From positions 1,550,001-1,614,000 of the forward strand of contig NZ_CP051130.1 of the NCBI RefSeq assembly GCF_013378055.1: a DNA stretch of 64,000 nucleotides. Direction: 5' to 3'. Below the pieces are notes generated by a model. That model was not told where the DNA came from, made no database searches, and saw nothing but the letters and a program-made list of their open reading frames with translations. This DNA comes from Parasphingopyxis sp. CP4 (GTDB lineage Bacteria > Pseudomonadota > Alphaproteobacteria > Sphingomonadales > Sphingomonadaceae). The position numbers and the translations under genes were made by a program. Positions within the stretch are counted from its first letter, which is position 1, and each line of letters begins with the position of its first letter. Of the stretch, positions 1 to 64,000 are shown piece after piece.

Positions 1-528
1 CATTGTCTCGCGCAGCCGGGCATCAAGGCCGGAAAACGCCTCGTCGAGCAGGATAACTTCGGGTTCGGGTGCAAGAGCACGCGCCAGCGCCACGCGCTGC
101 TGCTCACCGCCGGACAGCATATGCGGATACGCCTTGGCACGATCATCGAGCTCGACCGCCGCGAGCTGTTTCATCGCCAAATCCCGGCGGATCTCTCGCG
201 GTGCCCGTCCAAGCCCGAACATCACATTGTCCAGCGCGGTCAAATGCGGGAATAGCGCGAAATCCTGGAATACGATGCCGATATTGCGATGCTCGGGCGG
301 TACGATCACGCGCCCGTCTGTCATCACGTGGTTCGGACTTGCAACCGTGCCGCTATCGACGGATTCAAGCCCCGCAATGGCGCGCAACAAGGTCGATTTA
401 CCGGCGCCAGATGGCCCGAGCACCGCCGTCACCCGGCCTTTGACGAGATCGATATCGACATCGCGCATGATCGCGCGGCCATTCCAGGACTTGCACAGTT
501 GGCGAGCAGAGATCAGCGGCTCGGTCAT
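1..528 (-). CDS. fbpC: Ferric iron ABC transporter, ATP-binding subunit (3' part outside window)
   Basis: This is the ATPase that would power Fe3+ uptake with the permease and binding protein encoded just upstream in the operon. The 176 visible residues contain a Walker A loop (GPSGAGKST, near residue 40), a Q-loop (VFQDFALFP), the ABC signature LSGGEQQR and Walker B followed by LLDEAFSGLD. The C-terminal regulatory part lies beyond the window edge. The start ATG overlaps the permease stop as ATGA, so the two are translationally coupled. The FbpC/PotA-like class is clear. The iron substrate is inferred from the neighbouring FbpA-like protein; thiamine or polyamine carriers have similar ATPases. 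Confidence 0.85.
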   Translation of the reverse strand, partial: MTEPLISARQLCKSWNGRAIMRDVDIDLVKGRVTAVLGPSGAGKSTLLRAIAGLESVDSGTVASPNHVMTDGRVIVPPEHRNIGIVFQDFALFPHLTALDNVMFGLGRAPREIRRDLAMKQLAAVELDDRAKAYPHMLSGGEQQRVALARALAPEPEVILLDEAFSGLDARLRETM

Positions 529-2159
529 GCAGCTGCCGTGCCCTGCCGCGCGGACACCAGCCGCGAAACAATGATCATCGCGGGAAGCCCGATTGCGACC
601 AGCATCAGCGAGGGCACAGCCGCCTGCGCGAGCCGCTCGTCCGACGCATAATTATGCGCGGTCACGGCGAGTGTCTCAAAGTCCAAAGGTCGCAAGATCA
701 TCGTCGCGGGCAATTCCTTCATCACCTCTATGAACACCAAAAGCGCTGCTGTGGCTATACCGCCCTTGGCCAGTGGTAGATGGACGCGCAGGATGACGCC
801 GGCAGGGCTCGCACCCAGCGATCGCGCCGCATGATCGAGGCTGGGCGATATCCGTCCGAGCGCGCTTTCCGCCGGGCCTATTGCGGCAGCCGCGAAGCGC
901 GATTGATAGGCGAAGAGCAGCGCCGCCACCCCCGCACCGGCAATCACCGGAGCCGATGCGCCAAGGCTGGTGTCGAGCAGTGATTGGGTGAAGCTGAATA
1001 GCGCGAGCACACCGAGCGCCGCGACCGCACCCGGCACCGCATAGCCGGCATGCGCCGCACGCACGGCGGTTTGGGCAAAACGTCCGCCCGTCCGCGCCGC
1101 ATAGGCAGCGCCCAATCCCAACACAGCCGCGATCATCGCCGAGGCGCCGGCCAGGATCAGCGTACCGCGCAGCGCGTCATAGGGAATTCTGAGATACTCC
1201 AGATCAATGCTCAGCGCGATAAGCCGGGCACCGGGAATGATGAGGCCGATGATCAGCGGCGTCGCGCACAAAAGGCACACCAACCAGGCCTTGGCACCGG
1301 TCAGTTGCAGGCGCGGCGGTGGATTTTGCCGTCCACCGCGCTCGGCCACGCTCTGGCGCCGCCGGGCGGCCCGCTCACCGCCGAACAACAGCATCATTAC
1401 AAACAGCAATATGATCGCGAGCTGCGCTGCGGCGGCCGGTTCGCCAAAGGATCCCCAGGCCCGCAAAACACCAACCGTGAATGTCGGCGCGCCAAGGAAG
1501 TCGACCGCACCATAATCGGCCAGCGTTTCCATAATGGCGAGCGCAACACCGGCCATGATCCCCGGCCGGGCCAGCGGCAGTGCCACGCGCGAAAAGGATC
1601 GCCACGGCCCCGCGCCGAGGGTCCGCGCGGCATCGGCTGCCCCGGTGCCATGATTTTCGAAGGCCTGACGCGCGAGCAGGAACACATAGGGATAATAAGC
1701 AAAGGAGAAGACAAAACCGGCACCGATCAGCCCGCGAACGGTGGGCGCGACTCCGCCGGTCATTGCGTAAACCGGTCCGCCAGCCGCCGTCATCGATACC
1801 CAGGCATAGGCTGCGACATAAGTCGGCATGGCGAGCGGCAGCGCCAGTCCCCAAGTGAAAAACCCGCGACCGGGGAACTGGTATCGTGCAATCAGCCAGG
1901 CGGTCGGAACGCCCAACAACAGAATGCCAAGCCCGGTAATCGCGGCCAGCGCCAGAGAGTTCCATGCATACAGCGCGAGCTGGGTCTCGGCGAGATGCTG
2001 GAGATGCTCCAAGCCACCGCCAAATGCCATCACCAACAACGCGACTATCGGCGCGACACAAGCCAGGGCGGCCAGCACGGCAATTGGCGTCGGGTTAAAC
2101 CCCAGGCGCTGCCGCGCTGGCATGCTGGTGTTAGGTTCAGCCTGCGTGGCTATTGCCAA
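525..2159 (-). CDS. fbpB: Ferric iron ABC transporter, fused double permease
   Basis: This 544-residue inner-membrane protein holds two consecutive binding-protein-dependent permease domains, the usual FbpB/SfuB layout. Each half carries an EAA-type coupling loop for the ATPase: AARTLGAGPWRSFSRVALPL in the first half and AARSLGASPAGVILRVHLPL in the second. About a dozen hydrophobic segments are visible. Its start overlaps the end of the binding-protein gene by 10 bases and its stop overlaps the ATPase start, giving a continuous fbpABC operon. ThiP has the same architecture, but the partner protein argues for iron. Confidence 0.87.
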   Translation of the reverse strand: MAIATQAEPNTSMPARQRLGFNPTPIAVLAALACVAPIVALLVMAFGGGLEHLQHLAETQLALYAWNSLALAAITGLGILLLGVPTAWLIARYQFPGRGFFTWGLALPLAMPTYVAAYAWVSMTAAGGPVYAMTGGVAPTVRGLIGAGFVFSFAYYPYVFLLARQAFENHGTGAADAARTLGAGPWRSFSRVALPLARPGIMAGVALAIMETLADYGAVDFLGAPTFTVGVLRAWGSFGEPAAAAQLAIILLFVMMLLFGGERAARRRQSVAERGGRQNPPPRLQLTGAKAWLVCLLCATPLIIGLIIPGARLIALSIDLEYLRIPYDALRGTLILAGASAMIAAVLGLGAAYAARTGGRFAQTAVRAAHAGYAVPGAVAALGVLALFSFTQSLLDTSLGASAPVIAGAGVAALLFAYQSRFAAAAIGPAESALGRISPSLDHAARSLGASPAGVILRVHLPLAKGGIATAALLVFIEVMKELPATMILRPLDFETLAVTAHNYASDERLAQAAVPSLMLVAIGLPAMIIVSRLVSARQGTAAA

Positions 2160-3184
2160 CCCACCCGGTCAAAAATGCGCTGGGCTTCAGCCTGGTTCTC
2201 GCCAAGCACCGTCGCGGCCAGCGGATCAGCCTGAAACTCGCCGAGGCCATCCAGCACATCATTGTCATAGGTAACCGTCGGCACTGCCGGATATTCAGCC
2301 GTGAGCTCAGCGAACAAACGCTGCGAGTCATCGCTTACCGCAAATTCCATGAACTGCTGGGCGAGCTCGGGATTGGGAGCGTTGGCGGCCATACCCATGC
2401 CCGAGATATTGACGTGCACACCCGGTGCGTCTTCCGGCCAGAAGATTGACAGGCCTTCGGTGACGTCCGGCTCGCTCGTCATCAGGCGGGCGAGATAATA
2501 ATGGTTCACGATCGCGACATCGCATTCGCCAGCGGCCACGGCTCGGATCTGGTCGCTATCGCCGCCCAATGGATCGCGCGCGAAATTGGCGGTGACACCT
2601 TCTGCCCATTGCTGCGCTTCTTCGCCGCCCCAGCGGGCGATCAGCGATGCGAGCAGCGAGACATTGTAGACATTGCCGGACGAGCGAACACAGATCCGAC
2701 CGCGCATCGCCGGATCGGCCAGCGATGGATATCCGGTCAGTTCACTCTCGGTCACACGATCATCGGCATAGACAACGACACGGGCGCGATTGGCGAGCGC
2801 ATACCAAAGACCATCCGGGTGACGCAGATTTTCCGGAATGCGTTCGTTCAGGACATCCGATTCCAGTGGCGCAAACAGCTCTTCCTGTTCGGCGCGCCAG
2901 AGACGTCCGGCATCGACGGTGATGATGACATCAGCCGGGCTGCGATCCCCCGCAGCTTTCACGCGTTCGACAAGCAGATCGCCATCCGCTTCGATCACTT
3001 CGACATCAACGCCGGTCGCCGCTTCAAACGCTTCGTAAAGCGCATAATCGGAATCATAATGGCGTGAGGAATAAATGGTCAGCGTACCGGCGTCACCGGC
3101 GCCCGAATCTCCATCACCGCCTTGCGACCCACAAGAGGCCAGGAAAAGACTGGAAACAACGGCAATTAGGGGGAGAATGCGCAT
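2150..3184 (-). CDS. fbpA: Ferric iron ABC transporter, substrate-binding lipoprotein
   Basis: This is the periplasmic Fe3+-binding protein of the importer, about 344 residues. The N-terminus is a lipoprotein signal with lipobox LASC, so it is tethered to the membrane rather than free. The mature part starts with the family motif LTIYSSRHYDSD and has the paired tyrosines VNHYYLARL that ligate iron in FbpA-type proteins. I chose the ATG at 3184 over an ATG 31 codons upstream because the lipobox then sits correctly and AAGGA lies just before it. A Fur-like palindrome sits about 47 bases upstream. Confidence 0.88.
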   Translation of the reverse strand: MRILPLIAVVSSLFLASCGSQGGDGDSGAGDAGTLTIYSSRHYDSDYALYEAFEAATGVDVEVIEADGDLLVERVKAAGDRSPADVIITVDAGRLWRAEQEELFAPLESDVLNERIPENLRHPDGLWYALANRARVVVYADDRVTESELTGYPSLADPAMRGRICVRSSGNVYNVSLLASLIARWGGEEAQQWAEGVTANFARDPLGGDSDQIRAVAAGECDVAIVNHYYLARLMTSEPDVTEGLSIFWPEDAPGVHVNISGMGMAANAPNPELAQQFMEFAVSDDSQRLFAELTAEYPAVPTVTYDNDVLDGLGEFQADPLAATVLGENQAEAQRIFDRVGWQ

Positions 3185-3230
3185 CAGGAGTCCTTCGAAA
3201 ATAGAGGTGCTGCCGCAGCCTTTATTGCAA

Positions 3231-3247
3231 TTGCGAACTATTCGCAA
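3231..3247. promoter_or_regulatory. Fur-like operator upstream of fbpA
   Basis: There is a perfect inverted repeat TTGCGAA-CTA-TTCGCAA in the leader of the iron-uptake operon. Its size, A/T-rich arms and place before an iron-transport gene fit a Fur-type repressor site. The assignment to Fur rather than another iron regulator is inferred. Confidence 0.5.
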
Positions 3248-3363
3248 CATATATTGGCACGCCACTGCAATTCGCACATGTCCGACTCATGCCAGACAGT
3301 TCAGCGAGAATGCTGTGTCTATGAGAAATGCCGGGAAAACAAGGGCGAACGGAGCTCTTGGCC

Positions 3364-3747
3364 CTAATCGACAAGCGCCGCTACGCCATAGCCGCGTTTG
3401 ATCGTGCGCGTTGCGATATCAGCCGGCCCAAAGGCCTTGGCAAGATGATCCAACGCTCCGTCAATGTCATGCCGGGCACCGCACAGAAATAGATCCAGAG
3501 CCGCATAATCATGTTCGGGCCAAGTATGGATCGACATATGCGATTCCGCGAGCAGTGCGACGCCGGTTACCCCTTCCCCCTCACCGAAGTGATGGAGCTT
3601 CAAATCGAGGACCGTCGCACCGGCAATGCTGGCCGCTTCGGTCAACGCGCGCTCCACCAGGTCAATATCGTCGAGCCGGGCGGTGCAGCCGTGAAAGTCC
3701 GCCAGGACATGGCGACCGTCATAAGAAGGGTTGAGCCTATCCGTCAT
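3364..3747 (-). CDS. speD: S-adenosylmethionine decarboxylase proenzyme
   Basis: SpeD makes decarboxylated S-adenosylmethionine, the aminopropyl donor for spermidine synthesis. The 127-residue protein has the bacterial class 1B proenzyme motif AESHMSIHTWPE; self-cleavage before the Ser would generate the pyruvoyl group. The length is normal. The ATG at 3747 is preferred to one seven codons upstream (3768), as it limits the overlap with the aminopropyltransferase gene to 11 bases. As last gene of the SPFH/DUF4178/DUF350 cluster, it would supply the substrate of the adjacent enzyme. Confidence 0.93.
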   Translation of the reverse strand: MTDRLNPSYDGRHVLADFHGCTARLDDIDLVERALTEAASIAGATVLDLKLHHFGEGEGVTGVALLAESHMSIHTWPEHDYAALDLFLCGARHDIDGALDHLAKAFGPADIATRTIKRGYGVAALVD

Positions 3748-5320
3748 AGCGCCGCCATTCACTGGCAAAGGTCCGCACGAGCAGTTGGTTGTCGAGCCGA
3801 TTGGGCTGGGCAGCCACGGGTGCCATGTCGGGCGGGAAATCGAACAGTGCCGGTTCGGACTCTGCTGTCACAAAGCGACCGCCAGGAAGGATATCCGCTT
3901 CCTCTGCAACGCCCATTGGCGAGGCAAGGATGAAGCCCCAATCGCCAAAGCTTGGCACATAGGCGTGATAGGGCCGGATCTCGAAACCCGCCTCTTCAAG
4001 CGTAGCAGCCACCGTCCAGAACGCGCCGGGCGCGACAAAGGGCGATCCGCTCTGCACCGAAACCATGCCGCCCGGAGCGAGCCGGTTGCGCAGAGCCCGA
4101 TAGAAGGTCGTCGTATAAAGCTTGCCGAGTGAGAAATCGGTCGGGTCCGGAAAATCGATCACGATCGCATCATATTGGCCGTCATCTTCTCGCACCCAGC
4201 GGAACCCGTCGGCATTGATCACCGTCATTCGCGGATCGCTGAGTGAACCTTCATTGATGCGCGCGAGCAGCGGGGTCTCTCGGAATAGCTGGGTCATGGC
4301 CGGATCAAGATCGACGAGCGTGACCCGCTCGACATCGGGATGGCGCAACACTTCGCGCGCGGCCAGGCCATCACCGCCGCCGAGCACCAGAACGTTGCGC
4401 GGATTTTCTACGCGACCGAGATTGGGGAGCACGAGCGCCTCATGATAGCGATATTCATCGAGCGATGAGAATTGCAGATTGCCGTTCAGGAACAGCGACA
4501 CATTGTCGCCACGGCGGGTGAGCACGATACGCTGGAACGGTGTTGATGTCGCATGGATGATCGGTTCGTCGAGGCTCGCTGTTTCGGCCAGGCGCTGGAA
4601 CCGCTCGGCACCCACCAGGCCGATGACCAGCGAAGCAGCAACTGCAACGCCCGCCAGCATTTCCGCAGGCAAGCGTCGCCCCTTGGGCTGGATCGCGATC
4701 AACGCAATCGCCACCAGAACGTTGAGCAAGCCGAACATGAAGCCGGTGCGGATCATGCCGATAAAGGGCATCAGGATCAGCGGAAAGAGCAGCGAGGCGG
4801 CGAGCGCACCGACATAATCGAAAGTCAGCACGGTCGAGACAGTTTCACGGAAATCGAAATCGTCACGCAGGATCTGCATGAGCAGCGGGATCTCAAGCCC
4901 AACCAGAAATCCGATGATCAGGACGAGCGCGTAGAGCCCGATGCGAAACTCGTCGACGACCGGAAACAGCATGAAGAGGATCGCCGCGGCCCAACCCCCG
5001 ATCAGCGCGATCAATATTTCCGCACGGATGAAGAGCCTTAGCTCATCCTTTTTGACGTAGCGGGAGAACCAGCTGCCGATGCCCATCGCAAACAGATAGA
5101 CGCCAATGATCGTTGAGAACTGGGTGACGCTGTCGCCGAGCAGATAGCTGGCGATGGTGCTCGCGAGCAGCTGATAAACAAGCCCACAGATCGCCACGAC
5201 GAATACCGAGGCGATGAGCGCATAGGCGAGCGGCCCTGCGCGACGGCTTGAGGCCGCACTATCAGCCAACGATTGCGGCAGCCACGATGATCGACAGGCC
5301 GATGGCGATACAACCGGCAA
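3737..5320 (-). CDS. speE: Membrane-anchored spermidine-synthase-like aminopropyltransferase
   Basis: This protein of up to 527 residues joins an N-terminal membrane domain (about seven hydrophobic segments over roughly residues 30-240) to a C-terminal spermidine synthase fold. The latter has the SAM-type Rossmann motif VLVLGGGDGLAAREV, the acidic VTLVDLDPAM strand and the DFPDPTDFSLGKLYTTTFY active-site region. It would transfer aminopropyl groups from decarboxylated SAM made by SpeD. The ATG at 5320 overlaps the DUF350 gene by 59 bases; a TTG at 5269 would overlap by only 8 and keep all domains. Fused membrane versions are often found with DUF350, so the acceptor may not be free putrescine. 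Confidence 0.85.
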   Translation of the reverse strand: MPVVSPSACRSSWLPQSLADSAASSRRAGPLAYALIASVFVVAICGLVYQLLASTIASYLLGDSVTQFSTIIGVYLFAMGIGSWFSRYVKKDELRLFIRAEILIALIGGWAAAILFMLFPVVDEFRIGLYALVLIIGFLVGLEIPLLMQILRDDFDFRETVSTVLTFDYVGALAASLLFPLILMPFIGMIRTGFMFGLLNVLVAIALIAIQPKGRRLPAEMLAGVAVAASLVIGLVGAERFQRLAETASLDEPIIHATSTPFQRIVLTRRGDNVSLFLNGNLQFSSLDEYRYHEALVLPNLGRVENPRNVLVLGGGDGLAAREVLRHPDVERVTLVDLDPAMTQLFRETPLLARINEGSLSDPRMTVINADGFRWVREDDGQYDAIVIDFPDPTDFSLGKLYTTTFYRALRNRLAPGGMVSVQSGSPFVAPGAFWTVAATLEEAGFEIRPYHAYVPSFGDWGFILASPMGVAEEADILPGGRFVTAESEPALFDFPPDMAPVAAQPNRLDNQLLVRTFASEWRRYDG

Positions 5321-5477
5321 AGGTCGCGACCGCGCTGTTCTGCTTGGCTTCGATTTCTTCCCACAAGCTGCCCGGTGTCAGCAGATCGAGAAGGACAAAG
5401 GCGACGACCATGACGAAAATGCCAATGGCCGCATACATCAAAGTCCCGCCGATAAGATAAAGGCTGAATAGGTTCAT
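5262..5477 (-). CDS. DUF350 small membrane protein
   Basis: This 71-residue protein consists of two hydrophobic helices around a short amphipathic linker containing the acidic stretch EEIEAK. It matches the DUF350 family (half-length form, like E. coli YjfL). The family is known from neighbourhoods with polyamine enzymes and glutathionylspermidine-synthase-like ligases, but has no established function. A good ribosome site AGGGAGAG precedes the ATG. It sits between a 54-residue peptide gene and the aminopropyltransferase, suggesting a shared membrane complex. Confidence 0.8.
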   Translation of the reverse strand: MNLFSLYLIGGTLMYAAIGIFVMVVAFVLLDLLTPGSLWEEIEAKQNSAVATFAGCIAIGLSIIVAAAIVG

Positions 5478-5514
5478 GACTGGCTCTCCCTGAAAATCTC
5501 TCTAACGCGCAAAA

Positions 5515-5679
5515 TCATTTGTGACGGGGGCCTGCGCCGCGCCCGATAAACACACCGCCCGGCCCGCCGGTGGCCCTTTGGCCATCGGCAAAGGGCGAAT
5601 ATCCGCTGAAGGATGCATAGGCGAAACCCGACGTTACGATCAGGCACCACATCCCGAATATGAAAACTCCGCGGTTCAT
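5515..5679 (-). CDS. Small secreted or membrane-anchored peptide, 54 residues
   Basis: I do not recognise this gene. It starts at an ATG preceded by a strong ribosome site (GAGGTGAG) and encodes MNRGVFIFGMWCLIVTSGFA, a signal-like hydrophobic segment, followed by a glycine-rich tail ending GRGAGPRHK. It fills the gap between a DUF4178 gene and DUF350 on the same strand with 37 bases to the next start, so it is probably a real operon member. The basic, glycine-rich tail after one hydrophobic helix suggests exposure at the membrane surface. No function is proposed. Confidence 0.6.
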   Translation of the reverse strand: MNRGVFIFGMWCLIVTSGFAYASFSGYSPFADGQRATGGPGGVFIGRGAGPRHK

Positions 5680-5691
5680 AGTCTCACCTCA

Positions 5692-7098
5692 TCAATCATC
5701 GTCATCCCCCGCAAAATCGCTGTCCGACCGCCGCCGCGACTCAAAGCTCAGATGTTTCCACCATTGCCAAAGCGCCGGAATGAACACGACGAGCAAGGCG
5801 AGGAACAGATTGGAATAGAAAGTGGCGCCCTTCTCGATCGTCACTTCGACCTGGGCATTGCTGCTGCTGCCATATTGGCTGCCCGTCCAGCGGCTGCCCG
5901 CCGCATAGACATTGAGCTCATAGGTGCCCGCCGGGATCATTGAAAATTTACTGGTCGTATAACTGCTGCCTTCGGACCAGTTACCCTCGGCATCGCGCCC
6001 CGAATAACGTTCGACGACATTGTTCGCCTCGAAAATCTCGCCAGTATCATTGTTGGTGAGCGTGTAGGTTAGATCCACCCAGCTATTCTCAATCCCTGGC
6101 GCCTGGGCCGAAACCGTCACCGCCTGGCGCGGGCGTTCGAGTGTGATCGGGCCGATCTTGGCCATCTGCTCAACGCCATTGGTCGCCAGATTGATCCGGG
6201 TCGTCTGCGGATCGCTGGTTCCGCCGAACAGGGCGGTGATGATCAGCAGTGCTGCACCGACCGCCAGGGCCAGCTTCATGAACTGACCGGCCTTTTTGCG
6301 ATAGGGCGATGGCTGGTGCGGCAAGGGGAGCCCGCCACCACGCGGTGGCTCAATCCCGAAGGCATCGGTGATCTCATTGGGCTCGAGCAGCTCGGTCAGT
6401 GTCCAGACCGTTTCCTTGGCGCTGCGTTCCCAGCTCAACATCTTGCCAGGCCGCACAAAATCAGCAGTCAGCGCTTCTTCGCCGACTTCCACGCGCCAAT
6501 AAAACTCACCCAGCACATAATCCACTTGAGCCCGGGTCTGCGCATAAAATGGCTCGTAGAATTCGCCATCGACTTCGAAGCCCAACAGAGATTTCTTTTC
6601 CGGCGACGCGGTCAGCTGCTGGCCAAAGCTCCAGCCGCGACCATCGGTATCGAGATAGCGATAGCCCTCATAGGGATTGAAGAGCAGATACTCATCCCAG
6701 GGATAGCTGCCATTTTCGGATCGCCGCTGATAGCCGATCACTTCCCACTCGACGCCGCGCAGCTCGCCGCGACTACCCAGCGGCAGCTCAAGCTTGCGGA
6801 CTTCGCCCTCATAGCGCTGGATGATCGAAACGTCGGGGTTGGTAATATCAAGCGTCGAGCCGCAATATTGGCAGACGATACTGACCGAATAGCCGGCCGC
6901 TTTGATCTCGATCGACCCGCCACAATTGGGGCAGTTGAACTGTTCGGCCGCTGGCGCGCTATCGCTTTCGGACGGCAGCACAGTGCGTTCGGAGGTCGCA
7001 CCGGTCACCGCCTCGACCAACTCCTCGCCAGACGCTTCGCCCCAGGGATTGGGACGATCGTCCGATGACGGGGGATCTTCGGGCGGTTCAGGCGGCAT
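5692..7098 (-). CDS. DUF4178 zinc-ribbon membrane protein (large paralogue)
   Basis: This protein of about 468 residues begins with an acidic proline-rich leader, then a zinc ribbon (CPNC near residue 56, CQYC near residue 76), a DUF4178 region (EWEVIGYQRR, WDEYLLFNPYEGYRYL) and a second similar segment. A hydrophobic helix follows near residue 285 and another near the C-terminus before a basic-acidic tail. The ATG at 7098, overlapping the preceding stop by 11 bases, is preferred over one ten codons upstream. DUF4178 has no established activity. It sits beside a smaller DUF4178 paralogue and an SPFH protein. Confidence 0.8.
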   Translation of the reverse strand: MPPEPPEDPPSSDDRPNPWGEASGEELVEAVTGATSERTVLPSESDSAPAAEQFNCPNCGGSIEIKAAGYSVSIVCQYCGSTLDITNPDVSIIQRYEGEVRKLELPLGSRGELRGVEWEVIGYQRRSENGSYPWDEYLLFNPYEGYRYLDTDGRGWSFGQQLTASPEKKSLLGFEVDGEFYEPFYAQTRAQVDYVLGEFYWRVEVGEEALTADFVRPGKMLSWERSAKETVWTLTELLEPNEITDAFGIEPPRGGGLPLPHQPSPYRKKAGQFMKLALAVGAALLIITALFGGTSDPQTTRINLATNGVEQMAKIGPITLERPRQAVTVSAQAPGIENSWVDLTYTLTNNDTGEIFEANNVVERYSGRDAEGNWSEGSSYTTSKFSMIPAGTYELNVYAAGSRWTGSQYGSSSNAQVEVTIEKGATFYSNLFLALLVVFIPALWQWWKHLSFESRRRSDSDFAGDDDD

Positions 7099-7762
7099 AG
7101 TCAGGCATCTTCCAGCCATGAATGGCACGCAAATTTTTCGGATTGAGCTCCGCCAGCGTCACATAGCGACCCATGTAAAAGGCCGGATCCTCATCCTCTT
7201 CAGCCTCGAAATTGGCGGAGAATCCTTCTGCATCGCGCAGATCAACATTAAACACTTCCCAGCCGGTTTCCGGTGCAAAGGGAAGTTCTCCCTCGGCCGC
7301 GACACAGGTCGCCTTGCGTGCATCAGCAACGACAAATTCCGCTCCGTCAATCTGGGTGCGTTCGCCTATCTGAACCGTGTCGCCCGCGACCAGCCGACCG
7401 ACCAGCTTGGAGCGGATCTCGGACAAAGGCCGCTCCCTTACCATTTGGAACTGGCCGTCGGATTCGCTGAGCCAGCCATGGGTCATGTCCGAAAACAGAC
7501 ACAGCCAGTCATTCCAGGCACCCTGGTCATAGGCGAGCCGGATGCGACCGATCACGTCGAAATGCATGCCCGCATATTCGCCGCGCGTACCGATCTGGAT
7601 CGGGCTCACGTCAAAGGGCAGCACGGCTACTTCGCCAGCGAGCTCGACGCCCTCGGCAATGCGTTTCACAGTGCTGTGGCAATAATCGCAGATACGGGCA
7701 GGCAGAGCGGGCGATTGAAAGATCACCTCCGCTCCACAATTCGGGCAGTTTTCAGACTGCAT
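7088..7762 (-). CDS. DUF4178 zinc-ribbon protein (small paralogue)
   Basis: This 224-residue soluble protein has an N-terminal zinc ribbon (CPNC at residues 6-9, CDYC about 20 further on) and one DUF4178 domain with the conserved FDVIGRIRLAY and WNDWLCLFSDMTHGWL patches. It lacks the membrane helices of the downstream paralogue, which it overlaps by 11 bases. The two probably arose by duplication and may act together on one target. Family function is unknown; the position after an SPFH gene suggests a role at the inner face of the membrane. Confidence 0.8.
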   Translation of the reverse strand: MQSENCPNCGAEVIFQSPALPARICDYCHSTVKRIAEGVELAGEVAVLPFDVSPIQIGTRGEYAGMHFDVIGRIRLAYDQGAWNDWLCLFSDMTHGWLSESDGQFQMVRERPLSEIRSKLVGRLVAGDTVQIGERTQIDGAEFVVADARKATCVAAEGELPFAPETGWEVFNVDLRDAEGFSANFEAEEDEDPAFYMGRYVTLAELNPKNLRAIHGWKMPDYAA

Positions 7763-7789
7763 CGCTTTGCCAGTTCCCCCGCGTTCCGA

Positions 7790-8803
7790 TTATATCTTGC
7801 TCAGCAGATCCGCCTTTTTCGCGTCAAACTCTTCCTGGCTGATCGCGCCCATTTCCTGCAGCTTGTGGAGCTTCTCGATCATCTCGAATGGATCGGCATC
7901 ATCGGCTGCAGCGGCAGGCGCTGCTGGGGCGGCTGGTGCAGCTGCAGGCTGCTGGGCCAGCGCGCCGGCCATCGTCTGGCCAATCGCCATACCCGCGCCA
8001 GCACCGGCACCGAGACCGGCCATACCACCTTCCTGTTCGGCAGCCTTTTCGATTGCCTCTGCGGCCTGGAATTTCGCATATTGATCGAGATCGCCAAGCA
8101 CCCGCATCGAGCTTTTCTTGTCGAGATGCTTCTGGACCTCTTCGGGTAGCGAAACGCTTTCCACGAAAAATGTCGGAACCTCGAGGCCATATTGCTCAAA
8201 TGCCGGCCCAACCGCTTCCTTCAGCGCTTCGGACAGCTTCTGTTGATTGGCAGCAAGATCAAGGAACGGAACGCCGCCGCCGCCAAGGCCGGTGGCCAGC
8301 GCCGTCATGATCGCGGCGCGCAATTGCGGTTCAATCGAGCTGACCGTTACATCGTCCAACGTGCCGACAAGCGCAGAATAGAATGGCGCGATATCTTTCA
8401 CGCGGAAGGAATATGTGCCGAAGGCGCGCAGCCGCACCGGACCCAGTTCTGGATCGCGGATCGTTACCGGCTGCACCGTGCCCCATTTCAGATTCACCTG
8501 TTCCTTCTGCGAGAAGAAATAGACGTCCGTCTTGAACGGGGATTTAAATGCCTTGTCCCAGTTTTTCAGGTTAGTGAGGATCGGCATGTTCGAGGTATCG
8601 AGCGTGTGCAGGCCCGGGCCGTACATATCGGCCAGAACGCCCTCGTCGATCACCACGGCAGCCTGGGTTTCGCGGACCGTCAGCTGGGCGCCATTCTGGA
8701 TTTCATTGTCCTGGAAATCGAGGCGTTCGGCCAGCAGACCGGGCTCCTCCTCCCATTCGATGACATCGACAAATTGTTTCGAAATGAAATCCCGCAGGCC
8801 CAT
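7790..8803 (-). CDS. SPFH-domain protein with C-terminal SHOCT motif
   Basis: This 337-residue protein is an SPFH/band-7 type scaffold of the YdjI or virion-core-like group. The SPFH part runs to about residue 250 (FFSQKEQVNLKWGT, RAFGTYSFRVKDIAPFY, VESVSLPEEVQKHLDK). A Gly/Ala-rich linker and an Ala/Pro stretch follow, and a SHOCT-type ending (LHKLQEMGAISQEEFDAKK) closes it. I chose the ATG at 8803, preceded by AGGGAGAG, over a much earlier ATG without a ribosome site. It is the first gene of the DUF4178/DUF350/polyamine cluster and may be the oligomeric scaffold for that system. Confidence 0.85.
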   Translation of the reverse strand: MGLRDFISKQFVDVIEWEEEPGLLAERLDFQDNEIQNGAQLTVRETQAAVVIDEGVLADMYGPGLHTLDTSNMPILTNLKNWDKAFKSPFKTDVYFFSQKEQVNLKWGTVQPVTIRDPELGPVRLRAFGTYSFRVKDIAPFYSALVGTLDDVTVSSIEPQLRAAIMTALATGLGGGGVPFLDLAANQQKLSEALKEAVGPAFEQYGLEVPTFFVESVSLPEEVQKHLDKKSSMRVLGDLDQYAKFQAAEAIEKAAEQEGGMAGLGAGAGAGMAIGQTMAGALAQQPAAAPAAPAAPAAAADDADPFEMIEKLHKLQEMGAISQEEFDAKKADLLSKI

Positions 8804-8920
8804 TAGAGTCTCTCCCTTTCCCAAGTGCGACATTAGCGGTGTTGCGCGGTCGCGCAAACCATGTTGCCGATATAGGGAGGCAACACGCTGATTTTTAGAC
8901 CTAAGACCGAAAAACCAAGG

Positions 8921-8954
8921 AAAAAGGGCGGAGAATTGCGATTCTCCGCCCCTT
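8921..8954 (-). terminator. Rho-independent terminator of the TonB receptor gene
   Basis: An 11-bp perfect stem (GGGCGGAGAAT with ATTCTCCGCCC, four-base loop) is followed on the minus strand by five T residues. It lies 21 bases past the stop of the TonB receptor and isolates it from the SPFH cluster. Confidence 0.88.
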
Positions 8955-8974
8955 AGTCGTGTATTTCCGTCCAC

Positions 8975-11692
8975 CTAGAAGGTCGTACTGAGACCAAATG
9001 AGAAACTCCGGCCGCGATCATAACTCAGGGCATCGATCGAAGATCCGTCCGGAGCACCATAAAATTCGCGGAAATTCTCGTTCAGAATATTGCGAATCTC
9101 AAGCGTTCCCTGCACTTCCTGACCGAACAGGCTAAAGGCCTGGCGCCACACAAAGTCGAGCTGGATCCGTCCTTCCTCAACAATGTCAGGCGCGTCCCCG
9201 ATTGGCGAACGGTTGGTGATACGATCACTTGTATAGGTGACCAGCAGCGATTGCTGCGACAGGCTATCCTCGTCTTCCAGGCTGAGTTGCAAATTGAGGA
9301 TATGATCCGATTGCCCGGTCAGCGCGACTCCATCGACGAAATAGTCTGCCGCCGGCTGCGGGGTCGAGAAGCCCGGTATCAGAACCGTATCGTTGCCGCC
9401 TACCGAAATTTCCGACTGGGTGAACGTATAGTTGAGCTGGGCTCTCAGTCGGCGGGACGAAAACAGGCCGCCCCAATCATAGAGCGGGAAGAATTTCACC
9501 AACTCGGTCTCGAAACCATAAAGCGTTGCCTGCGGTGCGTTCAGGAAGGTGACGTTGATGTCATTGTCACCGCTCGTCGCCAACTGTTCGATTGGGTTTT
9601 CGATATCCTTGTAAAAGGCCGCGATGCTGAACAGTTCGTCGCGTTGGAAATACCATTCGAACCGGGCTTCGACATTGAGCAGTTCGGAGTCGATCAATCG
9701 CGGATTGCCGCGGAAGGTGCGATCATTGTCCGGATCTGTATAGGACGGCGCTGCCAATTCGCGGAATTGCGGCCGGCCGATTGTGCGCGACGCACCGAGA
9801 CGCAGCTGCATATCCTCGGCAAAGTTCCAGGTCATGGTCACCGCCGGCAGCCAATAATCATTTTCGAGCGGCGGTGCGACGAATAGCGGATTCACATTGA
9901 ACCCGAAAAACGGAATAGCCGTTACGCTTTGCGTTGCATCTTCATAGCGGACGCCCGCTGCGATGCTGAAACCGTCAAACTGCTCGACATCCAGCTGGCC
10001 ATAGCCAGCATTCACTTCCAGCTCGGCCGTATAGGCGTCACCACCCTGGGCATCGGTACGTTCTTCAACGAAGATATCGTAAAAACCGATTGTTGCGTTG
10101 GAGAACAGGAAGTCCGGGCGCAGCTGGGTAACCGGAAACGGCAGACCGCCCTGGCGTTGCGTTACAAAGCGGAATGCCCGGCGTTCGAAATCGCGCTGGT
10201 TCAGATAATAGGCATAGCCGACATTGATATCGAACCGCCGACCAGTTGGAACGCTGTACGTCAGATCGATCTGACCACCCCAGACGTCGTCGCTCAGCTC
10301 CGAAAAACTCAGCAGGTCGGTCTGGCCGCCCGAACGCGTGTCATGAACGAAATCATTGGCAGTCGTATTGAACGCATATTGGATTTCGCGCTCATAGGGT
10401 GCCTCACGCTGTGCGTTGGCATAGCTGCCGCGCACATCGACATTGATATCGCCAAAGTCGAACTCGCCGACCAGCTGAGTGCTGATGAGCTGGCGTTCAA
10501 ACCATTCGGTATTCTGGTTGTTCTGGATGGTGCCCGTGCTGCGTACCGGCGTCACCGAGGTGCTGATCCGGGCTTCTTTCGCAGTATCGCGAATATAGAG
10601 ATTGGTGAAGCGGATCTTATGTTCGCCAAATTCCGCACCGATCCCGAGCAGGCCGTTCACGACAATCCGGTTCTGCGTCGAGAGGAACCGGAAATCAGAC
10701 ACATTGGGCGTGATCGTTTGGTCACCACTGGTGAATTCACCCTGCTGGCGCAGGCCGCCACGGGTTTCCCAGCTGTTGCTCCAACCGGCAGTTGCAACAA
10801 AGCCGAGCCGGAAGTCACTACCGATATCGAGATAGGTACCGCCGGTTATGTTGACGCTGCCGTTGAACGGAATGTCGTCATTGCGCTGGACAAGGTTGAT
10901 ATTCGCGTTCTGGAAGCTTTGAGAGATATCAACGATGTCCGCCACGAAACCGGGCGCGGAGGGATCGTTGAACTCGGGCTGGTCGAAACGGATGCGCACA
11001 CCGCTATCGAGGGCGGATTGGACAAGGCTCGGGATATCCCGGGTACCATCGTCGAAACCGGTCCAGTCGCTGTCGCTACCATAATAGGTATAGCCAGTCT
11101 GGAGCGTGGTTTCGCTATTGCCGCTCAGGCTGCCGCTGAATGTAAGGAACGGCTCGTCGGGCACTGCGCGGGTGGTCAGGTTAATCACACCGCCGCCAAA
11201 CTCACCGGTATAATTGACCGAATAGGTCTTTTGAACGAGCGAGCTGGCAAGAATGCTGGTCGGGAAGAGATCGAGCGGGACCGTCCGCTTCAGCGGTTCG
11301 GGAGATGGCAACGGCGAACCGTTGAGCAGGGCCAGTGAATAGCGCTCGCCCAGACCGCGGACATACACAAACCGCCCGCCGACCAAGCTGAGGCCGGAGA
11401 CACGCTGGAGCGCGCCAGCGGCATCGCCCTCGCCCGTGCGGGCCAGATCTTCGGTGGACAGGACGGATAGAACTTCCGACGATTCCCGGATGGGTTCAGG
11501 GATATAGCGTCCCGTAACGACGATCGGCGTTCCGCTGCCGCCGCTGGTCGAGATGTCGACATCCTGCTGCTCATCCTCGACCGGAGCGTCGGACTGGGCA
11601 GCGGGATCTTCGGTTGTCTGGGCGATGGCGGCGGGGGCCGTGAGCGCACTCGATACAAGCAATAGGCCCGCGAGCGTGAATGTCTTGGTCAT
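8975..11692 (-). CDS. TonB-dependent outer membrane receptor
   Basis: This receptor of about 905 residues has a signal peptide (LLLVSSALTAPAAIAQ) and a plug domain with a TonB-box-like TPIVVTGRYIPEP and the VRGLGERYSLALLNG motif. A long beta-barrel ends in the aromatic C-terminus FSFGLSTTF. It should take up a substrate across the outer membrane using TonB energy; the substrate cannot be read from the sequence. The ATG at 11692, with GAGAG upstream, is preferred over one five codons earlier. The next gene upstream encodes a surface-type lipoprotein, a pairing seen repeatedly in related bacteria. A strong terminator follows. Confidence 0.9.
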   Translation of the reverse strand: MTKTFTLAGLLLVSSALTAPAAIAQTTEDPAAQSDAPVEDEQQDVDISTSGGSGTPIVVTGRYIPEPIRESSEVLSVLSTEDLARTGEGDAAGALQRVSGLSLVGGRFVYVRGLGERYSLALLNGSPLPSPEPLKRTVPLDLFPTSILASSLVQKTYSVNYTGEFGGGVINLTTRAVPDEPFLTFSGSLSGNSETTLQTGYTYYGSDSDWTGFDDGTRDIPSLVQSALDSGVRIRFDQPEFNDPSAPGFVADIVDISQSFQNANINLVQRNDDIPFNGSVNITGGTYLDIGSDFRLGFVATAGWSNSWETRGGLRQQGEFTSGDQTITPNVSDFRFLSTQNRIVVNGLLGIGAEFGEHKIRFTNLYIRDTAKEARISTSVTPVRSTGTIQNNQNTEWFERQLISTQLVGEFDFGDINVDVRGSYANAQREAPYEREIQYAFNTTANDFVHDTRSGGQTDLLSFSELSDDVWGGQIDLTYSVPTGRRFDINVGYAYYLNQRDFERRAFRFVTQRQGGLPFPVTQLRPDFLFSNATIGFYDIFVEERTDAQGGDAYTAELEVNAGYGQLDVEQFDGFSIAAGVRYEDATQSVTAIPFFGFNVNPLFVAPPLENDYWLPAVTMTWNFAEDMQLRLGASRTIGRPQFRELAAPSYTDPDNDRTFRGNPRLIDSELLNVEARFEWYFQRDELFSIAAFYKDIENPIEQLATSGDNDINVTFLNAPQATLYGFETELVKFFPLYDWGGLFSSRRLRAQLNYTFTQSEISVGGNDTVLIPGFSTPQPAADYFVDGVALTGQSDHILNLQLSLEDEDSLSQQSLLVTYTSDRITNRSPIGDAPDIVEEGRIQLDFVWRQAFSLFGQEVQGTLEIRNILNENFREFYGAPDGSSIDALSYDRGRSFSFGLSTTF

Positions 11693-11768
11693 GGCTACTC
11701 TCTTCAATGCGGTAGAAACATGAATGGGCGGCGACTGAATGCAGCCGCCGCCCGATCATGCTCGACGA

Positions 11769-13322
11769 TTAGCCGTAGAACGGCGTGACCAGGCAGGAGA
11801 GTCCGGCGTTGCCGGTGCCCTGCTCGTCGGATCCGAAGAGGCCGCAGGTCCAATCCTGGGTCCAGGGCGTTGCCCCCTCTTCAACGGCACCGATATATGT
11901 GACCGTTTGGATCGACGCGTCGGTGAACGCCGTGACGCCGCTTTCATTGGCGCCGTTGACGAAACCGTTGGTCAGCGAATTCGAGAAGCTCTCGTCATTA
12001 TTCGCACCCAGGTTCCACAGCGTCGTGATTTCGGCGACCGTGATATTGCCCTCGCTGCCAAAGGCCGTCGGGCAATCGATGACGACCGACTGGAAGTCGG
12101 GGACACCATCGTCGCGGGTTTCCGCATCATCGAGGTTCAAACATTCGGCCTTGTCGGTCATGAGACCGTTCCACAGCTGGCCGCCAATCCCTTCGCGCAA
12201 CAGCACGCCGAAATTCTTCGACCTGCCACCGCCGTAAAAGACGAAGTTGGCAAATGTCGGATCCGAACGCGGCGTGTTATCGAAGCGGGAGTCGGCCTCG
12301 ATATAATGGTCGCCGCCAGCAGCGCGTTGTTCGACGATGATGAACTGGTTCACCCCGTTGTAACCGCTATCGACATCCAGACTGTCATCATCGGCACCGG
12401 TTACGACGATATGATCGCCATTGACCGTCCCGCCGAACCATTCGATGCCATCGTCCGAGCTGTTGTGAACCTGGACATAGCTGAACTCGGTGCCAGCCCC
12501 GACGCCGCCCAGCGAGATGCCGTTGAGCTCGTTACCGGTGCTGACTTCGAAGCCCGGGTAGCGGACCTGGACGTAGCGCAGCGTTCCGCTGTCATCCATC
12601 GCCTGGTCGCCGCCGTAGAAAGCGCCGGTCGTGCCTTCGATCTCGGTCTGGCAATCGGCCGTGCCGCCAGCGGGGTTGCCGCTGTCGCAATCGTTGATCG
12701 GCGCGCGACCAAGAATGACGAGGCCACCGAACAGGCCGATCGAGTCGGCGTTCACTGTGCCCGTTCCGTCGGTCTCATTCTGGAAGTTCGCGCGGGCCGT
12801 AAAGGTGATCGGGCTGCTCTGCGTACCAATTGCGTTAAGCTGCGATCCGCGCTGAACAACCAGGAAATCTGCGGTTCCGGCACCGATAATGACTACACCG
12901 GGGTCGATGTTAAGAATGCCCTGCGTGCCACCGGCTGCCATGCCATCACCGCCGACATCAACGCCGACATCAACGCGGCCGCCGAGCGAATAGACGACAC
13001 CGTCAAGCTTCTGCAGCGTGACCGTACCGGTGATCGTGCCGTCGACCTGGCAGATGCGGAAATCGACCGAACCGTCATCATCGCCGTCGATCGTACCCGT
13101 GTTCGTCGTACCCATCGGGCAAGCAGACGCCGGTGTGATCGCATCGAAACGGGCCGTCGACGGTGCCGGACCAGACGGCGGAGGCGGAGGAGGCGGCGGT
13201 GCAGGCGCGGCCGGCGTAACAACAACGATATTGCCTTCGCCGGGCGACGCGACATCGTCGGCGCCACATGCAGCAAGCGGAATGGCAGCGCTCATCATGA
13301 GCAAGGTGCGAGTAGGTGACAT
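11769..13322 (-). CDS. Putative beta-helix-like surface lipoprotein paired with TonB receptor
   Basis: This 517-residue protein has a lipobox LAAC (Cys19), then an acidic segment and a run of eight prolines. The rest is rich in short beta-type repeats with Gly, Asp and Asn (GVVIIGAGTADFLVVQRGSQ, SPITFTARANF, YVQVHNSSDDGIEWFGG), suggesting a parallel beta-helix exposed on the cell surface. I recognise the family only as an uncharacterised group sometimes labelled multidrug transporter, which the sequence does not support. It precedes the TonB receptor by 76 bases and probably captures the receptor's ligand. Confidence 0.7.
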   Translation of the reverse strand: MSPTRTLLMMSAAIPLAACGADDVASPGEGNIVVVTPAAPAPPPPPPPPSGPAPSTARFDAITPASACPMGTTNTGTIDGDDDGSVDFRICQVDGTITGTVTLQKLDGVVYSLGGRVDVGVDVGGDGMAAGGTQGILNIDPGVVIIGAGTADFLVVQRGSQLNAIGTQSSPITFTARANFQNETDGTGTVNADSIGLFGGLVILGRAPINDCDSGNPAGGTADCQTEIEGTTGAFYGGDQAMDDSGTLRYVQVRYPGFEVSTGNELNGISLGGVGAGTEFSYVQVHNSSDDGIEWFGGTVNGDHIVVTGADDDSLDVDSGYNGVNQFIIVEQRAAGGDHYIEADSRFDNTPRSDPTFANFVFYGGGRSKNFGVLLREGIGGQLWNGLMTDKAECLNLDDAETRDDGVPDFQSVVIDCPTAFGSEGNITVAEITTLWNLGANNDESFSNSLTNGFVNGANESGVTAFTDASIQTVTYIGAVEEGATPWTQDWTCGLFGSDEQGTGNAGLSCLVTPFYG

Positions 13323-13411
13323 GAAGAAGAACCCCTTTGGACCGTGAACTTGGCGTGACGAACCGCCAGGCGGGTGCCAGCGGTCTCCGCGACGGCCCCT
13401 ATGGGGTCTAT

Positions 13412-13429
13412 GTGATTCCCTGATGACGG
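13412..13429 (-). promoter_or_regulatory. Possible Pho-box-like repeat upstream of the lipoprotein gene
   Basis: On the minus strand CCGTCAT is followed after four bases by GAATCAC, in the 7-4-7 spacing of PhoB direct repeats. The first half matches the CTGTCAT unit at six of seven positions and the second only partly. It lies about 90 bases before the lipoprotein start. Confidence 0.25.
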
Positions 13430-13501
13430 AAATATTGGGCTTATGTTACGGCTGCCGAAACGAAAATGTCACAAAGCTTTACGACCGGCTAATTTGCTGC
13501 C

Positions 13502-14266
13502 TCAGCGCCCATCGATGGTGATCGTCTGTTCTTGTCCATCGCGAATTATTTCGACGTCGAACGTCCCTCGCTCGCGCATCCGTTCCGGGATTCCGGCAAC
13601 GTCATCGGCATCTTCAAGCCCGAGTCCACCGACTCGCAAGATGATATCGTCTGGGGTGATTCCCGCACTCTGAAACAGCTCGGGCATGCGGTCCGCGCGA
13701 AAGCGATAGCCGGCATGGCGACCGTCGATCCGGGCCGGGGCGAGTGCAGCTTGATACTCGCGGGATTCTCGCCGGGCTTCTGGGCTGTTGCGACCGTCGG
13801 GTTCGCTCGACGCGCCAGAAGGCGTCGCCGCAGCGCCACCATTGGCGTCATCAGCAAAGGCAAGCCGCACCTCGCGGCCATTTTCGCGCAGCAGCACATG
13901 ATCACCGGCAACCGCGAGCAGCGGCACGCCAGGAATGACATTGCGGCCGACGCGCACCAGGCGCTGCGGGCCAGCGCCGGTCGAGATGATGGCCGAGCCA
14001 CTATCCCCGATCCCCATCACACCATGGAGCCGCAGCTCGGCAACCGAATTGGTCGGTGCGGGCTGGCTCTGCGTGGCGACGGGCTCAGCTGCTGGTGGCG
14101 GCGCGTTAACCGGTGGAGCGCGGTCGGCTTCTGGTGCTGGATCGCGGAACAGCCAGAGCAGCAGCAACAGCGCGACGACACCGGCACCGACCAGCACAGC
14201 CAGACGCCGCGGCGAGGTCTCGCCATCGCGGTCGAACTGCAAGAAGCCCGGCTTGTTTTCATCCAT
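13502..14266 (-). CDS. GspC-like type II secretion inner-membrane protein
   Basis: This 254-residue bitopic protein has a short cytoplasmic N-terminus, one membrane helix (LAVLVGAGVVALLLLLWLF), a Pro/Ala-rich linker, a homology region with ELRLHGVMGIGDSGSAII and a C-terminal PDZ domain (GYRFRADRMPELFQSAG, DIILRVGGLGLEDADDV). This is the GspC/PulC layout that links the secretin to the inner-membrane platform. The ATG at 14266 has the strong ribosome site AGGAGAG. No other type II secretion genes are visible nearby, so it is a lone gene or is cut off from its cluster. Confidence 0.75.
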   Translation of the reverse strand: MDENKPGFLQFDRDGETSPRRLAVLVGAGVVALLLLLWLFRDPAPEADRAPPVNAPPPAAEPVATQSQPAPTNSVAELRLHGVMGIGDSGSAIISTGAGPQRLVRVGRNVIPGVPLLAVAGDHVLLRENGREVRLAFADDANGGAAATPSGASSEPDGRNSPEARRESREYQAALAPARIDGRHAGYRFRADRMPELFQSAGITPDDIILRVGGLGLEDADDVAGIPERMRERGTFDVEIIRDGQEQTITIDGR

Positions 14267-14425
14267 GCTGCACTCTCCTGGGCGCGCATCCTTAGGCGCC
14301 CCACATGACAATCTGGCGTCAGAAAGCAAGCCGGGGGCTTGGCATTCTCCGGCCCAGACGCAAAAACAGGGTTGCTATCACCCCCGCCCTCGCGTCACTA
14401 AGGCAGTGAAAATTCAGGAGACCAA

Positions 14426-16365
<1,940 letters not shown>

Positions 16366-16369
<4 letters not shown>

Positions 16370-17064
16370 TCGCGCGGGTTGAGCGGCGTCAGCAGGCTGC
16401 GGGCGGCGACCCAATCCTGGAGCGCGGAGAGATCCGCGATGCGCACGGCGCGATAGGCGGTTTCGACGAGACCAGCCTCGGCGAGCTCAGTTAATACTTT
16501 CCCCGTGGTAACGCGGCTGGTGGCGATGGCTTCGGCCAGCGCCGACTGGCTGGCGCGGACGATGTGATGATCGCCATCCGGCTCGGCGAGATCGACCAGC
16601 GCTTTTGCAAGCCGGGCATTGGCGGGGAGCCGTCGCTGATCGTCGAGCCGTTCGAGCGCCAGTGACAATTGCCGCGCGAGGCTTACCAGCAGATGATCGC
16701 GAATGGCGGGCTGGGTATCGAGCAATTGCGTAAAGCCCGCGCGCGACACTTCATGGATCGCGGTATCGCCGACGGCCACCGCATCGAGCGTACGCGGGAT
16801 ATCGAGAAACAGCGTCATCTCGCCAAAGGCATCGCCCGGACCATGGACAAGATAGGTGGAGCGCTCCCCCTCGGCATCGGTTGCACTCATCCGTACCGCG
16901 CCTTCCGCAATGACCGAAATCCCGGGCTTGCGATCGCCGCGCTGCTGGATCGTCGCGCCATCGCGATAGCGCATCAAGGTACCCGCCGATGCCAAAGCCG
17001 CCTGCATCTCTTCGGGCATGCGCCCCAGAAATTCGCCGAAAAAGGGAGAAAAGGGTGCGTCCAT
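16366..17064 (-). CDS. Crp/Fnr-family transcriptional regulator
   Basis: This protein of about 232 residues has an N-terminal cyclic-nucleotide-binding fold (roughly 20-130, [18 protein letters not shown]) and a C-terminal winged helix with recognition segment [20 protein letters not shown]. No FNR-type cysteine cluster is present, so an iron-sulfur oxygen sensor is unlikely; the ligand is unknown. The ATG at 17064 is preferred over the adjacent TTG. A 16-base palindrome lies directly upstream, between this gene and the divergent fatty-acid-hydroxylase gene, which may be a target. Confidence 0.85.
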
Positions 17065-17068
17065 CAAT

Positions 17069-17084
17069 TGCTAACTAGTTTGCA
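17069..17084. promoter_or_regulatory. Palindrome between regulator and hydroxylase genes
   Basis: TGCTAACTAGTTTGCA is a 16-base inverted repeat with one mismatched pair. It sits 5-20 bases before the Crp-type regulator start and about 57 bases before the divergent gene, as expected for an autoregulatory operator. Confidence 0.35.
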
Positions 17085-17140
17085 GTTCATGACCGCACTT
17101 ACTGCTACGTCTTGATCAACAAGACAAGGGAGAGGGTGTC

Positions 17141-17983
17141 ATGCAGACCAGTACGATCATCATATTGGCTATCTATTTCGGCTATGCGCTGATTGAATTG
17201 TGGCGCACGGCGCTGTTCAACAAGGCAGAGCAGACCCGCGGTGACGGGATCGTCGAAGCGGTCAGCACCATCGTGCTGCTCTTTGTCACCCAACCCTTCA
17301 TCCTGTTCAGTTCCGCCTGGCTCGCCGGGCAGATCGCTCCGGGCTATGCCGGAGCGCTGGCGGGCATCCCGATCCTTGCCGCTGTCGCGCTGTTCCTGCT
17401 GTTCGACGATATGATGCAATATTGGTGGCACCGCGCTGCGCACACATTTCCGCTGCTCTACAAGCTGCATCGCCCGCATCATGACGCGCGCTATATGAGC
17501 ATCCGCCTCGTCTATCGGAATAATCTTTTCTACTATCTCACCATGCCTGGGATCTGGTTCTCCGGGGTGCTGATCTATCTCGGCCTCGGCTATGTTTATG
17601 CGGGCTATATTGTCGTGAAGCTGCTGGTGATTACCGGGGCACATTCGGACGCTGCCTGGGATCGACCGCTCTACAAGATTGGCTGGCTCTCGCCGGTCAT
17701 GTGGGTTGTCGAACGCACCATTTCGACACCCGCAACCCACCATGCCCATCACGGCCGCCACAAGGCGGATGGCGTGACCAACTATAAGGGCAATTTCGGC
17801 AATCTTCTGTTCTTCTGGGACGTGCTCTTTGGCACCGCGAAAATCACGCGCGCCTATCCAGAAAGCTATGGCGTTGAAAATCTGCCGGCGACGTCGACAG
17901 GCGAAATGCTGGCCTGGCCGCTGATCAGCACCGGAAATTCAGCAAAGGGCGAAGAGCCGGCCGCTGTTCCGGCGACCGCTTAA
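17141..17983 (+). CDS. Sterol desaturase / fatty acid hydroxylase family membrane protein
   Basis: This 280-residue di-iron membrane oxygenase has several hydrophobic helices and the histidine clusters of the family: HRAAH, HRPHHD and a later THHAHHG. The substrate is probably a lipid (fatty acid, carotenoid or hopanoid type) and cannot be told from sequence. A ribosome site GGGAGAGG precedes the ATG. It is divergent from the Crp-type regulator and overlaps the convergent epimerase gene by four bases. Confidence 0.85.
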   Translation: MQTSTIIILAIYFGYALIELWRTALFNKAEQTRGDGIVEAVSTIVLLFVTQPFILFSSAWLAGQIAPGYAGALAGIPILAAVALFLLFDDMMQYWWHRAAHTFPLLYKLHRPHHDARYMSIRLVYRNNLFYYLTMPGIWFSGVLIYLGLGYVYAGYIVVKLLVITGAHSDAAWDRPLYKIGWLSPVMWVVERTISTPATHHAHHGRHKADGVTNYKGNFGNLLFFWDVLFGTAKITRAYPESYGVENLPATSTGEMLAWPLISTGNSAKGEEPAAVPATA

Positions 17984-18999
17984 GTCGTCACAATGCCGTG
18001 ATCGATCAGGCTGCGCGCAGTGTCGATAATCGTCACCTCTTCATCGCGCGTCTGCCAATCGAGCTTTTCCTTGGCATGGCTGACATCGGCATGACGGACC
18101 TTGCCGAGCTCTGACTTCACCTGGCGGGCGACCGGGTCCCAGATCGCCACGACTTTCATCAGCCAGTCCGGCAATTTGCGGGTCGGCACCTTTTTGGCTT
18201 CATCGCCGAGCTTCTCTTTGAGCAGCATCGCGATGTCATGCAGCTTGTAGAATTTGCCTGCCGCGAAGAAGCGTTCGCCGTCCATATCCGGCGCAGTGAG
18301 CGCGCGGACATGAAGGTCGGCCACATCGCGTACATCGACAACGCAGAAGCCAAGATCCGGCGCGCCCGGAAAACTACCATCCATCATCTTCTTCACGGCT
18401 TCGAGAGACGTCGAAAAATCAGGACTCAAAATCGGGCCGAGCACCATGCTCGGATTGATCGAGCAATATTCCATCTCGCCGCCCTCGGCAGCCATCCAAT
18501 CCCGCGCGGCGCGCTCGGATATCGTCTTGGATTTCACATAGGGATAGACGTCCGGGTGATCGAGATTGGTCCAGTCCTTCTCGCTGAACGTATATTCGCC
18601 GCGATCCACACCATAGGCGATCGCCGCCATCGAGGACGTCATCACGACGCGTTGAACGCCCGCTTCCTTGGCAAAGCGCAGGGCCCGCAAGGCCCCGTCG
18701 CGCGCGGGAATGATCAGATCATCCTCATTTTTGGGCGAGGCATCGGGGAGCGGCGAGGCGAGATGCGCAACATGGGTGCAGCCCTGCATCGCCTCGGCCC
18801 AGCCCTCATCGGACATGAGATCGGCCGCAAATACGCTCAGCTTGCTGTTATCGACATCCAGGATATCGCGGACTTGCTGCTCCTTGGCGAGCGAGCGGAT
18901 CGTCGTGCGGACCGTCCAGCCTTCGGCGACAAGCTGGCGAATGGTGAAGCCGGCAATATAGCCACTGCCTCCGGTAACAAGAACGGTGCCGGTCATCAT
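17980..18999 (-). CDS. NAD(P)-dependent epimerase / dihydroflavonol-reductase-like protein
   Basis: This extended short-chain dehydrogenase of about 339 residues has the N-terminal nucleotide motif TGGSGYIAGF, the conserved DL strand (VFAADLMSD) and the catalytic YVKSK with its upstream Ser in VVMTSSMAA. It resembles aldehyde or dihydroflavonol 4-reductase-like enzymes; the substrate is unknown. The start is the first of two adjacent ATGs after GGGGGAGAG, rather than an ATG nine codons upstream. Confidence 0.85.
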   Translation of the reverse strand: MMTGTVLVTGGSGYIAGFTIRQLVAEGWTVRTTIRSLAKEQQVRDILDVDNSKLSVFAADLMSDEGWAEAMQGCTHVAHLASPLPDASPKNEDDLIIPARDGALRALRFAKEAGVQRVVMTSSMAAIAYGVDRGEYTFSEKDWTNLDHPDVYPYVKSKTISERAARDWMAAEGGEMEYCSINPSMVLGPILSPDFSTSLEAVKKMMDGSFPGAPDLGFCVVDVRDVADLHVRALTAPDMDGERFFAAGKFYKLHDIAMLLKEKLGDEAKKVPTRKLPDWLMKVVAIWDPVARQVKSELGKVRHADVSHAKEKLDWQTRDEEVTIIDTARSLIDHGIVTT

Positions 19000-19072
19000 C
19001 TCTCTCCCCCGATTGGATGCCGGCAATCCTATGAGGCGTTACTGCCGAACGCAACGGAACCCGGGGGCGGCG

Positions 19073-19603
19073 TTACTCTGCGGCGGATGAGGGTTGCACG
19101 GACGCTTCCAGGGCAGGCGCCATCGCTTCGGAATAGAATAGCACTTCGGGCGGCTCGAAACGCCAGGCTGTGTTATGATCCTGAAACCCGATTATCCGCG
19201 GCGCCTGTTCGCTGCCTTCAAAATAGAGGCCCTCGGTCTCATAGGCCGCGCGCATCGCCGCAATGATCCGATCCTCGTCGTCCGCATCGACCATCATCCA
19301 GATCATTTCGAGAACCCCGTCGCGAAAAACGAACTCGGCAAAGCGGGGTTCGCCCATATAGGCAAAGCCATTGCAATCGAGTTGCTGCTGGATCTCCTGC
19401 ACATCCGGCATGAAGGGCGGATCGATCGTTCGGATGTTCCATTCGGGGCAATGGTCAGAAAGCCGTTCCGTCATGGTTTCGAGACTGGCCCCGAACTCGA
19501 CCACATCGGGAATGGTGACATCGTTCGCCGCATCGGTCGACTGGGCCGAGGCACTGGCGGGCACAGCCAGGGCAAGCGACAGCAAGAGCGGTGTGATTTT
19601 CAC
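19073..19603 (-). CDS. Hypothetical secreted protein
   Basis: I do not recognise this 176-residue protein. It begins with a GTG codon preceded by AGGAGG and has a clear signal peptide (LLLSLALAVPASASAQ), so it is probably periplasmic. The mature part is acidic with two cysteines (DHCPEW, LDCNGF) that could form a disulfide, and a compact alpha/beta region FAEFVFRDGVLEMIWMMVDA. It is divergent from the FAD oxidoreductase gene across a palindromic intergenic site. Confidence 0.7.
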   Translation of the reverse strand: MKITPLLLSLALAVPASASAQSTDAANDVTIPDVVEFGASLETMTERLSDHCPEWNIRTIDPPFMPDVQEIQQQLDCNGFAYMGEPRFAEFVFRDGVLEMIWMMVDADDEDRIIAAMRAAYETEGLYFEGSEQAPRIIGFQDHNTAWRFEPPEVLFYSEAMAPALEASVQPSSAAE

Positions 19604-19639
19604 GACATGGGCCTCCTGATTTCTGCGCCGTTGCTACAC

Positions 19640-19659
19640 TGTATTACTATGATAATACA
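19640..19659. promoter_or_regulatory. Inverted repeat in divergent promoter region
   Basis: TGTATTA-CTATGA-TAATACA is a perfect 7-6-7 inverted repeat in the 97-base gap between the hypothetical secreted protein and the FAD oxidoreductase. It looks like an operator for a dimeric repressor; the regulator is unknown. Confidence 0.4.
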
Positions 19660-19700
19660 ATAGCCTTTGCAGAGCTGTTGGAACGCCATAAGGCACCTTT

Positions 19701-20834
19701 ATGCGAACCCTCGACACAATCGTCATCGGTGCGGGCATTGCCGGCCTCTCCGCCGCCGCGCGGATTGCCCAGCATTGCGATACTGTCGTGCTCGAACGCG
19801 AAAGCGCACCCGGCTATCACTCCTCGGGGCGCAGCGCGACATTCTGCCATTTCGGGATCGGCAACGGACTGGTCCATCGGCTCACCGCGATCAGCAAGGC
19901 GATCTTCGCAACGCCGCAGGAAGGCGATCATCCGCCACTCGCCCGACGCATGGCGGCATTCTTCATCGCCCGCGATCATGAACGCGAAGCGCTCAAGAGA
20001 CTGACCGAGACCACCCTCTCCCACTCCCCTGATGCGCGGCAAATCGCTGAGGAGGAGATTTCAGACATCGTCCCTGTTCTGAAGATCGGCGATGATGGTT
20101 TTGTCGGCGGACTATACGATCCTGACGCCTATAAGCTCGATAGCGATGCTATGCTCCAAGCCAATGTCCGAGCATTGCGAGATGCAGGTGGTGCACTGAT
20201 TTCAAATTCTCCAGTGACTGGCATTCGCGCGGTCGGCTCCAACTGGATCGTCGATACGCCCGGTGAGAGCTATCAGGCACGGCGTATCATCAATGCAGCG
20301 GGATCCTGGGCTGATGATATTGCGACAATGGCCAGTGTTACGCCGCTCTGCCTGACACCGTTGAAACGCACCATCATCGCGATCCGCCCGCCGGACGGCA
20401 TAGATGTCAGCGACTGGCCCTTCACCAAGACTGTTGGTGAAGGTTTCTACATGCTTCCGGAAGGTTCCGGTCGATTGCTTGCCTGCCCTATGGACGAAAC
20501 CCCCAGCGAACCTTGCGATGCTCAGCCCGATGAGGAAACCATCGCTCTTGCTGCGTGGCAGGTCGAGCAGGCAACGACCATGTCGATCCGGCGGATCGAC
20601 CATAAATGGTCGGGCTTGCGAACCTTCGCGCCAGACAAGAGCCCGGTCGCCGGCTACGCGCCTGACGCGCCCGGCTTCTTCTGGCTGGCAGGTCAGGGAG
20701 GCTTTGGCCTCCAGACATCACCGGGAATGGCCATGGCGGCCGAAGCGCTGTCGCTCGACCTCGATTGGCCAGAGCCTCTCCGCGCTATGGACATCGATCC
20801 AACCGAACTGAGCCCGGCCAGATTGCGACGCTAA
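19701..20834 (+). CDS. FAD-dependent oxidoreductase, D-amino-acid oxidase fold
   Basis: This 377-residue flavoenzyme has an N-terminal dinucleotide-binding motif (VIGAGIAGLSAAARIA), the GRSATF segment and a C-terminal FAD-closing motif WLAGQGGFGLQTSPG. This is the DadA/GlpD-type DAO superfamily, acting on an amine or a hydroxy acid; the exact substrate cannot be assigned. Its stop overlaps the convergent glutathione reductase gene by four bases. Confidence 0.85.
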   Translation: MRTLDTIVIGAGIAGLSAAARIAQHCDTVVLERESAPGYHSSGRSATFCHFGIGNGLVHRLTAISKAIFATPQEGDHPPLARRMAAFFIARDHEREALKRLTETTLSHSPDARQIAEEEISDIVPVLKIGDDGFVGGLYDPDAYKLDSDAMLQANVRALRDAGGALISNSPVTGIRAVGSNWIVDTPGESYQARRIINAAGSWADDIATMASVTPLCLTPLKRTIIAIRPPDGIDVSDWPFTKTVGEGFYMLPEGSGRLLACPMDETPSEPCDAQPDEETIALAAWQVEQATTMSIRRIDHKWSGLRTFAPDKSPVAGYAPDAPGFFWLAGQGGFGLQTSPGMAMAAEALSLDLDWPEPLRAMDIDPTELSPARLRR

Positions 20835-22180
20835 CGCAGCAGGACCAGTTCTTCGGCCATCGTCGGGTGCAAGGCGACGACATTGTCGAAGTCTGCTTTG
20901 GTGAGTTTCGCCTTGATCGCCACAGCAGCGGCCTGCAGGATTTCCGGCGCATCCGGCCCGATCATATGGAGACCAACAACACGGTCCGTATCTGCATCCG
21001 TGACCATCTTGTACAGCGCGCGCTCGTTACGCTCGGCAAGCACATCTTTCATCGCCCGGAAATCCGACTGGTAGACCTTGATCGAGCCGAGCTGATTTCG
21101 CGCTTCGCCCTCGGTTAGCCCGACAGCGGCCAGTGGTGGGTGGCTGAAGACGGCCGAGGGGATGCAGCCATAGTCAACCGTAGTCGGCGTGTCGTTGAAC
21201 ACCGTTTCGGCAAAGGCATTGCCTTCGCGAATAGCGACAGGCGTTAGCTGTACCCGATTGGTAACATCGCCAACCGCGTAGACGCTGTCGACATTGGATT
21301 TGCTATATTCATCCACGACGATGGCACCGCCATCATCCAACTCAACGCCGGCACTTTCGAGGCCCAGGCCATCCGTCTTGGGCACGCGGCCGGTCGCGAT
21401 CAGCACCTGATCCACGGTGATTGGATCATGATTGCTCATACGCACTTCTAGGCTGCCATCATCGTTGCGCTCGATATTCTCAAACTGCGCATTGAAGCGG
21501 AATTCGATACCCTTCATCATCGAAATCTGGAGCAGGCGATCGCGGATCGACTGGTCATATTGGCGCAGGATCACATCTGAACGATTTATCAGCGTCACCT
21601 TGCTACCAAGCTTGTTGAAAATACCGGCAAATTCATTGGCTATATAGCCGGCACCGGCGATCAATACGCGCTTCGGCAAGGTGTCGAGATGAAAGACTTC
21701 GTTCGAGCTGATCGCATGTTTCGAGCCCGGAAATTCCGGGATATGCGGCCATGCGCCGGTCGCGACCAGGATATATTTCGCGCTCTTCGTCTCGCCGCTT
21801 GCCAATGTGACCTCATTGGGACCGCTGATGGTTGCGCGCTCGTGATAAATCTCAACATCATGACTATTCAGCGTGTCAGTATAGGCACCATTGATCCGGT
21901 CGACCTCTTTCAGAACATTATCGCGCAAGGTTGGCCAATCGAAACTGGGTTGCTCCGACAGCTGCCATCCGAATTTCTGGGCGTCTTTAAGGTCTTCCGC
22001 GAAATGCGCGCCGTACACGAGCAGTTTCTTGGGCACACAACCGCGGATCACACATGTGCCACCAACTTTGTGCTCTTCAGCAATGGCAACATTGGCACCA
22101 AAGGCAGCCGATACGCGCGCGGCGCGCACGCCACCGGATCCCGCTCCGATTACGAATAGATCATAGTCAAACTCGGCCAT
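20831..22180 (-). CDS. gor: Glutathione-disulfide reductase
   Basis: Gor reduces glutathione disulfide with NADPH. The 449-residue protein has the FAD motif VIGAGSGGVRAARV, the redox-active pair in GGTCVIRGCVPKK, an NADPH-binding IAGAGYIANEFAGIF and the C-terminal HPTMAEE with the active-site histidine contributed across the dimer. These match glutathione reductase better than lipoamide or mercuric reductases. It fits with the glutathione-dependent alcohol dehydrogenase elsewhere in the window. A perfect palindrome lies about 76 bases upstream. Confidence 0.93.
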   Translation of the reverse strand: MAEFDYDLFVIGAGSGGVRAARVSAAFGANVAIAEEHKVGGTCVIRGCVPKKLLVYGAHFAEDLKDAQKFGWQLSEQPSFDWPTLRDNVLKEVDRINGAYTDTLNSHDVEIYHERATISGPNEVTLASGETKSAKYILVATGAWPHIPEFPGSKHAISSNEVFHLDTLPKRVLIAGAGYIANEFAGIFNKLGSKVTLINRSDVILRQYDQSIRDRLLQISMMKGIEFRFNAQFENIERNDDGSLEVRMSNHDPITVDQVLIATGRVPKTDGLGLESAGVELDDGGAIVVDEYSKSNVDSVYAVGDVTNRVQLTPVAIREGNAFAETVFNDTPTTVDYGCIPSAVFSHPPLAAVGLTEGEARNQLGSIKVYQSDFRAMKDVLAERNERALYKMVTDADTDRVVGLHMIGPDAPEILQAAAVAIKAKLTKADFDNVVALHPTMAEELVLLR

Positions 22181-22255
22181 ATGTAATTCCCGCTGTTATT
22201 TTCTTGTTAGTGTTCGATCTGGGTACGCCACTGGTTACTCTCAAGAAGAGATTGC

Positions 22256-22270
22256 CGATCACAGTGATCG
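22256..22270. promoter_or_regulatory. Palindrome upstream of gor
   Basis: CGATCAC-A-GTGATCG is a perfect 7-1-7 inverted repeat between pgi and gor. The one-base centre makes a terminator hairpin unlikely and an operator more likely. Confidence 0.3.
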
Positions 22271-22290
22271 TTTTGCTTCTCGCCAGTCAC

Positions 22291-23772
22291 TCAAAGAGCA
22301 CGGTCGATCAGAGCCTGGGTAGACGGATCGAGCGCAAGCGCTTCCTCATCATTGGCAATCGAGCGCGCAATGTGCTTGCCAAGCTCAACACCGAATTGAT
22401 CGAATGGATTGATGCCAAGGATCGCTGCGCTGACAAATGTACGGTGCTCGTAGAAGGCGAGCAGCGCACCCAGGTCAAACGGATCAAGCCGTTCCAATAG
22501 GACCGTCGTCGAGGGACGATCTCCCGGGAAATTTCGATCTGGATCATCCGACTCGCGACCAGCGAGCAGTGCAGCCGCCTGCGCGAAACAGTTGATCAGC
22601 AGCTGCTCGTGATGCGCAGGATCGCGATGATCATGCGCTTCGGCGGCAGCGATAAACTCAACCGGGACAAGATGGGTTCCCTGATGCAGCAGTTGGAACA
22701 CGGCATGTTGCGCATCGGTGCCGACCCCGCCCCATACGATTGGGGCAGTCGACCGATCGGACGCCTTGCCGTTCGATTCCATTTCAAGCTGCTGCAGATA
22801 GGGTGGAAGCAGACGCAGTCGTTCATCGTAAGGGAATACAGCGCGGGTCTCGCTCCCGCGTGCTTGGGCATAATAGAGATCGACAAAAGCGGCGAGCACT
22901 GGCGCATTCTGAGGCCATTCGGCCAAGCGGAAATGCCGGTCCATGGCTGCCGCACCTTCGAGAAGCTGTTCAAAGGCTTCCCAGCCTAACGCAAGCGCTA
23001 TCGGAAATCCGATTGACGACCAAAGTGAATATCGCCCCCCAACAGTATCGGGAAATGGCAGCACACGGGTCTGGTCAATGCCGAAATCAACCGCCCGGTC
23101 CGGATCCGCAGTTACGGCGACAATCTGTCCAAAAGGATCGCCAATACCGGCATTTCGCAGCCACTGGATCGCACTTTGTGCATTGAGCATGGTTTCGGCG
23201 GTCGTGAAGCTCTTCGATGCAATGACGAGTAGCGTGTATTCCGGGTCGAACAGCGTGAACGGTCCTTCAAGTGCAGCGCCATCTACATTGGAAACAACCG
23301 CAACATCATAGGCCGGCTCTTCCCGACCCAATGCATCAATGACGAATTCGGGTCCAAGCGCCGATCCGCCAATACCAAGGTGCAAAATGTGGCGTATCTC
23401 GCCCAGTGCACCCGCCTCAATCGCGTCGACGAGCGCCCGCATCCGCATATGCAAAGCATTGGCAAGCGCTACGCTTTCCGGCGCCCCCTGCCCGCGCTGC
23501 GCCATATGCTCGGCCGCGCGACCTTCGCTGACATTCACAGCAGCGCCGGCAAATAGCGCGTCGCGCTTCCCGGCAAGATCCTGCGCATCGGCGATCTCGC
23601 CAAAACTCTTGATCAGCCCGGCATTCAAATGAGTCTTGGAAAAATCAAAATAGAGACCTGCCTCTTCAATCGTCAGCAGATCTAGGCGGTCAGGATCGCC
23701 ATCGAACATTGCTGCCAAAGTCTTGCGTTCAGCCTGATCGACGGCTTGCCAGAGAGTATCATTGTCGGACAT
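22291..23772 (-). CDS. pgi: Glucose-6-phosphate isomerase
   Basis: Pgi interconverts glucose 6-phosphate and fructose 6-phosphate. The protein of about 493 residues has HLGIGGSALGPEFV, the phosphate-binding ASKSFTTAET, GGRYSLWSSIG, and the catalytic region MESNGK plus LHQGTHLVPVEF. It is a little shorter than the E. coli enzyme, as usual for alphaproteobacteria. The ATG at 23772 has AAGGGC upstream and replaces an earlier ATG. The gene stands on its own between the histidine kinase and gor on the same strand. Confidence 0.95.
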   Translation of the reverse strand: MSDNDTLWQAVDQAERKTLAAMFDGDPDRLDLLTIEEAGLYFDFSKTHLNAGLIKSFGEIADAQDLAGKRDALFAGAAVNVSEGRAAEHMAQRGQGAPESVALANALHMRMRALVDAIEAGALGEIRHILHLGIGGSALGPEFVIDALGREEPAYDVAVVSNVDGAALEGPFTLFDPEYTLLVIASKSFTTAETMLNAQSAIQWLRNAGIGDPFGQIVAVTADPDRAVDFGIDQTRVLPFPDTVGGRYSLWSSIGFPIALALGWEAFEQLLEGAAAMDRHFRLAEWPQNAPVLAAFVDLYYAQARGSETRAVFPYDERLRLLPPYLQQLEMESNGKASDRSTAPIVWGGVGTDAQHAVFQLLHQGTHLVPVEFIAAAEAHDHRDPAHHEQLLINCFAQAAALLAGRESDDPDRNFPGDRPSTTVLLERLDPFDLGALLAFYEHRTFVSAAILGINPFDQFGVELGKHIARSIANDEEALALDPSTQALIDRAL

Positions 23773-23818
23773 ATGCGCCCTTCTGACGCGATGGACGCCC
23801 GGCGGCAAGCGGCTTGCT

Positions 23819-25189
23819 TCAGTCTGACCGCAGCGGCAGCGTGATCCGGGCGCAAAGGCCTATGTCCGGTAGGTTTTCGAGGATCAGCTCGCCACTATGT
23901 TCACGGACAATCGCCCGGGCCAGTGCCAGACCGAGACCTGAGCCGCCTTCGTTTCGATTGCGCGAGCCTTCGAGTCGGGAAAAGGGTTCGAATACGCTCT
24001 CAAGCGCCTCGGTTGGAATCCCGGGTCCGCGATCCTCTATCTCGACAACGGCCATCAATTCATCTGCGCGAACACGAACTTTCACTACCTCGCCATAGCG
24101 GATGGCATTGTCGATCAGATTGCGCATTGCTCGCTTGAGCAGGTTGGCGCGACCGTTGACCACTACCTTTTCGCCGCCGTTCCACTCGACTGCCGCACCC
24201 ACATCTCGAAAATCTTCGATCGCGCTGTCCACAAGCGCGGTTAGATCGAGCGGTTCGGACTGCGCATTGGGCCGGCCAAGGCGCGCGAGCGAGAGAATAT
24301 CGTCCAAGGTTTCAGTCATGTCTGATATCGTCTCGACCATTCGCGAGCGTTCCGCTTCGTCCTCCACATTTTCCGCATGGATACGCAGGGCAGATAGCGG
24401 CGTTCGCAGATCATGGCCGATGGCACCCAACATATGATCCTTCTCACCCAGCATCGCAGAGATGCGGACCTGCATGGCGTTGAATGCTTCGATCAAACTA
24501 GCAACGTCTTGCGGCCCTGCGACAGGGACCACATCGCTGCCGCTATCTTCGCTAAAATCGCGCACGGCGACGGTCAGTGATTTCAATGGACGTGACACCC
24601 GGCGTGCGAAGAGAAACAGCAGGAACAGCAACACGCCGTAGAGAATCACGGTCTGAGCAATGATCGATATCAAAGCTCCTGCACCAGCCGGACGCAGGCG
24701 CATCCAGCTATTGACCCATTCGCCGCTTTCCAGCTGAATCGAGACCCGCAAAATTTCCGGGGGCCGTCTGTGTTCGACACGTTCGCGCAACCGGCGCGGA
24801 ATCGGCATTTGATCGATATCGACACGGCCGATTTCAATCGCCCGGACAGAAAAATCGATGTTTTCAAAGCCATTTACGAGACGGTTCTCATAGAGTCTCA
24901 CGCGCGGATGAGATTCCATGTGAACTGCACTTTGAGTGTCTACACTCAATGGACCGCGCCGTCCTGGCCCACCGCGTGGCCCGCGCCGTGGTCGAACTGG
25001 CAACCCTGCGTCAAGCCGCTCCGACACCGTCACGACGCGCGCAACAACTGGGCCAGCCGCCTCAGCAAATCGCAACTGTTCACTCGCTCTGACGAGCAAA
25101 ACAAAGTTGATCGCCTGCGCAATGAACAGCGCCAGGGCGACAATCAGCATCAACTGACCGAACAGGCTTTTGGGCCAGAACCGCATCAC
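23819..25189 (-). CDS. Sensor histidine kinase
   Basis: This kinase of 455-456 residues has two N-terminal membrane helices flanking a periplasmic segment that is rich in Arg and Pro (RPRRGPRGGPGRRG). A HAMP linker, H-box (GHDLRTPL), N-box (NLIDNAIRYG), DRGPGIP and GSGLGLALA follow. It autophosphorylates and passes phosphate to the response regulator encoded directly upstream; GTG (25189) or ATG (25186) overlaps that stop. An EF-hand protein gene precedes the pair, hinting at a cation or envelope signal. Confidence 0.92.
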   Translation of the reverse strand: MMRFWPKSLFGQLMLIVALALFIAQAINFVLLVRASEQLRFAEAAGPVVARVVTVSERLDAGLPVRPRRGPRGGPGRRGPLSVDTQSAVHMESHPRVRLYENRLVNGFENIDFSVRAIEIGRVDIDQMPIPRRLRERVEHRRPPEILRVSIQLESGEWVNSWMRLRPAGAGALISIIAQTVILYGVLLFLLFLFARRVSRPLKSLTVAVRDFSEDSGSDVVPVAGPQDVASLIEAFNAMQVRISAMLGEKDHMLGAIGHDLRTPLSALRIHAENVEDEAERSRMVETISDMTETLDDILSLARLGRPNAQSEPLDLTALVDSAIEDFRDVGAAVEWNGGEKVVVNGRANLLKRAMRNLIDNAIRYGEVVKVRVRADELMAVVEIEDRGPGIPTEALESVFEPFSRLEGSRNRNEGGSGLGLALARAIVREHSGELILENLPDIGLCARITLPLRSD

Positions 25190-25905
25190 AATTTTGAGAC
25201 GTCCGTCGCAAGAGTGTAGCCGCCGCCCCAGACTGTCTTGATCAGCTGGGGGGATTTCGGGTCGCGCTCGATCTTGCGACGGAGTCGGCTGACCTGATTG
25301 TCGATCGCGCGATCGAACGCTGCAGCCTCCCGTCCTTGCGTAAGGTCAAGCAGTTGATCACGCGAAAGGACTTGCTGTGGGTGGGTCACTAAGGCGAGAA
25401 GCAATTGATACTCGCCCGTCGACAGTGCGACCGCAACGCCATCTCTATCAACCAAAGTGCGCTCACCCGCTCTCAAAACCCAGTCGCCAAAGCCATAGCT
25501 TTGTTGATCGGGCGCGCGTTGATGGACGCCGGTCGCGCCGGACCGGCGGAGAATTACCTTGATGCGCGCGAGCAATTCGCGCGGTGAGAAGGGTTTTACC
25601 ACATAATCATCGGCACCCATTTCGAGCCCCACGATCCGCTCGGTCTCCTCCGATTTCGCCGTCAACAAGATGACAGGGATTTCGCTCGTCGCACGGATAT
25701 GCCGGGTCAGGCTTAACCCATCTTCGCCGGGCATCATGATATCGCTGATCACGCAGTCTATCGCATAGCCAGCAAGCGCCTTGCGCGCTGCGTCAGCGCC
25801 CGCGGCTTGCGACACGCGATAGCCATTCTTGCCGAGAAAACTCGCTAATGGCTCACGAATGCTGCGCTCATCTTCTACGAGCAAGAGATGGGGTTTTGAT
25901 GTCAT
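25186..25905 (-). CDS. OmpR-family response regulator
   Basis: This 239-residue protein has a receiver domain (LLVEDERS, phosphoacceptor Asp in CVISDIMMPGEDG, conserved Lys in YVVKPFSPREL) and a C-terminal winged helix (LSTGEYQLLLALVTHP, DRAIDNQVSRLRRKIE). It is coupled to the kinase by a 4-base overlap. Tandem repeats with 10-base spacing upstream of the EF-hand gene are plausible binding sites. Confidence 0.94.
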   Translation of the reverse strand: MTSKPHLLLVEDERSIREPLASFLGKNGYRVSQAAGADAARKALAGYAIDCVISDIMMPGEDGLSLTRHIRATSEIPVILLTAKSEETERIVGLEMGADDYVVKPFSPRELLARIKVILRRSGATGVHQRAPDQQSYGFGDWVLRAGERTLVDRDGVAVALSTGEYQLLLALVTHPQQVLSRDQLLDLTQGREAAAFDRAIDNQVSRLRRKIERDPKSPQLIKTVWGGGYTLATDVSKL

Positions 25906-25942
25906 AGGGAGAGCATAGCGCGGCTCGACCCGCTAAGCGATA

Positions 25943-25982
25943 TGGCGGGCAACCGGCCAGGGAAGCCACCGGTTACCCGCCA
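25943..25982. terminator. Strong intercistronic hairpin, no T-run
   Basis: TGGCGGGCAACCGG pairs with CCGGTTACCCGCCA, a 14-bp stem with one wobble pair and a 12-base loop. It lies between the EF-hand gene and the response regulator. Without a T tract it may act as attenuator or mRNA-processing structure rather than as a full terminator. Confidence 0.55.
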
Positions 25983-26044
25983 AACGCCGCGTGCCTCATA
26001 TTGGGAGGGGCGAAGCACGCGGTAGGGGTTCGCTTGCCGGGCCC

Positions 26045-26662
26045 TTATCCGCCGTGCCGTGCGGCGCGATGCGCCTCGCGGGCAGCCCGACGTTCTTCGC
26101 GAGTGACGACGCCATCGCTATTCGCGTCCGCCCGATCAAACCGTTCGAAGGCCATCGCTGCGATCTCATCACGGGTTACCAGGCCATCGCCATTCGCATC
26201 CGGATTGGGGCGATTGGCACGTCGCTGGGCGCGCCGTTCGCGACGCTCAGCACGGGCCTGATCCCGCTCGGCCTGAGTGATCTGGCCATCACCATTCGCA
26301 TCAAAGCGATCAAATCGTTCAAGAGCTCGCTCCGTCACTTCTTCGCGTGTGACCACACCATCGCCGTTGCTGTCCATTCGTTCCATGCGATTGCCGCGTC
26401 TACCATGGCGACCGTGGCGCCCGCGTCGCTCGGACCAGCGCGCACGCATCTGTTCACGGGCCGCAGAGCGTTCCGTTTCATCAATTGCGCCATCGCCATT
26501 CGCATCGGCACGCGCAAAGCGTGCGTCGATCTGCGCATTGACTTCGTCGCGAGTGAGGTTGCCATCGCCATCTGCGTCGCCGCGCATGCCACCAGGCTGC
26601 GCAATTGCGACACCAGCGACCACCAAGGCGGCGCTTGCTGAGATAATTGCTATTTTTTTCAT
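26045..26662 (-). CDS. Secreted EF-hand calcium-binding protein
   Basis: This 205-residue protein has a signal peptide (IISASAALVVAGVAIAQ) and about six EF-hand loops of the DxDGDG / DANGDG / DSNGDG type, each followed by a conserved glutamate-containing helix. A basic stretch (RRGRHGRHGRRGNR) sits in the middle. It should bind several Ca2+ ions in the periplasm or outside the cell. It is immediately upstream of, and co-oriented with, a two-component system, so it may be a target or signal component. Three TGTCGCA motifs lie upstream of it. Confidence 0.88.
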   Translation of the reverse strand: MKKIAIISASAALVVAGVAIAQPGGMRGDADGDGNLTRDEVNAQIDARFARADANGDGAIDETERSAAREQMRARWSERRGRHGRHGRRGNRMERMDSNGDGVVTREEVTERALERFDRFDANGDGQITQAERDQARAERRERRAQRRANRPNPDANGDGLVTRDEIAAMAFERFDRADANSDGVVTREERRAAREAHRAARHGG

Positions 26663-26736
26663 CGGGTTATTCCTAACGCTATACTGTTCATCCGAAACGG
26701 GTTCTTCCCGCCACAGGTCATGGAATAACGGTCAAA

Positions 26737-26785
26737 TGTCGCAGAGCTTTGCCAGTAGGGCGATAAAGTGTCGCAAATTGTCGCA
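26737..26785. promoter_or_regulatory. Three TGTCGCA direct repeats between EF-hand gene and lepB
   Basis: TGTCGCA occurs at 26737, 26769 and 26779; the last two are exactly 10 bases apart, the spacing used by OmpR-type dimers on DNA. They lie 75-123 bases upstream of the EF-hand gene and just before lepB. Confidence 0.4.
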
Positions 26786-26790
26786 AGATC

Positions 26791-27699
26791 ATGATTGCAT
26801 CAGGCTTGACCGGGCCTCGCACCTCGTCGACATCGCGCGCAATGCTCAGGGAATTTGACGAGAATAGCGGATCGCGATCCTCATCGGCCAATATGCGGCC
26901 GGCCGGGCGCCGTTCGGCACTTGGCTGGTTGCGCTTCATTTTATTGCTTGCCCTGCTTGCGATCGTTGTACGCAGCCTGATTATTGCACCGTTCAACATT
27001 CCATCCCGGTCAATGACACCGACTTTACTCACCGGTGACTATCTGTTCGTTGCCAAATGGCCCTATGGCTATTCAAGATACAGCCTTCCCTTTGGGGCCG
27101 ATCTCTTCGATGGCCGGATCGGCAATGGCCGTCCCGAGCGCGGTGACATCATCGTCTTTCGCTCCCCAGCCGCCGCGGACACCGCCTATATCAAACGCGT
27201 GATCGGCATACCGGGTGATAGCGTCCGAATGATTGCCGGAGAATTGCAGCTCAACGGCGAAATGATCCCACGCGAAGCTCTCGAGGATTTCCGGGAACCG
27301 ATCGAGAATGTAAAGGACTGTCCAACAGGCCCAGGCAGTAACGGCCGAACGGAACAGGATGAAGATGGCACAATATTTTGCCTGACGCCGCAATATCGCG
27401 AAACATTGCCCGGCGGTCACAGCTATTCGGTACTTGATGCCGGTGACAGTACGGCAGATACGACCCAAGAGTTTCGGATACCCGATGGCCATTATTTCCT
27501 GATGGGTGATGATCGGGATCGCAGCGCTGACAGTCGCTTCCCAGCAGAACCTGATGGCGGCATCGGCCTTGTTCCGGAAGAGTATATTGTCGGGCGCGCG
27601 CTGGTCATTTTCTGGTCAACCGACGGCTCTGCGCGCTGGATCAATCCGCTCAGTTGGTTCTCGGCCACACGTGGCGATCGAATTGGCCGCGGCTTGTGA
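26791..27699 (+). CDS. lepB: Signal peptidase I
   Basis: LepB cleaves signal peptides at the outer face of the inner membrane. After one hydrophobic anchor (FILLLALLAIVVRSLIIAPF) the catalytic Ser lies in PSRSMTPTLLTGDY, the general-base Lys in AYIKRVIGIPGD, and box E is MGDDRDRSADSR. The start is uncertain: ATGs at 26791, 26842 and 26893 all lack a clear ribosome site, and the shortest still includes the anchor. It leads the common lepB-rnc-era order. Confidence 0.92.
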   Translation: MIASGLTGPRTSSTSRAMLREFDENSGSRSSSANMRPAGRRSALGWLRFILLLALLAIVVRSLIIAPFNIPSRSMTPTLLTGDYLFVAKWPYGYSRYSLPFGADLFDGRIGNGRPERGDIIVFRSPAAADTAYIKRVIGIPGDSVRMIAGELQLNGEMIPREALEDFREPIENVKDCPTGPGSNGRTEQDEDGTIFCLTPQYRETLPGGHSYSVLDAGDSTADTTQEFRIPDGHYFLMGDDRDRSADSRFPAEPDGGIGLVPEEYIVGRALVIFWSTDGSARWINPLSWFSATRGDRIGRGL

Positions 27700-27751
27700 A
27701 CGTCGATAATGCGTTGGCGCTCGTGCCTCGGTACGGCTAAGGACCCCGGCG

Positions 27752-28423
27752 ATGACTGACATTCACTTAACCACTGCTTGGCTTGTTGAAACGCTGAGGC
27801 ATGAACCAAATGACATGGCGATCTTTGAGCGCGCCCTAAACCATCCGAGCATGGATGGCCCAAATTATCAGCGGCTCGAGTTTCTCGGTGATCGTGTCCT
27901 TGGGCTTGTCGTTTCAACTTGGCTCTATGAGCGCCATGACACAGATCCTGAGGGTATGCTCAATAGCAGACTCGCATCACTTGTTTCCCGTCCTACCTGC
28001 GCCGCCGTCGCTCGCGAACTGGGTGTGGCCCCGCATATCCGGCTCGGCAAGCAAGCACGCGACGATGGGAGTGCTGACAGCGACAATGTGCTCGGCGATG
28101 TAATGGAGGCGTTGATCGGCGCGCTGTATCGCGACGGCGGCTTCGATGCGGTTCGGTCCTTTGTGTATCGCGTTTGGGAGAGCAGGCTCGAAGAAATGGA
28201 TCGCGCGCCGCAGCATCCAAAGAGCGCATTGCAGGAATGGGCTGCCGCCAATCGCTGCAAGCCACCGGTCTACTCCGTCACTAACCGGTCCGGCCCTGCG
28301 CATAACCCGCACTTCACGGTGCGAGCAGAGATACCCAATCGCGACGCCGCTGAGGCCGAAGGGTCGTCGAAACAAGAGGCAGAGAAAGCCGCGGCCCAAG
28401 CGCTGCTGGAGAAGCTGCAATGA
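27752..28423 (+). CDS. rnc: Ribonuclease III
   Basis: RNase III cuts double-stranded RNA in rRNA and mRNA processing. The 223-residue protein has the signature RLEFLGDRVLGLVV, the second acidic cluster NVLGDVMEALIGALY, and a C-terminal double-stranded RNA-binding domain from about residue 150 (PKSALQEWAAANRCKPPVY). Its stop overlaps the era start by four bases, giving coupled translation. Confidence 0.95.
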   Translation: MTDIHLTTAWLVETLRHEPNDMAIFERALNHPSMDGPNYQRLEFLGDRVLGLVVSTWLYERHDTDPEGMLNSRLASLVSRPTCAAVARELGVAPHIRLGKQARDDGSADSDNVLGDVMEALIGALYRDGGFDAVRSFVYRVWESRLEEMDRAPQHPKSALQEWAAANRCKPPVYSVTNRSGPAHNPHFTVRAEIPNRDAAEAEGSSKQEAEKAAAQALLEKLQ

Positions 28424-29322
28424 CGGACTCGGCCCAACGTTGCGGTTTCGTAGCGGTAGTCGGCGCACCCAACGCCGGTAAGTCGACACTCGTCAATGCG
28501 CTGGTCGGCCAGAAAGTCGCAATTACGAGCCCCAAGGCCCAAACGACGCGCACGCGTCTGATGGGAATTGCGATCGCAGACCAGACTCAGATCGTCTTGA
28601 TCGATACACCGGGAATCTTCGCGCCAAAGCGCAGGCTCGATCGAGCGATGGTGGCGGCTGCGTGGGGCGGCGCCGAAGGCGCTGATCTGATTGCATTGAT
28701 CATCGATGCCAAGGCAGGCGTAAAAGGCGGGATCGAGGCCATGGTGGAGACGTTGCGCAAACGCCCAGAACCAAAGCTGCTGATCCTCAACAAGGTCGAT
28801 ATTGCGAAGAAGGACGAACTGCTGCGCCTGGCCGCTGGACTAAATGCTCTGCTGGAACCCCAGGACACCTTCTTCATTTCGGCGACAACCGGAGATGGCG
28901 TGGCAGAACTCAAATCCGCGCTAGTGGATGCGATGCCCGTAGGGACATGGCATTTTCCCGAAGACCAGGTCTCCGATGCCAGTCAAAGACTGCTCGCCGC
29001 AGAAGTGACGCGCGAGCAACTCTATCATCAACTGCGCAATGAACTGCCCTATGCGAGCGCTATCGACACCGAAAGCTATAGCGAACGCAAAGACGGCTCG
29101 ATCGAAATTCGCCAGCAAATCCTCGTTGCGCGGCCGACTCAGAAAGCCATTGTCCTTGGCAAGGGCGGCAGTCGCATCAAAGAGATTGGCTCGGCGGCGC
29201 GCGCAGAACTCGCCGATCTATTGGGCTGCAAGGTCCATCTATTCCTGCACGTAAAAGTAAAACCGGATTGGGAAGAGGATCAGAGCCTTTATCGCGATAT
29301 CGGGCTCGACTGGGTAGAGTAG
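28420..29322 (+). CDS. era: GTPase Era
   Basis: Era is a ribosome-biogenesis GTPase that binds 16S rRNA. The 300-residue protein shows G1 GAPNAGKST, G3 DTPG, G4 NKVD and a C-terminal KH domain with GKGGSRIKEIGSAAR. Length and order after rnc are typical. It ends one base before the stop of the convergent sirtuin gene. Confidence 0.97.
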   Translation: MTDSAQRCGFVAVVGAPNAGKSTLVNALVGQKVAITSPKAQTTRTRLMGIAIADQTQIVLIDTPGIFAPKRRLDRAMVAAAWGGAEGADLIALIIDAKAGVKGGIEAMVETLRKRPEPKLLILNKVDIAKKDELLRLAAGLNALLEPQDTFFISATTGDGVAELKSALVDAMPVGTWHFPEDQVSDASQRLLAAEVTREQLYHQLRNELPYASAIDTESYSERKDGSIEIRQQILVARPTQKAIVLGKGGSRIKEIGSAARAELADLLGCKVHLFLHVKVKPDWEEDQSLYRDIGLDWVE

Positions 29323-29323
29323 A

Positions 29324-30025
29324 TCAACCCAGCAGTCCTTCGACCCATAGCGGCACTAACTCACCGGCTTTTCCCATCCGGCTTTCATGAAAGAAAATGC
29401 TGCCCTCGCTTGGATCGAGGTTCATCTCGAGCGTATGGGCGCCTGAATAGCGCGCTGTCTGGACAAAGCCGGCAGCCGGATAGACCGCTCCCGAGGTTCC
29501 GATCGAGACAAACAGATCGCAGGTCGCGAGCGCTGCATCGATCCGGTCCATCTTGTAAGGCATCTCACCAAACCAAACGATATCCGGGCGAACCTTGCCC
29601 TGCTCTCCGCAGGACAGACAGGCTGGGCGATTTGCCATCTTACCGCTGAACGGAAAGCGATCGCCGCATGCCATGCACCAGCCGGATTTCAGTTCGCCGT
29701 GCATATGCAGCAGCCGCCTGGCCCCTCCCCGCTCATGCAGATCATCGACATTTTGGGTCACGATCAGCAATTCACCTGACCATTCCCGATCGAGCCGCCC
29801 CAGCGCTTCGTGCGCGGGATTGGGCTCAACGGTTCCGAGTTTTGCGCGGCGCTGATCGTAAAAATCGAGCACCAGATCCGGGTTGCGCGCATAGGCTTCG
29901 GGGGTTGCGACATCTTCTACGCGCTGTCCCTCCCAAAGGCCGTCCGGCCCTCTAAACGTTGGCACACCACTTTCGGCCGAGATCCCAGCACCGGTAAGAA
30001 CAACTATGTTACGGATATCACTCAT
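29324..30025 (-). CDS. cobB: NAD-dependent protein deacylase (sirtuin)
   Basis: CobB removes acetyl or succinyl groups from lysines using NAD. The 233-residue protein has GAGISAESGVPTFRG, the catalytic-loop QNVDDLHERGG, two zinc-binding Cys pairs (CMAC, CLSC) and VRPDIVWFGEMPY. The ATG at 30025 is preferred over one 17 codons upstream. It could reactivate acetylated Acs, whose gene lies in this window with its conserved target lysine. Confidence 0.94.
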   Translation of the reverse strand: MSDIRNIVVLTGAGISAESGVPTFRGPDGLWEGQRVEDVATPEAYARNPDLVLDFYDQRRAKLGTVEPNPAHEALGRLDREWSGELLIVTQNVDDLHERGGARRLLHMHGELKSGWCMACGDRFPFSGKMANRPACLSCGEQGKVRPDIVWFGEMPYKMDRIDAALATCDLFVSIGTSGAVYPAAGFVQTARYSGAHTLEMNLDPSEGSIFFHESRMGKAGELVPLWVEGLLG

Positions 30026-30108
30026 GATTTGATCATAGTCCGAATTGGTGCAACTCACTAGGTGTCTAAACGCCAATTTAACCGTCTTCCCTTAGCCTGA
30101 ATGGCGAT

Positions 30109-32094
30109 ATGGGGGGGGCATTAATCCATTCTGGTCGTCGCTCCGCGTCGACTTTTGCGTCGCTTGCGATGCTGCCGGCGCTCGTCCTCCTTACGCTTGG
30201 CTTCGAACTGGCACTTGCCGAACGCAAATTTGCACTTTTTGGCGGTGGTTTTGGTCAGTCTCAAACGCTGGACTCCGGCCTTGAAACTGTCGCCTTCCTG
30301 CTGGCCCTGGTGTTTTGCCAGGGGCTCCTCTTCTATCTAATCTATCGCGTCTTTCGGCGGATCCATGGCAGCCGCGCCAACCGACCCACTTTCTTCTTCA
30401 ATTTCGCCTTCTTCCTCCTGCTAATCTGGTGCGGCGCCATCGTCGCCAAATATCAGGCGCTCAGCTATTTCAGTGATGCAGTAAGCTTCCAGATCGTTCG
30501 CAATCTCGGCGGTGGCAGCCTTCTAGACGCCATGCTCTACGCAGTCAGCGAGGCGGGTCTCATGCTGATCGTTGGCCTGGGTGCCATCATTGCGTGGTTC
30601 ATCCTGCGATCGATAGTTGTACGCCTGTCGCGCGGACGAATGATTGCTCCGGACCATATACGTCTGGCCCCGCGCAACCTCATTGCCGCTATCGGCCTTG
30701 CACCGGTCTTGCTCTTTTCCATGAACCAGATCGATGACAGCCGCGCAGCGCTAGCCCGATTCAACAGCATATATGTTATGTCGACGGTCCTGCATCAGCT
30801 GACTGACTTCGATCGCGACGGATGGAGCTGGTACTCCAATCCGATTGATCTCCAGCCGTTCAATTCTGCCCGCCATCCCTATGCGCTCGACATCCCGGGA
30901 AACGGGATCGATGAGGACGGTTTCGGAGGAGATCTGGTCGCCGCCTCGCCTGCTCCACCTTTTGTCGCGACAATTGCGGAACCCCGGCCCCATGTGATCT
31001 TGATCGTGATGGAAAGTATGCGCAGTGACGTACTCGGCATGCGGATCGACGGTCGTCCGGTCGCCCCGTTGATGGAGCGGATTGCGAATGAAGGCAGCTT
31101 TGCGCGCACCGCATACAGCCATGTCGGTTTTACCACCGCTTCGTTGAAGTCTATGTTCACTGGCTGGGTCGAACCGCCATCCGGTGTCCGGTCGATGATC
31201 GATGACTTTCTCGATAATGGCTATCAGGTCGGTGTTTTCTCCGGCCAGGCGGAAGACTTCGGCGATACCGCCGATGTCACCGGGATGCGGCGGGGCAGGT
31301 TCTTTATCGACGCCGAAGATCTGCGCGAAGAGCGTGCCTTCAGCTTCGCCGCGCAGGGTTCGCTTTACGTTGATGGACGGATCGTGTTGCGCGAGTTCGA
31401 TGAACGCATGAGCGACCCGGCGGAGTGGAGTGATCCGCAGTTCCTCTATTTCAACTTCCAGTCCGCCCATTTTCCCTATTGGGCACCGGGAACGGATTTG
31501 ATCCTGACGGACGATCCGATCGCCCGCGAAGATATCAGCCTTGCCAATCGCGATGATGTAGCTCGCACTTACTGGAACTCCATCGCCTATAATGATCGGT
31601 TGCTGGGTGAGCTTATCGAGCGCCTCGAGCGACTTGGTGTCTATGAGAACAGCCTGATCGTCATCACTGCCGATCACGGCGAATCCCTTTTCGATGACGG
31701 GTTCCTGGGTCATGGTCATATGCTCAATCGTCAACAGACGGAAATCCCGCTCATCGTCAATCGACCCGGCCTCGATCTGTCAGGCCCGATCGGCCTGGCT
31801 GATATGCGGCGCATCATTTTGAATGCCGCTGGTGCGTCTGTGCCGCAACATCGCGCAGCCGGTGTCTTTCAGTTCCTCGGCAGTCTGGAACGCCCGGGCG
31901 CGATCGGGCGGATTGGCGAAGATGGGCAATGGACCGTGTTCGATCTAGGTGACGAAACGGTGCAGATCGGCACCGGTGCTCCCATGCGCTATCACGACCT
32001 TCCAGCGGACGCAGCAGAACGCCGGTTGGTTGATAGGTTAATCGACCAATGGGCCCATGCGCGCCTTGCCGCACGATCGGCCGACCCATCCTAA
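30109..32094 (+). CDS. Sulfatase-fold membrane enzyme (LTA-synthase-like)
   Basis: This 661-residue protein has about five N-terminal membrane helices (to about residue 215) and a large periplasmic domain of the alkaline-phosphatase/sulfatase superfamily. Metal-site motifs are LIVMESMRSD, the Thr-containing GFTTASLKS, ITADHGES and GHGHML. Relatives transfer phosphoglycerol or phosphoethanolamine groups in the envelope; the substrate here is not known. The proposed ATG is followed directly by eight G residues, a slippage-prone start discussed in the findings. Confidence 0.82.
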   Translation: MGGALIHSGRRSASTFASLAMLPALVLLTLGFELALAERKFALFGGGFGQSQTLDSGLETVAFLLALVFCQGLLFYLIYRVFRRIHGSRANRPTFFFNFAFFLLLIWCGAIVAKYQALSYFSDAVSFQIVRNLGGGSLLDAMLYAVSEAGLMLIVGLGAIIAWFILRSIVVRLSRGRMIAPDHIRLAPRNLIAAIGLAPVLLFSMNQIDDSRAALARFNSIYVMSTVLHQLTDFDRDGWSWYSNPIDLQPFNSARHPYALDIPGNGIDEDGFGGDLVAASPAPPFVATIAEPRPHVILIVMESMRSDVLGMRIDGRPVAPLMERIANEGSFARTAYSHVGFTTASLKSMFTGWVEPPSGVRSMIDDFLDNGYQVGVFSGQAEDFGDTADVTGMRRGRFFIDAEDLREERAFSFAAQGSLYVDGRIVLREFDERMSDPAEWSDPQFLYFNFQSAHFPYWAPGTDLILTDDPIAREDISLANRDDVARTYWNSIAYNDRLLGELIERLERLGVYENSLIVITADHGESLFDDGFLGHGHMLNRQQTEIPLIVNRPGLDLSGPIGLADMRRIILNAAGASVPQHRAAGVFQFLGSLERPGAIGRIGEDGQWTVFDLGDETVQIGTGAPMRYHDLPADAAERRLVDRLIDQWAHARLAARSADPS

Positions 32095-32200
32095 CACCAT
32101 AGTCACTCGGCAAATCGGCCATGGCTATCCGGCGGCCAGATGGTAGATAAAGGGAAGGCTTGCAGCTATCTGCGCAGCACGACGCTTGAGACGGGGTGGC

Positions 32201-32926
32201 ATGACGAAGATTGGTATAGTTGGCAGCAAGGGGCGGATGGGCCTCGCGATTGCGGCATTGCTCGACGCTAGCGGCTCCCATGCGGGCGGTGTTGATGCGG
32301 GCGGTGATGTCACAGCACTAGCGGAAGGCAGCGACGTGCTGGTCGATTTCTCGGCCCCCGACGCACTATCCGGAACACTCGCCGCCGCAATGAAAACCGA
32401 AACGCCAATCGTCATCGGAACGACCGGTCTCGACACCTCGCACCACGCCCAGATCGATGAGGCAGCCCGAAAGATCGCAATACTCCAGGCTGGCAATACT
32501 TCGCTTGGCGTCAATCTGCTGGCGCAACTGGTTCGCGATGCCGCAACCAAACTCGGTCCCGATTGGGATATCGAGATTGTCGAAATGCATCATCGTCACA
32601 AGGTCGATGCGCCATCCGGCACGGCATTGCTGCTCGGCGAAGCCGCAGCTGCCGGTCGAAAGACAGACCTTGCGACGGCATCAGAACCCGCCCGCCATGG
32701 CACGGATTGCGCACGCGCCGAAGGCGCGATCGGCTTTACCTCGCTGCGTGGCGGATCGGTAGCCGGCGATCACCAAGTCATCTTCGCCGCCGAGGGTGAA
32801 CGGATCGAACTTGGCCATCGCGCCGAGAACCGGGAGATTTTCGCCCGTGGCGCGATCAAGGCCGCCCTCTGGCTCTCCGACATGCCGGCCGGTCGCTATG
32901 TCATGACCGACATGTTGGGGCTTTAG
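32201..32926 (+). CDS. dapB: 4-hydroxy-tetrahydrodipicolinate reductase
   Basis: DapB performs the reduction step of the diaminopimelate/lysine pathway. The 241-residue protein has [14 protein letters not shown] at its N-terminus, IGTTGLDTS, and the signature EMHHRHKVDAPSGTALLLGE. The ATG at 32201 is chosen five codons inside a longer frame to begin at the conserved MTKIGIVG. The nth gene starts immediately after its stop. Confidence 0.95.
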   Translation: MTKIGIVGSKGRMGLAIAALLDASGSHAGGVDAGGDVTALAEGSDVLVDFSAPDALSGTLAAAMKTETPIVIGTTGLDTSHHAQIDEAARKIAILQAGNTSLGVNLLAQLVRDAATKLGPDWDIEIVEMHHRHKVDAPSGTALLLGEAAAAGRKTDLATASEPARHGTDCARAEGAIGFTSLRGGSVAGDHQVIFAAEGERIELGHRAENREIFARGAIKAALWLSDMPAGRYVMTDMLGL

Positions 32927-33586
32927 TTGAAAAAGGCCGATATCTACGAATTCTACGCCCGGCTCGCCGAAGATATTCCCGAGCCACGGACCGAGCTCAA
33001 CTACACCAATTCCTACACCCTGCTCGTCGCTGTCGCGCTGTCGGCCCAGGCCACCGATGTCGGCGTGAACAAGGCCACCAAGGCACTTTTCGAGCAGGTC
33101 ACAACGCCACAAGAGATGCTCGATCTCGGCGAAGCCGCGCTCAAGGAGCACATCAAGACAGTCGGCCTGTTCAATACCAAGGCGAAGAATGTGATTCTCG
33201 CTGCCCAACGCCTCGTCGACAACCATGATGGCGAAGTGCCGTCCGATCGCGACGCGCTCGAAGCGTTGCCCGGTGTCGGCCGCAAGACCGCCAATGTCGT
33301 CCTCAACGAAGCCTTTGGGATCCCGACCATTGCCGTCGACACCCATATTTTTCGCGTCTCCAACCGGACCGGTCTCGCTCCTGGCAAAACACCGCTCGCG
33401 GTCGAGAAGAAGCTCGAAAAAGCAACGCCGGAAGATTTCAAACAGCACGCCCATCATTGGCTGATCCTGCATGGGCGCTATCTCTGCAAGGCACGGACAC
33501 CCGAATGTTGGCGCTGTTCGGTGACCGACTTCTGCCGCTACAAGCCCAAGACATCAGAGCCTAGGGGAAAGCGCAAAACTGCTTAA
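32927..33586 (+). CDS. nth: Endonuclease III
   Basis: Nth is a bifunctional DNA glycosylase/AP lyase that removes oxidised pyrimidines. The 219-residue protein has the helix-hairpin-helix LPGVGRKTANVVLN with the catalytic lysine, the aspartate in AVDTHIFRVSNR and a 4Fe-4S loop C-x6-C-x2-C-x5-C at the end. It starts at a TTG that abuts the dapB stop, so the two are probably cotranscribed. Confidence 0.95.
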   Translation: MKKADIYEFYARLAEDIPEPRTELNYTNSYTLLVAVALSAQATDVGVNKATKALFEQVTTPQEMLDLGEAALKEHIKTVGLFNTKAKNVILAAQRLVDNHDGEVPSDRDALEALPGVGRKTANVVLNEAFGIPTIAVDTHIFRVSNRTGLAPGKTPLAVEKKLEKATPEDFKQHAHHWLILHGRYLCKARTPECWRCSVTDFCRYKPKTSEPRGKRKTA

Positions 33587-33635
33587 ACCACCGTTCATCT
33601 TGGTTTCGCTATGCAAATATTTCAAGGAGACCGCC

Positions 33636-34043
33636 ATGCGCATTTCATTTCTTTCCTTATCGACAGCCGGTGCCGCTGCTGCAATTGCCGCGCTCGCGCT
33701 GCCCACCGCCATTTCCGCCGAAGACGAAGTACCGCGCTGGCAACAAGCGCGCGCCGTTGGCGAAGCGGAAAGCTGCATCTCGATCCCGCGGATCCGTAGC
33801 ACGCGAGTGCATGACGATCGCACCATCGATTTCCGGATGTCGGGTAACACCATATATCGCAACACATTGCCAAACCGGTGCAGCGGCCTGGCGCGGGAAG
33901 AAGCCTTTGGCTACCAGACCTCGCTCAGTCGGCTCTGTTCATCCGATATCATCACGGTGATCCAGAGCGGCAGCGCCCGCGTCAACGGGCCGAGTTGCGG
34001 CCTGGGCCAATTCCAGGAGATCGAGTTTCCCGAAGAGGAATAG
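33636..34043 (+). CDS. DUF6491-like secreted protein
   Basis: This protein of about 135 residues begins with a signal peptide (STAGAAAAIAALALPTAISA). The mature part has the pattern SCISIPRIRSTRVHDDRTID, an NRCSG motif and CSSDIITVI, which I associate with the uncharacterised DUF6491 family. The ATG at 33636 follows AAGGAGA and is preferred over one 12 codons upstream. No function is known. It precedes the tRNA-Arg gene. Confidence 0.75.
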   Translation: MRISFLSLSTAGAAAAIAALALPTAISAEDEVPRWQQARAVGEAESCISIPRIRSTRVHDDRTIDFRMSGNTIYRNTLPNRCSGLAREEAFGYQTSLSRLCSSDIITVIQSGSARVNGPSCGLGQFQEIEFPEEE

Positions 34044-34109
34044 CTGCTGCGGGGCCGCACAAAAACAGGCTAGCGAGCGCACACGCTTCCTGCTAGGCGC
34101 TCTCGGCAC

Positions 34110-34186
<77 letters not shown>

Positions 34187-34481
34187 TTCCCAAATTCGTG
34201 ACGCGATCAATCTCCCTTCCGGATTTGCCGATTTAGTTGACACTGGTTGACACAGGCCGGGGCAAGGCTGCGTCCTATTGGACACATTGGATCCGGCTCT
34301 GTGGCCAATAGGACACCAAAACCGGACCTTCAGCGGCCACACCATCAATGTGAAACCGGGTCGCGCGTGAATTGGGCGGACTGGATTGTTCGGTCATGCG
34401 AACCAGAATACCGCATTTGACCCGCTGTAGGGCAGACCATAGCTGGCATGGCGCGTTATCCTGCATCCGAATTCACAACAC
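34187..34481. other. Intergenic stretch after tRNA-Arg
   Basis: No convincing gene is seen here. It holds TTGACAC twice (34237, 34247) at 10-base spacing, and a perfect 10-base inverted repeat GTCCTATTGG / CCAATAGGAC (34272-34281 and 34305-34314) with a 23-base loop. No integrase or attachment repeat was found beside this tRNA. Confidence 0.5.
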
Positions 34482-34682
34482 TCAACGATAGGTCCCTATT
34501 ACGAATAGGCCGACAGCCAATATGGCAAGGAAGGTGGTGAGCGCCGCTAGCCAGGGCAATTTGTGTTTCGGAGGCGCAGGTCGCGGCGGTGCCTTCCAAT
34601 CCGCTTTCTCCCAGTCAAAATCTTTCCAGCTGAGGCGGCCACCAACCTTGTTTCTCCGTCGCTTCAGCCAATCAAATATCAT
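34482..34682 (-). CDS. Small hypothetical membrane protein
   Basis: This 66-residue protein has a basic, tryptophan-rich N-terminus (FDWLKRRRNKVGG, DFDWEKADWKAPP) and one C-terminal hydrophobic helix (LAALTTFLAILAVGLFVIG), a tail-anchored layout. No ribosome site is obvious. I do not recognise it; base use is like the flanks and it may be real. Confidence 0.45.
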   Translation of the reverse strand: MIFDWLKRRRNKVGGRLSWKDFDWEKADWKAPPRPAPPKHKLPWLAALTTFLAILAVGLFVIGTYR

Positions 34683-34761
34683 AGACGGGAGTTTGAATAT
34701 TGAACCGATTGCTCGTCAAGAAATATCCTGCGCATAATGACATTCAGGAAAGGGATACGCG

Positions 34762-35235
34762 ATGAAACAAATTACACCACCCAAGGCGATCCTCGTTGCG
34801 GCATGCGCGCTCGCCATCGGCGCCCCCGCTACTGCCCAAACCGAGGGCGCGTCGGAACCCGCCATGGAACGCGTCACTGGTATCGGCGGTTTCTTTTTCC
34901 GCGCTGAGGCACCGGCCGCGCTTGCCGCCTGGTATCTCGAAAATCTCGGTATCGACCTGACGCCGCAAAGCTATGACACCGAGCCGTGGCAACAGGAAGC
35001 GGGGCCGACTGTATTCGCGCCGTTCGGCCAGGCCACCGAATATTTCGGGCGGCCCGAGCAGATGTGGATGATCAATTTCCGGGTCAATGATCTCGACGCC
35101 ATGGCTGCCCAGCTGCACGCGAACGGGATTGAGGTGGAGGTAGAGGCCGAAACCTATCCCAATGGCCGCTTTGCGCGCCTTGCCGATCCCGAAGGCAATC
35201 CAATCCAGCTCTGGGAACCGGCAACACCCGAATAA
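34762..35235 (+). CDS. Secreted glyoxalase-fold (VOC) protein
   Basis: This 157-residue protein has a signal peptide (ILVAACALAIGAPATAQ) followed by a vicinal-oxygen-chelate fold: FFFRAEAPAALAAWYLENLG at the start and RLADPEGNPIQLWEP at the end, as in glyoxalase I relatives. Export of such a fold is uncommon. Substrate unknown. It lies upstream of the glutathione-dependent alcohol dehydrogenase. Confidence 0.8.
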   Translation: MKQITPPKAILVAACALAIGAPATAQTEGASEPAMERVTGIGGFFFRAEAPAALAAWYLENLGIDLTPQSYDTEPWQQEAGPTVFAPFGQATEYFGRPEQMWMINFRVNDLDAMAAQLHANGIEVEVEAETYPNGRFARLADPEGNPIQLWEPATPE

Positions 35236-35336
35236 CTGGGCCCCAACCCGCTTGACGCCGCCAGCCCCTTTCCCGATGCTTTCCCGCGAGCAGTCGCCAT
35301 GCGCGACTCCGACTGCACCAAAGGGGATCTAAGGGG

Positions 35337-36446
35337 ATGAAGACACGCGCTGCCGTCGCATTCGAGGCCAAGCAACCGCTGGAGATTGTGGAGCTCGATC
35401 TGGAGGGCCCCAAAGCGGGCGAAGTATTGGTTGAATTGAAAGCAACCGGCATCTGCCACACGGATGCCTATACGCTGGACGGGTTTGACAGCGAGGGGAT
35501 CTTTCCCTCGATCCTCGGCCATGAAGGCGCTGGCATTGTCCGCGAAGTCGGTGCGGGCGTGACGTCTGTCGCGCCGGACGATCATGTGATCCCGGCCTAT
35601 ATTCCCGAATGCCGCCAGTGCAAAAGCTGCCTTAGCCAGAAAACCAACCTGTGCACCGCCATCCGCGATACGCAGGGTCAGGGCGTGATGCCGGACGGCA
35701 CCAGCCGCTTTTCGTACAAGGGCGAAACGATCTATCACTATATGGGCTGCTCGACCTTTTCGAATTTTACGGTGTTGCCGGAGATCGCGGTTGCGAAAAT
35801 CCGTGAGGACGCGCCGTTTGAGACCAGCTGCTATGTCGGCTGCGGTGTAACGACCGGCGTCGGCGCGGTGATCAACACCGCCGATGTGGAGGCTGGCGCG
35901 AATGTTATCGTGTTCGGACTGGGCGGTATTGGATTGAACGTGATCCAGGGTGCCAAGATGGTCGGTGCCTCGAAAATCATCGGCGTCGACATCAATTCGG
36001 ACCGCGAAGAATGGGGCCGCAAGTTCGGGATGACCGACTTTGTGAACCCGAAAGACGTATCCGGCGATCTGGTCGCGCATCTGGTTGAACAAACCGGCGG
36101 CGGCGCGGACTATACCTTCGACTGCACCGGAAATACCGACGTGATGCGCACCGCGCTTGAGGCCTGCCATCGCGGCTGGGGCGAGAGCGTGATCATTGGC
36201 GTGGCAGAGGCCGGCAAGGAAATTGCCACGCGTCCGTTCCAGCTGGTTACCGGGCGTGTCTGGAAAGGCACGGCTTTTGGCGGGGCGCGCGGGCGCACCG
36301 ATATTCCCAAGATTGTCGACTGGTATATGAACGGCAAGATCGCGATCGACCCGATGATCACGCATCGTCTGCCGCTTGAAGATATCAATAAAGGTTTTGA
36401 CATGATGCACGCTGGCGAGAGCATTCGCAGCGTCGTTATCTACTAG
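35337..36446 (+). CDS. adhC: S-(hydroxymethyl)glutathione dehydrogenase / class III alcohol dehydrogenase
   Basis: This enzyme oxidises the formaldehyde-glutathione adduct and also reduces S-nitrosoglutathione. The 369-residue protein has the catalytic zinc ligands in GICHTDAYTL and GHEGAGIV, the structural zinc loop CRQCKSCLSQKTNLC and the NAD motif GLGGIGLNVIQG. Together with gor and the VOC genes it fits glutathione-based detoxification. No S-formylglutathione hydrolase gene is next to it. Confidence 0.95.
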   Translation: MKTRAAVAFEAKQPLEIVELDLEGPKAGEVLVELKATGICHTDAYTLDGFDSEGIFPSILGHEGAGIVREVGAGVTSVAPDDHVIPAYIPECRQCKSCLSQKTNLCTAIRDTQGQGVMPDGTSRFSYKGETIYHYMGCSTFSNFTVLPEIAVAKIREDAPFETSCYVGCGVTTGVGAVINTADVEAGANVIVFGLGGIGLNVIQGAKMVGASKIIGVDINSDREEWGRKFGMTDFVNPKDVSGDLVAHLVEQTGGGADYTFDCTGNTDVMRTALEACHRGWGESVIIGVAEAGKEIATRPFQLVTGRVWKGTAFGGARGRTDIPKIVDWYMNGKIAIDPMITHRLPLEDINKGFDMMHAGESIRSVVIY

Positions 36447-36479
36447 ATTTCCAACAGTTCAACCAAAGGAGATACATGC

Positions 36480-36872
36480 ATGTTTTCGCATATTATGGTC
36501 GGCACCAATGATGTCGATAAGGCCAAGGCTTTCTACAGCGCCGTACTCGGGACGCTGGGTGCGGGCGACCCGATGGTCAATGTGAACTCGGACGGCCAGA
36601 CCCGGCTGTTCTGGATCCATAATGGCGGTGTATTCGGCGTCAGCGAGCCGATTGATGGCCAGCCGGCCTGCCACGCCAATGGCGCGACAATCGGTTTTGC
36701 CTGTGACTCGCTTGAACAGGTCACTGCATTCCATGATGCCGGCGTCGCCAATGGTGGCACCTCGATCGAAGATCCGCCTGGCCTGCGGGAATCGGAAATG
36801 GGCAATATGAACCTGTCCTATGTCCGCGATCCCGATGGCAACAAACTGTGCGCCATGCATCGCGCTGGCTAG
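36480..36872 (+). CDS. Glyoxalase-fold (VOC) family protein
   Basis: This 130-residue cytoplasmic VOC protein has the metal-site pattern FSHIMVGTNDVDKAKAFY at the N-terminus and SYVRDPDGNKLCAMH at the C-terminus. AAGGAGA precedes the ATG. It lies 33 bases after adhC and probably shares its transcript. The substrate is unknown; similar genes are commonly next to class III dehydrogenases. Confidence 0.85.
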   Translation: MFSHIMVGTNDVDKAKAFYSAVLGTLGAGDPMVNVNSDGQTRLFWIHNGGVFGVSEPIDGQPACHANGATIGFACDSLEQVTAFHDAGVANGGTSIEDPPGLRESEMGNMNLSYVRDPDGNKLCAMHRAG

Positions 36873-37261
36873 CAGATGACGGATTTGAGGACGGACTGTC
36901 GCGCTTTGCTATGAGCTGGCAGTCCGTCCCTCATCCGATCCATGATGCCGCCGATGGCACGCATTTCTTCATGCGCGCAGAGGAATGGCCATTTGCGCAA
37001 GGCAAGGCAGGGCCAATCCGTTTTTGGGTCGATGCACAGCTTCCGCCCGACCTCAGACCGCCGATCAACTTGATCCGCTATCTGCTTGTAGTAAATCGCG
37101 AATCAGCTGATATGCGAGTCGAGCACAGGATCGACTATGCCGACGAACGCGAGATCCTGACCCGCCATGACTGGAGCGATGCGCCGCGCGATTTCTCCGA
37201 ATTTGCCGATCCAGATGCACGTGCAGCGATCCACGCCTATGTTTTCGTGCCGCCGGCTTGA
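36848..37261 (+). CDS. Hypothetical protein
   Basis: This frame of up to 137 residues overlaps the end of the VOC gene by 25 bases; an internal ATG at 36911 is an alternative start. It is a soluble protein without recognisable motifs, with an RFWVDAQLPPDL segment and an acidic C-terminal half. Codon use and operon position suggest it is real, but I cannot assign a family. Confidence 0.55.
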   Translation: MRHASRWLADDGFEDGLSRFAMSWQSVPHPIHDAADGTHFFMRAEEWPFAQGKAGPIRFWVDAQLPPDLRPPINLIRYLLVVNRESADMRVEHRIDYADEREILTRHDWSDAPRDFSEFADPDARAAIHAYVFVPPA

Positions 37262-37339
37262 GAGGCTGGCAATTCGCTGTCGATGAGCTAGCATCAGACG
37301 CAACCATATCATCCCCGATACCTGAAAGGCCCGCCAACC

Positions 37340-38512
37340 ATGACCTATGATTTCGATGCCTGGCGCGCCCGGTCTCCCTATTATGACGAAACCCATGACG
37401 CGCTGGCGGAAAGCGTGCGCACCTTCGTCACGCGGGAGATCGAGCCCAATATCGATCAATGGGAAGCCGATCGCGAATTGCCGCGCGATCTGCACAGGAA
37501 AGCCGCCGAAGCCGGCATATTAGGCCTCAACTATCCCGAAGAATATGGCGGCCATTCCGAAGGCTTTGATATTTTCCACGGCATGGTGGTGAGCAATGAG
37601 CTGGCCCGGGTCGGCGCTGGCGGCCTGGGCGCATCGCTGATGACCCACGGGATCGGCCTGCCCCCGATCCTCGCGCTTGGCACCGAAGAGATGAAGCAGG
37701 CGATCGCGCCGCCCGTCCTCGCCGGGGACAAGATCATCGCGCTTGGCATTACCGAACCATCCGGCGGATCCGACGTTGCGAACCTCAAGACCCGTGCCGT
37801 GCGCGATGGCGATGATTATGTCGTCAACGGCCAGAAGATGTTCATCACCTCGGGCATGCGCTGCGACTATATGACGACTGCCGTGCGCACCGGCGGCGAA
37901 GGGGCCGGCGGCGTCTCCCTGCTGCTGATCGAAATGGACCGTGAAGGCGTGGAGCGCACACCACTCGAGAAGATGGGCTGGCATTGTTCGGACACCGCGG
38001 CGATCTATTTTGACGATGTCAGGGTGCCCGCGGCGAACCTGATCGGCGGCGAAAATAGCGGCTTCATGGGTATCATGCGCAATTTCAACCGCGAGCGGCT
38101 GGGCATGGCGATGAGCTGCTGCTCCTTTGCCCGCGTATGCCTGATCGAGGCAGCGGACTGGGCGCGGGAACGCAAGACATTCGGCAAACCATTGGCCGGA
38201 CACCAGGTCATCCGCGTCAAGCTGGCCGATATGGCGCGGCGGATTGGTACGACCCAGGCCTGGGTCGATCAATGCGCTTGGGCGGAGAGCAAGGGCGTTG
38301 GGCAGCCGGCGGACTTTGCCATGCTCAAGGTCCAGGCGACCGAGATGCTCGAGCGCGTCGCGCGCGATGCCGCCCAGATATTGGGCGGTGCGTCCTATCT
38401 GCAGGGATCGAAGGTCGAGCGCATTTATCGCGAGGTCCGGGTCAATGCGATCGGTGGCGGGTCGGAGGAAATCATGCTCGATCTCGCCGGGCGCCAGCTG
38501 TTCAGCCGCTAG
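37340..38512 (+). CDS. Acyl-CoA dehydrogenase family protein
   Basis: This 390-residue flavoenzyme shows the family signatures LGITEPSGGSDVANL (FAD/substrate site), the GFMGIMRNFNRERLGMA helix and the C-terminal YREVRVNAIGGGSEEIMLD. It would introduce an alpha-beta double bond into an acyl-CoA. The particular acyl chain cannot be told; no other beta-oxidation genes are adjacent. Confidence 0.9.
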   Translation: MTYDFDAWRARSPYYDETHDALAESVRTFVTREIEPNIDQWEADRELPRDLHRKAAEAGILGLNYPEEYGGHSEGFDIFHGMVVSNELARVGAGGLGASLMTHGIGLPPILALGTEEMKQAIAPPVLAGDKIIALGITEPSGGSDVANLKTRAVRDGDDYVVNGQKMFITSGMRCDYMTTAVRTGGEGAGGVSLLLIEMDREGVERTPLEKMGWHCSDTAAIYFDDVRVPAANLIGGENSGFMGIMRNFNRERLGMAMSCCSFARVCLIEAADWARERKTFGKPLAGHQVIRVKLADMARRIGTTQAWVDQCAWAESKGVGQPADFAMLKVQATEMLERVARDAAQILGGASYLQGSKVERIYREVRVNAIGGGSEEIMLDLAGRQLFSR

Positions 38513-38583
38513 GCAACTGGCACCAATCGCCTTCAATCGCCTGTACCCGCGCCCATCTTATTCCGGCGCGCGCGAGACCCTAT

Positions 38584-38985
38584 ATGGTCGGTATGGCCGA
38601 CCCCGCATCCTCGCCTGACGGAACGTCCGTTACGACCATCTGGTTCGACGGCGCCTGTCCGCTATGCACGCGCGAAATTGCGTGGATGCGCAGGCTGGAT
38701 CGCCGGGGCCGATTGCATTTTGTCGATGTGTCGGACGAACAGACGGCCTGCCCGGGTAATCGCGCCGAGCTACTCGCGCGCTTCCATGCCGAGGAAGATG
38801 GGGAGATTGTTTCGGGTGCGGCAGCCTTTGCCGCCATGTGGCGCCAGATCCCTCTGCTCCGCCCGCTCGGCCTTGCCGCCCGCAACCGGATCAGCCTTGC
38901 GATATTGGAAGCCATGTATCGCGTTCACCTGAAGATCCGCCCAGCGTTGCAGCGGCTCGTGCGGAGAATTGATCAATCCGCATAA
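38584..38985 (+). CDS. DCC-family thiol-disulfide oxidoreductase-like protein (DUF393)
   Basis: This 133-residue protein has the DCC signature DGACPLCTREIAWM near its start, a thioredoxin-like redox pair C-x2-C, and the downstream GAAAFAAMW motif of DUF393. The start is ATG 38584 (or 38593). A much longer frame running back into the acyl-CoA dehydrogenase gene is rejected. The in vivo partner is unknown. Confidence 0.85.
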   Translation: MVGMADPASSPDGTSVTTIWFDGACPLCTREIAWMRRLDRRGRLHFVDVSDEQTACPGNRAELLARFHAEEDGEIVSGAAAFAAMWRQIPLLRPLGLAARNRISLAILEAMYRVHLKIRPALQRLVRRIDQSA

Positions 38986-39087
38986 TGCGATCGCCCAGCC
39001 GCAACAGCGGCCATTGTTAGGTGTTCGGCATGGGGCGTGCTATTCTGTGAACCGCAGAGATTGGTGAACGTAACTGGGAGTAGGACA

Positions 39088-40050
39088 ATGGCGCCAATTG
39101 CAATTGCCTTTCTCCTTGGCTTGGCGGGAGCCAATACTGGCGCCGCTGATGCGTCATTCTACCAAGCTCAAGAGGCGCCGATTACAGCGGCCAGTGCCAC
39201 CATTGAGCCGACGCTTACCGAAATCATTGCCATGCAGGTTGAGCGGTACCGCCGTATGACCGTGCCGGTCACCATCATGGGCGAAGGGCCCTTCAATTTC
39301 ATGGTCGATACCGGTGCGCAGACCACGCTGTTATCGATTGGTCTTGCCGATCAATTGCAGCTGAACGACCGTGAGACCGCCACCCTTGTCGGCATGGCCA
39401 GCATGCGCACGGTTGAGACCACCACAGTGCCCGATTTCCACCTGGGCGATCGCCAACTCACGATCCGCACCGCGCCGCTGGTGGAAGATCCGGATTTCTT
39501 CGGCGACGCGGACGGCATTCTTGGCCTTGATACGCTGCAGGACCAACGCGTGCTGCTGGACTTTGGCGCCGGCGAGATGATCGTATCGGAATCCCTGCCG
39601 CGTGGCGGATCCAGAGGATATGACATAGTCGTCCGCGCGCGCGAACGGCTTGGACAGCTGATCATCCATCGCGCTGAGCTCGATGGTATTTCGGTAGATG
39701 TTATTATCGATACGGGCGCGCAAGTTTCGATCGGCAACCTCGCATTGGAACGTCGGCTAAACCGCAGACGGATGCTCGCGGACTCGATCCTGACCGATAT
39801 CAATGGCGAGGAATTGCGCAGCGAAACGCGGGTAGCGCGCCGGTTGGAGCTGGGTAATGTCCGGCTCAGCGAAATTGCGATATCCTTCGCCGATTCACCG
39901 GTTTTTGATACCCTCGGCCTTTCTGACAGGCCGGCAATGATCCTCGGTATGAGCGAGCTGCGCCTGTTTGATCGCGTGGCAATCGATTTCCGCAGCCGCC
40001 GCGTGCTCTTCGATCTGCCAGAAAATGTGGGCATCAGCCGCGCCTTCTGA
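39088..40050 (+). CDS. Secreted retropepsin-like aspartyl protease with two DTG domains
   Basis: This 320-residue protein begins with a signal-like hydrophobic segment (IAIAFLLGLAGANTGAADA). It contains two catalytic aspartate motifs, MVDTGAQTTLLS and VIIDTGAQVSIG, each followed by the flap and the GILGLDTL / MILGMSEL hydrophobic-Gly motif. It is therefore a tandem duplication that could fold as an intramolecular pseudo-dimer, like eukaryotic pepsin. Start ATG 39088 with GGAG upstream. Substrate unknown; probably periplasmic. Confidence 0.82.
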   Translation: MAPIAIAFLLGLAGANTGAADASFYQAQEAPITAASATIEPTLTEIIAMQVERYRRMTVPVTIMGEGPFNFMVDTGAQTTLLSIGLADQLQLNDRETATLVGMASMRTVETTTVPDFHLGDRQLTIRTAPLVEDPDFFGDADGILGLDTLQDQRVLLDFGAGEMIVSESLPRGGSRGYDIVVRARERLGQLIIHRAELDGISVDVIIDTGAQVSIGNLALERRLNRRRMLADSILTDINGEELRSETRVARRLELGNVRLSEIAISFADSPVFDTLGLSDRPAMILGMSELRLFDRVAIDFRSRRVLFDLPENVGISRAF

Positions 40051-40073
40051 ACCATCGCGGGCTGGAATTGATC

Positions 40074-40895
40074 ATGCGTATGAAAAATCTTCTGTTGGGC
40101 ATAACTGCATTGCTGTTAGCTGGCGCGATAGCAGCGCTCTGGTGGTTTGACTCGCATTTCGAAGAGCCTGATGCACAATGGGTAGAGTCCGTCGCCGGAG
40201 ATGTTGAGGCGCGTTCGGTACTCGCCGTATTTGCGCATCCCGATGACGAACAGCTGGTAACAGGCCTGTTGATACGAGCCCGGGAACGCGATGATGCAAT
40301 CACCCGCATTGTCACATTCACACGCGGCGAAGCTGGCACTCCAATGCCGCAGATCAGCAGACCTGAGGACCTGGGAACGATACGCCATGCTGAATTGCTG
40401 AAGAATGGCTATGCGCTGGGCGTCTCGGAACAGGGCGTCTTGGAATATCCCGATGGCGGCCTGGTCGACGCGGACTTCGAAGAATATGCCACGGTTTTGA
40501 GCGAGTATATTGTGCGCTGGCAACCCGATCTCGTCGTCACATTCTGGCCAGAGAGCGGCTATACCGGCCATGCCGATCATATGATGGTTGGCCGCGTGGC
40601 AACCGAGGTCGTTCGCAGGCTGCAGGCAGACGATCCGGAAACCGCGCCTCGGGCAATTGCCTATGTCCTGGCTCCTCGCCAGATGATGAGCCGCTTTGGC
40701 GGAGAGGTGGGTGCCCGGGTCGCAGCCAATCAGCCCGAGCCAACCCATGCCATGCCGGGTGAAGGATGGGCCAAGATCCGCGGTTGGGAAATCCATGCAT
40801 CGCAAGCGGACTTTGTTCGCGAAGTTTACGGCTTCCCACCCTGGTTTCTCCATCGCATTCACGACAAGGAACATTATCGGGTCGAACAATTCTAA
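40074..40895 (+). CDS. PIG-L (LmbE-like) family deacetylase
   Basis: This 273-residue zinc-dependent amidase-type protein has an N-terminal membrane or signal helix (LLLGITALLLAGAIAALWWF), the metal/catalytic motif AHPDDEQLVTG and the second metal site GHADHMMVG. Relatives deacetylate N-acetylglucosaminyl lipids, mycothiol precursors or similar N-acyl substrates. It is probably periplasmic; the substrate is unknown. Confidence 0.85.
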   Translation: MRMKNLLLGITALLLAGAIAALWWFDSHFEEPDAQWVESVAGDVEARSVLAVFAHPDDEQLVTGLLIRARERDDAITRIVTFTRGEAGTPMPQISRPEDLGTIRHAELLKNGYALGVSEQGVLEYPDGGLVDADFEEYATVLSEYIVRWQPDLVVTFWPESGYTGHADHMMVGRVATEVVRRLQADDPETAPRAIAYVLAPRQMMSRFGGEVGARVAANQPEPTHAMPGEGWAKIRGWEIHASQADFVREVYGFPPWFLHRIHDKEHYRVEQF

Positions 40896-40901
40896 CGGCC
40901 G

Positions 40902-41519
40902 CTACGCCTTCAGCGATCTGAGCATATGTATCAGCAAATCCTGAACCGCTGCGTTTGAGAGCTTGGTGGCATTGGCCGGGGAATGCGCTTTGTACAGATA
41001 TTGCTCCGTCATCACGCTCACCATCGTGAGTACCGCCATCTGCCCGCGGGCCAGATCATCCTTGGTCGGATGATCGAAATCCTTTGCGAGCACCGCACCC
41101 AGACTATCCCCCAAAGCGTTGCGCCCCGAGCGCGTGATTTGCAGTTCCGGGTGCAGCCGGATGTAAAGATGCACGGTACGGATAAGGCCAGCATTTTGCG
41201 CGAATAACTTGGCCGTTCGGCGCACAATCATCTCAATGATCTCGTCTGAGGTTTCCAGCGAATAGTCTTCAAACCCGCGCGCCCAATTTTCAAACAGCTG
41301 ACCATAAGCCGCAAAGACAAATGGCAGCACGCTCTCCTTCGTCTTGAAGCGTCGATAGAAAGTGCCGACGGCCATCTCCGCCTCCGCCATGATCTCAGCG
41401 ATCGTCAGCTGATCAAAGGGCGTCGTCTCGATCAGCCTCAATGTCGCCTGGACAATGCGCGCCTGGGATTCGCGGCCCTTTTTATGGGTCGGTTCGATGA
41501 TGTCAGGATGGCTCGGCAA
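40902..41519 (-). CDS. TetR-family transcriptional regulator
   Basis: This 206-residue repressor has an N-terminal TetR helix-turn-helix (ARIVQATLRLIE, LTIAEIMAEAEMAVGTFYRRFKTKE). I chose a TTG start at 41519, preceded by GGGGAGAG. The longer frame would run through the promoter and into the operators shared with the divergent gene. Two palindromic sites lie 31-73 bases upstream, so it very likely represses itself and the CPBP protease operon. Confidence 0.85.
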   Translation of the reverse strand: MPSHPDIIEPTHKKGRESQARIVQATLRLIETTPFDQLTIAEIMAEAEMAVGTFYRRFKTKESVLPFVFAAYGQLFENWARGFEDYSLETSDEIIEMIVRRTAKLFAQNAGLIRTVHLYIRLHPELQITRSGRNALGDSLGAVLAKDFDHPTKDDLARGQMAVLTMVSVMTEQYLYKAHSPANATKLSNAAVQDLLIHMLRSLKA

Positions 41520-41545
41520 TGCTGCTCTCCCCGTGACCGGTTGAC

Positions 41546-41596
41546 TTGTGAATATGTATTCATATATACGATGTGTATGCGAATATATATTCACAA
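41546..41596. promoter_or_regulatory. Double TetR-type operator between divergent genes
   Basis: Two near-identical palindromes, GAATATGTATTC (41550-41561) and GAATATATATTC (41581-41592), are arranged head to head. With the flanking TTGTG...CACAA they form one large inverted repeat of 51 bases. The position between the tetR and CPBP start codons strongly suggests an operator. Confidence 0.75.
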
Positions 41597-41607
41597 CAGG
41601 TGATCCA

Positions 41608-42408
41608 ATGTCAACGCACAAACTGACCTTCGTCTTCGTCGCTCTATTCATTTTCCTCATCGCCTGGTCTATCGGCCTGGCGGCACCATTGATGGACTGG
41701 CTCAATCCATCCTCCGAAATGGAACGCTATCTGCTCAATAAGGGCGTGCTGACCCTCGTCTTCGCCGCGGTATTGTGGCGCATGCGCCTGTGCGCCTCGG
41801 TCGGCTTTACTTCGGGTACAGGCCTGTCGACTTATGTGATCGGCCTGCCGCTGATCGCGCTGGGGATATTGGCTTTTTTCGAGCCCGGTCGGGCCGCACT
41901 CACGGCCCCGGAAATCGCCGGATGGGCGGTTGTCGTTATCTTCGTTGCCTTTACCGAGGAAACGCTGTTTCGCGGTATCCTGTGGCAAGCGCTGAGCGCG
42001 AGCAATGTCTGGAAGCGCGCCTTTACCACCTCTTTCCTGTTTGGCCTGAGCCACAGCATCGCCGCGTTCGGCGTATTCGGCTGGTCGATGGCCGGCATCT
42101 ACGGCCTCTCGGCGGCGGGTTTTGGAATGGTGTTCGCCGCGATGCGCGAGCGGGCGGGAACGATCTGGAGCGTAATCATCGTCCATGCCGTGTTCGACAT
42201 GGCGGCGATCTCCGCATCGGGCGGCGTCGACGCCCTGCTCGAGCCGGAACTCGAAACCTATATCGGCTTTGCCCTGGCAGCGACCATCTTCACCGCATGG
42301 GGCAGCGCGGCGATCTACCTGATGCAACGGCGCGCGCGACGGGAACGAGCGCCAAGCGAAAGCGCCAACCACGGCGCGCAAACCGCTCCCAGCCAACAAC
42401 CCTCATAA
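41608..42408 (+). CDS. CPBP-family intramembrane glutamic endopeptidase
   Basis: This 266-residue protein has about seven hydrophobic segments and the CPBP/CAAX-protease motifs EETLFRGILW (catalytic glutamates), SHSIAAF and HAVFDMA. Relatives cleave within the membrane or process peptides; some give bacteriocin immunity. The ATG at 41608 lies just beyond the second operator. It is expressed divergently from the TetR regulator and together with a small coiled-coil membrane protein. Confidence 0.88.
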   Translation: MSTHKLTFVFVALFIFLIAWSIGLAAPLMDWLNPSSEMERYLLNKGVLTLVFAAVLWRMRLCASVGFTSGTGLSTYVIGLPLIALGILAFFEPGRAALTAPEIAGWAVVVIFVAFTEETLFRGILWQALSASNVWKRAFTTSFLFGLSHSIAAFGVFGWSMAGIYGLSAAGFGMVFAAMRERAGTIWSVIIVHAVFDMAAISASGGVDALLEPELETYIGFALAATIFTAWGSAAIYLMQRRARRERAPSESANHGAQTAPSQQPS

Positions 42409-42436
42409 CACCACCAACCAAGCCAAGGAGAAAGTC

Positions 42437-42742
42437 ATGCCAGTTGAATATCTCGCCATGATGGTGCCGTTCGCAGGAATCTGTGCAGGCATGTCCATCG
42501 CCTTTTATGCGATATCGACCACGCATCGCCGCAAGATGATGGACAAACAAGCCGCCATTTCTACCGCCCAGGCCAAGCAAAATGCTGTCATGATACGTGA
42601 TATGCAGACGCGAATTCAGGTGTTAGAGAAAATTGTCACCGATAGCGGCTTTGATCTGGCGCACAGGATCGAAGACCTGCGCGCGCACCCCAATGGCAAC
42701 ACGGCCAACCCGCAACAACTACCGGCTGCCGAACTACGGTAG
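42437..42742 (+). CDS. Small PspB-like membrane protein
   Basis: This 101-residue protein has one N-terminal membrane helix (LAMMVPFAGICAGMSIAFYA) and then a heptad-rich cytoplasmic segment (AKQNAVMIRDMQTRIQVLEK), much like phage-shock PspB. AAGGAGA precedes the ATG. It is 28 bases after the CPBP gene and probably in its operon. Function is inferred from shape only. Confidence 0.65.
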   Translation: MPVEYLAMMVPFAGICAGMSIAFYAISTTHRRKMMDKQAAISTAQAKQNAVMIRDMQTRIQVLEKIVTDSGFDLAHRIEDLRAHPNGNTANPQQLPAAELR

Positions 42743-42844
42743 GATTCGGATTTGCGAGGCGCACAGGCAACAGCCTGACCACGCTCATCGCATAGCTACA
42801 GCAAACTCATATTGCAGGAGATCTTTGAAATACCAGACCAAGTC

Positions 42845-42863
42845 TGGTGCCAGAAGAGGACTC
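42845..42863. repeat. Distal attachment site (partial tRNA-Leu copy)
   Basis: TGGTGCCAGAAGAGGACTC repeats the 3' end of tRNA-Leu(CAG) with one C missing from the CCC run. It marks the far end of the element. Confidence 0.8.
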
Positions 42864-42971
42864 TAAACTAGCCCTTATCTATCTAATATTTCACAGTAGT
42901 TATTTTGCCGTCCGACAAAATGCCCCCAAATATGCCCCAACAAGTGGCATTCGCCTATCCGCACTGATACG

Positions 42972-44675
42972 TCAGTGCGCTCTAAACGGCGCAAACTCTT
43001 CGAAACCTATCCTGCTCATATTCTGGGCGATTCCATAGACTGCTCTCATTGATCTTTTACTTTTCGAAGTGCCAAGCCATTGATAGGCAGACCCATCACT
43101 CCCAAAAAAATGGAAACCGGCGCGCCCTTGCGTTGTCTTAGCTCTGACGGTTTGCGAAGACTCTTCGGCATCGAAGTCAATCGATAAAAGATCGGAATAA
43201 GCTGACGAACTCAACGCGAAAATTTGATACTCAATCTCGCCGGCAACCTGCACCGGAACAACAAATACTGGTTGGTTCTCAACTTTCGACACCGCTTCCA
43301 ATCGCGCAAATATAAACGGCGAAGTTTTTGGCCGCCTAACCGTATCGCAAACAGCTTGCAGACAAATCAGTATACCCGCACCTTTCGGCATTCGTATAAT
43401 TGTGCCGGTTGTTAGGTTTGGACCGTAATCCTCACATCTTACGCGATGGCCGCGCGGCTGGAAACTCAACTGCGACTGTGAAGCAAACCTTGCGAGTTGT
43501 GCATTGGATTTCTGCAAATCCGCCTCAAACAAGGTCGAGATTCCTTTTCCGACTCCCTTTTTTTTAAACCCCTGGATTGCGTTTGCATGACCATTTTCCG
43601 AAAACCAATCCAAACCTTCTTGAATTAGAACTTTCGTTTGGTCAGGCGTAAATTCGACTTCGCCATTCGGGCTGTTCCCAGGAGTCTCAAAAGTGAGTGT
43701 CTTATCCTGACCGTTGAATTTGGTCTCAATGCTTCGTCCGATCGCGGACTTATCCAAAAAGGGTGAAATACTCTTTCTGATAACAGCCTTTTTTATCTCG
43801 CTTAGAACGAGGTCAATTCCGTAGTCTTCGGCTTCGGTCGGATTGTCTATGGTTGCCCTGTGGTGGAAGTATGGCCCATCCATGTTTCGATCAAAAACTT
43901 GCAGAACGTGATGTGTAACATCTCTGACTGACGCAATTGTGGCCATTGCCACGTTTCCGAGTAATCCCTCGGACAGGTTAGAAAACTCAACTAACAGTCG
44001 ATCGGGCAGATCTTTTTCGCCAACTTCAAATCTTTTTTGAACCGGCATAATCGGCCGGATTCCGTCCGTCTTCAGAAGACAAACAATTCTCAATCGGGTG
44101 AGGCCATCCGGTGACTCGCCTGTCACACACTCGATCGTGCGGGAAAACTCTCTATGGAGCTTCTCCCGAAGCGTTTCCTGTATTTGTCTGAGTATGGAAG
44201 CTCTACTTCTCAGAGATGTGTAGATTGATATTAGCCTCAATCGGCCATTTCTCCGAATATCTGAACGAACAATTTTTGTAATCAGCTTTTTTGCAAGATC
44301 ACCGCCGTCACTCTCAACGTCCCAATCAAGAGAGACTATATCAGCGTTTTCTGCTGCCCTAACTATCCGCTTAATAGAATTGTCGTCAGCTTTAATTCTC
44401 AAAACTGAGCAGATAATTCCCAGGTCCAAAGACCTTTCGATTAGTTTCTTTGCATTCAGCCTATTGCCAACTGGCGCGATCGCTGTTGGCGGGGAGGGAG
44501 ACTGGGGTAACGCTGGACGGGACGCCCCTCGCGCCGGCGCAACCATAGGCGCGGCCGGTTCGGGTTTCTCTTCAACATCAGCTTGCAAGGCCTCATCATC
44601 GATCACCAGCATCGTTTGAGCAAACAGACCTGCCGCATTCCTACGATCATCAGCGAAATTGGTTGGCCCCGACAA
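42972..44675 (-). CDS. Receiver-like protein, third gene of the MTase/GHKL operon
   Basis: This 567-residue protein probably starts at a TTG after GGGGGG, nine bases past the ATPase stop; an internal ATG at 44612 also fits. Residues 22-30 read MLVIDDEAL, the acidic first strand of a receiver domain. A Pro/Ala-rich insert of about 40 residues follows, then ADIVSLDWDVESDGGDLAKKLI, resembling the phosphoacceptor region, and RLISIYTSL as a later strand. The rest (about 190-567) is unrecognised and carries no known DNA-binding or nuclease motif. It resembles proteins with an atypical receiver domain (Response_reg_2-like) found next to HATPase genes. It is the likely partner of the ATPase. Confidence 0.65.
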   Translation of the reverse strand: MSGPTNFADDRRNAAGLFAQTMLVIDDEALQADVEEKPEPAAPMVAPARGASRPALPQSPSPPTAIAPVGNRLNAKKLIERSLDLGIICSVLRIKADDNSIKRIVRAAENADIVSLDWDVESDGGDLAKKLITKIVRSDIRRNGRLRLISIYTSLRSRASILRQIQETLREKLHREFSRTIECVTGESPDGLTRLRIVCLLKTDGIRPIMPVQKRFEVGEKDLPDRLLVEFSNLSEGLLGNVAMATIASVRDVTHHVLQVFDRNMDGPYFHHRATIDNPTEAEDYGIDLVLSEIKKAVIRKSISPFLDKSAIGRSIETKFNGQDKTLTFETPGNSPNGEVEFTPDQTKVLIQEGLDWFSENGHANAIQGFKKKGVGKGISTLFEADLQKSNAQLARFASQSQLSFQPRGHRVRCEDYGPNLTTGTIIRMPKGAGILICLQAVCDTVRRPKTSPFIFARLEAVSKVENQPVFVVPVQVAGEIEYQIFALSSSAYSDLLSIDFDAEESSQTVRAKTTQGRAGFHFFGSDGSAYQWLGTSKSKRSMRAVYGIAQNMSRIGFEEFAPFRAH

Positions 44676-44684
44676 AACGCCCCC

Positions 44685-47639
44685 CTAGCCTTTAGACTTA
44701 GTAATTAGGAATTTGGCCCCCTTGATCGTGCGATCATTATCAAGAGCCAGCGTGTATCCTTGCTTCTCCAATACCGCCCGGGAAATATACAATCCCATGC
44801 CTCTTCCTGAAGGCTTTCTCGTGAAACTCAGCTCGAATATATTCTCGCGATCGCGAAGTTCTACGCCTGGCCCATTGTCGTGAACGATGAATGATCCGTT
44901 CTTGTAGTCGAGCTGTATTTCTCTTTTTTTGTCTTTTTTGCCACTCAACCAATAGATTGCGTTGTCGATCAGATTCACGAAAACCGGATACATTGTCGAC
45001 GGATACTCGTGCACCTTTGCTTTGTTAAAAGCAGCCGTCGCACGCAGACGAACCTCATGCCGTTTGAAGCGGACCTCAAACAGATCTTCGAGAAAATCTG
45101 AAATGTTCTTCCCGGTAATGTCCACCCTGTTCTGATAAATTCGACGGTCAAGGGGAGTGAACAATGACAAGTAGCCATCCAGATGGTCAAAGCTGACGCG
45201 CATCTCTTGGTAAAGTGGTGCGAAATCCGGATTTATTTCGGCCCACTTGTTAAGCCGTCGAAATCCATTCCTAAGAGACCCCACGGTTTTTTCGAACTCA
45301 TGATTGATGGTGTTTATTGCCAAACCAATCTGGGCAAGTTCAAGGTTTCTGTCACTCTCTCGCCGAAGCTCTTCTACCTGAGATTCAAGGGCGTCGGTAA
45401 GTTCGATCGAACTATACCCCTCCTGCCAAGCCTGGCTAACCAGGGCTATCTGGTCTCGCAACCGAACCAAATTTGCTTGCTCAGCTTCAAATGCATCGGT
45501 CAACTTGTTTTCATACTCACCTCGAATCTTGGAGAATTTTTCTTCTTCCAGGTCCTTCGAATCTAAGTCCGATAAATCTTCGATTATCTGCTTTATTGTG
45601 GCATCAATCTCCGAAAAGCTCTTCCGTGCAATAGTTCGCACTTTTGTGCTTATTTCTTCTATCGATCCCTCGGCTTCGGACTGCAGGGCACCTAGAAGTT
45701 CCTTAGACTGCCGACCTTCAAACTTGATTTTCTCTTCTAATCGAATCGCTGGCTGAAGAGGAATTTTAGTTTCTTCAACTTTTTGCGAAATAATCCGCTC
45801 TAGCTCTCGTTCACGAGGAGCTATTATCTCCTCCTCTACGTGCTGAAACTCTGCAAAGTAGGATGCCCATTCTCCTCGCATTTGTGCGCTTGTCACAAGG
45901 CCAGGAGGTTTCTCAATGGTGATTCTGGCTCGAATTGCTCCAACTTTCGCTAGCTGCTCTTTTTCCAGGCGAAGGAAGGAAAGCGCTTTCGTCTGCGGTG
46001 ACGACTTCCTTCTTGATAAACTATCAAGCTTCGAGTTCGTTTCCGCCAACAAATCGTCCATCTCTTTCGTCAGCAAATTCGCGTCATGATTTTCAAAAAA
46101 GTCGTTCAATTGGCGAGTCAGTTTGGCCTTTCTTGCGTTACGTTTCTGTTCGCTCGCTTTTCTGATTTCATGGAGACGTTCGAACTCGGCTCTCCGACCA
46201 ATGAAGCTCTCAGAAAACTGGCCTGATTGCCTAAAAAAATCTCCGGCGGTTTGAATGAAGAAGTTGATCAAAATCGAACGAAACTCTCGGAATGCGAGAT
46301 TTTCTCTGAATCCTTCGCGGCCCGCTTTCTCCATCAAATGTGGATTCTGAGCGCCCGTCAGATCTATGGCCCCCATAATTCGTCGATAAGAATAGATGTA
46401 GTAAGCGGCACCCTGTGAACGTCTTTGTTCAATGTGCAGGAAGTCGTAATCAGAATCGCCGTAGGGCTGAACTCTGATTCCATCCCGGTAGATGTAAAGA
46501 CCACCAATACGTTCCAACTTCTTTTGAATTTGAACATACTCGTCCGGCGGGACTAACGAATTTCGTGCTTGGCCTTGAAGATACGCAAATGAAAAATTGA
46601 ATGGTCCACACTGCGTACGCCGTCCTTTTGAATCGGACCAGTTTAATACGTATGGTTCAGGCTCAGTTTGGTAGATCGCTACCTCACCCTGGAACTGCCC
46701 ATACTCGTCGAACCTCCCAGTGAAATGGTGGTCGACCATCTCATATTCATCCGGTGTGAAGAAAGCTTTATTGCCGATTACCTCAATTGGATCACCTTCG
46801 TCTCTGTGATCGCGAACGCGAGTTTCGATCACCGGTTTGGCATGACCCGGCGACATTGTGTTTGTGAATCCAATTAGACTTCTTTGAAATCGAGTAACGC
46901 CGTTCTCCTCATCATCGAGATCGCTCTCGATTATGTCATCGGCCGGGCGAATGAAAAAGTGAGTCCCGCAGCCTTTACCAGTCAAATTTGGATCGCCAAG
47001 AAATTCGAAATACGCGCTCGGATCGATGTCAAACGCATCCATTTCTTTTGCAATTTTCGCGATTTGACTCGCAAGGGACTTTTTCGACACTTCATTTAGC
47101 GCGTCTCGAGCTTCCCCGACCATCTCTAATACATCTTCTTTGGTCGGCAACGTTCCTCCTTTGATTTCTCGAACAGGAATCACGGCGTCTGAAATGTCCA
47201 ATCCAGGTAATTCGAACCAGCCCCAATGCACGTATGCAACGACCGTTTTCTTATGGGGAACTCCTTTTACTCGAGCTCGTGTGATGACAAGAACCTGAGG
47301 TCCGATAAGAGCGATGGCAAGACGACCAATGCCTTTTTCCCCCAAGATGGGTCTTTTCTTTTTCTTTCCGTCCGAGGGAGGCGGCTTTAACTCTCCGCCT
47401 TTTAGCTTGCTGTCTGTTCCGAGTGTAAGCCAACGTTTCTCGAAATCCTCAACCGTCATTCCGAGACCATCATCTCTCAAGACAAACAGTCTATCTTCAC
47501 GATAATAATCCACCTCGACGGTGTTGGCGTATGCGTCATGAGCATTCTTGAATAGCTCACTGATCGCTGTCGGTATGCCAGCAATTTGCTGACGACCCAG
47601 CATATCAACAGTTCTGGCGCTGACATTAAACTTGGCCAT
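44685..47639 (-). CDS. Dual GHKL ATPase: MORC/Hsp90-like N-terminus with histidine-kinase-like C-terminus
   Basis: This 984-residue protein has an N-terminal GHKL ATPase (N-box ELFKNAHDA near residues 29-36, DDGLGM at 56-61, GEKGIGR at 100-106) of the kind found in MutL/MORC-like restriction-associated proteins. A long charged coiled-coil region (about 480-780) follows. A second GHKL module (about 790-984) has an H-box-like INHEFEKTVGSLRNGF, N-box NLIDNAIYWL, DNGPGV and GRGMGLYISR, as in sensor kinases. It starts five bases after the methyltransferase gene and ends nine before the receiver-like gene. Dimerising sensing ATPase in a defence operon is the inferred role. Confidence 0.8.
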   Translation of the reverse strand: MAKFNVSARTVDMLGRQQIAGIPTAISELFKNAHDAYANTVEVDYYREDRLFVLRDDGLGMTVEDFEKRWLTLGTDSKLKGGELKPPPSDGKKKKRPILGEKGIGRLAIALIGPQVLVITRARVKGVPHKKTVVAYVHWGWFELPGLDISDAVIPVREIKGGTLPTKEDVLEMVGEARDALNEVSKKSLASQIAKIAKEMDAFDIDPSAYFEFLGDPNLTGKGCGTHFFIRPADDIIESDLDDEENGVTRFQRSLIGFTNTMSPGHAKPVIETRVRDHRDEGDPIEVIGNKAFFTPDEYEMVDHHFTGRFDEYGQFQGEVAIYQTEPEPYVLNWSDSKGRRTQCGPFNFSFAYLQGQARNSLVPPDEYVQIQKKLERIGGLYIYRDGIRVQPYGDSDYDFLHIEQRRSQGAAYYIYSYRRIMGAIDLTGAQNPHLMEKAGREGFRENLAFREFRSILINFFIQTAGDFFRQSGQFSESFIGRRAEFERLHEIRKASEQKRNARKAKLTRQLNDFFENHDANLLTKEMDDLLAETNSKLDSLSRRKSSPQTKALSFLRLEKEQLAKVGAIRARITIEKPPGLVTSAQMRGEWASYFAEFQHVEEEIIAPRERELERIISQKVEETKIPLQPAIRLEEKIKFEGRQSKELLGALQSEAEGSIEEISTKVRTIARKSFSEIDATIKQIIEDLSDLDSKDLEEEKFSKIRGEYENKLTDAFEAEQANLVRLRDQIALVSQAWQEGYSSIELTDALESQVEELRRESDRNLELAQIGLAINTINHEFEKTVGSLRNGFRRLNKWAEINPDFAPLYQEMRVSFDHLDGYLSLFTPLDRRIYQNRVDITGKNISDFLEDLFEVRFKRHEVRLRATAAFNKAKVHEYPSTMYPVFVNLIDNAIYWLSGKKDKKREIQLDYKNGSFIVHDNGPGVELRDRENIFELSFTRKPSGRGMGLYISRAVLEKQGYTLALDNDRTIKGAKFLITKSKG

Positions 47640-47644
47640 AGGTA

Positions 47645-48691
47645 TCAGCCCAACCTTTCAGTTGAATGCTGCATACAAGTATCTCCAAGAACCTTAGCCA
47701 ACCTAACAGGAACGGCATTGCCGATCTGTTGAGCCGTTTCGTTGGGCGTTCCGCAGAAGATGAAATCATCGTCGAAAGTTTGAAGCCGTGCTGCCTCCCG
47801 CACGCTAATCGCTCTGGCTTGAGTAGGGTGTCCAAATCTTCCATTCGACAAACTGATACAGCGTGTCGTCATAGCGGCTGCGGGTCGATCCTTGTGCAAA
47901 CGACCATAGACATCTGTGTGGCCGCCATGGTTCTGGTGGCATCGAAGTTTCAAATCTTCAGGCCAGTCCAATCGCCCCCCACCTTCTGGTGTTGCGTCAA
48001 TTCGTTTTAGGTTCAAATCTGAGAGATTCGCAGCTACATGATTTGGAATATCAGGATGTTTCTCGCCTGCCGCAATTGGGGGCAAGTCTCCAATCCAAGT
48101 CCAAACTTTCTCGTATTCTGGACAATCCCGCCCGGGGCCATGCGTTGGTTCCGGAATCGTGATTTCACCCATCAAACTTGCAACCATTACCAGCCGCCGA
48201 CGCGACTGAGGCACGCCATAGTCTTGTGATCTAAGGATTTGAACATCAATCCGATAGGACAGCGAACGTAATAGCTTCAGAAATCGGCCCAGTGCGCCCT
48301 GATCTTTCCTAACTTTCTGTAGCCCAGGAACATTTTCGACCAAAATATATTCTGGACGAAAAGCCCTAACGAACCGGTGCAGTTCGTCGAGCAAGTTCTT
48401 ACGCTTATCCCTAACCTTTTTGGCTGTGTTCTGCTTTGTGAATGGCTGACACGGCGCGCACGCGGCGAACATCAGCGGGACGGTTCGATCCCGCGGCAGC
48501 AATGGCACCAAGTCATAGTATTGGAACGTCTGAATATCGGCTTCAAAAAAGCAAGCTTCTGGAAAATTCCGCTCAAAAGTCCGGCCCGCTTCAGGATCAA
48601 AATCAATGCCAGCGACAATTGACATTCCGGCTTCTCGAAGGCCGGCACTGGTCCCTCCGCATCCACAAAAAAAGTCCACAACATCAATCAT
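47645..48691 (-). CDS. DNA (cytosine-5-)-methyltransferase
   Basis: This 348-residue enzyme has motif I DFFCGCGGTSAG (residues 6-17), the catalytic APCQPF with Cys81, the ENVPG motif at 119-123 and a C-terminal IGNAVPVRLA. It methylates C5 of cytosine in a specific DNA site; the target cannot be read from sequence. The chain is short and complete, with no fused nuclease. It leads the operon with the GHKL ATPase and receiver-like genes. Its likely job is marking self DNA, and no classical restriction enzyme is adjacent. Confidence 0.93.
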   Translation of the reverse strand: MIDVVDFFCGCGGTSAGLREAGMSIVAGIDFDPEAGRTFERNFPEACFFEADIQTFQYYDLVPLLPRDRTVPLMFAACAPCQPFTKQNTAKKVRDKRKNLLDELHRFVRAFRPEYILVENVPGLQKVRKDQGALGRFLKLLRSLSYRIDVQILRSQDYGVPQSRRRLVMVASLMGEITIPEPTHGPGRDCPEYEKVWTWIGDLPPIAAGEKHPDIPNHVAANLSDLNLKRIDATPEGGGRLDWPEDLKLRCHQNHGGHTDVYGRLHKDRPAAAMTTRCISLSNGRFGHPTQARAISVREAARLQTFDDDFIFCGTPNETAQQIGNAVPVRLAKVLGDTCMQHSTERLG

Positions 48692-48859
48692 GCGGAAAGC
48701 CCAAACCGGTCATATGTTCGACCATCCTCACATTTTTGGTGCCGAAGAACAACCCGGGCTGCTCCGCGAAATCGAAAGGTATCACGCGTGTCCACTATAA
48801 GACCTAACGGATTGCGGTCTGGATGTTACACAGCAAGATCCGTGGCAGAGCCGCTGGGG

Positions 48860-49501
48860 TCAGGCTAGATTTCGTTCAATGGCGCGACTTAGCTCGTTTT
48901 CGCATTCGATACGCAATAACTCATGGCGAGCTTTGTGTCTGGCAAACGTGGTTCGCCACATGCCCTTTGGACGCTGCAGGGGGGCATCGTAGCCAACTCT
49001 GCTACCCAAACGACGTTGCAGCTTCTGGAGCTTCGTATACGGCCGGTAACAGGCACTCTCGCGCTGTGACTGGTATCCGAGTTGCCATGATGCTCGACTG
49101 GCAAATGTGGCGGCACCGACTGGACAATACAGCTTTTGGCAACGTAAGCCGTTGAGAGGACACTCTATCCACCATCGCCGACCACCGAAATGAGGCTCCG
49201 TAAAGACAAGACCAAAAACCTGACGGCGTTCGCGCCTGTCGCCAGTCGAGCGGTCCAAGAACGTGAACTGTAATGCTAAGTTGGAATCGTTGAGATCCCG
49301 CATGTCGCATTCAAAACGGATGCAAGCCAACTGCTCTCCATCGCTTTTCCATTGCAACGTTCCTGAGATGTATGAGCCAACCACAGCAAACCCACTCCGG
49401 CACAAATGGGCAATATCAATTGAATAGGCGTTCTCGGCGATAGGCCTTCCGACATGCCGTCCTGAACCAGTTCCTCCCACTTTCTTCCACCTCCTTTGCA
49501 C
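48860..49501 (-). CDS. Hypothetical protein of a zinc-ribbon family, zinc ligands mostly lost
   Basis: This 213-residue protein matches a family common on alphaproteobacterial mobile elements: GGTGSGRHVGRPIAENAYSI at the start, FGGRRWWIECP in the middle, YQSQRES and RPKGMWRTTFARH at the end. In the family the middle carries two CxxC-type pairs. Here they read CPLNG and FASRAS, so three of the expected cysteines are replaced, which suggests decay or a metal-free variant. The family function is not known to me. Confidence 0.65.
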   Translation of the reverse strand: MQRRWKKVGGTGSGRHVGRPIAENAYSIDIAHLCRSGFAVVGSYISGTLQWKSDGEQLACIRFECDMRDLNDSNLALQFTFLDRSTGDRRERRQVFGLVFTEPHFGGRRWWIECPLNGLRCQKLYCPVGAATFASRASWQLGYQSQRESACYRPYTKLQKLQRRLGSRVGYDAPLQRPKGMWRTTFARHKARHELLRIECENELSRAIERNLA

Positions 49502-49843
49502 GCAATAATTTTGGTGCTCGCCAGATCGCTACTAATACCGAATGCGGTCCAGTTCGTCCTAAACGCGACTGTTTCATCCATTTGAATCAAATGGCAGCAG
49601 ATCGTCAGCTTACTGGATTTTGACCGCAGTCACATTTTCCTAAATCAATTGCGAGTTTGACGAGATTGAAGCAGTGACGATTGCTGAGGGCCAATGGCTT
49701 AGATGTATATGTGTCCTGAATAACTGGACCGACATTCTGGTAATTGCGCGTCTGACGTCCGGGAAAATCGGACCAGAATCACAAGATTCTTGATCGTTGT
49801 CCGGCATAATCGGACCGAACAGCCTGATATGCCGGACCGCAAT
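49502..49843. other. Non-coding stretch with repeats resembling an insertion-sequence end
   Basis: No gene is supported here. From about 49712 it contains two copies of an inverted motif, GTCCG-N7-CGGAC, at 49757 and 49799 (42 bases apart), plus further GGACC half-sites at 49726 and 49834. Repeated sites of this kind are seen at the ends of IS21-type elements, and the stretch abuts a helix-turn-helix gene that looks cut short. The rest of any such element is absent. Confidence 0.4.
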
Positions 49844-50242
49844 CTATAGCGGCCTCCATCTAGCGAACTCGCGTGTAGGCGTTTGGTCATTCGTTCTCTC
49901 CCAGGTCAATGCCCATTCTGTAGCCCGACTAGTGCTAGGATCTTTCACATTGAAACCTCCCTGCTTGACTGCAGTTAGGAACCCTTTTTCAATAAGCTCT
50001 TTGAAGTAACGGCCGGCTGTATCTTTGTCAGAAATGTTGATTGCCACACATGCTTGCCGAACGCTCATAACTATACGCCCGTTGTTTCGGCCGTTATATT
50101 TTCTGATCACTTCGACCAGAAGCGCGCGGGGTCCAGCCTTAAGGCTCCGATATGCAGCGCTGTCCTGCACGGAATGAGGTAGGCGCGTGAATGTGCGTTT
50201 GTTGCGGCCTTTTCTGTTTGGCTTCCTGTTGTGATTTGTCAC
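49844..50242 (-). CDS. Helix-turn-helix replication-type protein, probably C-terminally truncated
   Basis: This 132-residue protein starts at GTG, with a very basic N-terminus (NRKPNRKGRNKR). A winged-helix region follows, with LKAGPRALLVEVIRKYNGRNNGRI, SVRQACVAINISDKDTAGRYF and RATEWALTWE. It belongs to a group often found on integrative elements and plasmids of this bacterial class. Relatives continue past the PTREFARW motif, whereas this copy stops three codons later, exactly at the repeat-rich stretch. It may be an inactivated gene. Confidence 0.55.
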   Translation of the reverse strand: MTNHNRKPNRKGRNKRTFTRLPHSVQDSAAYRSLKAGPRALLVEVIRKYNGRNNGRIVMSVRQACVAINISDKDTAGRYFKELIEKGFLTAVKQGGFNVKDPSTSRATEWALTWERTNDQTPTREFARWRPL

Positions 50243-50322
50243 AAGATTTCCATCGCATTCGCGCTCAGCAAGCCTGCAGCGGTTCTACGCAAGGAAGCGA
50301 GCGAATAACCTAGCATGACCGG

Positions 50323-50493
50323 TTACTGCGCTGGTAAATTGTTGATCCATTGCTGGACATCGCATTCTGCAATTCGGGTCGACCGGCCAATCTTTCGAAA
50401 AGGCAATCGTCCGGCTTTGTTTTCGCGGTATGCGGTCGAACGCCCCACTCCGAAACGTTCGCAAAATTCGTTGATCGTGATGAACCTATTCAT
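50323..50493 (-). CDS. AlpA/MerR-like helix-turn-helix protein (putative excisionase)
   Basis: This 56-residue DNA-binding protein reads ITINEFCERFGVGRSTAYRE, then LPFRKIGRSTRIAECDVQQW, the compact winged helix of the AlpA group. Such proteins regulate integrase genes or direct excision. The ATG at 50493 has a perfect GGAGG six bases upstream; a four-codon longer start is less likely. Confidence 0.85.
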   Translation of the reverse strand: MNRFITINEFCERFGVGRSTAYRENKAGRLPFRKIGRSTRIAECDVQQWINNLPAQ

Positions 50494-50530
50494 TGGTGCC
50501 TCCATGATTGTGGATGCAACCTGACTAAGC

Positions 50531-51385
50531 TCAACGTTCCCCGTTGCGCCAAGGGTATCCTAAAGGGTGGATTGCCCGAATTAAGTTCACCCTTACCTCT
50601 TCGATACGCTCCCGGCGCGCCTCCTTCAGCAACCCGGTAAGATTTGGCACTTTCTCGATCCGCAACGTGAGGCAGGCAATCCGGTTAAAAAAATTCGCCC
50701 ATGGGCCCAGTCTTGGCTCACCATTTTCATCTGGCCAGTTATTGATCGTTGCCTCTCTTCCATAAGCTTTCTCGAAGATGAGCGCCAACTCGCGCGCAAA
50801 AGCTAACCGGCGCTTTCTCTTTTCGGCAGACCGCCAGCGAGGAGGATCATCCCGGTTGCAAAGAGCATCGGATGCTGCGCGCATATAGTCCTCCAGCTCA
50901 AGCATCCCGCACACCATTCTACGAAACTTTCGCCAGTCCGCAGATCCCGATGCAATCTCCTTACTACTTTCGACCCAGCAACCTTTCTTGACCGCATCCA
51001 ATCGATCCAAAGCGTCAAACTCAATGCTCTTCGGCAATTCCGTGTCGAGTCGCTCGTCCTGATCATCATACCGGCTGTATTGGCGGAAAACGCTTTCGGC
51101 CCAGCTGCTCCGCGCGGCGAAAAGGGTCTTAGCATTTGCGATCGCATCGGCGATTGATTGAATTTCTCGCCTAACAGCATGTTGACCCGGATACTCGTCT
51201 ATCTCTTCCTCGGTGCCAATCGAGCAAAAGAATGCCTTGCGAATAGATCCTGCTAGCCAGCGACTGCTACGCTCTGTCGGCAACTCAAAATCCCTAAGGG
51301 CGAATTCGACCGATTCCGGCGTAATATGCTGAAACCAATCGAGCTGATTGGAGAGCCAAGAAACATGATCCCCGGTTTCACTCAA
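50531..51385 (-). CDS. Hypothetical protein coupled to the integrase
   Basis: This 284-residue soluble protein starts at a TTG overlapping the integrase stop (TTGA). It is charged and helix-rich, with a tryptophan-rich stretch (WPDENGEPRLGPWANFFNRI) and a basic C-terminus. I do not recognise any domain. Its position between the integrase and the AlpA-type gene suggests a role in the life cycle of the element rather than as cargo. Confidence 0.65.
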   Translation of the reverse strand: MSETGDHVSWLSNQLDWFQHITPESVEFALRDFELPTERSSRWLAGSIRKAFFCSIGTEEEIDEYPGQHAVRREIQSIADAIANAKTLFAARSSWAESVFRQYSRYDDQDERLDTELPKSIEFDALDRLDAVKKGCWVESSKEIASGSADWRKFRRMVCGMLELEDYMRAASDALCNRDDPPRWRSAEKRKRRLAFARELALIFEKAYGREATINNWPDENGEPRLGPWANFFNRIACLTLRIEKVPNLTGLLKEARRERIEEVRVNLIRAIHPLGYPWRNGER

Positions 51386-52611
51386 ACCCTATTCCCTTGC
51401 CGATCGAACGGAACAACCTCACCCCCCTCTTTCAGGCGACTCAGATAGTCACTCCACCATTGCAGCATCTGGACCCGCTCATCCCAATAGTTGCCACGAC
51501 TATACGCGCCACGCACTGCATCGCTGTCTCCATGCGACAACGCGCGTTCTATGGCATCAGGATTCCACTTGCCGCTTTCATTCAGAAATGTTGACGCGGT
51601 CGCGCGAAAGCCGTGCGCTGTCACCTCGTCCTTCGTGAAACCCATGCGCCGCAATGCGGTATTGACCGTATTCTCACTCATAGGCCGATTGGGCGTGGAG
51701 AATGACGGAAAGACATACCTGCCGCCGCCAGATATCTTCTTCAGTTCGCCAAGCAAGGACAGCACCTGACTGGAAAGCGGGACGGCATGAGGGCGCCTTG
51801 CTTTCATCTTTCCTGCTGGAATGCGCCAGATAGCGGCATCCAAATCAATTTCCTCCCATTCGGCATGACGCAATTCTCCGGGACGCACAAAGACCTGAGG
51901 TGTTATTTGAAGGGCAAATTTCGTGATGGGGTGCCCATCATAATCATCAATCGCCCTAAGGAGAGCGCCGAGTTTTCCTGGAACAAGAACGGCAGCATAG
52001 TGCTTAGGCTTAGGCGTCACCAAAGCGCCACGGAGTGCAGCGGCCGGATCGTGCTGGCCGCGCCCTGTCCAGATGGCATAGCGGAACACCCTACTGGCAA
52101 AGCCACGACATTTCTTAGCAGTTTCATAGGTGCCCTTGGCTTCTAGCCTGCGCAATGCGGCAAGAAGCATCTGCGGATCGACATCCGCAATCGGTATCTT
52201 GCCAATCGCCGGCGACAGCAGCCTCAAATGCCATCGTGCCTTTTCAATCGTGCGCCTTGCCCTGCCTTCGCTCACCATTTTCTTTTCGATAAATTCCAAA
52301 GCAATTGCTGCAAATGTGTTGGCAGCTTCAAATTGGGCGGTAGCCTTCAGCTTCTTGCGGTGAACCGACGGATCGATGCCTTCGTTCAATTGCCCTCTGG
52401 CTTCAGCAAGAAGCTCGCGAGCCTTGGCCAAACTGACCTCAGGCCAGGCTCCCAGTGCGAGCCGCTTCTCCTTGCCGGACACACGATATTTCCAGCGCCA
52501 CAATTTGGAACCATTAGGAAAAACCTCGATATACAGCCCTCTACCATCGGCCCTCTTGAATGGCTTGTAGGCAGGTTTGAAGGCCCTAATCTCTGCGGCG
52601 GTTAGTGCCAT
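51382..52611 (-). CDS. P4-type tyrosine integrase
   Basis: This 409-residue integrase catalyses insertion at tRNA-Leu. It has the N-terminal arm-binding DUF4102-type region (DGRGLYIEVFPNGSKLWRWK, RLALGAWPEVSLAKAR), a core-binding domain and a catalytic domain with RPGELRHAEWEEI, HGFRATASTFLNE, the HGD segment and the tyrosine in AYSRGNYWDERVQML. All catalytic residues appear intact. The ATG at 52611 is chosen over a start 29 codons upstream. It lies 177 bases from the tRNA attachment site. Confidence 0.95.
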   Translation of the reverse strand: MALTAAEIRAFKPAYKPFKRADGRGLYIEVFPNGSKLWRWKYRVSGKEKRLALGAWPEVSLAKARELLAEARGQLNEGIDPSVHRKKLKATAQFEAANTFAAIALEFIEKKMVSEGRARRTIEKARWHLRLLSPAIGKIPIADVDPQMLLAALRRLEAKGTYETAKKCRGFASRVFRYAIWTGRGQHDPAAALRGALVTPKPKHYAAVLVPGKLGALLRAIDDYDGHPITKFALQITPQVFVRPGELRHAEWEEIDLDAAIWRIPAGKMKARRPHAVPLSSQVLSLLGELKKISGGGRYVFPSFSTPNRPMSENTVNTALRRMGFTKDEVTAHGFRATASTFLNESGKWNPDAIERALSHGDSDAVRGAYSRGNYWDERVQMLQWWSDYLSRLKEGGEVVPFDRQGNRV

Positions 52612-52788
52612 TAGTGGGTATTCCCCCTGTTGACACGTCGGCGCAGCCCCTCGAATGCCCCCAACCATGCCCCTGAATGGCGCGGGTTTTGGGGGCATGA
52701 CCAGAGATGTCCTGAAACAGCCATGGAATGGAGATGCCCTGAGTTCTCAGGTTTTGCAAGCAGTCTGGGATACTGAGACACACACTGC

Positions 52789-52808
52789 TGGTGCCCAGAA
52801 GAGGACTC
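52789..52808. repeat. Proximal attachment site within tRNA-Leu 3' end
   Basis: TGGTGCCCAGAAGAGGACTC, the reverse complement of the tRNA-Leu 3' end, matches the repeat at 42845 apart from one extra C. Confidence 0.8.
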
Positions 52809-52876
52809 GAACCTCCACGTCCGCAAGGGACACCAGCACCTGAAGCTGGCGCGTCTACCAATTCCGCCATCTGGGC
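52789..52876 (-). tRNA. tRNA-Leu (CAG)
   Basis: An 88-base class II tRNA with long variable arm: acceptor GCCCAGA pairs with TCTGGGC, anticodon loop TTCAGGT gives CAG, the T-arm has GGTTCGAGTCC, and CCA is encoded. It is the integration site of the element and remains intact. Confidence 0.97.
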
Positions 52877-52999
52877 CCACATCCGCAGCGAATTGCTCGC
52901 CAGAACGCAGGTTGCGCGCTATGATCGCCGATCGAGCGCTTGTCAATGTGCTGGTTAAACGTCATTGGGACACAGCAATTCCGAAGGAGCTGATTTGCG

Positions 53000-53944
53000 A
53001 TGCAGGACAGGCTGGTAACAATGTTTGGCGGCGGCGGTTTTCTGGGCCGTTATGTCGCCCAGGATCTGCTGCATGCGGGGTTCAGAATCCGTGTGGCAGA
53101 ACGGCATCCGGAAACCGCCTTTTTCATCAAACCGATGGGCGGACTGGGTCAGACGCAGTTTGTTGCGGCTGACATAAGAAAACCTGCCACGCTTGCCCGC
53201 GCGGTCGAAGGCGCGGATGCGGTAATCAATTTTGTCGGTATCCTGGATGGCGATTTCCAGGCCTTTCATGTGGATGGCGCGGGCAATGTAGCTGAAGCAG
53301 CCAAAGCCGCCGGGGTGCGCGATTTCGTGCAGATCTCGTCGATGGGTGCCAGCCATGATGCGGCGTCGACCTATGCACGCTCCAAAGCAGCCGGAGAAGG
53401 TGCGGTTCGCGAAGCGATGCCCGATGCTGTCATCATGCGGCCATCAGTGGTGTTCGGCCCGGAAGACGGGTTCATCAACCGCTTTGCATCGCTCGCGCGT
53501 ATGGCCCCCTTCATGGTGCCGGTGATGCGCAGCGAAACCAAGTTCCAGCCGGTCTATGTCGCCGATGTCGCCGATGCCGTCGCAACCGTGCTCGCCGACC
53601 CGGCCCAGCATCGCGGCAAGACATTTGAACTGGGCGGTCCGCAGATACTTTCGATGCGCGAAATCAACCAGTTCATCCTCGATAGTATCGGGCTATCGGA
53701 CAAACCGATTTTCGATGTGCCGGATGCGCTGGGCAAGATCATGGCGCGGATGGGCTTCCTGCCCGGCGCGCCGATCACCTGGGACCAATGGCAAAGCTTG
53801 CAGACGGATAATGTCATGCCCGATGACGCCGAGGGATTTGCCGAGCTCGGCATCCAGCCGCGGCCGCTGGCAGCTCTCGCCGAAAACTGGCTGGTCCAAT
53901 ATCGCACGCTCGGGCGCTTTGCGTCGCAGGTCGGAGAAGCCTGA
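53000..53944 (+). CDS. Complex I NDUFA9-like NAD(P)H-binding protein
   Basis: This 314-residue atypical short-chain dehydrogenase has the N-terminal nucleotide motif TMFGGGGFLGRYVAQDL, VINFVGIL, the conserved SSMGAS and RPSVVFGPEDGFINRF typical of the NDUFA9 subfamily. In alphaproteobacteria it is associated with respiratory complex I assembly or stability. AAGGAGC lies upstream of the ATG. It ends 33 bases before the first TIR gene. Confidence 0.9.
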   Translation: MQDRLVTMFGGGGFLGRYVAQDLLHAGFRIRVAERHPETAFFIKPMGGLGQTQFVAADIRKPATLARAVEGADAVINFVGILDGDFQAFHVDGAGNVAEAAKAAGVRDFVQISSMGASHDAASTYARSKAAGEGAVREAMPDAVIMRPSVVFGPEDGFINRFASLARMAPFMVPVMRSETKFQPVYVADVADAVATVLADPAQHRGKTFELGGPQILSMREINQFILDSIGLSDKPIFDVPDALGKIMARMGFLPGAPITWDQWQSLQTDNVMPDDAEGFAELGIQPRPLAALAENWLVQYRTLGRFASQVGEA

Positions 53945-53977
53945 TCCGGTCGGTCCGCCTGACCCAGGAGGATGGTC

Positions 53978-55042
53978 GTGGCTGATACCAACAGCGCGTC
54001 TCGCCCGGTCGTTTTCATCAGCCATCACAGCTCGCATGAGCAATCCGCACGGCGCCTCAAAAAGATACTCGATCGCAATGGGTTGGCCGGCTGGATGGCT
54101 CCAGACGATGTACCGCCCGGCACGGCATTTGACGATGCGATCGTCAACCAACTCGGCAAGTCCGATGTGGTCGTGCTGCTGTTCAGCAAGGGATCGGATG
54201 CCTCACGCCATGTGAAGCGCGAGATGATCCTCGCCGATAATCAGGGCGTGCCCGTTTATCCGATCCGGCTCGAAGAAGTGCCAGCCGATGGACTTGCCTA
54301 TTGGCTGAACGACCATCAATGGATCGACTGGTTCGACGGCAAGGATGCAACGATCCAACGCGCGATCGATGCGATCCGCGAGCAGATCGCCGAGGCCGCC
54401 GGTGCCAGCCCGGATGCGATTGCGCCCGATGATGTACGCGGCTTTGCCGAACGCCTGCGCCGACCGCGCGGGTCTTACACGCGCAGCATCTGGCAGCGCC
54501 GCATCGGTTGGACAGCGCTTGCCGCCGGTGCGCTCGCCACCGCCTATGTCGCGGCCCCGCAGCTTGGCATTTCGGTCGGCGAGGAAGCCGCAGCTGAACC
54601 GTTAATCCGCGCAGGGTTATGGGAGACCCGGGTCGATGTCAGCCGGATCCTCCGCACCGAAAACCCCGATGCGGATGCCATGCGGCTTTGGGAAGCGGCC
54701 TTTGAATCCGAAGCACCGCAGGTGTGCGTCACGGCCGAAGAAGCGCAGATGCCGGGTATCGCCTTTTTCGATCCGGATGGCCGCAATCAATGTACGCTGG
54801 TCAACATCGCAATGGCCGACGGTAACTTCACTCTGGCCATGGAATGCCGGCCGAACAGCCTTGAGGGTGACAATCTCAACCTGGCGATGGACGGACAATA
54901 TACGACTGAGGGCTATGTCGCCGACGCTGAATATGCCTATGATCAAGATACGGATCGCGAATTTCGATTTCTCGTCCGCCAGACCGCCCGATATTTGGGG
55001 CCATGCGGCGATGAAGAGGATAGCGCGATAACAGGGGGATAG
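53978..55042 (+). CDS. TIR-domain membrane protein with DUF3617-like periplasmic domain
   Basis: This 354-residue protein starts at a GTG six bases after AGGAGG (an ATG two codons earlier would overlap that site). The N-terminal TIR domain covers about residues 8-130: VFISHHSS, GWMAPDDVPPG, SDVVVLLFSKGS and SRHVKREM, with Glu82 in the catalytic position of NAD-cleaving TIRs. One membrane helix follows near 180-197. The C-terminal domain reads GLWETRVDVSRI, CVTAEEAQMPG and NLAMDGQYTTEGYV, as in DUF3617. The fusion would put TIR in the cytoplasm and DUF3617 in the periplasm. It forms a pair with the next gene, four bases downstream. Confidence 0.82.
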   Translation: MADTNSASRPVVFISHHSSHEQSARRLKKILDRNGLAGWMAPDDVPPGTAFDDAIVNQLGKSDVVVLLFSKGSDASRHVKREMILADNQGVPVYPIRLEEVPADGLAYWLNDHQWIDWFDGKDATIQRAIDAIREQIAEAAGASPDAIAPDDVRGFAERLRRPRGSYTRSIWQRRIGWTALAAGALATAYVAAPQLGISVGEEAAAEPLIRAGLWETRVDVSRILRTENPDADAMRLWEAAFESEAPQVCVTAEEAQMPGIAFFDPDGRNQCTLVNIAMADGNFTLAMECRPNSLEGDNLNLAMDGQYTTEGYVADAEYAYDQDTDREFRFLVRQTARYLGPCGDEEDSAITGG

Positions 55043-55046
55043 TCTG

Positions 55047-56063
55047 ATGAGTGATGGTGGGGCTAAACGACAACCGACGGCGTTTATCAGTCATCACAGT
55101 TCGCAGGTGGAAACCGCACGTCGTTTGAAGGTCATCCTCAGTCATCACGGTATTATCGGCTGGATGGCACCCGACGATATCAATCCCGGCCAACCCTTCG
55201 ACAAGGCGATCGTGAACCAGGTTCGCCAATCCGATCTCATCATTTTGCTCTTTTGCGAACAATCGGACCAGTCACGCCATGTGAAGCGCGAGCTAATGAT
55301 GGCCGAAGACGCCGACAAGCTGATATTTCCGGTGCGACTGGAAGACAAGGCGGCGGACGGTCTCGCCTATTGGCTGAACGATTATCAATGGATCGACTGG
55401 TTTGACGGTGAGGATGATACGATCACCCGGATGATCGAGACGATCAAAAGTCAGGCCGATGAGCAAACCACTTCGCCCATCGCCAGCAGCACCGCACCAC
55501 CCTTGCAGCCGGCAGCCAGTGCGACTGCTTCAGCGCCGCCGGTCGCGCCCGCTCCTGCGCCGAGCTCGGGATCGCAATGGCCGGTGCCAATTGTATCGGC
55601 CGTAATTGTAGCCCTGATCATGCTTGTCGGCTTCTATTTCATGACGCGGGACGGCGATTCCGACGCGCCGGTCGAAACCGCCGCAGCCGAGACAGCCGAC
55701 GAAGATGCATCGGAAAATAGTGCGAACGACACGCCCGACCCGGCCCCCGCCACGACACCGCCACCCATGCCGACACCGATCACTACGCCGCCACCCGCCC
55801 TGCCCTCACCCGGCAATGGCGACTTTTATGTCGTGGTCGGCAGCTTCCAGCCTGGCGATCCGGCCGCAAACCAACGCGCCAGCGATTTCGAAGCCTGTTC
55901 CGGAATCACACCAATTGTTGGACCGTCCGATAGTTATGCCGGCTTTGCTCCGGGACTCATTGTCGTGATGGCCGGCGGATATTCCGATGCGCGGGCGGCC
56001 AATGCCGTACTGTCCCAATCACAATCCTGTGTGGTCGACGCCTTTATCCGGCAAGCGCGCTAG
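55047..56063 (+). CDS. TIR-domain membrane protein with SPOR-like periplasmic domain
   Basis: This 338-residue protein has an N-terminal TIR domain (residues 10-130, FISHHSSQVETARRLK, GWMAPDDINPG, SRHVKRELMM with Glu82). A Pro/Ala linker, a membrane helix at about 179-199 and an acidic Pro/Thr-rich stalk follow. The C-terminal region of 80 residues, DFYVVVGSFQPGDPAANQRA and LIVVMAGGYSDARAANAVL, resembles a SPOR peptidoglycan-binding domain. It is clearly a paralogue of the preceding gene in the TIR part but not in the periplasmic part. GGGGGA precedes the ATG. Confidence 0.82.
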   Translation: MSDGGAKRQPTAFISHHSSQVETARRLKVILSHHGIIGWMAPDDINPGQPFDKAIVNQVRQSDLIILLFCEQSDQSRHVKRELMMAEDADKLIFPVRLEDKAADGLAYWLNDYQWIDWFDGEDDTITRMIETIKSQADEQTTSPIASSTAPPLQPAASATASAPPVAPAPAPSSGSQWPVPIVSAVIVALIMLVGFYFMTRDGDSDAPVETAAAETADEDASENSANDTPDPAPATTPPPMPTPITTPPPALPSPGNGDFYVVVGSFQPGDPAANQRASDFEACSGITPIVGPSDSYAGFAPGLIVVMAGGYSDARAANAVLSQSQSCVVDAFIRQAR

Positions 56064-56069
56064 GAACCG

Positions 56070-56864
56070 TCAAAAGGCCCAGAGCAGCCCGATGCCGAGC
56101 AATACACGATAGACGACGAAGACCATCATCGATGCCTTGCGCAGGAAGCGCATCAGGAAGGCCATGGTGAGCAGTGCAGCGACAAAGGTCATCCCGCCGG
56201 TGATCAAAGCCTCGCCCAGCCGATCACCACCAGCCTCGATAATCTCCGGTACGATCAACACGCCAGCACCGGCGACAGCGGGGATTGATAGCAAGAAAGA
56301 GAAGCGCGCGGCCTCGACCCGATGATAGCCCAGGAAGCGCGCCGCGGTCATCGTTATGCCGGATCGGCTGGTCCCGGGGATCAGGGCCAAGGCCTGGGCA
56401 AGGCCAACGATGATCGCATCACGCAGGCTCATATCTTCGTAATTCTTCTCCTGCTTCCCCCAATAATCAGCAGCACCCAGCAACAGACCGTAAATGATAA
56501 GATTAGCGGCCACGAGATCGGTCGATCGAAAGCTCTCCAGATATCCGTTGGAACTCAGGAACCATCCAAAGGCGACCGCAGGAATGGTGCCGATGACGAT
56601 CCACCAGAACAAGCGCCGTTCCACAGGCGCCTCGCCCACCCCGACAGATGCAAAGCCACCGCGCACCAGGCCCCATGCGTCGCGGAAGAAATAGACAATG
56701 ATAGCGAGCAGCGTTCCGACATGGACGGCAACGTCGATTTCCGGGCCCTGGTCCGGAAACTCGGTGAGGGCTGGAATGAGAATGAGATGTCCCGAGGAAG
56801 AGATCGGAAGAAACTCGGTAACGCCTTGGACAATGGCGATCAGCAGCATTTGAAGAAATGTCAT
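56070..56864 (-). CDS. uppP: Undecaprenyl-diphosphatase
   Basis: UppP (BacA) recycles the lipid carrier for cell-wall synthesis by removing a phosphate from undecaprenyl diphosphate. The 264-residue membrane protein has the signature IAIVQGVTEFLPISSSGHLIL, with the catalytic Glu and Ser, and the second motif IPGTSRSGITMTAARFLG. About eight helices are visible. It is convergent with the second TIR gene (six-base gap). Confidence 0.95.
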   Translation of the reverse strand: MTFLQMLLIAIVQGVTEFLPISSSGHLILIPALTEFPDQGPEIDVAVHVGTLLAIIVYFFRDAWGLVRGGFASVGVGEAPVERRLFWWIVIGTIPAVAFGWFLSSNGYLESFRSTDLVAANLIIYGLLLGAADYWGKQEKNYEDMSLRDAIIVGLAQALALIPGTSRSGITMTAARFLGYHRVEAARFSFLLSIPAVAGAGVLIVPEIIEAGGDRLGEALITGGMTFVAALLTMAFLMRFLRKASMMVFVVYRVLLGIGLLWAF

Positions 56865-56983
56865 GCATGGCCCCTATCACAGCCGATTCCGCTCTGTCTT
56901 GCGCTAATTATAGGGCCGTTACGGCCATTATATTTTGGCGCTGTCAACAGATATGCTCCAACTCAATGAAATAATCGGCCATT

Positions 56984-57002
56984 AGGACAGAACATATGTC
57001 CT
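56984..57002. promoter_or_regulatory. Inverted repeats upstream of gltD
   Basis: AGGACA-N7-TGTCCT lies about 70 bases before gltD. A second palindrome, GGCCGT-T-ACGGCC, is at 56914-56926 nearer uppP. Both are in the 205-base divergent promoter region; the binding proteins are unknown. Confidence 0.35.
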
Positions 57003-57069
57003 ATATGGTCGTTTTCCGCGTGACTTCGCCGTTTTTCGTGATATCATAGGCGCTTCAACGGAGAATCCG

Positions 57070-58536
57070 ATGGCAGACAATCCAATGCTCAAATTTGTGG
57101 GCGTTGAGCAGGCTTATCCTGCGAAACGCGCAGCTGGCGACCGACGCGAAGATTTCGACGAAATCGCGCGCGCTTATGCCATCGAAAAGGCCGAAGAACA
57201 GTCGGCCCGCTGCTCGCAATGCGGCGTTCCCTATTGTTCGGTCCATTGCCCGTTGCACAATCACATACCCGATTGGCTCAAGCTGACCGCCGAAGGGCGG
57301 CTGCGCGAAGCCTATGAACTGTCCAATTCAACATCGACCATGCCGGAGATTTGCGGGCGCATCTGTCCGCAGGATCGGCTGTGCGAAGGCAATTGCGTGA
57401 TCGAATTTTCCGGCCATGGCGCCGTGACTATCGGATCGATCGAAAAGTACATCACCGACACCGCGTGGAAGGAAGGCTGGGTCGAACCGATCGAACCGGT
57501 CCGCGATCGATCCAACCAGTCAGTCGGTGTGATCGGCGCAGGTCCGGCTGGCCTGACGACGGCCGAATATATGCGCGGCCATGGCTATGAGGTGCATGTC
57601 TATGACCGGCATGACCGTGCGGGCGGGCTGCTGACCTATGGCATCCCGGGTTTCAAGCTCGAAAAAGAGATTGTGATGCGGCGGGTGAAGCGGCTCGAAG
57701 ATAGCGGCATTCACTTCCACCAGGATTTTGAAGTCGGTCGCGATGCGACGCTGGCCGAACTGCGCGACAAGCATGACGCGCTCCTGATCGCGACCGGCGT
57801 TTACAAGGCACGTCAGCTCAAGGCACCGGGCGTCGGCACGGATGGTGTAATCGAAGCGCTTGATTTTCTGATCGCCTCAAACCGCAAGGGCTTTGGCGAG
57901 AAGGTGCCGGAATTCGACAGCGGCGCGCTCAACGCTGCCAACAAGAATATCGTCGTGATCGGCGGTGGCGACACCGCCATGGATTGCGTCCGCACCGCCG
58001 TCCGCCAGGGCGCGAAATCGGTAAAATGCCTGTATCGCCGCGATCGCGACAATATGCCGGGATCGCAAAATGAAGTCCGCAATGCCGAGGAAGAAGGCGT
58101 GGAATTTGTCTGGCTGTCGGCGCCCCAGGCGTTTGAAGGCACCAAGGGTGTCACCGGCGTCAAGGCAAGCAAGATGCGGCTGGGCGCACCCGATGCTTCG
58201 GGCCGCCGCGCACCGCAAATTGATCCGGGCACGGAGTTCCAGCTCGATGCCGATATCGCGATCAAGGCGCTGGGCTTTGATGCTGAAGACTTGCCGGGCA
58301 TGTTCGGCAGTCCGGATCTTTCGGTAACGCGCTGGGGCACGCTGCGCGTCGATCACAAGACCATGCAGACCAGCCTCGATGGCGTGTTTGCCGCCGGCGA
58401 TATCGTCCGCGGCGCGAGCCTTGTCGTCTGGGCGATCCGCGATGGCCGCGACGTCGCCGCGCATATGCACACATATCTCAAGGCGAAGGCGCCCAAAGCA
58501 GCGGTTCAAGCCGCCCCTGTGGAGGAATTGGCGTGA
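57070..58536 (+). CDS. gltD: Glutamate synthase small subunit
   Basis: GltD passes electrons from NADPH to the large subunit for making glutamate. The 488-residue protein has N-terminal cysteine clusters for 4Fe-4S centres (CSQCGVPYCSVHCPLHN, CGRICPQDRLCEGNC), an FAD motif VGVIGAGPAGLTTAEYM, an NADPH motif VVIGGGDTAMDCVRTA and the closing AAGDIVRGASLVVWAI. Its stop overlaps the next start as GTGA, coupling it to a DUF2059 gene that separates it from gltB. Confidence 0.96.
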   Translation: MADNPMLKFVGVEQAYPAKRAAGDRREDFDEIARAYAIEKAEEQSARCSQCGVPYCSVHCPLHNHIPDWLKLTAEGRLREAYELSNSTSTMPEICGRICPQDRLCEGNCVIEFSGHGAVTIGSIEKYITDTAWKEGWVEPIEPVRDRSNQSVGVIGAGPAGLTTAEYMRGHGYEVHVYDRHDRAGGLLTYGIPGFKLEKEIVMRRVKRLEDSGIHFHQDFEVGRDATLAELRDKHDALLIATGVYKARQLKAPGVGTDGVIEALDFLIASNRKGFGEKVPEFDSGALNAANKNIVVIGGGDTAMDCVRTAVRQGAKSVKCLYRRDRDNMPGSQNEVRNAEEEGVEFVWLSAPQAFEGTKGVTGVKASKMRLGAPDASGRRAPQIDPGTEFQLDADIAIKALGFDAEDLPGMFGSPDLSVTRWGTLRVDHKTMQTSLDGVFAAGDIVRGASLVVWAIRDGRDVAAHMHTYLKAKAPKAAVQAAPVEELA

Positions 58537-59242
58537 AGATAAATATCACCCTCGCGTTCGCGACCGCAGCGGTTATCGGCGCCAGTCCCGCCACTGCCCA
58601 GGCACAAACCATCGTTTCGCAAACTGCCGCGCCGCCAACCCAGCCGGCTTATGCCGAGCCGGAGCCCGAACGCATCGAAGCGGCGCGCGAATTGCTCGAG
58701 ATATTGATGCCGGCCAGCCAGCGTGAGGCGATGATCATATCGATGATTGAGCCGATGATGGCCAATCTGGAGGCCGGCGTGCTGCAATCACCGGAATTGC
58801 AATCGGCCTTTACTGATACGCCGGGCGCTGAGGCGCTGTTCCGCGAATTTTTAGTAAGCCAGCGCAGCAGCGAATTGGCGCTTGCGAGAAACAGCCTGCC
58901 GACCATGATGGAAGCGATGGCGCGCGCTTACGCCCGGCGCTTCACGCGGCGCGAGATGCGCGACATTGGTGATTTTTTCGAGTCCGGCCCCGGCCAGACC
59001 TATCTCGCGCAATCCACCACAATCATGGCGGACCCGGATATTGCCGCATGGCAACGCCAAGTCATGGCGCAGTCGATGCAGCATTTGCAGACGGAACTGC
59101 CAGCATTGATGACACGGCTCTCCGAACTTCAAAACGGTGCACCCACAGCCCCCGCCGCCAACCGATCCGTCACCAACAGCAATCTCGACGCGATGCGCGG
59201 TGGCGGCAACCAGACGACAGATGCTGAACCGGATACCGAAGA

Positions 59243-59246
<4 letters not shown>
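58533..59246 (+). CDS. DUF2059-like secreted protein between gltD and gltB
   Basis: This 237-residue protein has a signal peptide (LAFATAAVIGASPATAQAQ) and helix-rich DUF2059-type segments (LPTMMEAMARAYARRFTRRE, DIGDFFESGPGQTYL). The start is GTG after GGAGGAATT, overlapping the gltD stop; its own stop overlaps the gltB start as ATGA. It is thus translationally wired into the glutamate synthase operon although it is exported. Its role is unknown. Confidence 0.8.
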
Positions 59247-63751
<4,505 letters not shown>

Positions 63752-63835
63752 GCGCTACTGCCTATGTCAGGAGATATCGGCACAGCCTTGCTTTCCTCAA
63801 CCAAGAACATAAGATGAACATTGAGGAGATTCGCG

Positions 63836-64000
63836 ATGCAGATGCCCAATTATCTTGAACTGGCGACCGGCGATATGGAGACCACAAAAGCCTTTTATAC
63901 CAAGGCGTTTCAGGTTGATTTCACCGATTATGGCCCGGAATATGCCGGTGCCAACACCGACGCGTTCGAGCTTGGCCTTGCCTGTTTCGGCGAAACGCCC
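63836..64000 (+). CDS. Glyoxalase-fold (VOC) protein, 5' part
   Basis: The first 55 residues of a VOC protein are visible: MPNYLELATGDMETTKAFYT matches the N-terminal strand-helix with a metal-ligand-type position, followed by DYGPEYAGANTDAFELGL. GAGGAG precedes the ATG. The gene runs off the window. Confidence 0.75.
   Translation, partial: MQMPNYLELATGDMETTKAFYTKAFQVDFTDYGPEYAGANTDAFELGLACFGETP

What the first reader, a model, noticed from the sequence alone, without database searches (positions are those of the whole stretch)
42972..48691. Three-gene operon of cytosine methyltransferase, dual-GHKL ATPase and receiver-like protein: candidate undescribed defence system
The three genes are nearly contiguous (gaps of 5 and 9 bases), are the main cargo of an integrative element and are A+T-rich. 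A self-marking methyltransferase, a large ATPase mixing MORC/MutL-like and histidine-kinase-like modules and a receiver-like partner suggest a restriction-like system controlled like a two-component pathway. Known relatives: MutL/MORC ATPases occur in restriction-type operons with methylases, Vsr or Z1 helicases; here Vsr, Z1 and a nuclease are absent. That it is anti-phage is inference.
Basis: partly seen in the sequence, partly recalled or inferred. Interest (0 to 1): 0.88.

Follow-up and report, generated by a model that had tools for sequence, protein, structure and literature searches.

The report
Methylase–two-component-like island operon
A small mobile island carries three tightly linked genes (a DNA cytosine methylase, a double-ATPase sensor kinase and a receiver protein) that recur together across bacteria and archaea and probably form an untested phage-defence system; the gene trio was already described by computer analysis in 2021.

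Summary
42972-48691 (minus strand) holds a C5-cytosine methyltransferase, a 984-aa protein with two GHKL ATPases and a 567-aa receiver-like protein, gaps 5 and 9 bases, on a ~10 kb A+T-rich element at a tRNA-Leu. [quoted passage not shown] No functional test turned up in my searches. New here: 73 of the 80 closest relatives examined carry all three genes, and each of the 7 misses has a nearby contig edge or a fragmented receiver; kinase and receiver divergence correlate (r 0.86); phosphorelay residues are intact. At the same tRNA-Leu two congeners carry other R-M genes; in E. coli SE15 the trio lies on a tRNA-Leu island next to an annotated restriction endonuclease. The receiver's uncharacterised C-terminal domain has an invariant C-x4-C; its nearest solved folds are MazF toxins, a match that is structural only, weak in E-value and without sequence support. 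Best reading: a methylation-linked, phosphorelay-gated defence operon; anti-phage action remains inference.

The parts
47645..48691 (-). C5-cytosine DNA methyltransferase (348 aa), first gene
   Evidence: PF00145 1.8e-56; catalytic C81 in PCQ, ENV 119-121, Q162/R164/R166 invariant in 26 of 26 aligned
44685..47639 (-). HK-like protein (984 aa): N-terminal HATPase_c_3 (res 24-123), long middle region, HEF_HK phospho-acceptor helix (770-835, H780), C-terminal HATPase_c (882-978)
   Evidence: Pfam; E28, N32, D56, G58, G60, K102, G103, G105, H780, N889, N893, G945, G947, G949 in 65 of 65
42972..44675 (-). RR-like protein (567 aa): Response_reg_2 receiver (about 18-210), helical middle (about 211-402), C-terminal beta-rich domain (about 420-567) with C438-x4-C443-D444
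   Evidence: PF19192 in 68 of 68; D26, D117, K202, C438, C443 in 68 of 68; AF2 model pLDDT 86.4, pTM 0.85; Foldseek/VIA
42850..42869 (+). distal attachment-site repeat (imperfect copy of tRNA-Leu 3' end)
   Evidence: 18 of 20 identical to 52795-52814
52795..52814 (+). proximal attachment-site repeat, inside the 3' end of tRNA-Leu
52789..52876 (-). tRNA-Leu (cag), integration site
   Evidence: ARAGORN
51382..52698 (-). tyrosine integrase of the element
   Evidence: PF22022, PF13356, PF00589
50323..50505 (-). excisionase/AlpA-like HTH protein (60 aa)
   Evidence: PF12728 4.6e-11, TIGR01764 1.7e-10
49844..50242 (-). small protein of the element, only weak hits (HTH_36 0.098, Phage_rep_O 0.22)
50531..51385 (-). 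hypothetical protein of the element
   Evidence: no family at E up to 1
48860..49501 (-). hypothetical protein (GSGRxxGRP type) between the trio and the element backbone
   Evidence: no family at E up to 1; by eye resembles L121:10227-10853

Best explanation
A mobile, methylation-linked defence operon worked by a cytoplasmic two-component-like relay. The C5 methyltransferase marks the host's own DNA (shown: intact catalytic motifs; inferred: target and role). The 984-aa protein is the sensor: its N-terminal paraMORC-type ATPase probably closes on DNA or a DNA-bound complex, and its HEF_HK plus C-terminal HATPase then autophosphorylate H780 (shown: residues intact; inferred: activity and trigger, probably incoming unmodified DNA). 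The phosphate passes to D117 of the Response_reg_2 receiver, releasing its C-terminal domain, which is the output; no nuclease or DNA-binding family is recognised in it, and the closest solved folds are MazF-type toxins. The outcome would be restriction-like or growth arrest of the infected cell (inferred).
Against: No phage, plasmid or methylation experiment was found. Vsr (39 of 80) could be a repair enzyme for deaminated 5-methylcytosine rather than an effector. The methylase looks exchangeable: six loci (methylase inverted downstream) carry one only 33-35% identical to the window's while the kinase is 39-49%, so recognition of one fixed mark by the kinase is unlikely. The other E. coli copy opened (L144) sits among insertion sequences, not clear defence genes. 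The MazF-fold match has E 0.017, rmsd 5.0, and no sequence support.
Confidence: 0.55

Rival explanations
1. A restriction-modification system whose nuclease is not recognised: the GHKL protein works like MutL/paraMORC, looping DNA and recruiting a nuclease (Vsr where present, a host nuclease, or a hidden one in the receiver protein), and the kinase-like half only regulates it.
For: paraMORC ATPases sit in R-M operons with Vsr and other nucleases (PMC2292703, passages read); the GHKL N-terminus matches the BbrUII/HgiDII restriction enzyme model over residues 3-122 (68.8 bits, cut-off 550) and PADLOC REase_II PDLC03419 over 6-109; Vsr hits in 39 of 80 loci; one receiver of 68 has a stray hit to the RNase Cas13-ApeA (E 0.0029).
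Against: 41 of 80 loci have no Vsr hit above 60 bits (the Vsr profile rests on 3 sequences, so this may undercount); the most widespread other neighbour families occur in 6 of 88 loci; the NCBIfam match is far below its cut-off; no nuclease family matches more than 1 of 68 receivers (with 25 of 31 families shown).
Confidence: 0.2
2. A regulatory two-component system that senses DNA state or nucleotide levels and controls expression of the linked methylase or of host genes, not a defence effector.
For: Complete histidine-kinase and receiver active sites; the 2021 authors suggest regulation of R-M systems and NTP sensing.
Against: No DNA-binding family matches more than 1 of 68 receivers in the 25 of 31 Pfam families shown; mobility and R-M-like islands.
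Confidence: 0.15
3. A selfish maintenance module of the element: loss of the methylase triggers the kinase and a toxic output, keeping the island in the cell, with phage effects secondary.
For: Compact mobile element with the trio as main cargo; R-M systems can act as addiction modules (discussion of PMC8011034).
Against: Nothing here distinguishes it from defence; a tyrosine-recombinase cluster was seen in only 6 of 88 loci (other integrase types not looked for).
Confidence: 0.1

Closest known systems
HEF_HK / Response_reg_2 TCS-like systems with C5 methylases (Bellieny-Rabelo et al. 2021, PMC8011034; PF19191, PF19192)
   Same: Same three genes, same group 1 architecture HATPase_c_3 + HEF_HK + HATPase_c, same linkage to DNA_methylase and R-M genes
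   Different: Nothing essential; this copy lacks an adjacent Vsr and sits on a small integrative element. In the parts read the 2021 paper gives no output domain for the receiver protein
paraMORC/MORC restriction operons (Iyer et al. 2008, PMC2292703)
   Same: N-terminal GHKL ATPase next to cytosine methylases, often Vsr
   Different: Adds a C-terminal histidine-kinase half and a receiver partner; no helicase or recognised endonuclease
BbrUII/HgiDII-type restriction enzymes (NF050001)
   Same: N-terminal GHKL module matches over residues 3-122
   Different: Only 68.8 bits against a 550-bit cut-off; the rest of the protein does not match the model
VcSduA / Shedu with GHKL N-terminus (PMC12137116)
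   Same: GHKL ATPase in a phage-defence protein
   Different: Carries its own DUF4263 nuclease; no methylase, kinase half or receiver in the passages read
Detocs (defensive two-component system; recalled, no call shows its contents)
   Same: Idea of a phosphorelay driving anti-phage effectors (recalled)
   Different: Recalled to have different sensor and effector domains and no methylase; not compared here

Membership tests
HEF_HK / Response_reg_2 TCS-like system (PMC8011034) | PF19192 receiver with acidic pair, phospho-acceptor Asp, Thr and Lys | tested here: met
   PF19192 4.9e-30; D26, D117, K202 in 68/68, D27 63/68, T153 63/68; which Asp accepts phosphate is read from strand position
HEF_HK / Response_reg_2 TCS-like system (PMC8011034) | HATPase_c_3 + HEF_HK + HATPase_c kinase with conserved His followed by Glu/Asp | tested here: met
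   H780 65/65, E781 64/65 plus 1 Asp
HEF_HK / Response_reg_2 TCS-like system (PMC8011034) | Adjacent genes, C5 methylase neighbour | tested here: met
   73 of 80 relatives
HEF_HK / Response_reg_2 TCS-like system (PMC8011034) | Phosphotransfer from kinase to receiver | not testable with these tools
   a prediction in the source paper as well
Type II restriction-modification system | Cognate endonuclease | tested here: inconclusive
   no nuclease domain recognised in the trio beyond N-terminal GHKL similarity to REase_II/BbrUII models; no experiment
Type II restriction-modification system | Active DNA methyltransferase | tested here: inconclusive
   motifs intact; activity and site unknown
MADS (methylation-associated defence system) | Set of MAD genes (set recalled) | tested here: not met
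   only the 60-aa excisionase-like HTH matches mad1, 31.6 bits against cut-off 80; no MAD model among the other 7 proteins scanned (for the methylase only the best 25 of 62 hits were shown)
MazF/PemK toxin family (receiver C-terminus) | MazF fold | tested here: inconclusive
   Foldseek top hits 9ikd_F, 6kyt_D, 6l2a: prob 0.99-1.00, TM by target 0.57-0.63, rmsd 5.0-5.6, E 0.017-0.033; the domain alone could not be folded
MazF/PemK toxin family (receiver C-terminus) | Sequence membership (PF02452 or profile match) | tested here: not met
   window receiver matches only PF19192 at E up to 1; PF02452 not among the 25 of 31 families shown for 68 members; hhalign to a PemK/MazF profile no better than controls
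MazF/PemK toxin family (receiver C-terminus) | RNase activity | not testable with these tools
   -

The most novel reading that the evidence does not exclude
The receiver protein is a phosphorelay-gated effector: its C-terminal domain has a MazF/CcdB-like fold whose conserved C-x4-C-D site replaces the usual toxin active site, so the operon is a methylation-guarded, two-component-controlled abortive-infection system in which a paraMORC ATPase kinase releases a toxin instead of a nuclease. That would be a new mechanistic class.
Probability: 0.28. Interest if true: 0.82.

Novelty: new member of a known kind. Interest (0 to 1): 0.52.

Why it matters
The trio is widespread (bacteria and archaea) and, as far as my searches show, untested. 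If the relay is real it would link DNA methylation marks to a histidine-kinase phosphorelay, a way of sensing foreign DNA that I do not know to be established for restriction systems, and would tell what bacterial relatives of eukaryotic MORC ATPases do. The conserved C-terminal output domain of the receiver family has no assigned function in the libraries searched and is directly testable; E. coli has native copies.

Tried and rejected
Considered and rejected: catalogued PADLOC system (no model for the window's receiver; 4 families match one receiver of 68 each); MADS (only a generic HTH resembles mad1); receiver as transcription factor by Pfam. Sequence support for the MazF fold was sought and not found: hhalign of the receiver C-terminus against a PemK/MazF profile built from 27 fetched proteins scored 10.3-14.2, no better than the controls with the receiver (16.1) and middle (13.3) regions; a first try with one divergent PemK as seed also failed; hmmsearch of a 32-member C-terminal profile against PDB sequences gave no MazF at E up to 10. 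BFVD fold search: nothing below 0.001. In the VIA list only residues 17-235 are well tested, so absence of other folds there says nothing.

Led nowhere: the window's receiver as single query in viral contigs (none), phages (none) and plasmids (2 records, not opened); an empty site in congeners (left flank not conserved); papers: no functional study turned up in the searches (listings; two later papers cite the 2021 one and were not opened). DefensePredictor (PMC13092281; passages including a figure legend) names HATPase and REC among domains of predicted, unvalidated systems; I could not tell whether it is this trio.

Rows left out: the receiver alignment A3 used 67 of 69 complete receivers from the 80 loci (L056, L096 left out), the kinase alignment A4 64 of 77, the methylase alignment A5 24 of 75, each plus the window (A5 also L021).

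Full report
Observation. Three minus-strand ORFs, 47645-48691, 44685-47639 and 42972-44675, lie 5 and 9 bases apart. Pfam assigns C5 methylase; HATPase_c_3 + HEF_HK + HATPase_c; and Response_reg_2. The region has 47-51% GC over 43-49 kb against 56-63% over 36-43 kb and 59-61% over 53-56 kb. A tyrosine integrase (51382-52698) adjoins a tRNA-Leu (52789-52876), and an 18-of-20 copy of the tRNA 3' end lies at 42850-42869, just beyond the receiver gene. The element is therefore about 9.96 kb: integrase, an excisionase-like HTH protein, three uncharacterised proteins and the trio. Pfam recognised no conjugation gene in the 8 proteins scanned, and replication only as a weak Phage_rep_O hit (E 0.22).

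What is already known. HEF_HK (PF19191) and Response_reg_2 (PF19192) were defined in PMC8011034 (abstract, introduction, results and discussion read). It reports 91.6% linkage of the two gene families in 644 regions, frequent DNA_methylase genes and Vsr, over-representation of R-M genes, and HATPase_c_3 + HEF_HK + HATPase_c as its commonest architecture (174 of 222). The window trio meets the sequence features that I tested. The parts read report no functional experiment and say that Response_reg_2 was found in proteins lacking other known domains. In the library only two further papers cite it (listing only).

Independent test of linkage. A scan of the genome collection (84,980 species) with a kinase alignment gave 492 relatives; only the best 80 were returned and examined. 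Of these, 73 of 80 carry methylase (over 120 bits, within 6 kb), kinase and receiver; 75 of 80 have the methylase, 76 of 80 the receiver, 39 of 80 a Vsr-like gene over 60 bits. More sensitive profiles again gave 73 of 80. Orders: methylase-kinase-receiver 29; the same with Vsr upstream 14, downstream 11, downstream inverted 8, between methylase and kinase 4, upstream inverted 1; methylase inverted downstream 6; incomplete 7. The 7 misses: L051, L058 and L068 are cut beside or inside the kinase on the side of the missing gene; L031, L069 and L076 end within or just after the receiver or kinase but also have 3-8 kb upstream without a methylase, so the methylase may be downstream off the contig or absent; L102 has only weak receiver fragments. 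Record titles include archaea, Bacteroidetes, Acidobacteria, Chloroflexi and many proteobacteria. Among the 10 best of 21 (pro)viral loci, 9 have all three (the L127 receiver in two ORFs) and L131 ends inside the kinase; the other 11 are weaker matches without a receiver hit. In plasmids I fetched 5 of 204 records: three have the trio (L015-L017), two do not (L018, L019). Response_reg_2 occurs in 5 of 385 sampled genomes of the class, the window's own included. Of five genome regions fetched, L020-L022 have the trio, L023 begins at the kinase so its methylase side is unseen, and L024 is degraded. In E. coli 212 of 5,426 genomes have a partial DNA match (7-13% of the query in the 30 rows shown); the two I opened both carry the trio.

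Co-inheritance. Pairwise protein distances over 69 loci (window and L021 included) correlate: kinase-receiver 0.86, kinase-methylase 0.62, receiver-methylase 0.57; the largest of 999 permutations was 0.16. Shared descent of linked genes gives such values, so this shows joint inheritance, not contact. The methylase is the looser partner: in the six loci with it inverted downstream it is 33-35% identical to the window's, while the kinase is 39-49%.

Active sites. Kinase (65 sequences): N-terminal ATPase E28, N32, D56, G58, G60, K102, G103, G105; HEF_HK H780; C-terminal N889, N893, G945, G947, G949, all 65 of 65; E781 64 of 65; D921 is Asp in 41 and Asn in 24. Receiver (68): D26, D117, K202 68 of 68, D27 and T153 63 of 68; in the C-terminal domain G424, C438, C443 68 of 68, D444 65, R447 67. 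Methylase (26): C81, E119-V121, Q162, R164, R166 26 of 26. D117 is taken as phospho-acceptor because it ends the third receiver strand of the model (113-117).

Context. The tRNA-Leu site is a hotspot: G002 and G008 (L120, L121) have integrase ORFs beside the same tRNA (67% DNA identity over 454 bases of the window's integrase in L120; a 69.5% block over integrase, tRNA and right flank in L121), followed by a type I R-M set and by an Eco57I/MmeI-type protein. G006 has no integrase ORF beside that tRNA. In E. coli SE15 the trio lies on a tRNA-Leu island with Fic, a phosphorothioated-DNA-binding restriction endonuclease, ArdC and a MobH relaxase; in strain CE0026f it lies among insertion sequences. 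The genome's only Vsr hit is next to its other C5 methylase near 58.6-59.8 kb, so it probably serves that gene.

Mechanism. Shown: gene linkage, conserved active sites, an integrative element, R-M genes at the same site in relatives. Inferred: self-marking by the methylase, DNA-triggered kinase, phosphotransfer, toxic or restrictive output. Rivals are unrecognised restriction, pure regulation, and addiction. Present data cannot separate restriction from abortive infection.

Noticed in passing
window 53972-55042 and 55047-56063 (+): Two tandem proteins beginning with TIR-like sequence (FISHHSS..., read by eye, no family search) lie just beyond the tRNA-Leu, outside the element; parts of this region align to L120 and L121.
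   Followed up: no
own genome C1:58580-59834 (L176, L122), outside the window: A second C5 methylase directly followed by the genome's only Vsr hit.
   Followed up: partly
L120 and L121 (congeners at the same tRNA-Leu): Integration hotspot with exchangeable R-M cargo beside related integrases.
   Followed up: yes
L018:4340-10479: Sister arrangement on a plasmid: two proteins with N6_N4_Mtase hits, a 756-aa double-HATPase protein without a HEF_HK hit, and a 409-aa protein with no family and a receiver-like start by eye.
   Followed up: partly
L024:3972-13547: Degraded copy: methylase, kinase and receiver hits fall in several separate frames with other ORFs between; described only.
   Followed up: no
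window 42919-42938 and 52654-52673: 18-of-20 direct repeat (D5) near both ends of the element, possibly integrase arm sites.
   Followed up: no
window 48860-49501; L121:10227-10853: Uncharacterised GSGRxxGRP proteins on both elements, apparently related by eye; no family found.
   Followed up: no
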